DNA of 64,000 bases, taken from Bryopsis sp. KO-2023. Its lineage: Eukaryota; Chlorophyta; Ulvophyceae; Bryopsidales; Bryopsidaceae. The position numbers were made by a program, and so were the translations under genes. Shown piece by piece: positions 1 through 64,000 of this stretch (positions are counted from its first letter, which is position 1; every line of letters starts with the position of its first letter). Below the pieces are notes generated by a model, which saw only the letters and a program-made list of their open reading frames with translations, made no database searches and was not told where the DNA came from. The stretch is taken from assembly GCA_030272585.1 (NCBI GenBank), contig BSYQ01000001.1, positions 10,245,001-10,309,000 of the forward strand, in the 5' to 3' direction.

Positions 1-2606
1 GGATTTGCACCATTCAATACATCATCTAACAGAGCACCCATCGAAGACACAAGGGTAAGGAGAAGAATTTTGAATTGACCCCAGATCCAGATTGATTGAT
101 TGCTGAACTCTGTCCTGTCGGTGTATTGGTTTTCCCCTCGATTTTCTTCCTCTTTCTGAAACGGGGATGGCGAATCCCCATTAGAATTTGCTGAACCCTT
201 TTGCTGTGCCTAGGAGAAACGAAACATTTTGAAGGAAAAGAAAAATCAGGAAATGAGGCTGTGTATCCTTATGACAAAACCAACGTCTAAGTGATTCATG
301 GTACAAATTGACATTAAAATTGCATGGAATTTCTGTTTTAGTTTCTCCCTGGACCAGGATACTATGGCGATGAATCAAAGCCTCCGATTAGTTCCCCCTT
401 TTTTCCACAACCCCGGGAAACTGGGGCCTTTGTGAGCACATCGTCCAGATTCCATGAAGACAAATCAACACAACTTCTCTCACCAGGGTGAGCCCCCCTC
501 CCCTGTCCCCCAATTTGGCAAAAGTATATATATTCTTTCGATTTGATTTGCTGTACGCTGTCGTCCAAAATAGCCCAGCACATCTATGTGCAAATATATT
601 GTTTGAATTCCAACAGCGCTTGTGGGAATAAGGCCAGGAACCTATAAGAATGGCAACAAGTGGATAAAGGACAAGCATCGGTACAAGATCGAGCCCCCAA
701 AGCGAAGGGTGGATTTCCACAGGGTTGGTACAGTTCCCTCTGTGCCAGCAAGAAATCAGAGCTACGGGTAAACATGCATTGACTTTTTGCAACGACAATT
801 CCCTGCAATGTTGCCATGACTATCATAGATACGTTGCTGAGTTTGTCTTTTGGATTTGTGCTGCTAGGTATGAGGAAGATGACTGCGGTTCCCTGATTAT
901 GCAGCCCCCTCCCAGTGTCGGCCATACTGGTGTCAGGCAAGATGCAGTGGGTCCAGGGGACTACAAACCCAACATCAGTGCTGTCAAAACCACCAAAGTG
1001 GTGGATTTCGGTACCAGCAAGTCGAGAAGAACTGAGTTCAAAACACTGGACACCCCAGGGCCGGGAATGTACAATTTGAACGATACAGAACGGAAAGAAA
1101 ACCTGTTGGCGGCGATTGTTGAAGAAAACGCTACGTCCTGTTTTGTTTCGAGAACTAAAATGGGGCATCAAAAGGTGATCCATATAGATAATCGAAACAG
1201 CAATCAGGAATTTTTTCATTTCTAGATCTTGGACCGCCATGTCACCTCAACAGAAAGATGGAGGGATGCTAAAAACTGGTTGCATGAAAAAAATATCTTT
1301 TTTGTCTTTTTTCTAGACCTTGAAGGAGCACAATTACACCCCCGGTCCCGGCAGCTATAACCCGGAGAAAAGCACCACCAAGCATTCAAGGAGCATACCA
1401 ACCAACATGCAATTCTTTAATTCGACACAACACAGAAGTTTCCAGCAAGACCCCACAAAAATGCATGCCGTCCCTATGATATACAAAACGCCTGGACCGG
1501 GCACCTACGATCAAGTGGTTAAGAAACCATCAGCGACCAATGCAACTCCCAATCAACCGCAGCCCAAGGCTGGATTTAGTCAAACGGCTTCAAGATTTGA
1601 TGGCTCCGAAACTGCTGTTCCAGGACCAGGTGTGTGGCCAGATGCGACTCCAATCTTGGTTGAAAAATGAAATTCAAAAGAACATGTTTAAATCGCTTGG
1701 TCGATTATTGATTCAACAGGGAACTACGAAGTCAACACTCAAGTCGGCCTTGCAGCCAAACTGAAGAAGCAAGTGGTGAGCCGGGGAGGCGTGTTTGGAA
1801 GCTCTGGGACAAGGATCGAAGGAAATGTCTCGAAGGACGCCTTCTGCACACCGGGACCTGGCAACTATTCACCAGCAGGTGCTCTGAAGGGCATGGCTGA
1901 TGATCGGAAAACGACTCATTCCAGTTCAGTGTTTGTTTCTGCATCTGGCAGATTCAGGCCCCCAAAGGGGCCCACCCAAGTCGATTACTCTGATGTTGAA
2001 GAGCCGGATGAACAGCCGCGAGGAGATCCTGCCCTTCTTGGCCCAGGTACCCATTTCCTCCACATTTTCCACTTTTATTTCCCCATTTTTTTCAAAATTT
2101 GATCCAGGGAAGAATTGTATTCCACAGCACAAGAGCAAATTTCATTCCAGCGTATTGGGGCAAAGTTCTCGATCAAGAATTGCACTTTCTACGTTTCAAT
2201 CCTCCCTACCTATTTGTTCAGAAAATTGTTCTAAGGAAACCTCTGGCAGACATGTCCCCATTCCTTAAGACCCCTTCAAATTTTCTTCTCAGGATCATAC
2301 ATATTACCTGACCAATGGAACGGGGGCCCCCGAACAAAAACCCCACAATCAAAGAAACCATTCATGTCTACATGCGATCGATTCAAAGGGATGTCGGCTG
2401 GCCGGGCTCCGGGCCCAGGCGAATACAATGTCCTGGGCATCCAGATGAAGCCTGTGACAAATCTCGGGGGTGGGTTTACCTCCAAGGAGTCGAGGTTCAG
2501 AGTGAATCCATCATACACGCCTGGGCCGGGGCACTATCGAGCAGATCATTTCAGAATGATGCACAAATCCTTCAATGTCACCATCGATGGTCATCTAATC
2601 ACTTAG
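1..2606 (+). CDS. Sperm-tail PG-rich repeat (STPG) protein, 5' partial
   Basis: The gene runs in from the left edge. Exons that splice cleanly are 1-54, 342-487, 617-767, 868-1174, 1317-1629, 1720-2046 and 2293-2606 (TAG stop). The protein holds about eleven PGPGxY-type repeats, for example PGPGYY, RPGTY, VGPGDY, PGPGMY, PGPGSY, PGPGTY, PGPGNY (twice), LGPGSY, PGPGEY and PGPGHY, spaced roughly 40-60 residues apart. Family knowledge: STPG/SHIPPO-type proteins sit on or inside axonemal microtubules, so a structural role in the flagellum is likely. The neighbouring convergent gene is IFT139, also ciliary. One oddity is that the 487/617 junction does not keep frame with GT-AG ends as I read it, so that boundary may be wrong or carry a sequence error. 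All other junctions keep phase. I am confident of the family; the exact isoform is unknown. Confidence 0.85.
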
Positions 2607-2918
2607 CTGCACGAATCCAGGTCAACTTTTGATTTAAAAGAGCCCCCCAAATAACACCCCCCCCCCCCTCCTCTTTCCCCCCCGAAGATTGAAAAAACAA
2701 AAAAGAGTTGCTTGTGAGGCTCACGGAAGTGAGTGTGTATGTGTAAGGATATGCTTGTTTTGGACCAGAAAGTGCTACTATTACAAGAGGAAAAAAAAGA
2801 AATTAAACATGAAAGAAAGCTAACTGTGTTGCCCGACCCCCCTGAAAGATTGAAACGTACAAATCCTTGCCCCCGCTGCTCCAAAAGAGCGGCAATTTAC
2901 TATTCTTGTTTTTGCTCC
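2607..2918. other. Convergent 3' flanks of STPG and IFT139 genes
   Basis: This is about 310 bp between two stop codons of convergent genes. It holds a run of C at about 2659-2670, A-rich stretches and no coding signal. It probably contains both 3' UTRs, which may overlap. Confidence 0.5.
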
Positions 2919-3146
2919 TTACGGTCTCAATCCAGCGACCGCCTTGTTCATGATATCTGTTTTCAGCTGGGGGTACTCCGGATTCTCTTTCAGCACTTTG
3001 TTGCATACATCGATGGCTTCTGCAAACCTTTCGGCTTTCAAATAATTGAATGCCAGCTTATACCCCACTTGGGCAGAAGCTTCATTCTCGAACCTATGTG
3101 CATAACCTTATTTGAAAATACACAGCCAGGACGAGGTATATATATA

Positions 3147-3191
<45 letters not shown>

Positions 3192-6100
3192 TTTTATTAT
3201 TTTTTTTTTTTTGGGGGGGGGGCAAAACTATCGACACAAATGAGCCATATGAAGCCAGCAGATATTCCAGTTTTTTTCTGCGAGTCAAACAGGCAACAGG
3301 GCCTCCCATGATGAACGATAAATCGAAACAAGAATTTTCACACGCTCCTGTGTGAAATCTATCTTACTTCCAGGCGCTCTGGTAATGGTTCGCAGCATCT
3401 TGATAAGCCTGTTCTCTCTCCATGATTTGACCCATGTATTCCCAAGCTTTCGCACAGGATTTATTGTACTTTAGGCATTTTTTGCACAGATCTTGAGCCA
3501 AGTCAAACTTGCCCCCCTGGATGTGGATGTCAGCCAGTAGCAGCCAAGATCGTTCGAAGTCCTCCGCCTCGTCCATTCTATATTTGAGCTTCTGCAAATC
3601 GAAACGATTTCCAACCAATGGCATCAGCACACATTTTACCCTCATTTTGACAGCGCATCTTTTTTACACCCAAGTGAATCTATCAACAAAAGATTTGGAC
3701 ATTGAAAATAAATCGACAGTGTAAAGAAATCACCAGGGCATTCCGTGGCACAGTTCCGCATCCACTCTGCCCCCCACCCAAAATCAAAAATAAAAAAAGT
3801 TCCCAAAGCTCTGTGAAATTATATCACCTGCACTCTCTTCAATTGATTTCTTGCTTTTGGTTTTTGGCCTAATATCATGAATCCGGATGCCATGGCAAGC
3901 AAAACTGGAACATTCGTCTGATCTTTGCTGGCTATCGTCAGCAAATCTGCCAGCGCCTTTTGCACGTCCTCCAGATTTCTAGTGTACATCGTTGCATAGG
4001 CATGCAAAACATTGTATCGAGTGCTGTGTTTTGCATTGGCTGGAACCTGCATGCCACGCCATTATCATTCCCCCATCCACATTCCCCCCAATCAACCTGT
4101 CTGCGAGTTATCGCCCAAAAAAAATCACTGGTTCTTGAATGGATGCAAACAACTGAGCATCAATTGAGGTTGAACGAGCAAGTCAGACCAGCATCCCCCC
4201 CCGGACAGACACACTCACAAACACATGCCGTACTCACCTCATCCAAAAGGGACAATGCTAACATCGAAAGGCTTTCCTTTTCCTCCCCATCTTGCTCCAT
4301 CCACAAGAAATTATTGTCTGGATTCAACGCAACCTCCACCATTTGAAATAGGGCCTCCGCCGCCCATTCACTTTCCTTTCTCGCAGCACTGAAATGCGTG
4401 ATGGCCTCATTAGGCTTGTTGAGGAAGCGGCAATGCAAACCTTGGCAATACTCCAGGCCTGCAGATTTTTCTGAAGGTGGTTGGCTGCCGATTGCGGCGT
4501 TGATGTAGCCATCCATGTCTTGGATTTTCCCTGACAGTCTGAGGATTCGAAGCAGGCTGGCGAGAGCTCGAAAGTTGCATGGTTGCTTTTCAATGATATT
4601 TTGGAAGTGAAGGGCGGCTGAATCTGACATATCCTGAGCAATACCAGATGCCTTTTGAATAATCAAGATTTGAGTAAAACACCCCAAGCTTTGGAACTAA
4701 AAAAGCTAGAAAAATTTCCACATTACATACATTTCGGATGAATTTCGATTTTATTACTCACATAATTCAATCGATTTTTTTGTTAGTAATTTGATCACTT
4801 TTTTCTTATTGGGCGTTCCACATGGCACACCTTGTAGAACATGATTTCTGCAACCATCGTCCCGACATTTTCATTTTCAGGATCGGATTTCAGCAGCACA
4901 GTGCAGTGGTAGTTGGATTCCTCAATGTTGCCTTGAGCCAAGCAAATTCTTGCCAGCGCTTCTCGAACCGGCACCGATCCTTCACAGTGTTCCAATGCGC
5001 TCTTCAAAATTTCCTCGGCCTGGAAAAATAGAAACAGCAAGCTAACACTACAACGAACAAAAATTTAACAGGCCCAAATAAACACTGAAAATAATATATA
5101 ATGCGATATAAATTGACATCTTAACGGATGCTCTCCAGCATCAGAATTCGCCGAAGAGAGAAATTTGATCAGCGAAAAAAACCCAAAAAACAAACCTTTG
5201 CATACTGGCGGCCCTCCATGTGGTGTTCCCCTAACGCCAGCCCTATGGATGATAGCTTTTTCTTTCGGTCGTTGATTAAATCAGGATGCTCCCCCCTCAT
5301 TTTGGCAACGACCTCCAGATTCAAGTCGAAAGCTTCTTGCTGCTTCCCGATGAAGTCATCGATATTTCCAGCGCTTCGAAAAACCTTGGCGAGCAATACT
5401 AACCTGCCCCAACAAAAAGAAGAAGAAAAAAACGATCCTTTTCCTTAATGGGGTTTTCAATATTTTCACACATCCTTACATACATTCAGCACGTTATCTT
5501 GCTTAGATAAAAAAACTATCTCATGCTTTTTGGAAATAGCTGTTCGTTTTCTTTTCCCAGTCACAAGCTCAACCCCGTTTTTTTTCTTCTTTTTTTGAGT
5601 TTCACCACTTCTTTTTTTTGGGGGGGTTAAGTTTCACCACTTCTTTCTTAATTCTTTTTGTTTCTTTAAAGAATCTATTATCGCTTACGTGTCCACAATC
5701 AGTGTTTGCTGTTCCACAGGTCTGGTGATTTGCTTGGCCAGACCCAGAGCCTTGTTCAACACTTGGACCGCTTGATCGTGCCTCTTCAATCTCAGCAGCA
5801 GCATTGCCAGATCATGCTGAAATCTCAAATGCATGGGGTTGTTTCTGATCGCCTTGTTGTAGAAATCCACGGCACGCTGTTGTATATCGTGTTTTGTTCG
5901 TTAGTTTTAAGACACAAGGCCAAATTTCGTCAATTCCAAAGCTCCAGCTGAAAATATAATTTTCAGGGAGGTAGTGCTGTGCTTTTTCAAGGTTTGTGGA
6001 CAAACCAAAGTTTGTTTGGGTTTTTTTCAAGCTTATCCATCAGAGTGGAATTTCTATCCTCGGTAGATTTTTTGTTCCCTGGACATTGGCCAACTTTCAG

Positions 6101-9100
6101 ACTCTTCGTTCTTTAATAGGTTTTTCCAGTGCCTTTTTTCTTTTTGTTTTAATCTTCTCTTGCCACAGAAAACATATCGAGAAGGTAGGGACGGGAAAAT
6201 CAAAATCTTGAACATTGGCTTACTTGATATTCGTGCGTGGTGACCAGGGCCTGTCCAATTTTGCAAGCCAAGTCGCTGTCCTTAGGATTCAGCTCCAAAG
6301 CAGATTCAAACGCCAGGATGGCTTTTTCAGGCTCTTGAATGTGCATCAAAGCCTCCCCCAACATTAGATTGGTGTCGAATCCTGGGCACCTCTCCTTTAA
6401 AGCACACCATCCAAAAATTTGCCCCCCAAATATCCTAACCATTGAGTTTTCTCTTGATTCAGTGACTGAATACCAGAATTAGGGTAGGTGAAAATTCATA
6501 TTTAATAAAACAAAGTGCTTACCGATAAATCAAGGTAGCACTTGACATAAGCCGCCTTGTCATTTCTCTGTCTGAGATGAATATTGGCCAAAGCAATTCG
6601 AGCCTTCTGAAAATGTGGGGACTCCGAGGTAATGTTTTTGAGCTTCCTGACAGCTGACTGGATATCACCCCTGCCGATGGAAAGCTGGCAATCTGCAATC
6701 GTGACTCTGACATGCTCGGAGGTATTCTCAAACTCCCTCATGGCATCGTTGATGATCTGCATTCCAGAATATGTGAATGAAAACAAAAACTCCAAAACCC
6801 TGTACCCCCCTTTTTGGGCAAGATCTCTGGGGAAAATTGTACATGTTTTTTTGTGTTGGAAGTGGCTTTTCTAAGGCTGGGTTTATTATCGACTACCTTG
6901 GTTGCTTCAGGAGAGTCCTTTTTGATTTTCATGTGCAGCTTGGCCAGCAGCAAGAAGATCGACACTCTTTCGTGTAGAGTCGGAGCAGCATTTTTCTTTT
7001 GCATCTCTGCCAGTTGCGTTTGTTTCAATGGGAATTTCACTCCAGGCAAACCCATTGCTGTCTCGAGTGCCTGCCACCCCATATGAAAATACAATCAGAG
7101 TCTTTGGGGGAAAAGACAAAAAAAACCATTTGGTTGTCATTGTGCAGCATTCAATGAACCGCATCGATTCTGTACATAAACCTCGCCAGGAATGCACCCA
7201 TCACACAAAGATCCACCAAAAAAACAAGGAAAATAAACGAGGCAATCGAAAAGTACTACCATCTTGGCTTCATCCAGGGACTCTTCCGCCATTAGGACTT
7301 CTGCATTGACAATATGGTAGGAGGGTAGCTGCCTGACGGCAAAACTTGCACCCACAGCTTCGTCCAAAGCCAGCCTTGCACTGGACAGTTTCCCCTGATG
7401 CAAATATATCCGGCACACTAACAAATGAGCACGGGATTCTCCAGGGTTCAGTCGTTGCAGCTCCGATGCCATTCTCATGGCGGCCTCCATGTTGCCATCC
7501 AAAAAATGAGCTTGAGCTAGCAAAATGTGGCATTGCAGATGCCCAGGAGCGTATCTGGACAAGCCCCTCAATATCCTGACAAGGTTGCATCAAATCAGGC
7601 CACTTCCACACCGCTCGTTTTTCGAAAAAATTTTAATAGCTTGGTGAACAGGCATGCTTCTTTCTATCTTTCTTTCTAAAATATGTAATTTTCCCTGTGC
7701 AACACACATCTAGAGAGGGATTTCCTATCAGATTGTGGCGTGCCTGACCACCTTGTGATTTTTGGAAGATAAGGGGAGGGAGCCTCAGTGTCGCCTTTGG
7801 GGTCGCTCCCCATTCCATTGATGACCTTGCTGACTATGTCCAGAATTCGGCTGATGTTCAACTTCAAAAACAAGTCCTTGCCTGGGACCAGATTGTCCAC
7901 CTCCTTTTGATGCTGCAAAAACGCCCTTTCCACAAGCACCGACCCCTGACCGCCACCACAAAGGCATATGATATTCTGTTGCTACTCATATAGACAGAAA
8001 AGATTAAAAAAAATTAGCTTGCTTCAGAAAACAGCAAACATGCACTCCCTCCGAGAAAAAAAAAATCATATATATATATCTATAATACTATTGAAAACTA
8101 AGAGTTTTCCTATAGAAAAATTTCCAGGGATGCCGTTTTCATGGCGTTTTTTCAATGAACATTACCTCCTCAGCACCAATCCCCTTCTGGACTGCGAGAA
8201 AAGCCTTCAAATAAGCAATGTAGGCTGAATTTCCACCCGCCATGGAGGCATCAGAGAGCATTTCTAGTTGCAGCTCTGCATCCTCCAGCATCCCCCTTCT
8301 GATTTGACATTCAACAGTCCCATACATGACATCCATGTTGAACTCATTCAAACTGGAAGCGAACTGAAATTTGCGAAGGGCTTCGTCCAGATCCCCCATC
8401 AGCATACGCTGATATCCAACCTCAAAAACCTGCCGAGCAAATAAACGAGAATAGAAAACATAAACTACTGAACATTATGATTGGGTAAACCTCCCTGCAC
8501 AGCTTGAAGAAAAAGAAAGAAAAAAAAAAGGGCGCCCATGGCTCCTCCGGTGATATCTTGTTATACTCTTACTGGTTTTGTTTTTTCTTGACGATGTTTT
8601 TCATTCATTACTGCAATAGGTATCGATCTAAAAATAGATTCTATCCTTATCTCTATGTTTGGACATTGTGGGGTTTTTAGTCTCACATACGCAGGGTTTT
8701 CTGGAACCAACTGAACAGCCCGCTCAGCCAATGCCAAGGATTCTTCCAAAATATGACTGTCCCCTCCAGCAAGCCTGCAAAACAATCGCGCCTGGATACA
8801 AACACGCATGGACAAATGAGTAATCACCCCAACCACTGCATTTGCTTATATTCACATTGTTTCATTGTTGTTCTCTTTTTGACATGTTTCTGCACCAAGA
8901 CTGAAACCTCTTGTTGCTTGTGGACTGTTCAAATTACTGATATCGCTCTTATCACTCTTTTCTTCGCCACTGGTTCAGTTTTTCTTGTTTGAAAATGGAT
9001 AGTGCTTCAACTCCCCGTTTTTTTTGTTGTTGTTTTTTTTTTGGGGGGGGGGGATAGTTCACTAATTTGTTCAGGGCTCTGAAGTTTCTGATTCATTATC

Positions 9101-11064
9101 TCACCATTTGATAGCATAGTTCCCCATTCTTTGATTCCATTATCTGGATTGCACTTTTCAAATCTCGAACAATAGAAGCTGACGTTTTGGTGTTTCCCTC
9201 GCAGACGATGCTGTGCATAGCTGCAAATGTGACAATACACAGTCAGTCAGTCAACCTCAAGCAATGCCAGGCAAGTATTTCGGACTGTTTCCTGTTCTTA
9301 CACTTCATTCATCCCCCTTGATTTCGTGATAGAACTCTGCGCTTGCTTTCACACTTTGCAATTTTTTGCCAGCAAGAAAAGGGGAACTCAAAAGGGGGCA
9401 GCAGGGGGGGGGGGGATTTTTGAAACAAAGGGAGGTTAAATTTTGAGGAAAAAGGCAGTTTTATTCACCTTTTATGAGCAAGCCATCGATATATCTGGGG
9501 TCAGACGCCAGCATTCCTGCAACGCTCTCCATGGCTTCGTCCCACCTGTTCAGGGCGAGCAGCAATCTTGCAACCTCGCTGGCAGCTGGGAAAAACCATG
9601 GATGTCTGGCCATTGCCTGATTAAGAATCACAACCCATCAACTGCCAAGTTACCTTTCCTCACAAAACAAAATCTTAACAATGTTTCGATCAGTGTTTTC
9701 GAATACCTCTTGTAGCACAGTCAAAGCCCCTCTGTAATCTTTCTTCATTTCAAGTGCTTTTGCCTTCCCCATCATTCCCTACATTTCCCCCGAAAAACAC
9801 ACACACAAAAAAACGGTCTTCTCATGCTCACACTTCTTGACCGAAATCTCATCACACATAGTGTGACTTCTCTTCTTCCACTCAAAAGGTACATATGGAA
9901 AACAAGCAAACAAATGCATCCATACAGACATTAATAACAGCCCCATCGTTTGCAGGGCGGTACATGGGTGCTTTCAGCGTCGATGTGATAATTTTGAAAA
10001 AATATTATCAGCAACATAGCCCACCTCAATGTGAGGTTCCAAGAGCAGCACAGCATCAAAGTGGCCCAGAGCTTCCTCTATTTCATCCTCCATGTCCAGA
10101 CCAAAGTCATCATTTTGCTGACTGATTATCATCCATCCCAGCAACACTTGAGCCATGCTGTCATGGCCCGACATTCTGAGCACCCTTTCTATCAACATTC
10201 TGGCTCGCTCTACTGACCCAGAATGCCAATAGAATTGAGACAGCAGGATGGTCGCCTGTTCTGAACAGGTTTTCTCCAGCATCTGAGGGAAAAAGAAACT
10301 GCTACATACTGAGACTGTTCTTCCAGCGGAAAAAAAAAGCATGGGTGGATGTTTCTTGAGTTTTCTTGTTGTTCAGGTGTCTAGATTTTTGTTTTACTCG
10401 TTTCCACTTTTTTTTTTTGGTTTCCACCGGTTTTATTTTATTCTATTCTTTCTAGTGATGACCAACTAGCAAACTTTTACATGAATTCCCCTTGCATCAG
10501 TGGAAAAGGAAGTTCACCAGCAGATACCACCATTGGGTCGAGAAGTTAAACGAAAAGGTGACGTCTAAGAAGGAACACAAAGAAAACGTCATGGGCGTTA
10601 CGTGTTTTACATGCTCGACCAAACAACGTCATACCTCGACTTGGGACGTCAAACTAGCGATGGCTTCGTGGTCCACAACCTTCGCAGACTGATGCGCCAA
10701 GATCATCGCAGCTGTCGCGGCCGGGGATGTATCTGGTAAGGGCGGCAAACGTTGCAGCTCTTGTAGAGCCTAGCATCCCCGATAGAATTCCGCTCAAAAG
10801 TCGTTCGAGGCAACCACCGTCAGAGTCGTCCCGTGACAGAGTGGGCTGTATCTCCTTCGAAGTTGCGCTGTTCGGTGGCGATGATGGTGTGTATACCTCT
10901 GAATAGCTTCCCTCCAAAATCTTGCCATAGATCAGCCAGAACCGCGAAACGTGATCCCCTGGGCTCCTTTTTACGACTTCCTTGCAAACCGTCTGCAGGT
11001 GCTGTGGGTAGTTCGAACGAGCATAGAAGTGTACCAGAGCCAGAACTCTAGTGGAGTCCGCCAT
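2919..11064 (-). CDS. IFT139: Intraflagellar transport protein 139 (TTC21B-like)
   Basis: A long TPR protein on the minus strand in about 20 exons. It starts MADSTRVLALVHFYAR (ATG at 11062-11064), next exon 10769-10635, then exons near 10282-10024, 9226-9107, 8431-8167, 7944-7755, 7576-7262, 7078-6897, 6763-6526, 6401-6224, 5879-5690, 5405-5196, 5020-4832, 4653-4236, 4048-3829, 3594-3369 and the last at about 3090-2919. The C-terminus contains QVGYKLAFNYLK and ends GLRP, typical of IFT139. Dozens of degenerate TPR helices fill the protein, e.g. LGEALMHIQEPEKAILAFES. Known role: a peripheral subunit of IFT-A, which drives retrograde transport and entry of membrane cargo into cilia. Many exon joins are in phase, and I saw no break. 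A TIR element lies 54 bp upstream of the start codon, so the promoter has probably been displaced or rebuilt. Confidence 0.93.
3137..3225. repeat. TA microsatellite followed by T and G runs
   Basis: A (TA)n tract at about 3137-3182 is followed by long T runs and a run of G, all inside the last intron of IFT139. This is simple slippage sequence. Confidence 0.9.
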
Positions 11065-11111
11065 TCTTCCCCTTGGGCGATGAACGAACCAACGACGTCA
11101 GGATCGTGTCT

Positions 11112-11118
11112 CCATTGT
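11112..11118 (+). repeat. Left target-site duplication CCATTGT
   Basis: CCATTGT immediately precedes the left end of the TIR element. The same 7 bases, in the same orientation, follow the right end at 14566-14572. The bases on either side of the pair differ. Confidence 0.6.
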
Positions 11119-11313
11119 GAGGACCCCGAGGTAACCTGCGCATGGTATCATGGTACCCCCGTGTTACCCCATGATACCCCGTGATACCTCCATGATACCC
11201 ATGATACCCATGATACCCAATTATACCCACTGATACCCACGATATCGTCGATGCCCGCCGATACCAGCGACAAACGCAGAAACGCCTCGAAGGACCGAGC
11301 CCGTCGAGGAGAC
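11119..11313 (+). repeat. Left terminal inverted repeat
   Basis: About 195 bp, matching the reverse complement of 14381-14565 with a few gaps. It carries about eight GATACCC-like units at 11147-11245 and then the block GATATCGTCGATGCCCGCCG. The extra units relative to the right arm suggest unit-number slippage. Confidence 0.85.
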
Positions 11314-12369
11314 GTCGCACGAAGAGAGAGCGCACACCCCGACCACTTCGGAAAATCGGTGGTGTGCCAGTGCTGATATATACACATATTGTGGGTTGTT
11401 TTCAGATCGAGGGCCCAGAGTTTTATTCAAATAAAAAAAAAATAGATACGATTTCCAGGTCTTTTGTCTTGGACATTTGTAGGCTTCGGATAAGATTGTT
11501 GGCATTGGGGGGGGGGGGGGGCAGAAGCAGCAGTAGCAGGACCCTTGTTTAATGACCAATGTCTGGTGTAGGGTGCCCAGAGTTTCCATATGTGAGCAAG
11601 CCAAAAAAATCAGCGTGCAATCAGATCCTGGGGGAAATGGGGACGTCTTTGGGGGGGCTCGGGGGAGAGTCAGGAGCTCAGGGAAATCCGCAGCAAGGGA
11701 TTTCACGAAAGCTGTGTGACCTTGGCAAGAGACAAGGTGAGAAGTCCATTTTAATGGCTCCTGGCGAGTTATCATGGCAAACTGTAGGAAGAAAAACGGG
11801 CTTTTGACTTCGACCAGCGGAGTGGTGAAGGGTTATACAAATCGACTTCACAGGTTAGGATCGACACGAGGGAATTTAGTTTCGAGTTTCCAGTTTTTTG
11901 TTTTAAAACGTTTTAATACAATTTATATGTAATGTTACACATCAAATTACCCTCTCACGCCCATTTCTTCAAAAAAAAAATTCAAAGGTCAAAACAGCTA
12001 TCTCTTTGAACGCTGAGAATGTGATAGTGTGTTAGAGTTGAAAGCAAAACGCTGTAGAGTGATTGTGTCTGCAGTACACTCTGTTGTTGTTCACGTTTTC
12101 TGGAAACTCAGTTGTGAAATGGCTGCTAGGCAAATGTGGCAACTGTGTCAGTATATTTTAGCATCGTTCGCCACAGTTTTCTCCGAGATAAAACCCATTT
12201 CATGGATGCCATGAAATCACATTCATGAAATATCACCCTTGGGTTGTGGAAAGATGCACAGTTTTCGTAAATCGTCTGCGCGTGGACCGATCATATTATA
12301 TGTTTCGGAATTCGTTTTTGGTTGTTTCACTTTTTGGAGTGGCTGTGCACTTTCTTGGGTTTTATTCAG

Positions 12370-13455
12370 ACGATTGTCAAAGTCAACGATGCTGTAGTGG
12401 AGGCGATTTCTCAGTCTGCCTCCACCGTGTCCGACGGGGGGGATGGACAGGCACAAGCTGAAGTGGCAGCCACAGCTATCGGGAAGGCTGTGGCAAAAGC
12501 CCTTGCAGGAGCGGGTGTGGATTTAGAAGTCATCGGTCAAGGCTCCGCTAAAGGCATAGCATCAACCCAGGCTCCAGCTATAGCTAAAGCCACAGCCAAA
12601 GCAGTCGCCAAGGCGATTGCTGAAGTGACACAGGGATTCTGCCGAAGCCGAAACGACAGGAGGAAGAGCTGTGTCTGAGCAAAGAACCGTGGCGACCGCT
12701 GTTGCCAGGCCTGTTGCCAAAGTCTTGATTTTTGCTTTTGCTTATGTCGGCGATGGTATTATTGGCTGGATATCCTCATGCCTACTTCTGAGAAGAATGA
12801 TGTAAAAGAAGCGCGGCTATAAATATGTGTCAGATAAATAGCATGATCCTTATCCTTATAATTTTGGTGTTTTGTTTTCGGTCCAGGGGAGGTGGTGCCG
12901 GAAGCCTCTGGAGAAATCTCCTCTGAGGTCAAGGATGAATCGACTGCATCAGTGGACAGCAGGAGCGAAGCCACTGGGGAGGGGAGAGCCGAAGGCAGTG
13001 CGATAGGAGATGCTACAGCAAAACAAGTGGTTCCAGGGCAACCGTCAGAAGCCAAACCCACTGAAACAAAACCAGTGACTGACTGACTGACAGAGTCGGA
13101 CCCTGGCACAGCAAGCAGCGGCAATGAAAAGGTGGAAACCGGGCCGGAAGCGACTGGGGAGTCGGAGGAGAGTTCTTCTGGATCGACCTGGAATGGAGGT
13201 GGTGGAGGAGGTCAGGGCTCTGTCAAGCTCGTTACGGAGATTGGGAGCGGTGGTGATGAGTTGAGTGGGGAGGTGGGGATAGTCATGCTTCCAGGGGGGT
13301 CAGTCAGAGCCAGGACAAAGGGAAAGAGAAAGAAACCTAAGAAAGACAAGAAATCTAGAAGAGAAAGGAGACGCAATCGGAAGAACAGAGGCAATGATGA
13401 TGACTATAAACACATGAGGATGTTCCAAGGTTGCTTGCTTGTATATGAGGGTTGA
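12370..13455 (+). pseudogene. Ala-rich helical protein gene, cargo of the TIR element, probably damaged
   Basis: A splice acceptor (TTTTATTCAG, 12360-12369) opens an exon encoding TIVKVNDAVVEAISQSAS and then an Ala/Lys-rich stretch with units such as GKAVAKALAG and IAKATAKAVAKAIAE. Such heptad-like A/K repeats form long amphipathic helices and resemble fibrous or silk-like proteins. I do not recognise a family. Near 12630 the Ala-rich frame gives way to a frame reading SAEAETTGGRAVSEQ, which continues the same composition and suggests a frameshift. A second exon from about 12887 is acidic and Glu/Ser/Thr-rich. It meets an in-frame TGA at 13084-13086 inside a (TGAC)n tract and then continues in the same frame to a strongly basic tail (KGKRKKPKKDKKSRRERRR) ending at 13455. 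No convincing start codon was found. Confidence 0.5.
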
Positions 13456-13856
13456 TTCGATTTTTCAAAGGAAATCAAACCTCTCTGGTGTTATGATTTT
13501 GCTTCGCATCAGATAAAATGTTTTGTTTCTCCTGTTCTTTTTTACTGATGAATTTCAGTGTTCAGTTTGCTCTGTGTTGAGCCAGTTCAAGTTGTTTTAG
13601 GTGGGGCTATGCTTCCAGAGATAATGGGGACAAGTATTCTATGACAGAGGGAAGAAGGTTGATTTGTTCGTTTGTATGTATGGGAACACGTAGTTGATAA
13701 GACGAACAAGGCTTTTAAGGGTTTTTTGACAGAGGAGTATAATGGATTTTAGCAACGCTTACCAGAATCCATAAACCAGAAAATTGAGCTGGGCACGCGC
13801 ACATGGAACCCACAAGTGCTTTTCTCACCTCTTTCGCTGGAGCCAGCATCCTCGAG

Positions 13857-13964
13857 CCCGTTTGTCTTGTGTATCACAACCCTCCCTCAATTCGCGCGCT
13901 TCCCTTCTACCCCGTTTGTCTTGTGTATCACAACCCTCCCTCAATTCGCGCGCTTCCCTTCTAC
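13857..13964 (+). repeat. 54-bp tandem duplication
   Basis: CCCGTTTGTCTTGTGTATCA and the following bases occur at 13857 and again at 13911, with essentially no differences. This implies a recent duplication at the edge of the nested foldback. Confidence 0.85.
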
Positions 13965-14300
13965 CAGACACTCACACTCACAGTTCGCGCTTCCCTTCCA
14001 GACACACACTGAAACGGCTCCTGGCTATCACACCAAGAACTCGCTCACACTCACACTAAAACGGCTTCGCCGAACGGGCGAACGATCCCAAGCTCTAGAG
14101 CGAGTTGTAGCGCTTCCCTTCCAGACACTCACACTAAAACGGCTTCGCCGAACGGGCGAACGAACCCGAGCTCCAGAGCGAGTTCATGGTGTGATAGCCA
14201 AAATCCGTTTCAGTGTGAGTGTGAGTGTCTGGAAGGGAAGCGCGAACTGTGAGTGTGAGCTTCTGGTGGAAGGGAAGTGCGAACTGAGGGAGGGTTGTGG
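13929..14300. repeat. Nested foldback (inverted repeat) inside the TIR element
   Basis: The arms 13929-14046 and 14176-14300 are inverted copies of each other at roughly 85-90 percent identity by eye. Both contain the blocks ACAACCCTCCCTCA, GCGCTTCCCTTCCAGACAC, GGCTATCACACCA and GAACTCGCTC. The loop holds two copies of ACGGCTTCGCCGAACGGGCG. This looks like a separate foldback element or a former palindromic end. Confidence 0.8.
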
Positions 14301-14380
14301 TCGCCGTCGTTGTCTTGTTGGTTCGTCGTTTGCGGCGCCGACGTTTCGTCGTTTATCTCTTGATGATTGATTGACTGATT

Positions 14381-14565
14381 GTCTCCGTGACGGACTCGGT
14401 CTTTCAAGGCGTTTCTGCGTTTGTCGCTGGTATCGCGGGGTATCGGCGGGCATCGACGATATCGTGGGTATCAGTGGGGTATAATTGGGTATCATGGGTA
14501 TCATGGGGTATCATGGGGTATCATGGGTACCATGATACCCAGGCGCAGGTTACCTCGGAGCCCTG
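14381..14565 (-). repeat. Right terminal inverted repeat
   Basis: About 185 bp, the inverted partner of 11119-11313. It reads GTCTCCGTGACGGACTCGGT at its inner edge and AGGTTACCTCGGAGCCCTG at its outer edge, with the GGGTATCATGGG-type repeat block between them. Confidence 0.85.
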
Positions 14566-14572
14566 CCATTGT
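14566..14572 (+). repeat. Right target-site duplication CCATTGT
   Basis: An exact direct copy of 11112-11118, placed directly after the right inverted repeat. Confidence 0.6.
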
Positions 14573-15225
14573 ATGGTAACCACGCCAGAAACCCAAAATG
14601 ACGTGGACCTTCGGACGACGGACACGTGAAAGTCCATCGTGGGCGTCTTAATTGAAGTGTATTAAGTCATTAAACGGAGTTTTAAAAAGGGCTAAAGAGT
14701 AAAAGAGTTCTATTATGGTTTGTCTCGTTCAAGACAAACCATTATTGACTTCAGTTGCAAGTCCCCGCACCACCTCTGCAACGTGCTAATCGTCTCAGCA
14801 CATCCCAATCACAGTTGTGTCCTTTCCAGAAAACATCAGCACCACCATCAAGCAAGCCTGATTTGTCTGAATGTGTTGAATTCAGTGTGGCATTTTCTGA
14901 GTTTTATGTTACATCTATGGTGTTTGTTTGGAACACTTATTGGAGCATTTTAAAGACATTTTTGGTGACATTCTATGCCCACGATAAAAAATAAAATGCA
15001 GTTTAGGACAGTTCTCCCAAAGAAAAGCTCAAAATTCGTCAGACTAGCCATCGGCCTCCCTCAATAAAACAAACTCCCTAATCCCCCCTCCCAAAAGAAA
15101 AAAAGAAAAAGAAGCAAAACATCTTATTCTGCAGCTGAATAGCACCCCTCTCTCAAACATCTCGAATATCTCAGGAACCCCTCACAGTCAGTCTGAGGTT
15201 CTGAGGTCGATTGGGCCGCATGAAA
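14566..15225. other. 3' flank of the GH47 gene; small hairpin at 14715-14742
   Basis: No coding signal. It holds a perfect 11-bp hairpin, ATGGTTTGTCT / AGACAAACCAT with a 6-base loop (14715-14742). The part next to the mannosidase stop is C-rich on this strand, which means G-rich on the sense strand of that gene. Confidence 0.6.
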
Positions 15226-16788
15226 TCACCCCAGTCCCAGCAGGTTTTCCAGCTGGGACTGAGCTCTTTCGGGGGTCCATTGAGGGTCAAGGCTCAAAGG
15301 ATGTGCCTCCGTGTTGAACACCCAATTCTCGAGATCCACCTTGTTATCATCATCGAACAGCAAATACAAATACTTGAGACTCTCCGACAGAAAGAACGAC
15401 TCTTGTACATCATTGTAGCTCTTTGGGATGGTAACATCCTCCAGCCCGCTGTATCCACCTTCTGGAATCTTTGCATGTTGTTCCCAAGCCTGGAAAATGT
15501 TCCAGCCCCATCGTCTGTATTTCTCCTTGCCGGTGACCTTGAACAAAGTGTAGATGCTCTCGATGGTCTCTGGCCTCAACTTGTGTTGATTGTCGAAAGC
15601 CAGCTCGAGATCACTTCGCCCATCCAAGGGGAAAGCCACCAGCTCCGCTGCCAACCCGGTCTCATTCACAGTGCTGTACATCCTGTAGCAGGTTTCACAC
15701 AGATGCTCAGCCAGTTGCAGGCTTTTTCTCCTTCGATTGCGGTTGCCGATGTGCAGCGAACCCAATGCCAGCATTCCTGGGGTGCAGCAGCTCAAATGGT
15801 GCATGTAGTGGGAAACTTTGGTCTTGAGGTGGTTCCAGTCGCTGAGGTGGACAAGATTCCTTCCGTGAACGATCAAATGTCTCTCCATCCCAGCAACCAT
15901 CGCTGAGTAGTCCTCCCCGTACATCTGCTGCAATGGCAAATCCTCCCCCCAGGCACCCAGCTGAATGTACCGCTTCAGCAAATATTCATAGAAACTGTCA
16001 ATTCCATCCGAAAGTGTGTACCTGCCATCCTGGTCGGCTTGATCCATGCGAATCCTGTTCGGACGGAGCCCATCAAATGTGTCGAATTGATTTCTTGCCA
16101 CCTGGGCAGCTCTTTCAGAGAAGTTTCTGTACATCGAGTTCCCAGTCAGACGGGATAAGGCACCAAACTCCAATTGACAGCTACCCACATCAGCAAACGA
16201 AGTCACCGTGTGTGTTCTGTTGGGAGTCCCAGTCGTCAAATTCAGGGACGGGTAGGGAAATCCAAGGGCTGAGTCAAAACTGCCGATCAGACGATCCCCC
16301 AAGTCGATCGACTTCTGTAAGAATAAGCTGTCTCCAGTGAGGTAATATGTGCTCAGAAGCCCACCCAAGAAGCGAATCGTTGTTTCGAAAAACGAAACTT
16401 CTGCACCAGCTCTATCGAAGTCGAGACTGGTTTGGATCCACGCTCGACCTTGCTGGTATTCTTCCGACAGCCCCATGATCAACGCCGTGTCCAAGGCGTC
16501 CACTATCGTCAGACCCAGGCCTCCGAACGTGTTGCTGTGGTTTTGACTGAGGGGCTTCAACCCATCATGTCCCCACGCATACCGTCTGTACCCATTCCAA
16601 GCGTGAAGGAACGCTCGTTTAACCAGGATTTTTGCTTGTGACGCTTCTACGTTATCTACGCCGTCGGTGGCGCTGGGGCCCCTTGACAGAAGCGACGAAA
16701 CTCCTGACAAACCGATTGGATCTCTGCCGATGATATATCCAACGAGCACCGCGACAACGAAGCCAAAGAGATGGCTCGTGGGTTGCAT
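15226..16788 (-). CDS. Class I alpha-1,2-mannosidase (GH47), ER/Golgi type
   Basis: A single-exon gene of 520 residues. The ATG at 16786-16788 starts MQPTSHLFGFVVAVLVGYII, a short cytosolic tail and signal-anchor helix, giving a type II membrane protein. An upstream non-ATG extension exists but is not needed. Family marks include GLGLTIVDALDTALIMGL, ETTIRFLGGLLSTYYLTGD and the C-terminal VFNTEAHPL, whose Thr binds the catalytic calcium in GH47 enzymes. Known activity: removal of alpha-1,2-linked mannose from N-glycans, as in ER mannosidase I/MAN1B1 or plant MNS proteins, acting in glycan maturation and ER quality control. The length fits the family, and no inactivating change is seen. It is one of very few intronless genes in the window, which may reflect retroposition or intron loss. 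Confidence 0.92.
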   Translation of the reverse strand: MQPTSHLFGFVVAVLVGYIIGRDPIGLSGVSSLLSRGPSATDGVDNVEASQAKILVKRAFLHAWNGYRRYAWGHDGLKPLSQNHSNTFGGLGLTIVDALDTALIMGLSEEYQQGRAWIQTSLDFDRAGAEVSFFETTIRFLGGLLSTYYLTGDSLFLQKSIDLGDRLIGSFDSALGFPYPSLNLTTGTPNRTHTVTSFADVGSCQLEFGALSRLTGNSMYRNFSERAAQVARNQFDTFDGLRPNRIRMDQADQDGRYTLSDGIDSFYEYLLKRYIQLGAWGEDLPLQQMYGEDYSAMVAGMERHLIVHGRNLVHLSDWNHLKTKVSHYMHHLSCCTPGMLALGSLHIGNRNRRRKSLQLAEHLCETCYRMYSTVNETGLAAELVAFPLDGRSDLELAFDNQHKLRPETIESIYTLFKVTGKEKYRRWGWNIFQAWEQHAKIPEGGYSGLEDVTIPKSYNDVQESFFLSESLKYLYLLFDDDNKVDLENWVFNTEAHPLSLDPQWTPERAQSQLENLLGLG

Positions 16789-16840
16789 TGTGAGCTGACG
16801 TTTGAGACAAGTCCCGACCTTTCTTGTCCTCACCTTACAG

Positions 16841-17480
16841 CTAAGCAAGCAGCTGGACTCCTACGTTTCCGACCAGAGAGAGTGTCGTCGAGCCATGTTT
16901 CTGTACTTGGTCAATTTCACTGGGAGTGGCGTATGCATCCTTGAACACAAAGGATGTCAGCATTTTTTCAACCACGTAACGCTTGCTGAAAGATAATGAA
17001 ATCAAGAAGGTTGCATCAATCAATCAATCAATAATAACAACCCACAGCAAAAGCGAGGCGATATTCCTCTCTCTCTCTGGGGCTAGCAGATCGTTGTTTT
17101 ACTTGTGTTGTAAATCTTACGAAAGGAACAGAAACTGGGGAAGCATATCATGAAAGCTTGCAATACTTTGGGTAGCTCTTTTTGTAAGAACGATCAGTTC
17201 AACCCCCACCACCCTTAAATAAACTCCTCTAAATCCCTGTCTCCCACAATCTCCCAGATCTCCGACAACTGCCAGCCCAGGGTTTGCGATACCTGAAAAA
17301 AGCAAACGCAGGAGCAAAAGGAAAATGTGACCACATCTCCACAGCCTTGTGGGCAGTCCCTTGTGCTGGCAGCGAACATCAAGATGGATGGCGCGTTTGA
17401 ATAAAAGCCTGATCATCTCGAATGCTTGGCCACTCAAACGAAAGCTGAGTGGTTGCCACTGCCGCCCACAGCCTGGCACT
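16841..17480 (-). CDS. Unresolved short multi-exon gene
   Basis: On the minus strand a clear acceptor (TTTCAG) opens a last exon reading KRYVVEKMLTSFVFKDAYAT and onward, ending VQLLA and TAG at 16841-16843. Upstream, another acceptor (TTTTTTCAG near 17295) opens a segment readable as QTLGWQLSEIWEIVGD, and a possible start (MSARLWAAVATTQLSF) lies near 17483. I could not join all the pieces in one frame with certainty and do not recognise the family. The stop lies only about 50 bp upstream of the mannosidase start codon on the same strand, so the two are head-to-tail and very tight. Confidence 0.35.
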
Positions 17481-18415
17481 CATCTTATCATTCTGGCACA
17501 CATTGAAGAAGCGAGGACGCCAGTGGAACTGCCACCGGCCAATCCAGGGTGCGATATTGCTACGGGCAGGGATTCCGGCTGGACGCGCGTTCTGTACCGC
17601 CGTTTTTCTTCGGCCACAGTTTTGTGACATTCTCGTCTCTGGGGAGCCTGTTCGCAGTTCAGAGTCCAGAAGCGAGGCATCTCGACGCTGGCAAGGCCCG
17701 TTCATTCATTGGCGCCTGTGCGACGCCGATTCATCCACAGGCACGTCGACTTTGCTTTCTTTGCTACATACTAATACTTTCCAGCGTTTCTTTTCCGACG
17801 GAAGCTTAATTCCCCCTGAGGTTGAGAATTTCGCGTGAGATTCGCTTCCCCGCGGTCGGCGTTCGTTGAAATTTGCTTTTGTCGAAGGCTTGGGATCGTG
17901 TTTGGGTTTTTTAGCGCTCGCGAGAAAGGCTTGGGGAAGCGCCTGACTGGTCGGTTGGTGCGCTGGGTTATGTGTTGAAAGTCAAACTGTACGACGGACG
18001 ACTCCTAGCAGCGAAGGCAGACACAGTCTCGCTATTTGGGGGAACAGTGTTTTTGATATCGGACGGTTTCGACGCTGTGGGTTCCTGACCATAGGCCCCC
18101 TTATTCGTTCCAGTCACTCAACCCGCTGACACCCACTTTGACGTTTTCGGTCTGGACGTTCACAGGTTCGTTCCGTATCGATTGATTTTAGTGACGCGAG
18201 GGTGAGGAAAAAGGAAACCCAACTCGAGGAAGGTTCGAAGGCCACCGTGGATAAAAGAGGAAAGATTCCATTTCGGGGCGACCATAATCGGAACACGAGA
18301 AGAAGACGAAGAAGAAAAAAAGAAGAGCGAAGTCCAAAGTAGAAGCCCAGAAAAAAAGAGGAAAAGTGTGGGTTTCAGAAACAGGGGAAAAATCCAAGGA
18401 AAAGGGTAGAACAAA
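17481..18415. other. Intergenic, divergent promoter region
   Basis: About 0.9 kb between the short minus-strand gene and the plus-strand gene starting at 18416. It is richer in CpG (for example around 17560-17950) than the 3' flanks and has no supported reading frame. It probably holds both promoters and 5' UTRs, ending in an A/G-rich leader at 18290-18410. Confidence 0.45.
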
Positions 18416-21400
18416 ATGGTTTTCAGTGGAAGAAGAAAGAGCTGGGCCATGAAGTCCGCGCGGGCCACGCCTTTCGACTCTCTTCAAGATAGTCGTTCTT
18501 CATCGTTCAGCCTATCCAGACGCAGTGTGACGGGGACGGGTGCTTTGAGCGCTCCTCGCGTGGTGGAGTCGGTCGGCCCCGATGGAACCCCCGAAACCGC
18601 CGAAAGGAAGGGAGTCCCCGAGAAAAGGTTCGTCGATCTTTGCCCAGCACCTGGGGCGGGCTGTTTTTTTTCTTCTTTCGAGGCCCACCGTGGTTTCTCT
18701 GACGACACGCCCCCCCTCCCCTTTCAAAATTCACAGGAACTTCAGGAAGGGCTGAGGATCAACAACGCAGGATAGGTGCTTTTTTTCTGTATATGTGTGT
18801 GTGTGCGTGGATGTGACTAATCGGCATGACCTTTGACCATTGACTGAAAATGCTGCAATGCTCTACTGACCAACACAAGACCTTTTGACACAGATTGACA
18901 ACCCTTGACACTCGCTGGTTGACCTCCGCTTTTTTTTTAGTTGGGGACTTTTGGTTGCTGCACAGAACTCGACGACCGCGATGGTTTCCCTTCCCTAGGA
19001 TTCACATTCCATTCTTTTCACGAGGAACCAAGAACGAACAACTCTCCGATTCATCCTGCCTTGAGGCAAACAACCCTTTTTCACCCCCATGCAGACACAG
19101 TGTGGATGTTGTGGGGTACAGACGTCAAATGCAGCCTACGCAGATGCCAGACCCTTCAGGAACCACCAGCTCCGAGATTTCCGAAAGGGTGAGCGAAAGG
19201 ATCAGCGACACAATGAGAGGTGTGGATGGAAGCGCAGATGCTCGGAGTCCTGGAGCATCTGATGAAAATTGGCCGCCCTCTCCTTCTAGGAATTCGCAAC
19301 ATGTCTACCGGGCAGGGTCGCTAGATTTTTGGCAGGCGTCTATGAGTTTGGCAGGCTTGTATCCTAACGGAGACCCCACCACGTCCAATAGGTCTTGGAA
19401 TGGAAATGCGTCAAGAAGTATAACTTCTCCACCACCAGGTAGGGATTTTTCAAAAAAATCGCAGCATGGAATTCCGGTTTGAATCATGGTTAGGCTGGGA
19501 GCCCAGGCTGCCTGGGAGTTTTCTTGGTGGCTAGGTTTTCAGGGGGCGTTTTTGCTGCACCACCTGTAAATCATAAAATTGAACCAGAGTCGAGTTCGGG
19601 TGGTGTTGTGAAGGGTTGCCGCCGTTAATGAACCAAAGGGCGGTCCATCCAGCTTTCGCAGAAGGACGTCTAACACCCACGAGAAGTCACGGGAGGTCAT
19701 GTTCAGCGTCTAGTTTTCAGAGCCGGAGTCAGGATCCGTTCAATCAAGTAACACTGACCCCCATGGATGTTGATCAACTCAGCTCGAGACGGCCATCCAG
19801 TGCGTTTCTTGGAGGCAGTCAAATCTTTAGCAGGGTGGAGTCCCAGGAGAGTTTCCATGAATGGCAACAGCGTGCCAGACATGGCGACCAAAGTGGGGGG
19901 ACCCCGGTGACTCTGGACATACCCATGCGCGCTGTGATGGAGGAAAGGGATCAGCAAGCAGACCAACCACCAGCGCCTCACAGATTTATTACAGGCAGTG
20001 CTGAAGCGAATGCAAGACTTAGCATGGATAGCTTGTGTCGGACCAGTGGCCAACGAACCCCATTCGGTTCCTTCATCGAGGACACGATCATGGCAGACGA
20101 TCAGGATAGGTCAGGGGGGCTGCGCCACTTGCCTCCCCGACCTGGGGGGAGCTTGGGCCCCATCATGCTGTATTCGGAAACTTTGGAGGCTGCCCATCAA
20201 GCCCACTATGCTGCTTACGGAACACCGTACCCGGAGGGTCCTCCAGGGAGTTTCGACGCCGGGCTCTCGCAATCCCACGCTCATTTCAACCAACCCCCAC
20301 CGCCTCCCGTTGGGAACAGCTACGTGTCCGATGCTGTGATTTACCACAGGTCGCTCTTTTTCGAGCAGCTCGTAATGAGGGACCCAAACGCTCCGGACTT
20401 GAGCGACCACCACACCGACCGACATCATGAATCTTTGCACCACGGAATGCACCACCACCCGATTCCCCCTCCGACAGAGCATCCGGATGATATGGTGGAT
20501 ATTCCTGACTACCCCACCACGGTGCACTCGATGTCGAATCGATCTTGCCACGACAACGCGAGGCATTTGTACAGTGAAGAAACTAGGGAAGAAGACGAAG
20601 AAGAAACCGAGACTGGGAGCAATACCTTCAAGGCATGGCTGGATGAGTTGGAGGAGCGTGGGGAATATCGCAGAAAAGAATGCACTTACCGGATCGTTTG
20701 CCAAAGGACGTTCATGAAGCAAATGAAAGACAAACTACAAGCCAGGTGAGGGTCAAACGCCGGGATGCGTAAAAATCCACTAAGATCTGGATGTATCATA
20801 CGTTTGATTGGATGGGCTTTTATCGGTGGTTGGTGGTGATGTATTGCAGTAAGCTGGCTTTAAATCGATTGAAAATGGGACTGGGTCCCGAGCTGACAGA
20901 AAAAGTACTAGCTCTTCGAACCCGGTTCAGCAGCCGCAGAAGAATGAAGGCCATCGAGGACCGAAGGAAATATCATGAAGAGGAAGATCTTGATTTGTGG
21001 GCTGGACCAATGCTCGAAATGGAAGTTGAATTGGAACTCGAGGTAATGGATGAAAAGGATCTGCAAGTGGTAAATCCTCTTTCTGTTTTTTTTTAATGGC
21101 CTATATTTCTGTTGCCGTATGGTGGGCTTGCAAGCAAAAATCATTCAAGCATCTCAGCTGGACTGTTTTTTTGTTACATTTTTTTTTTTAACCCACATAA
21201 AAGCAGTAATTTTTTTGTTATTCTTTCTCAACCCCCAAAAAGGCAGTAGTCCTAACCAGGAGAAATCAAAGGGTGTGAAAGCCTTCCTGCAAGCAGGTCC
21301 TGCAAGCAGGTCCTGCAAGGAGGTTAAAATCGACGAGTTCATTTTTTTTTCATAATTTGGAGAGTTTTTTGTTTCTTGTTTGGTTTCTAGGAGGGTTGCT

Positions 21401-21517
21401 GGCATGCGTATTAGCCTAAGGAACGTTTTTCGTTGTTGTTGTTTTTTTCCCCGTTAGGTTGGTTACGAGTCTGACTCATCCTGGGTGTCTGCCGAGGATG
21501 ATATCCTCATGGCGTGA
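18416..21517 (+). CDS. Uncharacterised 646-residue low-complexity protein
   Basis: Five exons join in phase: 18416-18627, 19122-19438, 19614-20745, 20850-21069 and 21458-21517. The protein begins MVFSGRRKSWAMKSAR and is mostly disordered: Ser/Arg-rich at the N-terminus, Pro/Gly/His-rich in the middle (including HHGMHHHPIPPP) and acidic near the end of exon 3. The only segment that looks folded runs through AWLDELEERGEYRRK, CQRTFMKQMKDKLQA, TRFSSRRRMKAIEDRRKYHE and ends in an acidic tail. This helical, charged C-terminal 130 residues may be a binding module. I recognise no family. Disorder and charge suggest a regulatory or scaffold protein, but that is inference. It is followed by the longest gene-free stretch of the window. 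Confidence 0.7.
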
Positions 21518-24500
21518 CTTCCGTTTTTTTTTTTCCTGAAAAAGCGGCCAATTAATGAAGGAATGAGAGGTTCTACTCGTTTTTGTGTGTATTTTGTGGT
21601 GGCGGTCTGCGAGGGTTCGCAGGCTCCCTGCAGATTTCTATTGACATGTGTTACGAGAATTTCTGGGCTGGGTTACAATGAGTGACGTACATGCGTTTTG
21701 TTTTTGCTTCTTTGCCTTTGTTCCATACATTCTGTCTTGTTCAATTTCCCTGCGCTCCTCAATTTTAGTCTCTGTGTATTGAGGTAGATTTTTTTCCCCC
21801 CCAACCCCCTCCAGAAAAAAAAAAAAAAAAAAGTTTAAAAGAGAGGGGGCATATGTTTATTTTTCCTTTTCCATAAAATCCAGTTTAAGAGAAGGTGGAT
21901 ATGTTGTTGGAAGAGGAAAAGGAGTGGGGAAGGGGGATAATTTGAAAAGAAAGAAAAAAATTGAGAAAAAAAATGATAGAGTTGAAATGCCTTTTAGAAG
22001 AGAGGAGCCTTGCAGAGAAAGGAAGAAAAAAAGGGAAGGAAGGAAAGGAAAAAAAAAAAGAAAAGGAAAAAGAAAAAATTGTAGAGAATTGCCTAATGGA
22101 GGGGCTAGGCAAGCAGAGGTGTGGAACAAGGAGGGGGGAAAATGAATGGGGGAAGGGAGGCAAAAAAAGAAGGAAAAAAAAAAGAAAAGGAGAAGGAAAG
22201 AAATCCTAAACATGATATCTTTCCGTTTGCCTTTCTCGATTTTATTTCGCTTCCCTTTGTGGTTTTTTTTGTTTTTTTTTCTTTCTTTTGGGGTTGACAT
22301 CGTCCTTTTTTTTTCAAGGGAAAAAAAAAGAGGAGAGAAAAAAAAATTGCAACACAGGATACCCAACCGGAGCGAATAGTTTCAATTTATGGATCAGTTT
22401 TTTTTTTCCTTTTTTTGTAGAATTTGTACATGGATGTGTGTTGGCAGACATGCGTTTGGCATTTGCTGGGATTTTATGGTGGTTTGCCACCCCTCAAAAA
22501 AAGAATTAAATCTGGCTGGAGGGGGTGCTACCAGCTTTCGCTTTTTTTAGTTAGGCTGTGTCACAGCAAACAGAAAGACTCTTTAAGGAAAAAAAAAGGG
22601 GGTGTGGGGGGGAAAAAAGAGAGAAAGATATAACCAAAAAGGGAAAAAAAATCGATATTTATTCTTCCTGCTTTTTTTTTTTTTTGATTGGCTTTTTTCT
22701 TTTCCCAACTACTTTTTTTTTTTTTTGAAAACCTGAAAGAAAAGGAAAAAAAAGAAAGGTGAGGGGAGAAACACGAGGCTTCATGGGGCCGGTGTGTGTG
22801 TTTGTGGTTTTTTTTTCCCCCATAAGAAATTGAGTGAGAAAGGAAAACCCATTGATTCTACTAGGGTTTGTTCCTTTTTCTTTTTCTTGGGTTCAATTGG
22901 TAGGTATGTGTTAAAATTGATGAAAGGATTTTTAAGCAAAGGGGGTTTTTGGGGAAAGGAGGGGTGGGGTGGGGGGGGAATTTTGGGGTTTCAGGGAAAG
23001 AAAGTGTGTACTCACAATGTGGATTAAAAAAAAAATCCTTTTTGTGTTGTGTGTGGGTGTATGCGTGGGGTTAATTTTTGGTCGAGATGGAGGAGAGGAG
23101 GGAAAAAGAAAGATATTCAATGACTAAAAACACTACTATCCCACAGGCTGGTCAAGGGTTAATTTTTTTTTTCCGTTTTGGAAGGAAGTCCCTTTTTTTT
23201 TGTAGCGGGTCTCCAGTTCGCAAGGAAGGGGAAAAAAAAGGGAAAAAAATATACACATATATATATACATATAGAGAGAGAGAAATCTTGATTAAATCAA
23301 ATTAAAAGGATTTAAGAAAAATGATGGTTGATTTGTCTGATCTGGATTTGATCTGAACTTTTTTTTTTTCAAACGCTCTTTTTTTTTCTGACACGAGAAG
23401 ATTAACTGGGTAGCTGCTACGACATTGTAAGGGAAAAGCATTGGATGGTGGTTTTGGGGGGGTTGGGGGTTTGGCATGATTGTAAAAGGGGAAAAAAACA
23501 CAAAATTGAACGGGGAAATGGGTTGAGGGAAATATCAAATCAAGCAAAACGGAAGATTGGTTCATCGGTGACCACACACTATATATATATCTATATATAG
23601 AGAGATGAGCATGGAAATTTTGTCAGAAGGAAAAAAAGAAAAGCTGATGGAACCACAACATAAAGAAGAGAAGGGGGGGGAAGGGGGAAAAAACGCACTC
23701 TGAACCATGGCGAATTCAATAGAGGTTTGTAAAAACAACTGTGCCGGCGGTTTTTTTATTTTTTTTTTCCAATATTTTTTTTTCGGGACAATCTCTATAG
23801 ACATGCATTTTGAAGTTGAAAGTTTTCTTTTCCTTGGCTTCTTTCAGTTTTCTCGAGTTTCATCACACAATTTTTGAACCAGGAAAGTGTGACGCAAGTA
23901 CATGACTGACTGGGCACATTCACACGGGGTCAATCTCGCCTGAGGTTGCAGTTTTATATGATCATATGTGCATAGCTTCTTTTTTTCTTATTCTATTTTT
24001 TTTGGAGCAAGGAGATCATCGACACGAAAAGTATGACTTTCAGTGTGAACATAGGAAGAGAAAAAACAGAGTGTGGAAATGTGGAGGGAAGGGTAAAAAA
24101 AAAGAGAAAGCTGTATGGCATGTTCATTTTTGTGAAGTGGTGGACCCTGGCAGAGAGGCAATTTGATGGGGTGTTTCATTAGGAAAAAAAAAAGTTCTTT
24201 TGTGGATGTCTCGGTTGTGTATTTTTCTTCTTTTTTTCTTTTTTTTGGGGAGAGAATGAAACTGTGGCGATCGTGTTTTGAACAGAAGAAAGGAAGGAGT
24301 CGGTAGATTGAATTGTGGGGTAAAAACTTTTCTGCATGTAGACTGGAACGCACACATAAAAAGAAGATTTGTCAGCTTTTTTTCTGTCTCAAGAAATTTT
24401 TGGGTGTGGGATGTCTCGACGCTGTTGTGGGGAAAAAGCACAAACTCATAGCGTTTATATGTTTATATATATATTATTAGTATTATATATGCAAATATAT

Positions 24501-26939
24501 ATATACCCAGGAGCTTCCGTGGTTACAGATGTTTTTTCTCTTGTTGGTTGTGGGGTTTAAACTTGGGTTTTGAACGGAAGAGTTGGGGCAAAGGGGGGGG
24601 GTTGAATCAAAGAGGGAAAAAAAGGAACAGGGGATGGTGCCAACAAGATAAGACGTGAATTCCTAAAAATACCGAAAAGGCATTGATCATCAACAACTAT
24701 AAAAACCAAAAGGAAAAAAAACTCAAAAAAGCATGCCGAGGTGCACTTTTTTTTTCTTCCTAACTACAAGTCGTTCCTCTTTTTTTTCTTTTTTTTTGCA
24801 CAATGACCCCCAATTTTTTTTTTTGTGCTTGGTCGATGAAAGAGAGAAAAAAGGGCGATTTTAGAAAAACAAATTTTCGGATGTTGGCAGGAAGCTTGAG
24901 AGAAGAAGGAAAGAGAGAGAGATATTGTTCATAATTTGGATAGTGGGGAAAAAAAAGGAAAAAAAAAATATGATCATCATGGATTTGATTTTTTAAAGCC
25001 TGTCTTTGACAAGAGGAAATTCTTACGTGTTTGGATATGTTTCCTTTTTTTTTGTTAGCATGTCTTACGTGAGTATCTTCTCTTTGCACTTGATCCACAT
25101 GCATTTTTTCTGCCCCCCCCCTTTTTTTTCAAGGTAGGCTGCACACTGCAGAGCAAACAAGCTTGTGCCTATTTATCAATCTTAAAAAAAAAAAAAAGCA
25201 AAGCCATGACACAATGATTTCTTCTTAAAAAAAAAAAAAAAAAAAAACAACGTTTGGGGCTTTGAAATGACGCAAGGCCAAATCCCTTTTAATTCATTTG
25301 CAAGGGTGCGCCCAGTGGAATATATGTTTTGGGACGAAAAAAAGGGAAAAAACAATGGAGAGGCAAAGGCTCGAGAAAGTGTAGAGGGAAAGAAAAGAGT
25401 GAGAAAAAAAGAAAAAAAGAGTGTAGGGAGGTGTCTTGTTTGGGTTTTCCTTTTTTTTTTAACTCCCCCAGCAACATTTTCTTTTTTGGTACCCCTATCC
25501 CTCCTTTTTTTTGGAACTTATTTTTTTTTTGGAGAGGGGGGTGAAAGGGAAGTGAAATCCCCGCGAAAATATCATCCACAAATATGATGGAAAGGGAAAA
25601 AAATAACTTTTTTTTTTAAAAGAGTTCGATGGTCCGTACATGAGTGTCAAGTGGTTTGTCTCTTTCTTTTTTTTTCTTTTTTTGTTTTCTCTCCGCAGGT
25701 GAAATATTATTAAAAAAAGAGAAAAAAGTAAAAGGAAAAAGAGTTGCTCTAAACCCACACTGGATGTTTGTGAGGGGTGGATATGGAAAAAGAAAGAAAA
25801 AAAAAAAGAAAAGAGAAAAAAAAAGTCAGAATCGAAGGTTGGATATTTCGAGCAATCTTTCGATATTGATATCTGACAAGCTGGTACCTTTTTAGTCGTA
25901 TTTAGAAAACAGAGATAAGAATAAGAGGAAAAAAAGAAAAACAGTGGGGGAGATTAGCCATTCTTACATTTTTGGGCTTTTGGTTGGAGTTGCTGTGCAA
26001 ATCACTCTTTTTTTGCGCATGTAAAAAGGGCTGATAATGGAGCATCTTTTCACACTCCGAAAGCAGGGATATTTGCAAAGCTGGTGAGTACCGTTATTAG
26101 GGAAAACAGACAGTAAAAGAGGAAGAAAAAAAGAAAAAAAAAGAAAAAGGAAGGGGGGTGGGTGGGAAATCGTTAGGATGGCTTATTGATTTTTTTTTTT
26201 TGGAGGTGCTGCAAATAGGCGGCGATTTTTCGATACTCCCAGCTTTTTTTGTTTGGATGACCACCGCATTGATCGTTTTGTTTTCATAGTTGCATATATT
26301 TTTGGGCCAGCTTTTTTTATTTTTTTGTTGCGACTTTTTTTTTTTTTTCAAGAAAAGGTCCCAAATCAAGTACTGACAACTTGGAGGAAAAAAAAAACAA
26401 AAAACATCTCTCTTTGTGGTTTTGTCTGATCCAAGATTAAGAAAGGATATCAGTTGGAAGACTAAAAAAAAAAATTGCAAAAAAAAAGAAACAAAAAAGA
26501 AAGAAACAAAACAGACAGGTTGGAGTAATGGGTTAATTTTGTGGGTTTTTTATAAAGAAAAGGAAAATAATTGTGTGAAAGAAGATGTACATTAAGCATT
26601 AATTGTGTACTATTTTGATGTTCTTTTAGCCTCGGGGGCTGCACAAAATAGAGATAGTATAAAATGCTTGGTTTCGATTTCTCGGCTCGTGGCTTGTATT
26701 GGAAGGTATTTTCGATTTTGATGGTCATCATCAAAAAAGGATAGAAAAAAAAAAGCAAAAAACACAGAAGGAAAAACAAGAACAAGAAAAAAAAAATACT
26801 GAGGACAAGAAGGATGGAAGAGACAGAGAGAGAGAAAAGAAAAAAATTACGAGATCATGTCTTTTTTTTTCCCGGGGGCAGGGAGGTGGTGATAGGGTTC
26901 TCTTGAAAAACTATTATTACATTTGTTGTGATGAATACG
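21518..26939. other. Gene-free homopolymer desert (5.4 kb)
   Basis: No supported gene on either strand. The region is a patchwork of A8-A18 and T8-T15 runs, G runs and purine-only stretches. C is markedly scarce on the plus strand: long segments such as 21840-22200, 22560-23120 and 25780-26160 contain almost none. All open frames here are Lys/Arg/Glu- or Phe/Ser/Leu-rich translations of these runs. Short TA and GA tracts lie near 23255-23290, 23580-23600 and 24460-24500. It lies downstream of a plus-strand gene and upstream of the 3' end of a minus-strand gene. Confidence 0.75.
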
Positions 26940-27675
26940 TCACACTCGGACAATCTTTTTTTGTTCGTCTTCGATGAGTTTGTCTTGTTTCGACCTCCAT
27001 TCCATGAAATCCTCATGAGGCTTTGGATGATGAGCCCAACAATCTTTTTGGAAAAAGTCCTGCAAGTGAAAATCACCACCCCCTTGCTTAAGCCAGCAAC
27101 CAGTTTTTTGTTTCGTAGATGGGGGTAAAACAATGAAGAGGATGATAACAGTAGACTCTTTTCCGCTGAATGGAAAAAAAGAAAATAAAAACTGGTTCAT
27201 TCGAGCAAACTGAAAACAGGCAAGCCTACCTTCACTTTCGCCACATGGTCCTGCACCAACACTTGACCCCTTTCCTGAACAGCCCCGTTCTGCACGCACA
27301 CAGATAGGATTGTCAGTCCTGACGAAATTAGCAAGAGAGGAACAGGATCGTTATGGTGGACCCCACCTCCTCCAGGAATTCCATCACATCTTTGTTCCCT
27401 GCGTTTTTGGCCCAATGCCAAGGCCGATCTCCCGCATTGTTGCTCGCGTTGATCTTTGCGCCGAGGTTGAGCAGCAGTTCTGCCCCTTCGATCCACCCAT
27501 AAAACGCCGCGTTGTGGAGTGGCGTGTTCCCAGCTCCCTCCACTTCGTTCACATCTTCACCCTTTTCTTCCACGGCTTTCACAATGGCTGTCACGAGATC
27601 AGCGAAGGAACGAGAAGCAACGTCAGCGGGCCAGATTGGTACTCTAGCGCAACTCCGCCGCCAAGAAGTTCGCAT
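26940..27675 (-). CDS. Small ankyrin-repeat protein with conserved C-terminal tail
   Basis: Three exons join in phase: 27675-27367, 27289-27230 and 27059-26940, giving about 162 residues. Two ankyrin repeats are visible: GNTPLHNAAFYGWIEGAELL followed by LGAKINASNNAGDRPWHWA and KNAGNKDVMEFLEE. The tail reads QVLVQDHVAKVKDFF and then CWAHHPKPHEDFMEW, ending IVRV. I recall similar ankyrin proteins with a VLVQDH...KVKDFF...CWAHHPKP tail in algae and other protists, but I know no assigned function. Ankyrin repeats bind proteins. The start is the only in-frame ATG ahead of the repeats, but an upstream exon cannot be excluded because an acceptor (GTGACAG) lies just before AIVKAVEEKG. Confidence 0.75.
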
Positions 27676-28957
27676 TTCGATTCGACAGTCGTCCACAAGG
27701 GTGGTTGACCGGCACAAAGCATCTCACCGTCTCGATCCCTGTTGCACACTGCTCGGTGAATAGTCATTCTCCCAACTCGCCCCCTCCCCCTTGTGCTTCC
27801 TCCGCCATCTGCTTTGATTCCCACGGGCCCCTGCCAGACGGGGAACGGGCCTTCCACATTTTTCCACCATGGGTTCTTTTCCATGGTTGGTGTGAGACTA
27901 TTAACGTTTGTTGTAGCTTTGGTAGTTGAATAAGAAGTCTGTTGGCTGGCTCTGCGTGAAGTGGAGCTGGATTTCGCCAAACGGCAACTCTTGAAAAGTG
28001 ATCTTTACAGCGGTTGACGTCGAATGCCAGGAAGAGCTCTGCGTATCGTTGAAATTCCAAGCAACCCGTTAGAAAACGGAAATATTCTTCCCGCAATCTG
28101 TCGGAATCTGGAAAAGTTTTCTTTCTCTCGTTTCGATAAGCTTCTTTTGAAACTGCCTCCTGTTCATACACGTCTTGCTTGAATCTTTCACTTTTTCGTT
28201 TTCATTCTCCGCCACATTTCGCCTGGCTCTTGCGAGAACTTCGCACGGCTGCCGAAAAGCCGCTTTAGACCGCGCCTGGTGCACGTGCGGGCACAAAACC
28301 TGTCCTCCTTTGGTATGACACCTGACGTGACTCGGTAGTAAACAGCCACAAGGCCATGGTGGATGACGAGATATGATTCTCACACAAGAAGCGAGTGAGG
28401 CTGGTTTGATTTTCATGTTTGTTACTCTGTAAACACAGAGCTTCCCTATCCCCAGCCACACGTTTTCTCGATACAATTCGTAAGGACTGGGAGTCACCCA
28501 TAAATGGCCGGGACTGCAATTCGTCTCCTAGCCATTCTGGTGTTTCTATGATATCGCTGAGCGGAGCAAGAGCGAGAAGCAGGAGGTGGTAGATACTGTA
28601 GCGAGGTTAGTTGACGTGTGCAACAGTTGAAAACTGTTCATCGGCGGTGTGAACTACAGCGGATTGGTGCTCTTGTCTCGCCCTGCGATTGTTTCCTATG
28701 CTACACGAAAGAAAAAAGCGCGCCTGTTGACACCGATGCCTATCTGATCACGTGAGCTCAACGCCCACTGCGAACTCGCCTTGACTCTCTTCCCTCGCAG
28801 CAGTCTTACCCTCCTTGAAAACTCTGGAACAAAAAGCCGAAAGCCACCCCCTTCGAAAAGCGTGAGGCTGGCTGAGACACACTTCCAACCTTTTTGTAAA
28901 AGTGATTCGTGTGAAGTCACATCGGAGCTACACACTTCCCCAACCTTCTCGAAGGGG
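27676..28957. other. Divergent intergenic region with one possible minus-strand exon
   Basis: Between the ankyrin gene and the next plus-strand gene. On the minus strand about 28171-27850 reads KQDVYEQEAVSKEAYRNERK and later EEYFRFLTGCLEFQRYAELF. The composition is coding-like, but I found neither a start nor splice sites that link it to a gene. It may be an upstream exon of the ankyrin gene or of an unrecognised gene. The rest shows nothing. Confidence 0.3.
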
Positions 28958-29483
28958 ATGAGTCAGCATTACGCAACGTACATTTCTCGTATTCTCGTAC
29001 AACCGACGGAAGCGCGATGTCGCTTCATTGCAGCTTCGATGGATTACCTCACTCCTTCGCTTCGTTTACAATCGCTCTGCGACTTATTCCCCACACCAAC
29101 AGCACATCCACAAACTTTTGACTTTTGCGAGCGATTAATTTCAGAATGATTATGGACAGAGTTCTACTTATGCTAGTGAACCAAGCTCAAAACTATTGCA
29201 AAGAGGTGAAAGGGAAGGCTTTGAGTTGGAGACAGTTCCCTGCGACAGCGAAGACGACGAAATTAATGGGTATGCTCCGTTCGTTATCCCTAAACGAAAC
29301 TCCAAAACTCAACGGAAGAGACAGAGCAGTGGATTCTGCACGTTTCACTGTTTTGAATCGAAGACTGGTCGGGAGGGATATCGGCTGCGCAGTAGGGGAG
29401 GGGTTTCGGCCAGTCTAGGATTCTTACCACGGGGAGAATTTAGTGATAAGCTGAAAAGTTTACTGCGTTCGGAACTTGACTAG
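28958..29483 (+). CDS. Small uncharacterised basic protein
   Basis: A segment with an acceptor (TTAATTTCAG, ending at 29144) encodes NDYGQSSTYASEPSSKLLQR and about 92 further residues to a TAG at 29481-29483. It contains an acidic patch (VPCDSEDDEINGY), a basic patch (IPKRNSKTQRKRQ) and the end SDKLKSLLRSELD. A candidate first exon starts at ATG 28958 (MSQHYATYISRIL) and splices in phase through a weak GTACAA donor. The total would be about 125 residues. No family is recognised. The basic patch could be a nuclear localisation signal. It lies 380 bp upstream of the phosphatase start on the same strand. Confidence 0.45.
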
Positions 29484-29864
29484 CGCTCCGCGGGTGGTTA
29501 GCGGGGTGAGGTTTCTGGGTGGCCAGCTTCCTGCTACCTTCACTAGTGGCCTGGCTGTCGCGCGGTGTCACAGTCCATGTGCGCGCCAGCTGTGCAGTGG
29601 CAAGATGGCTGTACGATCGAAAATCGTTCGATGCGATCGCGGCGCTACTATTATACTATTCCCACAGTTAGAGTAATGCTGTTTTCGTTTACGTGAATTA
29701 ATCGGTGGTTTTATTCGGCTTTCTTCACAGGAAAAAAAAACTACACTTGCTTTCAAATCTCCCTACAGCAACTTCGAAAATCCTCTACTTCTTAGGTGGT
29801 GGTGCATGGTTTCGTTCCGTTTTGCTCATATGGCTGGTTTGTTTTATTTTCCGTTGCAGATTCA

Positions 29865-32040
29865 ATGGACCTGGTAGGATTGGCAGATCACGTTCAAAAA
29901 ATGGTGGAAGAAGCCCCAAGGAATGACAAGCACGACGAGTCCAGCCAAGAAAGCAGCTCATCCGAATTCCTTGAACGGCAATCCTCCGATGAGGGCTCTG
30001 ACCTGGTTTCAGTTCGGTCGGAACCCACCCCCCACACTGAAAGTATCTCACCCAAAGTTCCTGAAACAACCCTGACCGAGCACGAAGGCATGCTGCTTTT
30101 GGATGGCATGCTCCTGGTGGTTGCTGTTCAACGAAGCTGTGCATCCGTTGTGAAATTCGGAGTGAAAGATACGATTGGGAGGCGGGCACGGATGGAGGAC
30201 AGCTACTGCATCGTTCCGAATTTTATCAGAATACCTCTTTCCCTGGAATGCGGGGAGGAAGTGATCCCTGACCACATCAACGGGCTGCGAGGTTTGGATT
30301 GTGGGAATTTGGCTCGAGCAGCGAGTTGGGGAGGGGGAAGAGACCGGCTGAAGGCGCTGTACGGCTCCAATGTCCAGTGCGTGTGCGATGATTTCCACAT
30401 GTTCACTTTATGCGATGGACATGGTGGGAGCACCGTATCCAACTATTGCACCGGAAACATTCAACGGAGTCTCCACCAGGCTCTTCGGACGCATCTGGAC
30501 GATACTTTCGGGGAGTTGCTGGGGGAGAGCGGCGTTCCGAAGGAGCCCCCCCTTCCGAGTAAATCTATCAACAACAAAAGGAAGTTCGAAAGTGCTCAAC
30601 GGGATTCTTTTGGTTGGAAGGGGAAACCAGCTGAGGGTGATGCGGATATGAACGAGCCCAGCGGAACGCCCGATCCGGTTTCTCTATCCTACCCTTGTTT
30701 GGATCAGCTGGACAGGGGGAATTCATTGCGACCTCGTAGCGGCAGTCAAGGTGTCGATGTACTGGATGTGCAAGGGCAGCACCAGAAGGTTGGCTTCACG
30801 GCTAAGGGTATCGCAGATGCGATGGTTACTGCATTTGATCGCCTCAATGGAGAAGTGCAGAGAGGCAAGCTGGGTGAACTACAGGGCACGACAATGGTCA
30901 CTGCTCTAGTTGGCACCTGGCATATCGGTGTCGCCAGTTGTGGTGAGTTCTCCAATTCAGATGGCAAAAAAGCGAATTAACAAGCCTAGTATCCACCCTA
31001 GAAACTGTTGTTTTTTTTCCCTTGTTTTTTGGAGGGGGAACATACCTTCTACGGGGTTTTTCTTTGTTGCATATTGGTCTCTTTCGAAAAAAGAATTCTG
31101 CTTGGGGAGGGGTTCTTTTAACACCAGATAAAAACTTGAGGAGATCGCGATTCCCCCAAGACATGGTTTTCCAGTCTCATCCTGTTTTTTTCTTCTCAAA
31201 GAAAAAAGTGCCTCATAATTGAATCGTGGATGTGTTGTTGTTTTTTCTTTTCCAGGCGATTCCCGGGCAGTTCTATGTCGCAATAGCACAGCGATACGTC
31301 TGACACGAGACCACAAGCCGAGTCTGGAGGATGAACAAGTGCGTGTAGGGAATGAAGGCGGTTTCGTGCTGGAGATTCGGGGCTGCCCTCGTGTGAATGG
31401 CATTTTGGCAATGACGAGGGCTATTGGCGACCATTCTTTCAAAGGCATCACAGCAACACCTGAGGTAAGTGACTGTGCAGTTCCCACAGCCCAATTGAAA
31501 ACAAAGAAACGAAACGTGGAAGTCTTTCTGGTGTGCAGCTTTCTGCGTTGCAGAAACATGTAATGCAAAGGATGATGCTTCATTTGAGAAATTGGGATGT
31601 TTCCCCCCCCTCCACCAAAATGTTGAAAATGACAGAAGAGCAACACATGTCGAGGAGTGTTGAACGAATGTGTGTCGCTTTTTTTTGCACAGGTGACAGT
31701 TTTCCACCGCAACCATGAAGACGAATTCATGATTTTGGCAAGCGATGGACTGTGGGATGTGATCAGCGATGTGGAAGCTTGCGAAGTGACAAAGCGGTGC
31801 ATTGCACGCGCCGAAGAGAGGGGAGCCTCTCCGGAGCTTGCCGCAAAGGTGGCTGCGAGTGTCTTGATGCGAGCTTCACTGAACAAAGGCAGTTCCGATA
31901 ACATCAGCGTGATCGTCGTCGATCTCAGATTCCCGTGGAGCGGTAATGGTAACGGTAACAGTAACGTTACCGTTACCTCCCATAACGGACATCCAGAAGC
32001 GAAGAGAGCTAAGACAGAGATGGACGGATGGGAGCAGTAG
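29865..32040 (+). CDS. PP2C-type (PPM) serine/threonine phosphatase
   Basis: Exons 29865-30942, 31256-31464 and 31693-32040 join in phase. The start ATG lies just after an acceptor (CCGTTGCAG), so a non-coding first exon is likely. All PPM motifs are present in order: GRRARMEDSYCIV, FTLCDGHGGS (metal-binding Asp-Gly), GTTMVTALVG, GDSRAVLCR, LTRDHKP, GILAMTRAIGDHSF, MILASDGLWDVIS and SSDNISVIVVDL. Family knowledge: these enzymes use two Mn/Mg ions to remove phosphate from Ser/Thr and act alone. Between the DGHGG and TTMVTA motifs lies an insertion of about 130 residues, polar and disordered. The N-terminal 90 residues are acidic and Ser-rich, and the C-terminal tail has an Asn/Gly/Val/Thr repeat. 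The substrate is unknown. The key acidic residues appear intact. Confidence 0.92.
31948..31977. repeat. Perfect 12-bp inverted repeat inside the phosphatase gene
   Basis: GGTAACGGTAAC, a 6-base loop AGTAAC, then GTTACCGTTACC. It encodes part of the Gly-Asn/Val-Thr tail and could fold as a hairpin in the mRNA. Confidence 0.8.
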
Positions 32041-34549
32041 AGGGGGAAAATGAGAAAATTCTTGTTGTGTAAGCGTGCGTGTGTTTGAGGAGAAAAAGAA
32101 GAGGAAAAAAGAACGCTGATAAGCTATGTCCTTATTAGAGGGTGGTGGTGGAGGAATTTAGAAGTTTCATCATAAGGGGTTTTAAAAACACGTGACACGT
32201 CCAGAAATGGGCGGATTAGGGGGAGTGTGTGTGGTTTCGGTTGCCGCATCTCAGTTTTGGCTTCTGCTGAATTGGATCTTTGTTTCAGAGCTGCCCAATA
32301 AGTTTGAATTTGGTTTGTGTACTAACAGGAAATATATATATACATACATACAGCTACATACATAGAGTAATATATATCTATGTCAAGGTGGTGTTTTTTT
32401 TTTTCTTCTTTGTTTTTTTGGAAAAATCGTCGAGCAAGTGGAACTGGTGGGTTTTTTGAGGAGAGAGAGATTTGCAAGGAAAAAAAAAAGCTGTTCGATT
32501 TTATATCTTCTTTGTTGGTTTTTGTTTTGGTTGAAAGGGGCCGTTAGGGTTTGAAGAGAGAAAAAAAAAAAAAAAACGGAGAAACAAGATTGATTTGTTT
32601 TGCACAGTTGCAAGTGTAACATGCGCCGATCTTACGCATTTTACCATGGTCATTTTACTGTCCTCATTTCCATCCAATTCCCCTACTCCTGGTGGGTTGT
32701 TTTTTGTGGTTCTATATTTAGAGTTGTCTGTACTAGGTTTATTTTGGTCGCACATCTATCAATGGATTGTCAAGAAATTGGAAAAGAGAAAGCCATCAGA
32801 AGAAGAAATTCTCTTTTCTTTAGGCTCACCGAGTAACTCACAATTTACCTTGGAACACCAAGGAAAAGCAAAATAGTGTACCGGTATGATATGTATCAAA
32901 TATCTGCTTTTATATTGCAATTGTCTTTACAATGGGCCAGAGAAAAATCGTATAACTATAATTACAGATAATTGGTATCCAGCACTATTAATTACCTCCA
33001 GTCAGTCAGTTGCGCATCACATTTCTTTTCCTGCTCATCCTGTCCCGCAAATTTCGTAGAACCTTATGTACAACATACGACATTTATAACAACATTTCAT
33101 AATCCAGTCGATACCAATCACAGCAACCCCCTGTTGATGAACCATCCTCTTTTCCTCGATTAGTGCCACATTTCAATGATGTGTCTTGATCAAAAAAAGC
33201 ACACAGATTTCGCAACGAGTTTCCTCCTCCACTTCTACATTGTGTACATAGTTTCCCCTAACCAAAACAAAAAATCCATACAACCAAATCAGATCTGCAA
33301 AACATGAGACCGGCCCCATGCAGCTGCAACATGCATAACGTAAATCTACCAAAACACTGCCTCCCAAACTCCCACCCTGAAAAGAAAAAAAATCCACCAT
33401 TCCTTTTTTCCCAAATGTGACCTCCTCCTCCCTCCATTTCATCTCCCATTTTTCTTTTCTTTTTTTTCCAACTTTTCATCAGTTCCCTTTTCCCCCAAAT
33501 GCCGGCCGACCAGCTTCCTCTTGGCTTCCCTCCCCCCCCCCTTTAACTTTCAACAGTGTGCTCTCAATTCCCTTGGACATATGTCAGGGGAAAATTATAG
33601 CAAGAATTTTAACAGTGACCCAGGCTTTCGCATGCAGAATAAAAAAAATATGTACAAATTTTTTGGAAACTGTATGGCACTCCATTCGTTTCACAAACCA
33701 GCAGAAAAAAAGAAATTTTTCTCTTTTCTCCTGACATCACGCCCTTTTTTTTTTTTCAAATCGCGCGAAATCATTACATAATTCTCAAAAAAAAAAACCC
33801 AAAAAACAGAAGCTAATATCCTTTGGCGTCCCTCACTTCCCCCAATAAATAAAAAAACACAGGAGAAGGAAAAAAAATGGAAACAGACCCCATTCGAACG
33901 AAAGGAAAGAAAAAAAATCCCCAAAAGAAACAAAACACCTCCTGCCTAATCGCACTCCTTTGTGAAAAGGATGCTCGTCACATTTTCTTCCGTTGTTTTC
34001 TTTCCCTTTGGTTCATTCTTTTCTTTCCTTGGGTAAAAGTGATGCAACACAAGGTCAATTCGTCCACATGATTGGTGTCCTTGTTCTTTTTTCATTTTGT
34101 AAGCATTTTTTTTTGCCCGTAAATTCATTATGATCCCAAAACAAAACCCAAACCTGATTCAAAAACGGCCTGAACCTTGTGTGAGAGATTGCTCCTTGCC
34201 CATTTTGCCATAGTAACCCCCTTTCTTTGACGATGATGATGAGCTTTTTTCCCCCCTTGTTTGTTTTATTCAATTGCTATCCGATAGCTTTTTTTCTTTT
34301 TTCACTCTCTTTCTCATCTTGTACACACTACTCTCCATTCCAAATGTCCCGCCCCCCTCTCTCGATCTCCTTTCGAGAATTTCTTCCTTTTGCTTTTTGT
34401 TTTTTCGTGTTTTTTGGGGAAAAGGGGAGAAGGCTCTTTGGTATGGTGAGGTTTTGGTTTAAAAAAAAGAGTACCAAAATAGGATGATTCTTTTTTTTTT
34501 TTCGTTTGTTTTTCTCACTCTTTTTTCCTTTTGTGGTCACCAGCGATTT
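32041..34549. other. Convergent 3' flanks of PP2C and RING-CH genes
   Basis: 2.5 kb without a supported gene. The left part (to about 32,560) is G-rich and C-poor. From about 33,000 onward the plus strand becomes C-rich and G-poor, with many T and A runs. The switch matches the two converging genes. A TA/CATA-rich tract lies at 32,335-32,385. Confidence 0.65.
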
Positions 34550-36801
34550 TTAAGCAAAGGCAAATTGACGCTCTTGACGATACCGCTGCAATGCCACGAT
34601 GGCTCGTCTGTGAAAGTCAAAAAAATAAAAAGTAAAAACTCAACATACTCCCTTTATTCATTATTTTATCTATTGATATTTCTTTTAATTTCAAAAAAGA
34701 AACCCAACAAGCCATGCCACTTCAGCCCTTTTCAAAGCTATTTTTTTCAAAACATTGGAAGTCCACAAAAACAACTTTTAACTTCAGCACCACTGAAAAA
34801 AATATTTATTTTTAGCGCGCCAGATGTCTCTTGAATATTCGGGGGCTATAAAACATGCCCAGAAATGCATCAATATTTTTCAATCATATTTTTTTAGAAG
34901 ATTCGATTTCTGGAACTCACCCAACAAGATAGAATGGCAGAATGAAACTGAGAATTCGAAGCACCATAATCTGGACAGTTCAAAAATAAAAACGAAAACT
35001 CAGACTCACGAAACCTCGGGAGGGGGAAAGGGCTACTCCCATTCAAATAACACGATGGATTTTGACAAGAGTGATTTCTCACACTCCAGTCTGACGCTTC
35101 AAAACTCTTGTTCCACTCCGGGCCAAATCTCTGGTGTTTTTCCAGATTTCTCACAATCACTTTTTTCGCCTAATGGAAGATAAATTTCAAGGTGAACCAA
35201 CTTCAATTAAAATAACAATTTCTTTCAGAAAAGAAAGTAAAAAGTTTCAAAGCATCTTTTCAGCTGGACCACGTACCGTCCATGAAGAGAAATGAGGTGC
35301 CCGCAGGGTGAAAAGTATGACATACAGAAGAGTTATGGTGAGAGCAATCACAACTAGCATGCGGCACCTTGAAAAAACAAAACAAAACAAAACAAAACAA
35401 TAACTATATATAAATAAGCCAAACCTCCTCCTCAATATCAAGAACGACTACCCTTGAAAACCAGCATGTTGCAATTTGCCTATTTTCCTATTCGTGAATT
35501 ATCCACCAGCCCGTCAGTTTTTCGGGCACCAGTTTTCTCCCATACACACTCGATTTTTCCTTCATTTTTATATATATACATGGTACAACTTAAGGAAAAA
35601 AAGACAAAACCTGAGACACTGAACGGACATTGGATAAAGCCTGCCAGCAAGCATCACTTATTCATCAAGGAGCTACATGCAAAAGGTGTTCTCTTTCCTT
35701 CTTTTGAAGATGCACCCACCAAAGTTTCTTGGCTTGACTACCACTTCCGTTCTCTTGTGGCACCTGAACAAGGGCAGGCTCACCCCCAAGTTGAGCAGCC
35801 AATTCAGCGTCCCTGGACGAAAATTTTGAAGCAAACATAAGCACAATGCAATGCAATCTTGCTTGTACATTATCTCCCAGCCAAGAGAAAAGGCAACTTC
35901 TTAGAAGCTTCCACCCTCAGAATAAACCCTAACCCCATCCCCATCTCGGGTAGGTCCCACCCAAGTTTATTTTATCTCCTGTATACAAAAAATTGTCAAT
36001 GGCTCACTTAAACTTGCTGAAGTGCACTTCTTCCTTTTGATTACCTCCTTTCTTGCATTGAAAGTTCCGCTTTGGCAATGGTGTCCATGAGCCGAGCCCT
36101 GTAGGGTTGGCGATACGTTTGGTTGCAAATTTCACATTTCAGGGCTCTACTTTCTTGGGCCCACTGCTCCAAGCATTTATAATGGCAAAATCTCAAGGTC
36201 CCCTCACACCCACAAGGTGCCACCATATCATCCGAATCGTCCGTCAGCAAGCAAATTCTGCAGTCAGCCACCGAGGCCTCCTCACAGGGGGCACTGGAAG
36301 ACCCAACTGCAAAAAACCAACAAGGTGCCACCATATCATCCGAATCGTCCGTCAGCAAGCAAATTCTGCAGTCAGCCACCGAGGCCTCCTCACAGGGGGC
36401 ACTGGAAGACCCAACTGCAAAAAACCAACAGGGGGCACTGGAAGACCCAACTGCAAAAAACCAGATAAAAATTAAAGTAAAATAGGAGTGGCTTCAGGAG
36501 AGAAAAAAATGAACACAGGTTTTCAAGTAAATTGCCACCTCAAGGGGGAATGCAACCAAGCAAAAGAGGAGTGCTGGACCTGTCTTCGTTGAGTATGGTT
36601 CAAATGGGGGAATGCGAGGGTCGCGTGTGGAAGGCTGTGTGGTTTCTTACCGCGCGCACCAACCCCCGCTTGGTCATCCAACAATTCCCGCGAGGTATCG
36701 GGACGCCCGGCTTCGAGATCTACTTCTTCGAACACCTCCCCAGAAGACGCGACTTCGTTCACTCCAGGTAGAGGTCGCTGGGCATCCTCGTTGGATTTCA
36801 T
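34550..36801 (-). CDS. RING-CH (MARCH-type) membrane-associated E3 ligase
   Basis: The first exon (from ATG 36801) begins MKSNEDAQRPLPGVNEVASS and ends before a GTAAGA donor near 36649. The next exon gives VGSSSAPCEEASVADCRICL and the RING-CH domain: CRIC, APCGCEGTLRFCHYKCLEQW and LKCEICNQTY, the C4HC3 pattern of MARCH ligases. Further minus-strand exons encode a membrane helix (MLVVIALTITLLYVILFTL, near 35,340-35,280), and probably a last exon reading RAIVALQRYRQERQFAFA, stop at 34550-34552. Internal exons between 34,620 and 35,240 are not resolved. Known role: ubiquitination of membrane proteins. Oddity: a 108-bp tandem duplication copies the splice acceptor plus the first half of the RING-CH domain. 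Confidence 0.75.
36213..36466 (-). repeat. 108-bp tandem duplication (plus a partial third copy) across a splice acceptor
   Basis: The unit beginning CAAGGTGCCACCATATCATC at 36213 recurs at 36321, a period of 108 bp (36 codons). A shorter third copy of its right end, GGGGGCACTGGAAGACCCAA, follows at about 36431-36466. On the minus strand each copy starts with GTTTTTTGCAG, a functional-looking 3' splice site, so three acceptors lie in tandem. Confidence 0.92.
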
Positions 36802-37267
36802 GTCGCGATCGATTTGGTTTCCTCGCGCCGTCCCCCTTGTGTTTTCGTTTTACGTCTCAAAGCATACGCGTGTCTGAAGACACCAAGCAAAACACAGACA
36901 CTGGGAAAGTGTGGGACGGAGCGAGAGTTAACCTTTCAGCCCGCGGATTTTGCTATGTTTACGTTGTGCTTCGCTGCCGTTGCCAATGACGCGACGGAAT
37001 CCCATCAGAAGCCGCGTTCCGATTCGCCCTTGTTTTGCTTGCATCGCGGACTGGCCGCTCCATGTCGGTCTCTCGGCATTAGCCAGCATCTCGAAGCCCG
37101 TCGACACCCTCTTTCTTTCCAACAGCCTGCACTAGCTTTCAGACTATTCCCCACCCCTGACCACAAGGCTTCGTTTTTTATTGAACTCTATTTTTAAATT
37201 TGTCTTCTCCGTTTGTTGGCTTTGCCACCGGGGCGTCGACTGGTGAGCGGTTGAGGGGTTTGTTACG
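36802..37267. promoter_or_regulatory. Two-way promoter region, RING-CH / RhoGAP
   Basis: 466 bp separate the divergent start codons. The stretch is richer in CpG than the flanks and lacks the A/T runs seen downstream of genes. No specific box is recognised. Confidence 0.4.
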
Positions 37268-39870
37268 ATGGCTCTGGATTCTCCTGCGGGAGGCAATCCG
37301 CGATACGAATTATCGGACGTGGAAAACGGGGAGGACGAGGATTCGAAGCCAATGATGTTGGGGCAAACGCTCAGTACGGAGTTAGCGGATGCCAAAGTCC
37401 CAGAACCCGAACCGAAAACCGCGAAGCCCAGCAAAGGTGGAAACATGTTTATGCAAGTGTGGCTCGGTTGTCGCTGGTTGCGTGATTCTGGATCTATTTC
37501 AAGGTTTGGTGGTGACGCGGGGGCATCCTGGTCGCAGAAACCGAGAAAGGACGTGGGGCAGCGCTGGTGAATTACTTCAGGGGCAAAAGCGTCAACGCGC
37601 AAGCGGGACCTGCGAAAGAGAAACCTCCTGCGAAAGAAAAACCTCCTGCGAAAGAAAAGCCTCCTGCGAAAGAAAAAACCACGCCGTTGGTGTCCAGGTT
37701 TAAGAAAGACTGGAGCAAGGAACAGCAAGCTTTGAGCAAACTGAAAACGTCTGCGGCAGGGTAAGGGGAAATTGTTCTGCAAATAGCATCGTCGAGAAGC
37801 AAAATTCTTCCCCATATAGAAACCATCCGCTAAACAAAATTTCTGATTCATCAGCATGCCAGGTCAATGCAATGCTTCTTCCCAGTGCTGCAAGAGTTGA
37901 GAAATGGCTTTGAGGAAATTCTGTGACGGTTCTTCAGTTCAGTTTTTGTTTTCTTGATTGTTGTGCAGCACTTTGACCTCTGTGGGTAGAGGGGCTGCTG
38001 AGGGTGGAGCATTTCTGTTGGAGGCCTCGAAGAGAACTGCACATGCAACTGCTGAAAGTTTACGCAAGTTCAAGATTTTCGGGACGCCATTGGGGGTGAG
38101 GGTTTGCTTTGTTTCATATTCTGGGGCATGATTTTGAAAACCGGTATTTTGAAATCTCAAAAAAAACATATATTGGGGGGGATCTTCTTGGGTTTTTAAA
38201 CGAGCAATGAATATTGCGCCAAAATGCTATTGTGCATGTTCAATGCAATGTCTTTGATTATTTTGTTTGTGCTACGATAAAAAAAATTTGTAGTAGTATA
38301 TTTAGTACATATTTTGTGTGTTTCAAGGAGAAAATAAAAAATGATTTTTTATTTTTTTTTACCATCAGACATTATGCAAGACGGAATGCGCTGCAAGACC
38401 TTGTCCCCGTGTGCTGCTCATTTGCTGCACAGCCATTGTATCGACGGGCTTGGAGGTGGAAAATATCTTCAATGAAGAGGCCCCCAAGGAATTGGTGGAA
38501 GCCCTCGCTGATCATCTGTACCTGGGTAAAAACCCCACAAATGAAAAAAACCTTTTGTACACTTGCAATTCCAAGCAGCATTTTAACGAGTCAACCCCCC
38601 CCCAAAAAAAATTTATCAAATTCAAATTAAAGAGGGTTGGTGCGGATTCTACAAAATAAACAAAAGTAGATTTGGTTGAGGGAATTTATACATGATCTAT
38701 TTACCATAAATAATTTATTTTTGATTTGGTGAGACTGCTCTGCATAGATTTTTTTTTTTTCATATATCAGATTCTCGTCTGAGCTGTTTAATTCTTTCGT
38801 TAAATTTCATTATTTTGCGCAAGATTGTAAAATTTTCCACGCCTTACAGGAAACGGTGCAGTGCTTCCACCACAAGGAGCCTCCCCTCAAGTACTATCCT
38901 GTGTGATCAAGCATTTTTTATCCAATCTTCCAGAGCCTCTCTTGACATACAGGTAAAAAATCACTTACATTCCTCAGTACCAAAGGGGATTCAAACCTGG
39001 ATCAGCCTGAAACCATTCGAGAATCAGCTCCCAAGAATCACACCTCAATCTGAGTCGTACCGTTGCTTTTTTCTCTGCGCAGGCTTGCACCGGAGTGGAT
39101 TTCTGCTGGGACAGAGCCTCTTCGTGGGAAAATGTTGATGTCTCAGTTGCCTTCTGTGAACATGAATGCACTGGATGTTCTTCTCGACACTTGCCACAGA
39201 ATATCGGGGAATTCTGCAGTCAATGAAATGGATCCCCGCTCCCTTGCAGAGGCTTTGGTCCCATGTCTGATCTGGAAACAGCAAGCTGTCAAGAGCCCTT
39301 CATCAAAGGTGCTGCTACCTGCCTTCCGCAACATATAAGTGTCGCAAACGAATTCAACTCCAAAAGGTTTCCTTCAGATTGGGTGTCATATCTTGTTGTT
39401 CAGCTCATCAAAACAAACCTTTTGGGTTCGTCTCCATACAACCATCGCCCTGTGGCTTGATTTGATGAATTCATTAATTTTGATCCTGAGACTTGTCCAA
39501 AAAACATTTCCCAGCCTGAAATCAGTCATCGTTCAACTCATCATAACAAACAACTCCTGGCGGAGTTGAACCTCCGCCCCGATTGATCGACAGAGCTGAA
39601 GTGATGTGTGTGAATCTTCAGGCGACCCCTCTTGTGCACCGCTTCTTTGGAGCGGGAAATCAAACTAACACTGTTTTATCTGGAAGTGACGATGAAGTCA
39701 TTCAATTAAACGATCCAGATGGGATCGACTCGAGTTCGACGCCGGTGGCTTCGGAGCACTCCACCACTTCGAGTACTAATAAGGTTACCAAAATATCCCT
39801 CGATGCTGGGGAAACCGAAGCGGTGGTCCAAATTATCACCTATATGATATCTGAATACAGGACTTTGTGA
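37268..39870 (+). CDS. RhoGAP-domain protein, arginine finger apparently lost
   Basis: Seven exons join in phase: 37268-37436, 37538-37760, 37969-38095, 38369-38525, 38850-38952, 39083-39308 and 39622-39870, giving 417 residues. The N-terminal part is acidic and Pro/Lys-rich, with four to five PAKEKP repeats. The GAP domain begins at PCPRVLLICCTAIVSTGLEV and includes HFLSNLPEPLLTY and NMNALDVLLDTCHRISGNS. Known role of the family: stimulating GTP hydrolysis by Rho/Rac/Rop GTPases. At the place of the usual G-I-F-R-x-S-G loop this protein reads ENIFNEEAP, so the catalytic Arg is replaced by Asn and the Gly is missing. It may bind a GTPase without activating hydrolysis. The C-terminal 80 residues are acidic and Ser/Thr-rich. 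Confidence 0.85.
37606..37680 (+). repeat. 18-bp coding tandem repeat (PAKEKP)
   Basis: Four near-identical 18-bp units of CCTGCGAAAGAAAAACCT type encode PAKEKP inside the RhoGAP linker. Units differ by only one or two bases, so copy number may vary between strains. Confidence 0.85.
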
Positions 39871-40462
39871 AATAGTTATTTGACATGGGTAAGAGGGGGG
39901 TGGAAATTAATAACTTTGGGCTTAGTCAGGAGGAGTTTAAAGAAGAAGAAGAAAAACGAGAGAGAACGAATGGGTAGAAGTGTGTCTTTTTGGAGGTTTA
40001 CTTTTGTTTGCGAGTGGGCGGGATGAAATGTTTTGACTGTATCCGTGTCATTGCAAGATGGTTGAGTGGATTATCTTTGGGCATCATGGCAATTTGTTTT
40101 TCGCCTTCGGTTGTAATATGTAGTGGGGAGGGGGGGGTTATCTCCAAGCTCTCGTCCCCAACACCACAATATGTTGAAGATTCGATTCCGAGTCGTTTTT
40201 CTTTGAAGTCGTGAGGAACCAAGAAAAACTGATCTCTCACCCTGAAAAATCGAGAGGTGCCACAAGCACCAACATCGGCGGTCAAACACGATTGCCCACA
40301 CAACCCAAAACACCCACAATGTCCAATTGGTTTTTTTGTTTTACAGAAATGTTCATACAGACCCGAATCTGTCCGCGACTCTTTGCTTTCACACATAGCC
40401 GCAAAATCTAACTTCTGAAAGGTAAAAGGAAAGAAAACTTATCGATCCCACGGTGACCCACA
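39871..40462. other. Intergenic, RhoGAP 3' flank and RING-H2 5' flank
   Basis: No coding signal. The first 330 bp are G-rich and C-poor (3' flank) and the rest is more balanced, as before other start codons here. Confidence 0.5.
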
Positions 40463-41322
40463 ATGTCGTGCCAGCGATGCGGCTCGACCCGATCGAATCC
40501 CGTTTGTGGTCGGTGTGCACACCTAAGCAAGGAAATCAATAGCGGCGGGAACATCGTGAGTGATGGGGTGGGGCTCTGTGGAGAGGTGCGTGGGCTGAAG
40601 GGACGACTCGACAGCCGCATGGCTAGATTGCGAGAATTGATAGAAGAACACCACTCGTTGGTGTCTTCGTTGGAAGCCTTGACTGATGAACCGACATCAG
40701 GTGATATTGCGATCGTGCCGCAAGCAAGGAAATGAAAAACTTTTTTTCATTCGTGCTTACACAGGCTTGCTGCAACTGCAGGGCATGATCCAGGGACACA
40801 ATCGCCGATACCACCACTGTCTGAATCGAGGAGGAACTCCAGAGAAGTAGACAGAGCCGTCAGAACAGCTCGTGCCGCCGCCGCCGAGGCTTTCGTGAGG
40901 AGCGAATCAACGGGTGAGCCACAAAAAAAAGAAGAAACCCGTTTTCCGCTTTCCTTTCTTGGGGCGGAAAGAAAAGCGGCGTTGCATGGACACGTGCTGA
41001 TTACTGTTTTGCTTCTGCAGGGAACAGAATGTTTCACCGGCTTCGCCACGCGATAGATTCAAACCTTGGGAGAGTTGATGCGGCTCCCTACACACATTCC
41101 CCCCTGGAACGAATCGGTACAGATGACTTTTGTGTGGCTATACGCAACACTTGCAAAGAGGCCTGTTGCATTTGTTTGGATGATATGGACGTAGGACTTC
41201 GAGTCTCGATGCTGGCTTGTGGGCACAAACTCCACCAGAAATGCGCAAATTCTTGGCTGGAGCGATCCCTTTCCTGCCCTTTGTGCAAGCAGAAGTTTAC
41301 TGACTTTGAAACAGTGATTTGA
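40463..41322 (+). CDS. RING-H2 finger protein
   Basis: Three exons join in phase: 40463-40700, 40782-40913 and 41021-41322, giving about 223 residues. The N-terminus has a possible zinc knuckle (MSCQRCGSTRSNPVCGRCAH), followed by a short predicted helix (MARLRELIEEHHSLVSSLEA) and an Ala-rich helix (RTARAAAAEAFVRSE). The C-terminal RING reads CCICLDDMDVGLRVSMLACG, then HKLHQKCANSWLERS and CPLCKQKF, a complete C3H2C3 set. Known role: E3 ubiquitin ligase recruiting an E2. No membrane segment is seen, so a soluble ligase is likely. The second exon start was chosen because only the CTGCAG acceptor at 40776-40781 keeps the frame open. Confidence 0.85.
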
Positions 41323-41361
41323 TTTGTGCTCCAAACGGGTTGAAGACGTCTCCAGGGGTGC

Positions 41362-41390
41362 CTTCACAGTTCTAATTTGGAACTGTGAAG
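41362..41390. repeat. Perfect 11-bp hairpin
   Basis: CTTCACAGTTC, loop TAATTTG, then GAACTGTGAAG. It lies 40 bp after the RING-H2 stop codon. Confidence 0.85.
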
Positions 41391-41441
41391 ATTGATGTTT
41401 GTAATATTTAGAAGTTATAAATATTTTCAAACATCAATCTT
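41389..41441. repeat. Second, longer hairpin adjoining the first
   Basis: AAGATTGATGTTTG pairs with CAAACATCAATCTT, and inside them AATATTTA pairs with TAAATATT around a 7-base loop. About 22 pairs with one small asymmetric bulge. The final AAG of the first hairpin is the start of this one. Confidence 0.85.
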
Positions 41442-42102
41442 AGGTCGGCGAGACAAAGCCTCTTCTTCTCTTGAACCAGTCCCTTGGCACGATAAATTGC
41501 CCGCAGCCCCACAAACATTCACTGCATGCTTTTTCAGTTCCTGGCAGGTCCAACCCACCGAAAAATGGACAAAACAGATTGCTGGCGTTGCTTAAAACTT
41601 TTGACTTCCCATTTCTTTGATTCTACACAATCCAAAGGGAGTCACAATAATATATTTTCTAGATATAAAAATGATGAGATTGGTGACAGCCACACTACCA
41701 GCACGATTTTATTCCAAAATAGTATTTTTCCAGAGTTTTTGTACTTGGATTTATGGTGTCGACTGGAGGCTAAGAATCATTCGAAGTCACGGCCAAAAAG
41801 AATCCCCCCCCCCCTTGCAGAACTTTGGCCCGAACACATTAACATAGAGGTTCCTGGATAACATAGATCCATTCTGCACTGCAGATGGAATGTTTTTTCC
41901 TCTGATAGGACTACGAGAAAGCCTCCTAAGCAAACGTTGGCAACTCCTGGGTCTGACGGGATTGAGGAGCCCCCAATTGCTTGCATGCTGGGGTTCTACA
42001 GATTGAAATGCCGTTGCAGAGAACAACGATAACATTCTTGCCTTCAAACATAACATAACATAATTACACGCGAAGAAGCCACCCAGCTTCTATTACGGAA
42101 CA
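41442..42102. other. Intergenic stretch upstream of the LINE
   Basis: About 660 bp in which I see no gene, splice-linked exon or repeat other than the target-like sequence at 42085-42100. Confidence 0.4.
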
Positions 42103-43380
42103 GTTTTTTTGTTTATCTTTATCTTCGATGGCTTGGTTGCAAACCAGCCTGCCGGTTCGTAGTGGGGGACTTGGGATTTCGGCTGGAAGTTGGTTTCATG
42201 CAGTAGCCTATTTTTCTTCTCTACATTTTGTTCGTCATGATTTGTCGATTCTTTCGGGGGTTTCTTTTTCTTCAAACCATCCTTCGTGGAGCTTTGCCGC
42301 TGTGCAACTTGATGATATTTTGCCGCCAGCAGCACTCAGTTCCCCCGAGGAGTGGTTCGCGAAGGAGCAGGTTACCCAGAAAGCGTTGACGTTGCTGGTT
42401 GGGGAGCGGCGGTTTGATGCTCTTTTGCGTCAAGGGTTCCGGCGGGATGAGGCGCGTTTGCGAAGTCTCTCTCTTCCTTATTCTGGGGCTTACCTTTCTG
42501 CTTTGCCTAATCAGGCGTTGGGGACGGAGCTTTCTTCGGCGGCGTTCAATATTCTATTACGATGGCGGTTGGGTCTCCCCATGTATGAGGATGGCGCTGT
42601 TTGTCCCATGTGTCATTCGTCCATGGATGTTTTTGGTGATCATGCTATCATGTGCCAAGTGGGGGGCAGTGTTTTGGCTCGTCATAATAGTATCCGGAAC
42701 TTTTTGTTCCATTTTTCTCGGTCGGCGGGTGTGCGTCCTCGCATGGAGTTGCACGTAGATTCTTCTTTTGAGCGTCCGGCCGACGTATTTTTTCCGTCTT
42801 GGCGGCATGGTAAGGCGTGTGTTATTGATGTCACTGTTTCGCATCCTTTACAGCAAGCCACTTTGGCTCGGGCTACTCGCGAAGCGGGGGCGGGCATTTT
42901 ACGTTGTGTGGATCGCAAGGCTCAAGTGGCTGAGAAATGTCATCGTTTGGGGTTTGATTTTATCTGTTTTGCGGCCGAGTCTTTTGGCGGGTTTTCTTCG
43001 GACAGTGGTCATTTGATTCGTTCTTTATCCCGCGCAGTTGCGACTTGTCAAGATCTCCCGGTTTCAGTTGTTGTTGAAAGAGCGTGGCAGCAGCTCTCTC
43101 TTTCTTTACATCGGCCTCAGGGTAACGCTTTTTTGGAGCGATCTTCTTTGTCGTTTGATTCTTTTGCTTTTGATCGAGGGTAGACACAGTATTGGGTTTG
43201 AGGTTGATGGATTGTGGACATAAATACGGACTTGTGTAATTAGCTTCTATTACGGTATTGGGTTTGAGGTTGATGGATTGTGGACATAAATACGGACTTG
43301 TGTAATTAGCTTCTATTACGGTTTGAGGTTGATGGATTGTGGACATAAATACGGACTTGTGTAATTAGCTTCTATTGCGG
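42103..43380 (+). mobile_element. Non-LTR retrotransposon (LINE), 5'-truncated 3' end
   Basis: An open frame of about 350 residues (42128-43183) matches the end of LINE ORF2. It has a zinc finger CPMCHSSMDVFGDHAIMC (CCHC spacing), then RHNSIRNFLFHFSRSAGVRP, then RPADVFFPSW and CVIDVTVSHPLQ, resembling the PD-(D/E)xK-like tail region of site-specific LINEs. No reverse-transcriptase YxDD or apurinic endonuclease domain is present, so most of the 5' part is missing, as is usual after incomplete reverse transcription. The remaining frame has no stop, so the copy is probably young. Its 3' tail is a threefold repeat (43196-43380) instead of poly(A). The short T-rich leader at 42103-42124 may be filler. 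The codon style is T-rich at third positions, unlike the host genes. Confidence 0.8.
43196..43380 (+). repeat. LINE 3' tail, three tandem units of 59-66 bp
   Basis: Units start with GTTTGAGGTTGATGGATTGT at 43196, 43262 and 43321, and each ends in TTAGCTTCTATTRCGG. The last 16 bases, AGCTTCTATTGCGGAA, resemble AGCTTCTATTACGGAA at 42085-42100 on the other side of the element (one mismatch). That pair is a plausible target-site duplication. Confidence 0.8.
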
Positions 43381-43621
43381 AAAAATGTACACCAATGTGA
43401 ACAGACAAATGTTTGGAACCAAAAAACAAAAACACAGAGCATCAGGCACTAACTGCCTTCAAACAAGCAAACAAACCACCATGAAATTACGAGTCTTTTC
43501 AACTTGGGTCAGACACCACTGATCGATTGATGATCCATCAACCACACATTTCCATCCATATATAGACGTCCCCCGCCACCTCTGCACAATTCCACATCCT
43601 TGACGCCCCAAGCAAAATGCG

Positions 43622-45164
43622 ATGTTCCGCCAACTGCGTTTCATATTCAATGAGTTACGGAATTTCGGAAAACCGGTAAGCCCCGATGTGTTTTCCACAT
43701 CCTGGATGGCGGAGCGATATGGAATCCATTCTCAGCAGCTGGTTTTTCTTACCTTCAAAATGGTCCAGAAGGATACGCTTGTTTTTACGACGTCCATAGG
43801 AGGTTGAAGCCCTTGAAAAGCAAGCGCTTGAGTTGAGAACTCAATTGGAAGAGGTATCCTTGGACCAAAATGCACTCATTTGGAACATGCTTGATTTTGG
43901 CTGAGGAACGTTGCACTCATGTCTGCCAGGGCAACAGGGCAGATTGCCCTCCACAACTTGTGCTAATTGTTTCTGCTTACTGGCATTGCGAAGAAGGGAC
44001 CATCCCTGACATGTTTTCTTGCATTGAATATTTTTGGAAATTTGCAAGAACACCAATTTCAGGCTAGTGAATTCTTGGGGGGGGGGGGCTGACTCCGTGC
44101 AGATTTGTAATACATGGAAAAGATAGGCTAAGAAAATTATGTGAAAGAGTACATGCATGGGCTTTCGGTCATGTGGAGCTGGTGGTGGTGTTTTTGTTCA
44201 GTTGAAGCAGCTGAAGCAGTCCAGGGAGCAGTTCACACAAGATGCTACCCGGCAGCTGTTGCGTGGTGCCTTGGAGGCGATGCGATCAGTGGAAGCCAGA
44301 AAGGAAGTGCAAGAAGAAAAGGTTGGCTTGCGACTCATTGTCAGAGACAATGAGAAATATGCATAGCTGTGTCTGGGGGTTGAATTTTTTTCTTGATTGA
44401 AGCAGCTTGATTGGCTCCACTTTTGTTTCCAATGCATGTGTGTGTTTCTGTGGAGCAAATGTGGTCGAAATGTAATGTGTGTGGAGTGTCAGTGGTTTCT
44501 TTCTGGTCAAAATTTGCAATCGGTGAAATTTCGAAACAAGATGGCATCTTTGTGAAGTGAAATGGTGCTTTTCCTGAAGAATAACTGGGGGTAGATTGAT
44601 AAAATCCTTGGGGGACCACAAGATGGATTTGGTCGAAGGTATGATTCAAACGTGGAATTGGGGTTGTGGCAGATGCGGGAGATTTTTTCCAGTTTAGAAA
44701 AGGAGCTTTCGGAGGAAGTGATGGACAAAGTGATGCAAGGCTCCATGGAAGACATGGAGGTCAGCCCAGCTATCAGAAACAGACAAAAAAGGAAAGCAAT
44801 ACGTTTCTTCTTCAAACGTATTGCCTAGTGACTGATGCTATGGAAAATAAGGATGCAAAAAAGCACCAAGTTCTTTGTTTGGTAGAAGCAAATCTAAGAA
44901 AAAAATGCAGCGTTGAAAGCTGAGCGGTGCAGGCCTCAAATAGTGATCATTTTATTTGATGTGCTGTAGGCAGTCATAAAGTCAGCTCTGGCGGGCATGG
45001 AAGGAACCGGGCTAACCAGTGGGGGCAATGAGAATTCTTTGCCTGAATTCGAGGGCAATTTTGACAGACTCACCACTGAGAAGATGGCTGGTGAAATAAC
45101 CGATTCTGGCTCCAAGGATTCGGAACCACTGGATGAGCCAGCCAAAAATTCACCATCAAAATGA
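43622..45164 (+). CDS. Small coiled-coil protein, 169 residues
   Basis: Five exons of 54, 54, 120, 87 and 195 bp (43622-43675, 43800-43853, 44202-44321, 44673-44759, 44970-45164) all join in phase 0. The protein starts MFRQLRFIFNELRNFGKP, which could be a weak mitochondrial presequence. Two coiled-coil segments follow (EVEALEKQALELRTQLEE and onward through QLKQSREQFTQDATRQLLR), then an amphipathic helix MREIFSSLEKELSEEVMDKV and an acidic Ser-rich tail ending AKNSPSK. I do not recognise a family. The regular phase-0 exon structure and clean sites make it a confident gene of unknown function. A LINE lies 240 bp upstream. AATAAA follows at 45262. Confidence 0.7.
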
Positions 45165-46012
45165 CGATAGGGGACTGTGTTTATTATTTGTACTAGGATC
45201 ATAGGAGGGTAAAGAACTGCGATTTCGTCTCTGGCAATGCGGGATTGCCGAACCCATGTCTGAATAAAACCCTCCTATCTCGGTGATGCTGGTGATGTGT
45301 TGTGGTATTTGCACTTGACTCCATGGAAGCACACCGCGCCCAGCAGCACCCGACACCTTTTTTCAAAAGAGTTCACTTCAAGATTATTAAGAAGCACAGA
45401 ACGACGACATGAACAGAGAATATATATACCCTTTGTACATCTGAAAGTGAGAATTTCCAATATTCTCCAAAATAAGGTGCAAAAAAGAGGCAAGATGGCA
45501 GGTCGCTTTTTTCAATTTTATTTGTTCGAGGGGAATACAACCAAATCAAACCTAAAGATATAATATTCTGGAGATTATTCACACAGGCATAAATTAAAAG
45601 GGGGGGTGCTGGAATCTCAGGGGTCAACTCCTCCTTCCTTTTCTTTCCTTTTCTTTCCTTTTTGGTGTCTGTCATAGGAAAACCAGAACATCGCTGGTCT
45701 ATTTAAAGAAGTTCCACAGCCCATCGACACAATCAGGCACATTCGCACGCTTGGTAATTTTTGCCTTGCATAAACCATGCCATTGTCAAATATATTAGCA
45801 TACTCCCACACATCAAACAAATAAAAGACGCAGAGAGAAAGCTGCCCCATCGGCATTTCTTTGGAATTGGTGGAAGGATATCTCCACCAATAAAAGACAG
45901 AAACTCTACATGCTAGATCCTGGCCTCAACCCAAAATTAACATTTGAAAAGCCATTCCAGCAACTACAATTTTCGTCCCTTTTCTCTTCCTTCTAATCTG
46001 TATGAATAAATA
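45165..46012. other. Convergent 3' flanks
   Basis: About 850 bp without a supported gene between the coiled-coil gene and the DEAD-box gene. It becomes C-rich on the plus strand toward the DEAD-box stop, that is G-rich on that gene's sense strand. There is a short (TTTCC)n tract near 45,640-45,660. Confidence 0.5.
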
Positions 46013-50068
<4,056 letters not shown>

Positions 50069-50473
50069 GGTTCTGGCAGGGTGGAGAGTGGGGATTCAAC
50101 AGAATGTTAAACTTTGGTTTTGAGGGAGAGGTTTGAATGATTGCATGGTGAGGCACTTTGGTTTTGGAAGGGCTGGGGCATCTTCCCAGAATCGAGTCCT
50201 TACGCAATCGCTGTCATACTGTCGTGATCCCCCCAAACAAAAGAACGCAATCTTCTTCTGAGGCCTGGTCTACCTTTCGAAAGAAAAAGCAAAACACGTT
50301 CGTTTGTTCCGTTTCGAAAAGCTCTTCCAGCAGTTGCGCCATTTCGATTCTTTCTGTCGCTTGGTCACCGCGCTTCACCTGTTCTCCTGCGTTCACGCTC
50401 CAGACTTCACTTCAGGACCGGATTTTAAATTGCCTCCTCACCTTGGGACGCGCATTCTTGGAAATCCGCGAGT
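50069..50473. promoter_or_regulatory. Two-way promoter region, DEAD-box / 50474 gene
   Basis: 405 bp between divergent start codons. No recognisable box and no coding signal. Confidence 0.4.
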
Positions 50474-52204
50474 ATGGACGCTTTCTCCACGCGAATGAAC
50501 GCTCTCGAGGGAGCATACTTCAAGGGGGAAGAGGCGATGGCTATGGAGCGTCACGTTGAACGTCTCGTGAAGGAAGGAAAAATACCCTCGTCCGTTTTAA
50601 ACTCTTTGCGGGCACCGTCTACTTCGAGCCCAGGAATTTACTCCGCTTCGGGAATACCGACCGAAGTACGAGGTCGACCACAGGGCGAGTTCATCTACCG
50701 TCATAAGAAAGGGGCTCTGCCAGGTGAGCGCTGTGCTACGCCGGTCCCTTTGAGCGTCAAATCCCTCCGTGTTCTCGCGTTCTAAATAAGCTGCAAGTCG
50801 TTTCTTTTCTGAATCAAACATGGCTCAGGGACCTATCGTTTTTTCCGTTGCACCCCAACCCACCTGCCCAAAAAACCAAAAAACAGCCAGCTTTAAAAGT
50901 ATTTCGGCGAACCGATTGACTATTTGTACGAAGGTGTTTGAATCTGTTTGTTTGCCCCTCTTCCAACAGTTCCAAACTTGCCCAACATCAAGGATTGGAG
51001 TTTGGGGACCTCGATGAGCATGGGCAGGAGCAGGTAGGGACTTTTTCTCGCTTACTAATTAATCCCATACTCTTTTTTTTTCTTTTCAAACTGTCAGGTC
51101 AGGTTGTTGAATTAAACTTCTCTCCCCTTTCCCCTTCCTCCTGAAACCCAAACGAAAATTAAAGAAAACATTAGAGAGACATGATAGATTTCCAAAGATT
51201 AAACAGTCGATTGAGGTGTTATTATCCACGCTCACAGCGTCGAATTTTTTTAGACAAATGTATGAATATATATATACAAATATGCAAGGTTTTCATGGAT
51301 GGTTCTGCCTGGCAGGTGGATGGTAGACAACGTCTCGATATTCGATGTATCGGAGGGTAGGAAAATGGCTGCAACTCCACGTCGACAGCCCACAATGTTC
51401 GAAATCAAAAGAGCTGAGGCAGTCCAGAAAGCCGCCATGGAAACGCCATTGGTGGGAAAGTACAGATGGTTGCCAGAATTCACCCCCGGTCGAGCCATGT
51501 TCTGGGGGACCATCGCCGCTTTTGCTGGAACGGCCATCGGCTCGAAGATTGCTTGCGTTGTGTTGGATATCAAACAGGTGATAAACGTGGGGTTAACATT
51601 GGGCTCCCCCTTTGACGGGGCGATGGACGTGCGGTGGACGGCGTGCGTCTGTGTTGTTGTATCAGCTATAGGAGAGTATGGTCAATGAGTGTGGTTGGTG
51701 TATTCATTTTGTGCTTTCTGATTGACTGACGCAGGTTGATGATATCCTACCAAAAATGAAGAGTAGCTTGTCGCCACTGGCTGATGCAGCCACTGGTGTA
51801 TTCCAGCCCTTGGGTGTCGCGGTGAGTTGCTTTTACGCAAACTACTGCAGACATGTTTAGTTCTGCATCTTGTTATGCATCAAAGCATTCAAGAATTTTC
51901 CGACAAAGCCTGCTCGTCAAGTTATCAGTAGCGACTGAAACCAACGTCTGTGTTGCACCCCTGTCTGTTATTTCATCTCAATTCTGCTCCCTATTGTCCT
52001 TGGTTTTGTTCACCTATTTTGGGGTTTCAACAAGCAATTATGGATGGCGGCTTGGTCGATCTCGCCCATTCCTTGTTGGCCTTTACTGTGTCTGACATCG
52101 TATTTTTTCGTCTGCAGATGACCACTGCGGGTACCGACTCTATGGCAAAGTCCAACACCAAAATTGGAGAATTTGCCGACAAAATTCGACAGAACATGCA
52201 GTGA
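50474..52204 (+). CDS. Uncharacterised 249-residue membrane protein
   Basis: Five exons join in phase: 50474-50723, 50970-51033, 51316-51577, 51735-51821 and 52118-52204. The protein starts MDAFSTRMNALEGAYFKGEE. A helical N-terminal third is followed by MFEIKRAEAVQKAAMETPLV and one or two hydrophobic segments (RAMFWGTIAAFAGTAIGSKI and ACVVLDI). The last 60 residues form an amphipathic helix pattern (DDILPKMKSSLSPLADAATG, ending FADKIRQNM). The glycine-containing hydrophobic stretch with flanking amphipathic helices resembles small organelle inner-membrane or thylakoid proteins, but I recognise no family. It shares a divergent promoter with an organellar helicase gene, which weakly supports an organelle role. 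Confidence 0.72.
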
Positions 52205-53215
52205 ATTTGACCAAGTTGGCTATTATGTTTTAGTGATAGGAGTTTCATCGCGTCCAATTGGCACCTAGGCCAGTTCATAGAGCAAAGGTGCACTACCGGG
52301 ATTCTTATTCTTTCCGCGGGGGAAACAGCGCCGTGCTGACGTGTTGTCTATATTGTTGATAGGAAAAAAGTCCTCTCTTTCTTTTTCATGGAGAGTGGAT
52401 TGGCATATAGTGTTTTTTTTTTATTATTTGATTCTTGTATCGCAGTGATGTTGTAATGGGAAAAAAATTCTGTGGGTTTGTCTTGTGGATCCATATTGAC
52501 ACCACCAGTCATGAAGTGTGATGGCTGCAGGCTTGCAAGGGGAGGTGGCTTTTTAAGGGCTGGATGTTGCACCTTACACTTTTTCTAAGAAACTCTATTT
52601 GAATGCCTCTCAGAATTCTGGTCCGACTCCAACAGCTTACAACACAAACCCGTACTTGACACACGTTTGGCTTGTGGTGCGCAGTACATAATCAGTACAT
52701 AATCGTACACTTGGTCCAACTTGGTCCATGTTCGTGTTCCAAAACAAAGAAACAAAGAAACAAACAAACATCGAATTCCAAAACAAAAATGATAAAAAAA
52801 ACACGACATCAATCAATAAAAGAATGAAGGTGGCATTCTGGTTTCAAGTCAGTTGTTTTCTAGTCAGATTCTTGCAAGGGGATGTAGTAATACAAAGACA
52901 CCAGGGAAATTAAAGGTTAGAAATAAAGTGCTCCACATTTTGAAAATTACACAAAAGTGCAGCTCACAGTTTTTTTTGTAGCAGCATTTCAGAGTACAAT
53001 CAAAAATCTTGGAACGGGGCAATCAGCCCAAGTGTTTTTTTCCAGAACATGCGACACACAAAGCATTGTTGTTTTTTATGTGGATTACAACAGAAACCTT
53101 TCAAAATTTCAAAAACCAGTCCAACCGTTGGATGACAAAATTGGAGCAAAATGCAGACAAGGTTCAGCTCAAAATTCAAAACCTTGCGAAAAGAAAGGAA
53201 GTGAGAAAGGTCATT
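52205..53215. other. Convergent 3' flanks
   Basis: 1.0 kb with no supported gene. It holds a short direct repeat (AATCAGTACATAATCGTACA region, 52688-52712) with a duplicated ACTTGGTCC, and an AAACAAAG-type tract at 52,740-52,770. Confidence 0.5.
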
Positions 53216-54497
53216 TTAGTCCACCACTTCCCAACTCTGCATGGAATCTTCATTGGTTTGACTAAGTGTTTCGTTATTTGAATTTCCAAACTGATCAACC
53301 AGAGAGGACTCTGAAGGGGGCAAATCTTTTCCACTCCAAATGAGCACTTTTCCATGCCCAAAATTCCCTAATCTTTTCCAACTGTTAACCGCCTCAAACA
53401 CAATGTAGCTCCCACCCCCCCCCCCTCCAACGTAGTTACGACCAGCACCACCACCAGAATAGCCTCCACCACCACCACAAACATCCCCTCCACCACCAAA
53501 CCCCCCCGTATTATTGACATCAGAAGTCCTCGGCTTCGCCAGCGCTGCAGGCCCTGCCTTCCATCCAAGACCACCTTTGTGGAACACATCGCTCCCCCCA
53601 TTGCCTCCATTCTTTCCACCTACAGTTTTTGTATCCGTACCAGTTCCATCTTCAACCAAATTGGCATCATCACCATAGGCTCTGCTATTGATGCTACCGC
53701 CACCCCCTGCCGCCAGGAGCAAGGTGAGCTCTTTTTTCTCGAGGGCAACGAAGGTGCCTCCGGCCCCACCGGTGAAGGCATTTGGGTACTTGGGATTAGT
53801 GCACACTCTCGACATCCCCCCAGTCAATATTTGGACAACATCATCAGCGTTGAATTCAAACGAACCCCCCACAATGGCACCAACACCACCCTTCGACTTG
53901 TACAGCAAGGCATCGGCCTTGGCTTGATCTGCAGCCTTTGCACCCATGGCAACGATGTGGTACCAGCCGGATTTGGGCACTTTCCATTCCTGCCATTTCT
54001 CCATGTCTCGGGAATACTGAAAGGTGGCCACAGGCTCGCCTTTACCTTGTTTCAGATACTTCATGCAAGCTTTCGACACCCAGTTCATTTCGTACATTCT
54101 GGCTGCCACCATTACGCCGATGACATTGTCGTCATTCAAATCGCCATCAGCGGTGTAGCAGCAACGCAAAATCCACTTCAGCGCTGCAGGCTCCACCTCT
54201 TTTGCGGAAACGAATTTGGTCGAATCTTTGCTGCGAGAAAACAGCCTTTCGAAGTATGGGCTTGCCACCCTCAAAACGAATTTCTCGCAATGAAAGGTCT
54301 GGCCGTCCTTGGCTTCCAAAACCACGTCGCTTCTCTTCGGGTCGTCGAAGCATTGCTGCCAGTTTTGGCTGTGGCCTGCGTAGTTCTCCACCAACACCTG
54401 TCGCAGTGAAAACAAACTGAACAGTCGGTGGACGAACAGTGCGAGCAATTGTCACTCGTCAGTCACGAATCGTAACGTCGCTCTTTCCTCTCACCAT
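53216..54497 (-). CDS. BTB/POZ protein with C-terminal glycine-rich (ALK-like) domain
   Basis: The first coding exon is just the ATG (54495-54497), cut by a GTGAGA donor. The acceptor at 54404 opens a long exon reading VLVENYAGHSQNWQQCFDDP and onward to a TAA at 53216. Domain 1 is a BTB fold: SDVVLEAKDGQTFHCEKFVL, PYFERLF and LKWILRCCYTADG, ending near NWVSKACMKYL. Domain 2 contains GWYHIVAMGAKAADQAKADA, IVGGSFEFNADDVVQILTGG, LLLAAGGGGS and long Gly-rich strands (GGFGGGGDVCGGGGG), as in the glycine-rich fold of ALK-family ectodomains and many protist proteins. BTB domains form dimers and often bring substrates to cullin-3 ligases, so the Gly-rich part may bind the target. About 397 residues; no break is seen. 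Confidence 0.85.
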
Positions 54498-56506
54498 TGT
54501 CCAGCAGTGCTATCGCAGGAAAACTGCGTTCTAATAGAATCCGGAGCGTTTTATGCAACAACTCATCGTTGTGTTGATGAACGTGCTCTCACGAGGAAGA
54601 CTCTATTCCATGACTTCACATCAAACTCGAAGAAGCCACCAGCCTTTCTCTGCTGTTGCAATCAGCTGATTGCAGGGCAGGGATCCTCCCTGAGGGGAGG
54701 GGCGTATGCTGGGGCTGTCCCATTTTTTTCTTTGTTGCAGTGCAACACAAATGTCTGTTGCAAACACAAAAACATGTTTGCTGGTAAGTTTGAAACCACT
54801 TGTATTTTCTTTCGAAGCGGTGGCGCGCGTTCATTGTAAGCTTGCACGTTACAATTGTGTGTGTTTGTCTCGGCCCGCCTGAAGCGTCTGTCACCCAGGA
54901 CCCCAACGCTTTTGAAATCATGGCGTTCGTTTTCCCAGGTGGTTGAAAATAGTTTGAAAACGGCCAAGCAATCAATCAAGGATCACTCGAGGTCCGCTGG
55001 AGCATATGTATATAAATACAGTATAGCAAAACCTTTCTCAATTCGAAAGTCAAATTCCAGCAGCAAACCACCATGGCAGGTTCTTATTATAGACACAAGA
55101 CAACCAAAACAAAAAAGAGTGATACGAATAAAAATATTATAAAAGTGCATCAAATCGACCGAATTGGAATTGAAAATGGAATCCACTGAAAATGAACAAA
55201 CTTATTGCTACAAAATACAACTCCGCTTTTTTTGATGGGGTTCAGCGTTCTCGCTTTCTCCGACCCAGAACGACGCAAAAAACCTCCCTCCAGAATCGAA
55301 ACCCTTTGTGTTGTGTTGAGAGCTGCTAAAAACACGTCAGCATCACAGGAGCGATTTTCTTTTCCTTGGGAGGAGTTTGCAGACCGACAGACAGACAATG
55401 TACCTGTTTCCGATTCGATTACTATACGTTTTGACTATAATCGTTTTGACAAAGCGCACGTTGCAGCCACGTCTGAAACGAGTTTCTGGCGTTTCGGGTT
55501 ATGGGCCACAACTTGCGGCGACTGCGCGCCGTGTCTGCGGTTGTGTCTGCGACTGCCATATCCTCGACTACCAGCGAATAGGGAATATGAAATATCCCCA
55601 TAATATTTTGGCTCGCTTTAAAGTTAACTGTGGGGCCAACGTGGGAGTCCCTCCCTGCCATCTTTGACGAAAAAAAGAAGGGAGGAAGAATTGTATCCTT
55701 GACTGTGCGGATACGGCAGTCGGGAGGGCACTTATTCACCGAGAGTACATCGGCAAGAACTTCAAAAACGCGTTGAACTTCTCAACAGTGGCTGATTCCA
55801 CGTGTGGCGGTGTTCGTCCGATGGTACTTGACATGGTACCGCCGGGCGTACTTATTCTCTCGACTCCATCTCCTGCAAACCTGTTTGACAATTCTCGTCG
55901 GTTTTCCTTCGGCGAAACAAAGTTTTTCTGTTTGCAAACAGTTGTGCGTCTTCTTGTTTTCTTCCCCGTTTTGTTTCGTTACCCCGACAAGGCACCGGAA
56001 TTATGTTTTTGTCTGCCGACAAGGCCCGGGGAAGGCTTTCGATGGAGGGAGACGAGTGAGTCTTTCTTTTTCATATTGAAATTTCCACTTTCTGCTTGTT
56101 TTCATGAGCATATCTTCGACTGGGGTCCGACTTTGTGTTTGTGGGTATCTTGGCTTCAGGGTAGCTGAGACGGGCTCTATGTGTCGCCCTGTCAAGGCGT
56201 CCCGACACGCAGAAAACGCGAGAAAACCGCGGAAGAAGGTAATCTGCATGTTCCTTGTCTCAAACTTCCAATCCGTTCCAACTCGGGGTGCTCTGCTGTT
56301 TTTTTTGTGGCTCGTGTCTGCACCTCATGAACCACGCGCAAGGCCGCCTGTGATATGTGACTTTTGAATGATAATGTGCATCGTCATTTTGTTGGTGTCA
56401 CAGTGTCCCCTGTGCTTGGTGGCATTGACTGGGTTGGTCCATTGGCTCAGGCGCAGATGACAAAGGGTTAAAATGTGGCGCATCTCTGTTGTTGTTTGGT
56501 GCGCAG
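54498..56506. other. Intergenic, no supported gene
   Basis: 2.0 kb between divergent genes. One candidate first exon of the next gene lies at 56003-56055 (MFLSADKARGRLSMEGD, followed by GTGAGT), but it does not keep phase with the exon at 56507, so it is not included. I see no RNA gene or mobile element here. Confidence 0.4.
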
Positions 56507-57898
56507 GAGCTCTCAGGCGACACAAAAAACTCATCACGAGATGGACTCAAGGTGACGCGTATTCTTCGCAACGCTGAGGCGATCCTGGTTCAAGCAGAAA
56601 AAAGGTTCGGCGTGGTCAACTCGCTGGAGGTGGGTGGACTTCGATTTACATTTTTCATGGTTGGTCGATACCATGCTCTACTCAATGCTGGATTTCAAGT
56701 CTAGTATTCGACAAAGGTGTTCCATAAATAGTATCCAATGGATGATAACCAAAATGAACGTGGGGACAGTTGCAGGACTGTTTCGACGTAGGAGTCCGAA
56801 TGTGTTTCGTTTCAATACCGTTCCTACCGTTCAAATTGATTCCGCACATGTTCATTTAACTATTAAAATGAACGGTATGATTTCCTTCTGCAGGAATCTG
56901 TATCAACTAGCATTTCTTGATATGGATTGGCTGTGGATGTTCGTTTGCAGACCAAGCTCCTTGATGTCCAAGTCAAGCTGTCCGAGAGTCAAGTGGAGCT
57001 CAAAAGAGTGAAAGAGCAGCTTCAGGCGGAGGAGAAAAAACATCATGACACCAAACGCGAACTGGACGTCCTGAAGCTGGCGAGAGAAAACAATCCACCA
57101 ACGGAGAACGAGACACTCATGTGTCACTGATGCTTCAGGTAACGCATTCCTGGCTGAAACTCTTATCCCAGTGAGAAATGTCGCATCCCTTCCCCCTAGC
57201 ATTCCGACCCTGTGTAGAAAATCAAGCTTCCAATGCCAAACAATCTTCGTGTCGTTTTTTACAGTCGTGGCTTGGTCCCCATCCCAGACCAATGCGCGCC
57301 GCACCCTCCGCCTCTTGTGCCGTCGATCAAGATCCATGTATCGCCTGTTTCCATAGACCCTCAGTCAAACGCACCTGGGTCCCCCTCGAGATGCGCGACA
57401 GAGGAGGACATCATGACTCCCTTGTCAATCGCGGAAAGTCAGATGAGTTGGGCGGATCTGAATGAACTGGAGATGGAAAAAAAGGAACGGGATGAGCAGA
57501 ATGGGAAATCTGCAAAAAGAAGTGGAAGTGGTGGCAGTCGTAGGAAACGCGCCACAGCGAAATGTGCACCTGTATGTCAGGACCAATCTGGTGGATGCAG
57601 GGTAAAATCCCACCAATGTGCACCCGCTTCCTCATCGGCTAATTGCGATCGCACCGCAAGGTCCCAGAGGAAACGAAACAGGGAGTCGAAGGATCGAAGG
57701 TCTGGGCAGTGGACTCGCAGAGGTTTAAGATGTGGCAAAAATGAGCGTATGAAGGGTATCGAGGGAAAAGAGTCATCCAGAGAGCGCTGGCAAAGGGAAC
57801 CGAGCGAAGAAGGAGCCACAGCTCGTTGGAAACAAGCCACCGTACTCCCATTCAGGAGTGACCTTGGGAAAGAGATACCAAGAAGGTCGAGGCCTTAG
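56507..57898 (+). CDS. Coiled-coil protein with basic, Cys-containing C-terminus (5' end undefined)
   Basis: Three exons join in phase: 56507-56629 (ELSGDTKNSSRDGLKVTRIL through NSLE), 56951-57120 and 57265-57898. Exon two is a coiled coil (TKLLDVQVKLSESQVELKRV then KEQLQAEEKKHHDTKRELDV). The second join removes an apparent stop just after the coiled coil and leads into RGLVPIPDQCAPHPPP. The C-terminal 150 residues are rich in Arg, Lys and Ser, with several Cys (AKCAPVCQDQSGGC) that could bind metal. The start exon is unknown, since the obvious upstream ATG exon breaks phase. No family is recognised. The basic region may bind nucleic acid or localise to the nucleus. Confidence 0.55.
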
Positions 57899-59202
57899 AC
57901 TGGGGTGAGACTTTCTCGCCAGCAGGAGCCCATTCTTCTCTCTGAAAAATGAGATGAAGGTGGGTTTCTTTTTCGCTAGCAGTGCAGGGGACGGTCAAAG
58001 GACAGTAGCTTCGATGGGTGAAGCATCACATTGAGCTGACTCAATGTTTTTTTTTTCGTTTTTTTTTTCTAGTGCGTTGAAAAGATTGGTCCCCGACAAG
58101 CTTCAGGAATCAATCATATTTGCTGTGTGGGAGTGTTTTTCTGCATCATTTTTTAAAGAACATCTAAAGACTATAGAAAGCTGTGAAAAGATGAGGGATT
58201 CTTCAAGGTTGCTCTGTTTTGTCCTGAAAGCTAAACAAATCAATTCCTTTGACAAGGTATCGATTATAGTATTAGTTTGACCAATGGTGTTCCCCCAACA
58301 CATTGCTCGATTGTGTGGAACTCTACTCCTTGGCGGTCATTCTAGACTGCAACATTAGAGCTGTCAACCTAAAAAGATTCCTATTGCTTATCCTTTACAC
58401 GAGGTAGTCTTAAGCAACCCAGTTCACAGCACTGCTGAAACGTAAAAATCGAGTCAATTGAACGCAACTCTCATATCTCATCTAATGCCCGCACCCATGA
58501 ACGTTAAAGTAATTCTTGCAAGCTTGATCGAGATCGCTTCAGACTGAAGCTTCGTTTCCCCAGGAATACATTAAAAAACAAAGCTTTGTTTTTTGCGCAG
58601 TTCTAATCAAGATACAGGTTCACACTTTTATCAACAACTTGTTTCTTTGAAAAAAAAAACAAAAACGTTTTTTTTTTTTTTTTTTCGTATTTCCTACACA
58701 ATGTAATTTGATGTTTGTTTGTTTGTTTGTTTGTTTGTTTCTTTGAAAGCAAGACAGTGAGGAAGGTCATCTACTTGAAAGTTTCGATACGTGGTAGGAT
58801 GCTCCTTTATCAACACATCCCCGTTCGGGAAATTTTTGAATTCTGCGTCATGGAAGCGTGATGACTCTGTTCCGCCTTTTCCCAAATTCTACCTTTTGCG
58901 TCTTGGCAAGCAAGGGCTGGTGTTTCATTTCATGCATTTGTGAGATGTTGTGGTCGTTTCTAAAAGAAGACAAAGTAAAGCTGAACAACATCTGGACTGG
59001 GTTTCACGTGGTGGTGGTCCGCACTTGGAACTCGTCGAGAGAAGTGTTTCCCAATGTGCACTTTCCGACACGGTTAGTACGTGTACGTAATAATACGTAT
59101 CTTTGGCCTGTCCTGCTGGAACACCGTTGCGCTTCAAAAGCGGTCTCAGACCCAGCGAGACACCTCTTGAGTTGGCTGGAAATAGAGAGAAGAGCTGTCG
59201 CA
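57899..59202. other. Intergenic with (GTTT)n tract and a 22-bp palindrome
   Basis: No supported gene. It contains a (TTTG)n tract at about 58,711-58,741 and the perfect palindrome AAAAACAAAGCTTTGTTTTT (part of 58573-58594), plus long A and T runs near 58,650-58,685. The last 300 bp before the kinase start probably hold its 5' UTR. Confidence 0.5.
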
Positions 59203-60803
59203 ATGAAGACGCTAGGACGCCAAGCATTCCTGTCACCAAAAAACGTGAACGCAGTTGGGCGAAAACCTGTTCGCACAAGAGTGCCATCCCGTCAACCGTT
59301 TGGAAGTCGGGTTTCCGCGCCCAGCAGAGCCAACTTTGGGCTCAGGGCGTTCTCTGAAGACGTGGAAGAGTTTGCATCGGCCTCTGTCAAGACCTCCGTG
59401 CCAAAGGTCGATTGGAGAGCTAATTTTAATGACCTCTTCGAGCTTCAAACAGAAGTCGCTGCTGGCGCATTCGGCAAGGTGTGGAAGGCGACTGACAAGA
59501 AAACGGGAGCAGACGTAGCCGTAAAGCGGCTGCAAGTTGAACGAGGGAACCTCCCTCCTGAGAAAATCCGCGCCAAGGTCGACCAGGAAGTCGGAGTCCT
59601 AATGGAGCTCCAAGGTCACCCAGGTGTGGTCGACCTCCACGGCGCGTTTCTCCACGACAGCCACTACAATGTCGTGATGAGTTTCTGCAACGGGGGCGAC
59701 CTGAGGTCCCACCTTCAGGTTCGTTGAGTTGCTGTGTAGTTTCACTGTGTTGTGTTGCATATCCTTGCTTTCTTCCGTGTGTTGACGAGATTCTGCTCGA
59801 CCTCTGCCTGCGTAGGCTTCAGGGCCTGTTTCGGAAGCTATCGGTGCTGCGGTGGTCTGGGAGATCCTGGGTGCCGTGAGGAAGTGCCGAGAAGCGAAGG
59901 TGGTCCATGGCGACATCAAGGCGGCGAACTTCTTGGTCGCTTCGGAAACGTGCAACCCTTTCCGCAGCACCGACACTTTCGCGCTTCCGCCTGGATGGTT
60001 GAAGGCGGTGGACTTCGGCGGTTCCCGGTACTTGCGGGGTGAGCTCCTTCGTGCAAATTTTCGTGTCATGCAAACAAAGTCGTCGGGGTGTAGACGACTT
60101 TGATGTTGATGTTGATGTTGTCGGCGATACACCCGATTTCGACATTTGAACTGTACGGCACATTGTCATGCTGACGTTTGCATTGCCAGACCCCAGGATG
60201 ATAACTGTTGGTTTGTGGATTTGATGTCCACAGGCAGACCCGAGGATGTCATTCGAGGCCGGTGTGGAACCCTGGAGTATATGGCCCCAGAAGTCCTCCA
60301 GGGTTCCTACGGCTACGAATCCGACATGTGGTCAGTGGGGGTCACCCTCTACTACCTCCTCTCCGGTTGGCTTCCACTGTGGTGAGATTGGTTAACCCAC
60401 CCTACTTCCTTTTTGCATATTTTGATCCAAAAGAGTGAACATTTTTTCTTGTCTTTCCTTTCTTGGTGGTGTGATTCTTATGTGCTGTCACATCAGGGAG
60501 ACTGGGGGGTTGGAAATGCAGCGAAATCTGCTGACTATCAAGGAGGCTGTGTGCCGGCATCCCGTGATGATTGTTCCGGAGTCGCTGAGGAATCCTTCCC
60601 CCAGTTGCCTGGATTTCATCAGACAGCTACTGGTCAGGGACAAAAACCGCCGGATGACGCTGGAGGATGCGGAGCAGCACCCCTTCTTCCAGGAAAACCT
60701 TATGGTTTGTGGAAATGGAGGTGTTATTCTGGGGCAGAACAGCAGCGCGGCCTCCACCAAGGCTGAATTGTGCGCTGTGAATTGGGCACTTCAAGGCGTT
60801 TAG
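59203..60803 (+). CDS. Ser/Thr protein kinase, non-RD type, possible plastid precursor
   Basis: Exons 59203-59718, 59816-60038, 60234-60381 and 60497-60803 join in phase, about 397 residues. The first 60 residues are rich in Arg, Ser and Pro with few acids (MKTLGRQAFLSPKNVNAVGR), a plausible transit peptide. Kinase motifs: VAAGAFGKVWKA (first P-loop Gly replaced by Ala), VAVKRL (ATP Lys), HPGVVDLHG, VVHGDIKAANFLV (catalytic Asp present, HRD Arg replaced by Gly), VDFGG, CGTLEYMAPEVL, YESDMWSVGVTLYYLLSG and DKNRRMTLEDAEQHPFF. The C-lobe wording resembles CAMK/CDPK kinases, but no EF hands follow. The HGD form marks a non-RD kinase, usually not controlled by activation-loop phosphorylation. A 23-residue insert lies between the catalytic loop and DFG. 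Confidence 0.88.
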
Positions 60804-60809
60804 GCCTTG

Positions 60810-60847
60810 AAATAAAACATTCTTGTATTTCCCGTGATTTTCACGGG
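60810..60847 (+). terminator. Poly(A) signal and 7-bp hairpin after kinase gene
   Basis: AATAAA lies at about 60810, a few bases after the TAG stop. CCCGTGA, loop TTT, TCACGGG follows at 60831-60847. Confidence 0.5.
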
Positions 60848-62925
60848 TGTACTTTATTTTTGTACCATATTGGGATGGGATGGACGATTGTTTGTATTTT
60901 TATTTATTTATTTTTCGTATTTTATGGTTTTTCTCCCCTCAGTGTGGAGATAGGAGAAGATTTGAATTATTGAGCACAAGCATTTGTGCGGGGCCATGAA
61001 TGTACCTCGATCTGTTTTTGTTTTTTTTCCTTTCTACTCATTTATTCTTTTTATCAGAAGGAAGGAGGAGCGGTGGAACAGGTAGAAAAAATAAGAAAAA
61101 AGTTATTGAAAAAGAAGAAAAAAACAATGCTGCTGATGTGGTGTTGCAAAAATCAAACAAAAAAAGAGAAGAACTATGGTTGGAAGACCATCTGGGCCGA
61201 TGTCATTGGGTCCTTTTGGCAATCTATTTTTGAAATATGTTCTGATATGGAGGGGTTACTGGTGGGATTGGAATTAAATTTCAAGACTCTGTGTGGCGGC
61301 AGAAAATTTGGGGGTCAGAAATTCGTGATGGGGAATCATTTGGAGTGGGCAGAAATTCCTGGAAAAAGTTCTGATTATGGAGCCTGAAGTGTGGTGACAG
61401 TATTGATGGTGAAATTAACAGTGGGGCCTTTGTGGTGTGAATGTGTTGAGATACAGTGAAGAAAGGTATGGGATATGCAAGTGCCCCATGTGCTGGGAAA
61501 GATCCGGGAAAAGAAAGGATACTGTGTTACAACCTGAGGTGTGGGTTATTTTACTTGAGGTTGTTGTAAGATCTTTTGTGCTTACCCTGGTTTTTCCCAA
61601 AGTCTGCAGAAGAGGAATTTTGCAATTTTGAAGAATCAGCATCTGGGTACCAATGAGAAGTTCGGGCAGGGAAATTCTTGACAATAAGAAGATTTGGTGC
61701 ATGTGAAACCTCTTTTGCTGGATGTGGGGACGTATGAGACCTGTGAGAATGAAATTGTTGGGAGGAACTGTTTTTTTTTGGGGGGGGGAGGGGGGGTGGA
61801 ATTTGAGGATGGAGGGTAACTTCCAGGGCACCCAGGTGCACAGCGGCGCCTGCCTTGGGATTAACCGGATAATGACACTTTAGGGATATGCACGCTTTGA
61901 CTCAAAAGAGAGTTTCAAGGCATAGAAATGGATTGATCAACAAGAGACATGAGTGATAGACAGATTGAAAAAGTCCTTGGCAAAAACAAGAGAACAAGGA
62001 ACTCAAAATGTTGGGTACGGTTGAGAAGATGATATAGATGCTGGGAATTATCGCTTTAAAGGGTATCGGCATTTTGAAGTACTGGCTGTTGCAGAGTGAG
62101 AAAACTGTTGATGGTGTACCAGAAACGGGTTATTGTCACAGAGAAGAGGAACTAAGAAATTTGATGTTGTGCCTCCAGCAAAGATAAAAGGGGGCCAAAT
62201 TCTAAATAAACAGCAAAGCTCAGCTCCCCCAAAATTCCCAAGTTTGCACCTTGATGTGGGAAAAAGAGCAATTTGTTGGATCAGTTGGGCAATCTCGACA
62301 ATCCAGTTTAAGGGTACCTTAGCAAACAGGATTTACTGTCCATATCCATTTCAATCCCCCGACTCAGACAAATCGGATTGTGTTCTTCCTTGTTGCAAAA
62401 CAATTCAGATCCGGCGAGGATCTCTCGTCACATTTTGTAGGTCTGACATTTGTCGGAATCAGATGACGCTTCTGTCGCTCTTCACGTTACAAGTTTCGTC
62501 CAGATTGACATGAGTTCATTCCACCCTCTTGCTGCATTCACGAAATTGCACCTAGGTTCTCTCAATGTTCAACGCATCTTTCCTCCGTTCTACACGTCTC
62601 TATCGACACTCGTTCCTCGCGGAAAGAAGGGCGGCGGGAGTTTGCAGGGGCTTGATAACAAAACCAACGAATGACAAATTCAAGGTGCAAGTCGGGATTT
62701 TCACTGAGAAAACTATGCAACATTTCACAGGGTCATAAAGAGAAAGAATGTGCAAAAGTCTAAGATTGAGGATCCACTCCATGGATGTGACTATATCTGG
62801 AACGACTGGATGAATGTGTGTCTTTCTTGGTTTCGTTTGATTCTGCTGGACACTCAATGGCATGGCAGTGAGAATTGGACAGTTTGATTTTTGGTGCTTG
62901 TGTTCGATTGCATGTGTGTATGTAG
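60848..62925. other. Gene-free, G-rich 3' flank and 5' region of next gene
   Basis: No supported gene from the kinase end to the first dehydrogenase exon. 61,050-61,830 is strongly G-rich and C-poor on the sense strand. A segment from ATG 62511 (MSSFHPLAAFTKLHLGSLNV) may be the start of the dehydrogenase with a targeting sequence, but I could not fix its donor site. Confidence 0.5.
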
Positions 62926-63941
62926 GTCCTGTTTTGTGGCTCTGAAATGCCTGATTCGTTTAGATACACAAAGGAAGAACTTCGAAATGATCCTAACATC
63001 GAGGTGGGTCAGTCCTTTTATGAGCAGTGTCTTCCTTTCAAAGGATGTGTTGATAGGGGCCATCAAAGTTCGTTGGCTTTCGTGTGGATACAGACTCTCT
63101 TTACATATATATAAAAGAAAGAAGGCAAATGAACTGTGTTTGTTTGCTGCACTTTTCCCTTGGATTTTCTATTAAAGAGAATCCCCCTTTATCGAAACAT
63201 AGAACAAGTTGTGCAGAAGTGCGTTGCGCAAAAATGACGGAAAAGAAAAAAAGAAGTGAAAGATATGTATTGGGTCAGGTTTCTTTTTGTGAGAGGGCGG
63301 AGGTGGCAGAAAACATTCGGGATGCCGATTGCATAATTCCTTTGATGGCAAGGATCGATGAGCGACTGTTGGAAACGGGCCGAAACCTGAAGCTGATTAT
63401 GCAATATGGAGTGGGCTTGGAAGGTGTTGACTCTCACAAGGTCGATCGAAGAATCATTCGTTGAAATTCATTCACCTCGTTATTATTATCTCTGTTTCCT
63501 GTATAATGTTAAAATTATTGGATAAAGTGTTTCGCACATATCCAAAGAAGCTACGTGAAGGGTTTTCTTGTGAAAAATGCAGCATCCATACACATTTTTG
63601 CACATTTTCAACCCAGATTCAAGCAGTCTCTCTCAGTCGATGCATCAATATCACTCCAATTTATCATCTTTCATTTTTGCACTGCACAGCAGGGATAGGT
63701 TCGTTCAATGAACAGTAATTTTCTTTTGTCATTTTTGGCATTTTTCTGCATTCAGTTGGCGTGGTTCACTTTTTCACGTTTCCACTTTTTTGCAATGTTG
63801 GTTCAGGCTCTTCAGATGGGAATTCGTGTGGCCAACATTCCAGGCCACGGAACTGGCAATGCAATGTCCTGTGCTGAACATGCTCTGTACCTGACCCTGG
63901 CGCTCCTGAGAGATCAGAATGGAATGAGGGCTTCCCTCGAG
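62926..63941 (+). CDS. Plant-type D-isomer 2-hydroxyacid dehydrogenase, partial
   Basis: Three in-phase exons are visible: 62926-63003 (VLFCGSEMPDSFRYTKEELR), 63279-63440 (VSFCERAEVAENIRDADCII through LKLIMQYGVGLEGVD) and 63807-63941 (MGIRVANIPGHGTGNAMSCA through EHALYLTLALLRDQNGMRAS). The gene then runs off the right edge. The upstream start exon is not fixed. The order VLFCG / LIMQYGVGL-GVD / IP-x-x-GTGNA-SCAE is that of the plant phosphoglycerate-dehydrogenase-like proteins related to Arabidopsis At1g72190. The NAD-binding GxGxxG and catalytic Arg/Glu/His lie beyond the window. Likely activity is NAD(P)-dependent reduction or oxidation of a 2-oxo/2-hydroxy acid; the substrate is unknown. 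A middle exon between 63003 and 63279 could be missing, because related proteins have about 25 more residues there. Confidence 0.82.
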
Positions 63942-64000
63942 GTTAGTCACACCTCCAGTTCATGACATGTCGCCAATTCACAGTGACATCATATTCCGGA

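Follow-up and report, generated by a model that had tools for sequence, protein, structure and literature searches.

Composite terminal inverted repeats (TIRs), in which a short, internally redundant motif occurs in varying number, have been described in Tm1, a Mutator/Foldback family of Meloidogyne, according to the available portions of that report (PMC3169594). In the same portions, a presumed gene of doubtful coding potential (Cg-1) lies inside the repetitive TIRs, and smaller inverted-repeat elements are nested in some Tm1 copies. Galileo, a member of the P superfamily, combines long, internally repetitive TIRs with mostly 7-bp target duplications and includes one copy without the transposase segment, as far as the accessible text of the two papers goes (PMC4168063, PMC3573991). 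Target duplications of 7 bp are also reported for hAT7 and Kyakuja in the excerpts available to us (PMC12730594), and a partial view of a further source places Kyakuja in Chlamydomonas and its relatives as well (PMC8226300). Among Mutator-like elements, Pack-MULEs carry long TIRs around non-transposase sequence, and MULEs are described with capture of gene fragments (PMC3310237, PMC6446971, both in part).

Here we describe a locus, in what appears to be a green-algal nuclear genome, that shares features with each of these systems, lying within a 64-kb window (the whole stretch of DNA that was analyzed). We conclude, with a probability of roughly 85%, that it arose by one insertion of a class II (TIR) DNA transposon that is non-autonomous and of the foldback type, of which one copy is seen. 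We file it in this way because its TIRs are internally repetitive, a 7-bp duplication abuts its ends and none of its open stretches matched a Pfam transposase. Terminal inverted repeats and a target duplication adjoining both ends are features of the class II TIR order, internally repetitive TIRs are the structural feature of foldback elements, and the ordinary host genes on either side (IFT139 on the left, GH47 on the right) also count for an insertion. The locus resembles Tm1 in its repetitive TIRs, in a presumed gene of doubtful coding potential and in a nested inverted repeat. It differs from Tm1, as described in the portions available, in that the latter has 9-bp duplications, repeats of about 14 bp, terminal motifs of 7 bp that lie beyond the inverted repeat, a nematode host and some members that encode a putative transposase (PMC3169594). 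The first-pass annotation had been unable to assign the element to a named family; the TIR layout, the 7-bp duplication and the GATACCC-type repeats on which it drew are supported, but the element is not unassignable in kind and matches the Foldback type. It is very probably a further example of a familiar kind, a non-autonomous insertion without a recognizable transposase.

Element boundaries and terminal inverted repeats

A TIR element had been placed at 11112–14572; the structure is real, but that range takes in both copies of the target site, and the element proper spans 11119–14565 (3,447 bp), as read from the sequence and then re-cut by script. The target duplication CCATTGT noted at first pass, located in the same two ways at 11112–11118 on the left and 14566–14572 on the right, is exact over 7 bp and abuts both ends of the element; the bases next to it differ between the two sides. 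Homology between the arms ends at most one base from the start of this repeat on both sides. The chance of a 7-base match was estimated from position pairs in the window, with 13 of 60,400 pairs matching in exact register and 163 of 60,400 when a slack of ±2 was allowed, both counts having used a spacing of 3,446 bp, one base less than the final element length.

Alignment of the arms, which had been put at about 190 bp each, confirmed a left TIR of 195 bp (11119–11313, plus strand) and a right TIR of 185 bp (14381–14565, minus strand), identical at 163 of 173 ungapped columns. The 10 mismatches include the outermost base, and a further 34 gap columns mostly reflect repeat units gained or lost, suggesting that the copy is old or that its ends are imperfect. 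The best inverted-repeat score in the interval 10900–14800 was 187 bits, compared with at most 33.7 bits in 100 dinucleotide shuffles.

Both arms share one layout: the outermost 23 bp form a tip, GATACC-type units follow as an array, and a unique segment of about 48 bp lies innermost. From outside to inside, the left arm comprises the tip GAGGACCCCGAGGTAACCTGCGC, ten units and the inner segment; the right arm has nine units, and its outer end on the minus strand reads CAGGGCTCCGAGGTAACCTGCGC. The units follow a degenerate pattern and are spaced mostly 9–11 bp apart. At the extremities, the right end is of the CAGGG type (...CCCTG), and the left end is GAGGA, unlike CA or CAGGG ends. Elements of the hAT superfamily have CAGGG-like ends.

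Search for further copies and relatives

No second TIR pair was present elsewhere in the 64-kb window, in which Rfam and tRNA scans also returned nothing. Exact matching of three long TIR strings (24–29 positions) to viral contigs yielded no stretches, and the 16-base tip yielded 21, which is near a rough chance estimate for the size of the collection. When both TIRs were compared by BLAST with 24 loci (the 21 with the 16-base tip and 3 with GATACCC-like arrays), the best 12 rows all fell in three loci of unrelated genomes, at the GATACCC repeat. The whole element had no match among plasmids and phages. In the literature searched, we found no paper for any of five TIR strings and no algal element that combines TIRs with 7-bp duplications.

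Coding potential of the interior

We identified 64 open stretches of at least 35 codons in the six frames of the element. Scanned singly, none of the 64 matched a Pfam transposase at an E value of 1 (for 10 of them the search was also taken to E 10), and none of the five scanned against NCBIfam did so; the absence of a transposase motif noted at first pass therefore holds for these stretches, with the proviso that a scan of this kind could miss a transposase that is badly decayed or divided among numerous short exons. Apart from the RP1-2 match described below, weak Pfam matches involved six families with one member each (best E 0.032 to 0.47), none of them a transposase.

The first-pass annotation had also described a multi-exon, Ala-rich gene as cargo. 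The candidate, possibly a decayed gene fragment, includes an Ala-rich open stretch on the plus strand (12271–12675), which is closed by a TGA at 12676–12678; Ala-rich residues appear to continue in another frame at 12629–12802, with an apparent frame jump near 12640. A second open region lies in the original frame (12862–13452, plus strand), is interrupted by a TGA at 13084–13086 and is Gly/Ser-rich, then Lys/Arg-rich; its two stretches matched no Pfam family bearing on function at E 1. The Ala-rich stretch matched Pfam RP1-2, a tubuliform spider-silk domain, at E 2.4e-4 and 21.5 bits, below the cut-off of 25. We read this match as composition, given that 24 of the 94 residues encoded by 12379–12660 are alanine. 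Against solved structures the same stretch gave two hits (best E 0.41), and none of 154 pattern-matching stretches in viral contigs was confirmed as a relative; in non-eukaryotic collections such as this, the lack of a homologue carries little weight. Three acceptor-like polypyrimidine–AG sites were seen, two of which (12369 and 12886) precede open stretches.

How unusual these frames are was judged from 300 first-order random sequences of the 3,067-bp interior, in 180 of which the longest open stretch reached at least 135 codons. The longest stretch observed, 205 codons that lie over the palindrome, had an equal or longer counterpart in 10 of the 300, and the third-longest (150 codons) was matched in only 4; the interior as a whole is thus somewhat more open than random sequence, and a decayed gene would be compatible with this. 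Codon scores for the three parts of the candidate gene were 0.07, 0.07 and 0.20, compared with 0.24 and 0.26 in two host genes, a small and circular yardstick in that both of these genes belong to the four pieces of host sequence on which the score was trained. For the second part, another frame that contains stops scored higher (0.21), and for the first part a minus-strand frame reached 0.08. With its frames interrupted, its length not unusual for random sequence and its codon usage weak, the multi-exon gene is not established, and the broader description of gene cargo is likewise weakened, the sub-threshold RP1-2 match being the sole family signal.

Two further structures named at first pass, a 54-bp duplication and a second inverted repeat, were both recovered. 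The duplication occupies 13857–13965 and was found by repeat scan as a tandem repeat of period 54 (2.0 copies, 100% matches). The second inverted repeat, identified by inverted-repeat scan and folding, is a composite foldback at 13925–14309, with arms within 13929–14299 that form a mixture of direct and inverted modules. Folded as single-stranded DNA, 13925–14309 reached −139.7 kcal/mol compared with a shuffle mean of −57.2 kcal/mol (z = −20.2), and none of 100 shuffles was as stable. A 9-base direct repeat, TTGTCTTGT, stands at 13916–13924 and 14310–14318, 4 and 10 bases off the foldback arms, and could be the target duplication of a nested insertion. The signal is weak: by estimate, such a match has a chance of a few per cent or more with about 11,000 position pairs compared, and the left copy recurs within the 54-bp duplicate, at 13862. 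Taken as a whole, the interior looks like a passenger, possibly made up of a captured host gene fragment, now decayed, and of a smaller foldback nested within the element.

Classification and alternative explanations

One copy without a transposase does not settle the superfamily of the element. With a stagger of 7 bp and a right end of the CAGGG type, it fits an enzyme like those of hAT7/Kyakuja or P better than one of Mutator. Kyakuja, with its CA..TG ends, resembles the ...CCCTG of the right end here; it differs in that both Kyakuja families described lack TIRs in the excerpts available (PMC12730594), the present element having long TIRs and a left end that begins with GA. For hAT7 and Kyakuja alike, the likeness in duplication length stands.

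Two narrower versions of the foldback reading were weighed, and their odds are therefore not to be added to its own. The first, that the element belongs to the P superfamily and is Galileo-like, draws on the likeness in TIR architecture and on the 7-bp duplication, which is the length seen in most Galileo copies. It seems to us rather unlikely, since the target CCATTGT is unlike the GTANTAC of Galileo. No P-type transposase was matched by Pfam in the 64 open stretches, and Galileo further differs in TIRs of up to kilobases and in its Drosophila host, in the text of those papers accessible to us (PMC4168063, PMC3573991). The second holds that this is a Pack-type Mutator-like element whose long TIRs surround a captured, intron-bearing host gene, and we consider it about equally doubtful. 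The two acceptor-like sites ahead of open stretches speak for it, together with the long TIRs and the capture of gene fragments known from MULEs, whereas no donor was paired with the candidate acceptors and the cargo gene is only a candidate. Pfam matched no MULE transposase in the 64 open stretches, but a non-autonomous copy would not be expected to contain one. Its duplication of 7 bp also falls short of the 8–11 bp given for MULEs in the sections available (PMC3310237, PMC6446971), which argues against membership in the Pack-MULEs but leaves a Pack-like mode of action untouched.

We regard as improbable a more ambitious version, in which the locus represents an undescribed green-algal foldback family with 7-bp duplications, a transposase of unrecognized lineage, capture of host fragments and, here, an altered promoter of a ciliary gene. 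Least probable of all is a non-transposon origin, a local inverted duplication of a GATACCC-minisatellite stretch around ordinary DNA beside a chance direct repeat, for which GATACCC-like short arrays in unrelated genomes (3 loci) and the lack of a second copy in the window could be cited, and against which stand the arm homology that runs to within one base of the 7-bp repeat on both sides and the chance of such a repeat (13 to 163 of 60,400).

Under the preferred reading of a non-autonomous, foldback-type insertion, an autonomous relative located elsewhere in the genome would supply a transposase that binds both the tips and the GATACC repeats, pairs the ends, excises the element and inserts it at a staggered 7-bp cut. 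Repair of this stagger would then leave CCATTGT on both sides, and slippage or unequal exchange may since have altered how many units the GATACC arrays hold. That the GATACC units serve as binding sites is proposed by analogy with Mutator elements, whose long TIRs are said to hold transposase binding sites in the parts of the sources available (PMC3310237, PMC6446971).

Taken alone, this is one ordinary-looking non-autonomous insertion. In print, as far as the sources at hand extend, we found foldback-type elements with 7-bp duplications in Drosophila, and an example from an apparently green-algal host would widen that range; given the whole genome, the TIRs could also lead to the transposase.

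Genomic setting

The gene to the left of the element encodes IFT139 on the minus strand, with a predicted ATG at 11064, a start placed by reading. With E 1.5e-15 and 59.9 bits, the start peptide matched solved chain 8bda_E (Intraflagellar transport protein 139), whereas the two best-scoring chains of Tetratricopeptide repeat protein 21B reached 26.0 bits; a later exon (4160–4687) matched 8bda_E at E 4.4e-27 and 98.2 bits, compared with 85.6 bits. The 8bda structure is from Chlamydomonas and the 21B chains are mammalian; the host is probably a green alga with flagella. Mesostigma, for which a mean intron length of 1,142 bp is given, was one host considered. On the right, a GH47 mannosidase gene occupies 15226–16848, also on the minus strand, and genes in the window are broken by introns, which gives it a eukaryotic look.

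Measured from the predicted start codon of IFT139 (minus strand, 11064), the target site is 47 bp upstream (stretch 11062–11118). The element consequently now forms the upstream region of IFT139, which it may supply or disturb, and an insertion just upstream of this ciliary gene could bear on its expression.

Several other features were seen elsewhere in the window. An open frame of 351 amino acids at 42128–43183 had no Pfam match at E 0.01 and is, in our estimation, reminiscent of proteins of non-LTR retrotransposons in their C-terminal part. Tandem arrays were present at 36208–36473 and 43186–43380, with units of 108 bp (99% matches) and 66/59 bp (92–98% matches), respectively, and a 54-bp palindrome (87% self-complementary) at 41388–41441. 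The region 22001–26000 showed strong strand asymmetry over two 2-kb steps, with a GC skew of 0.35 and 0.28 and a low GC content of 0.37 and 0.36.
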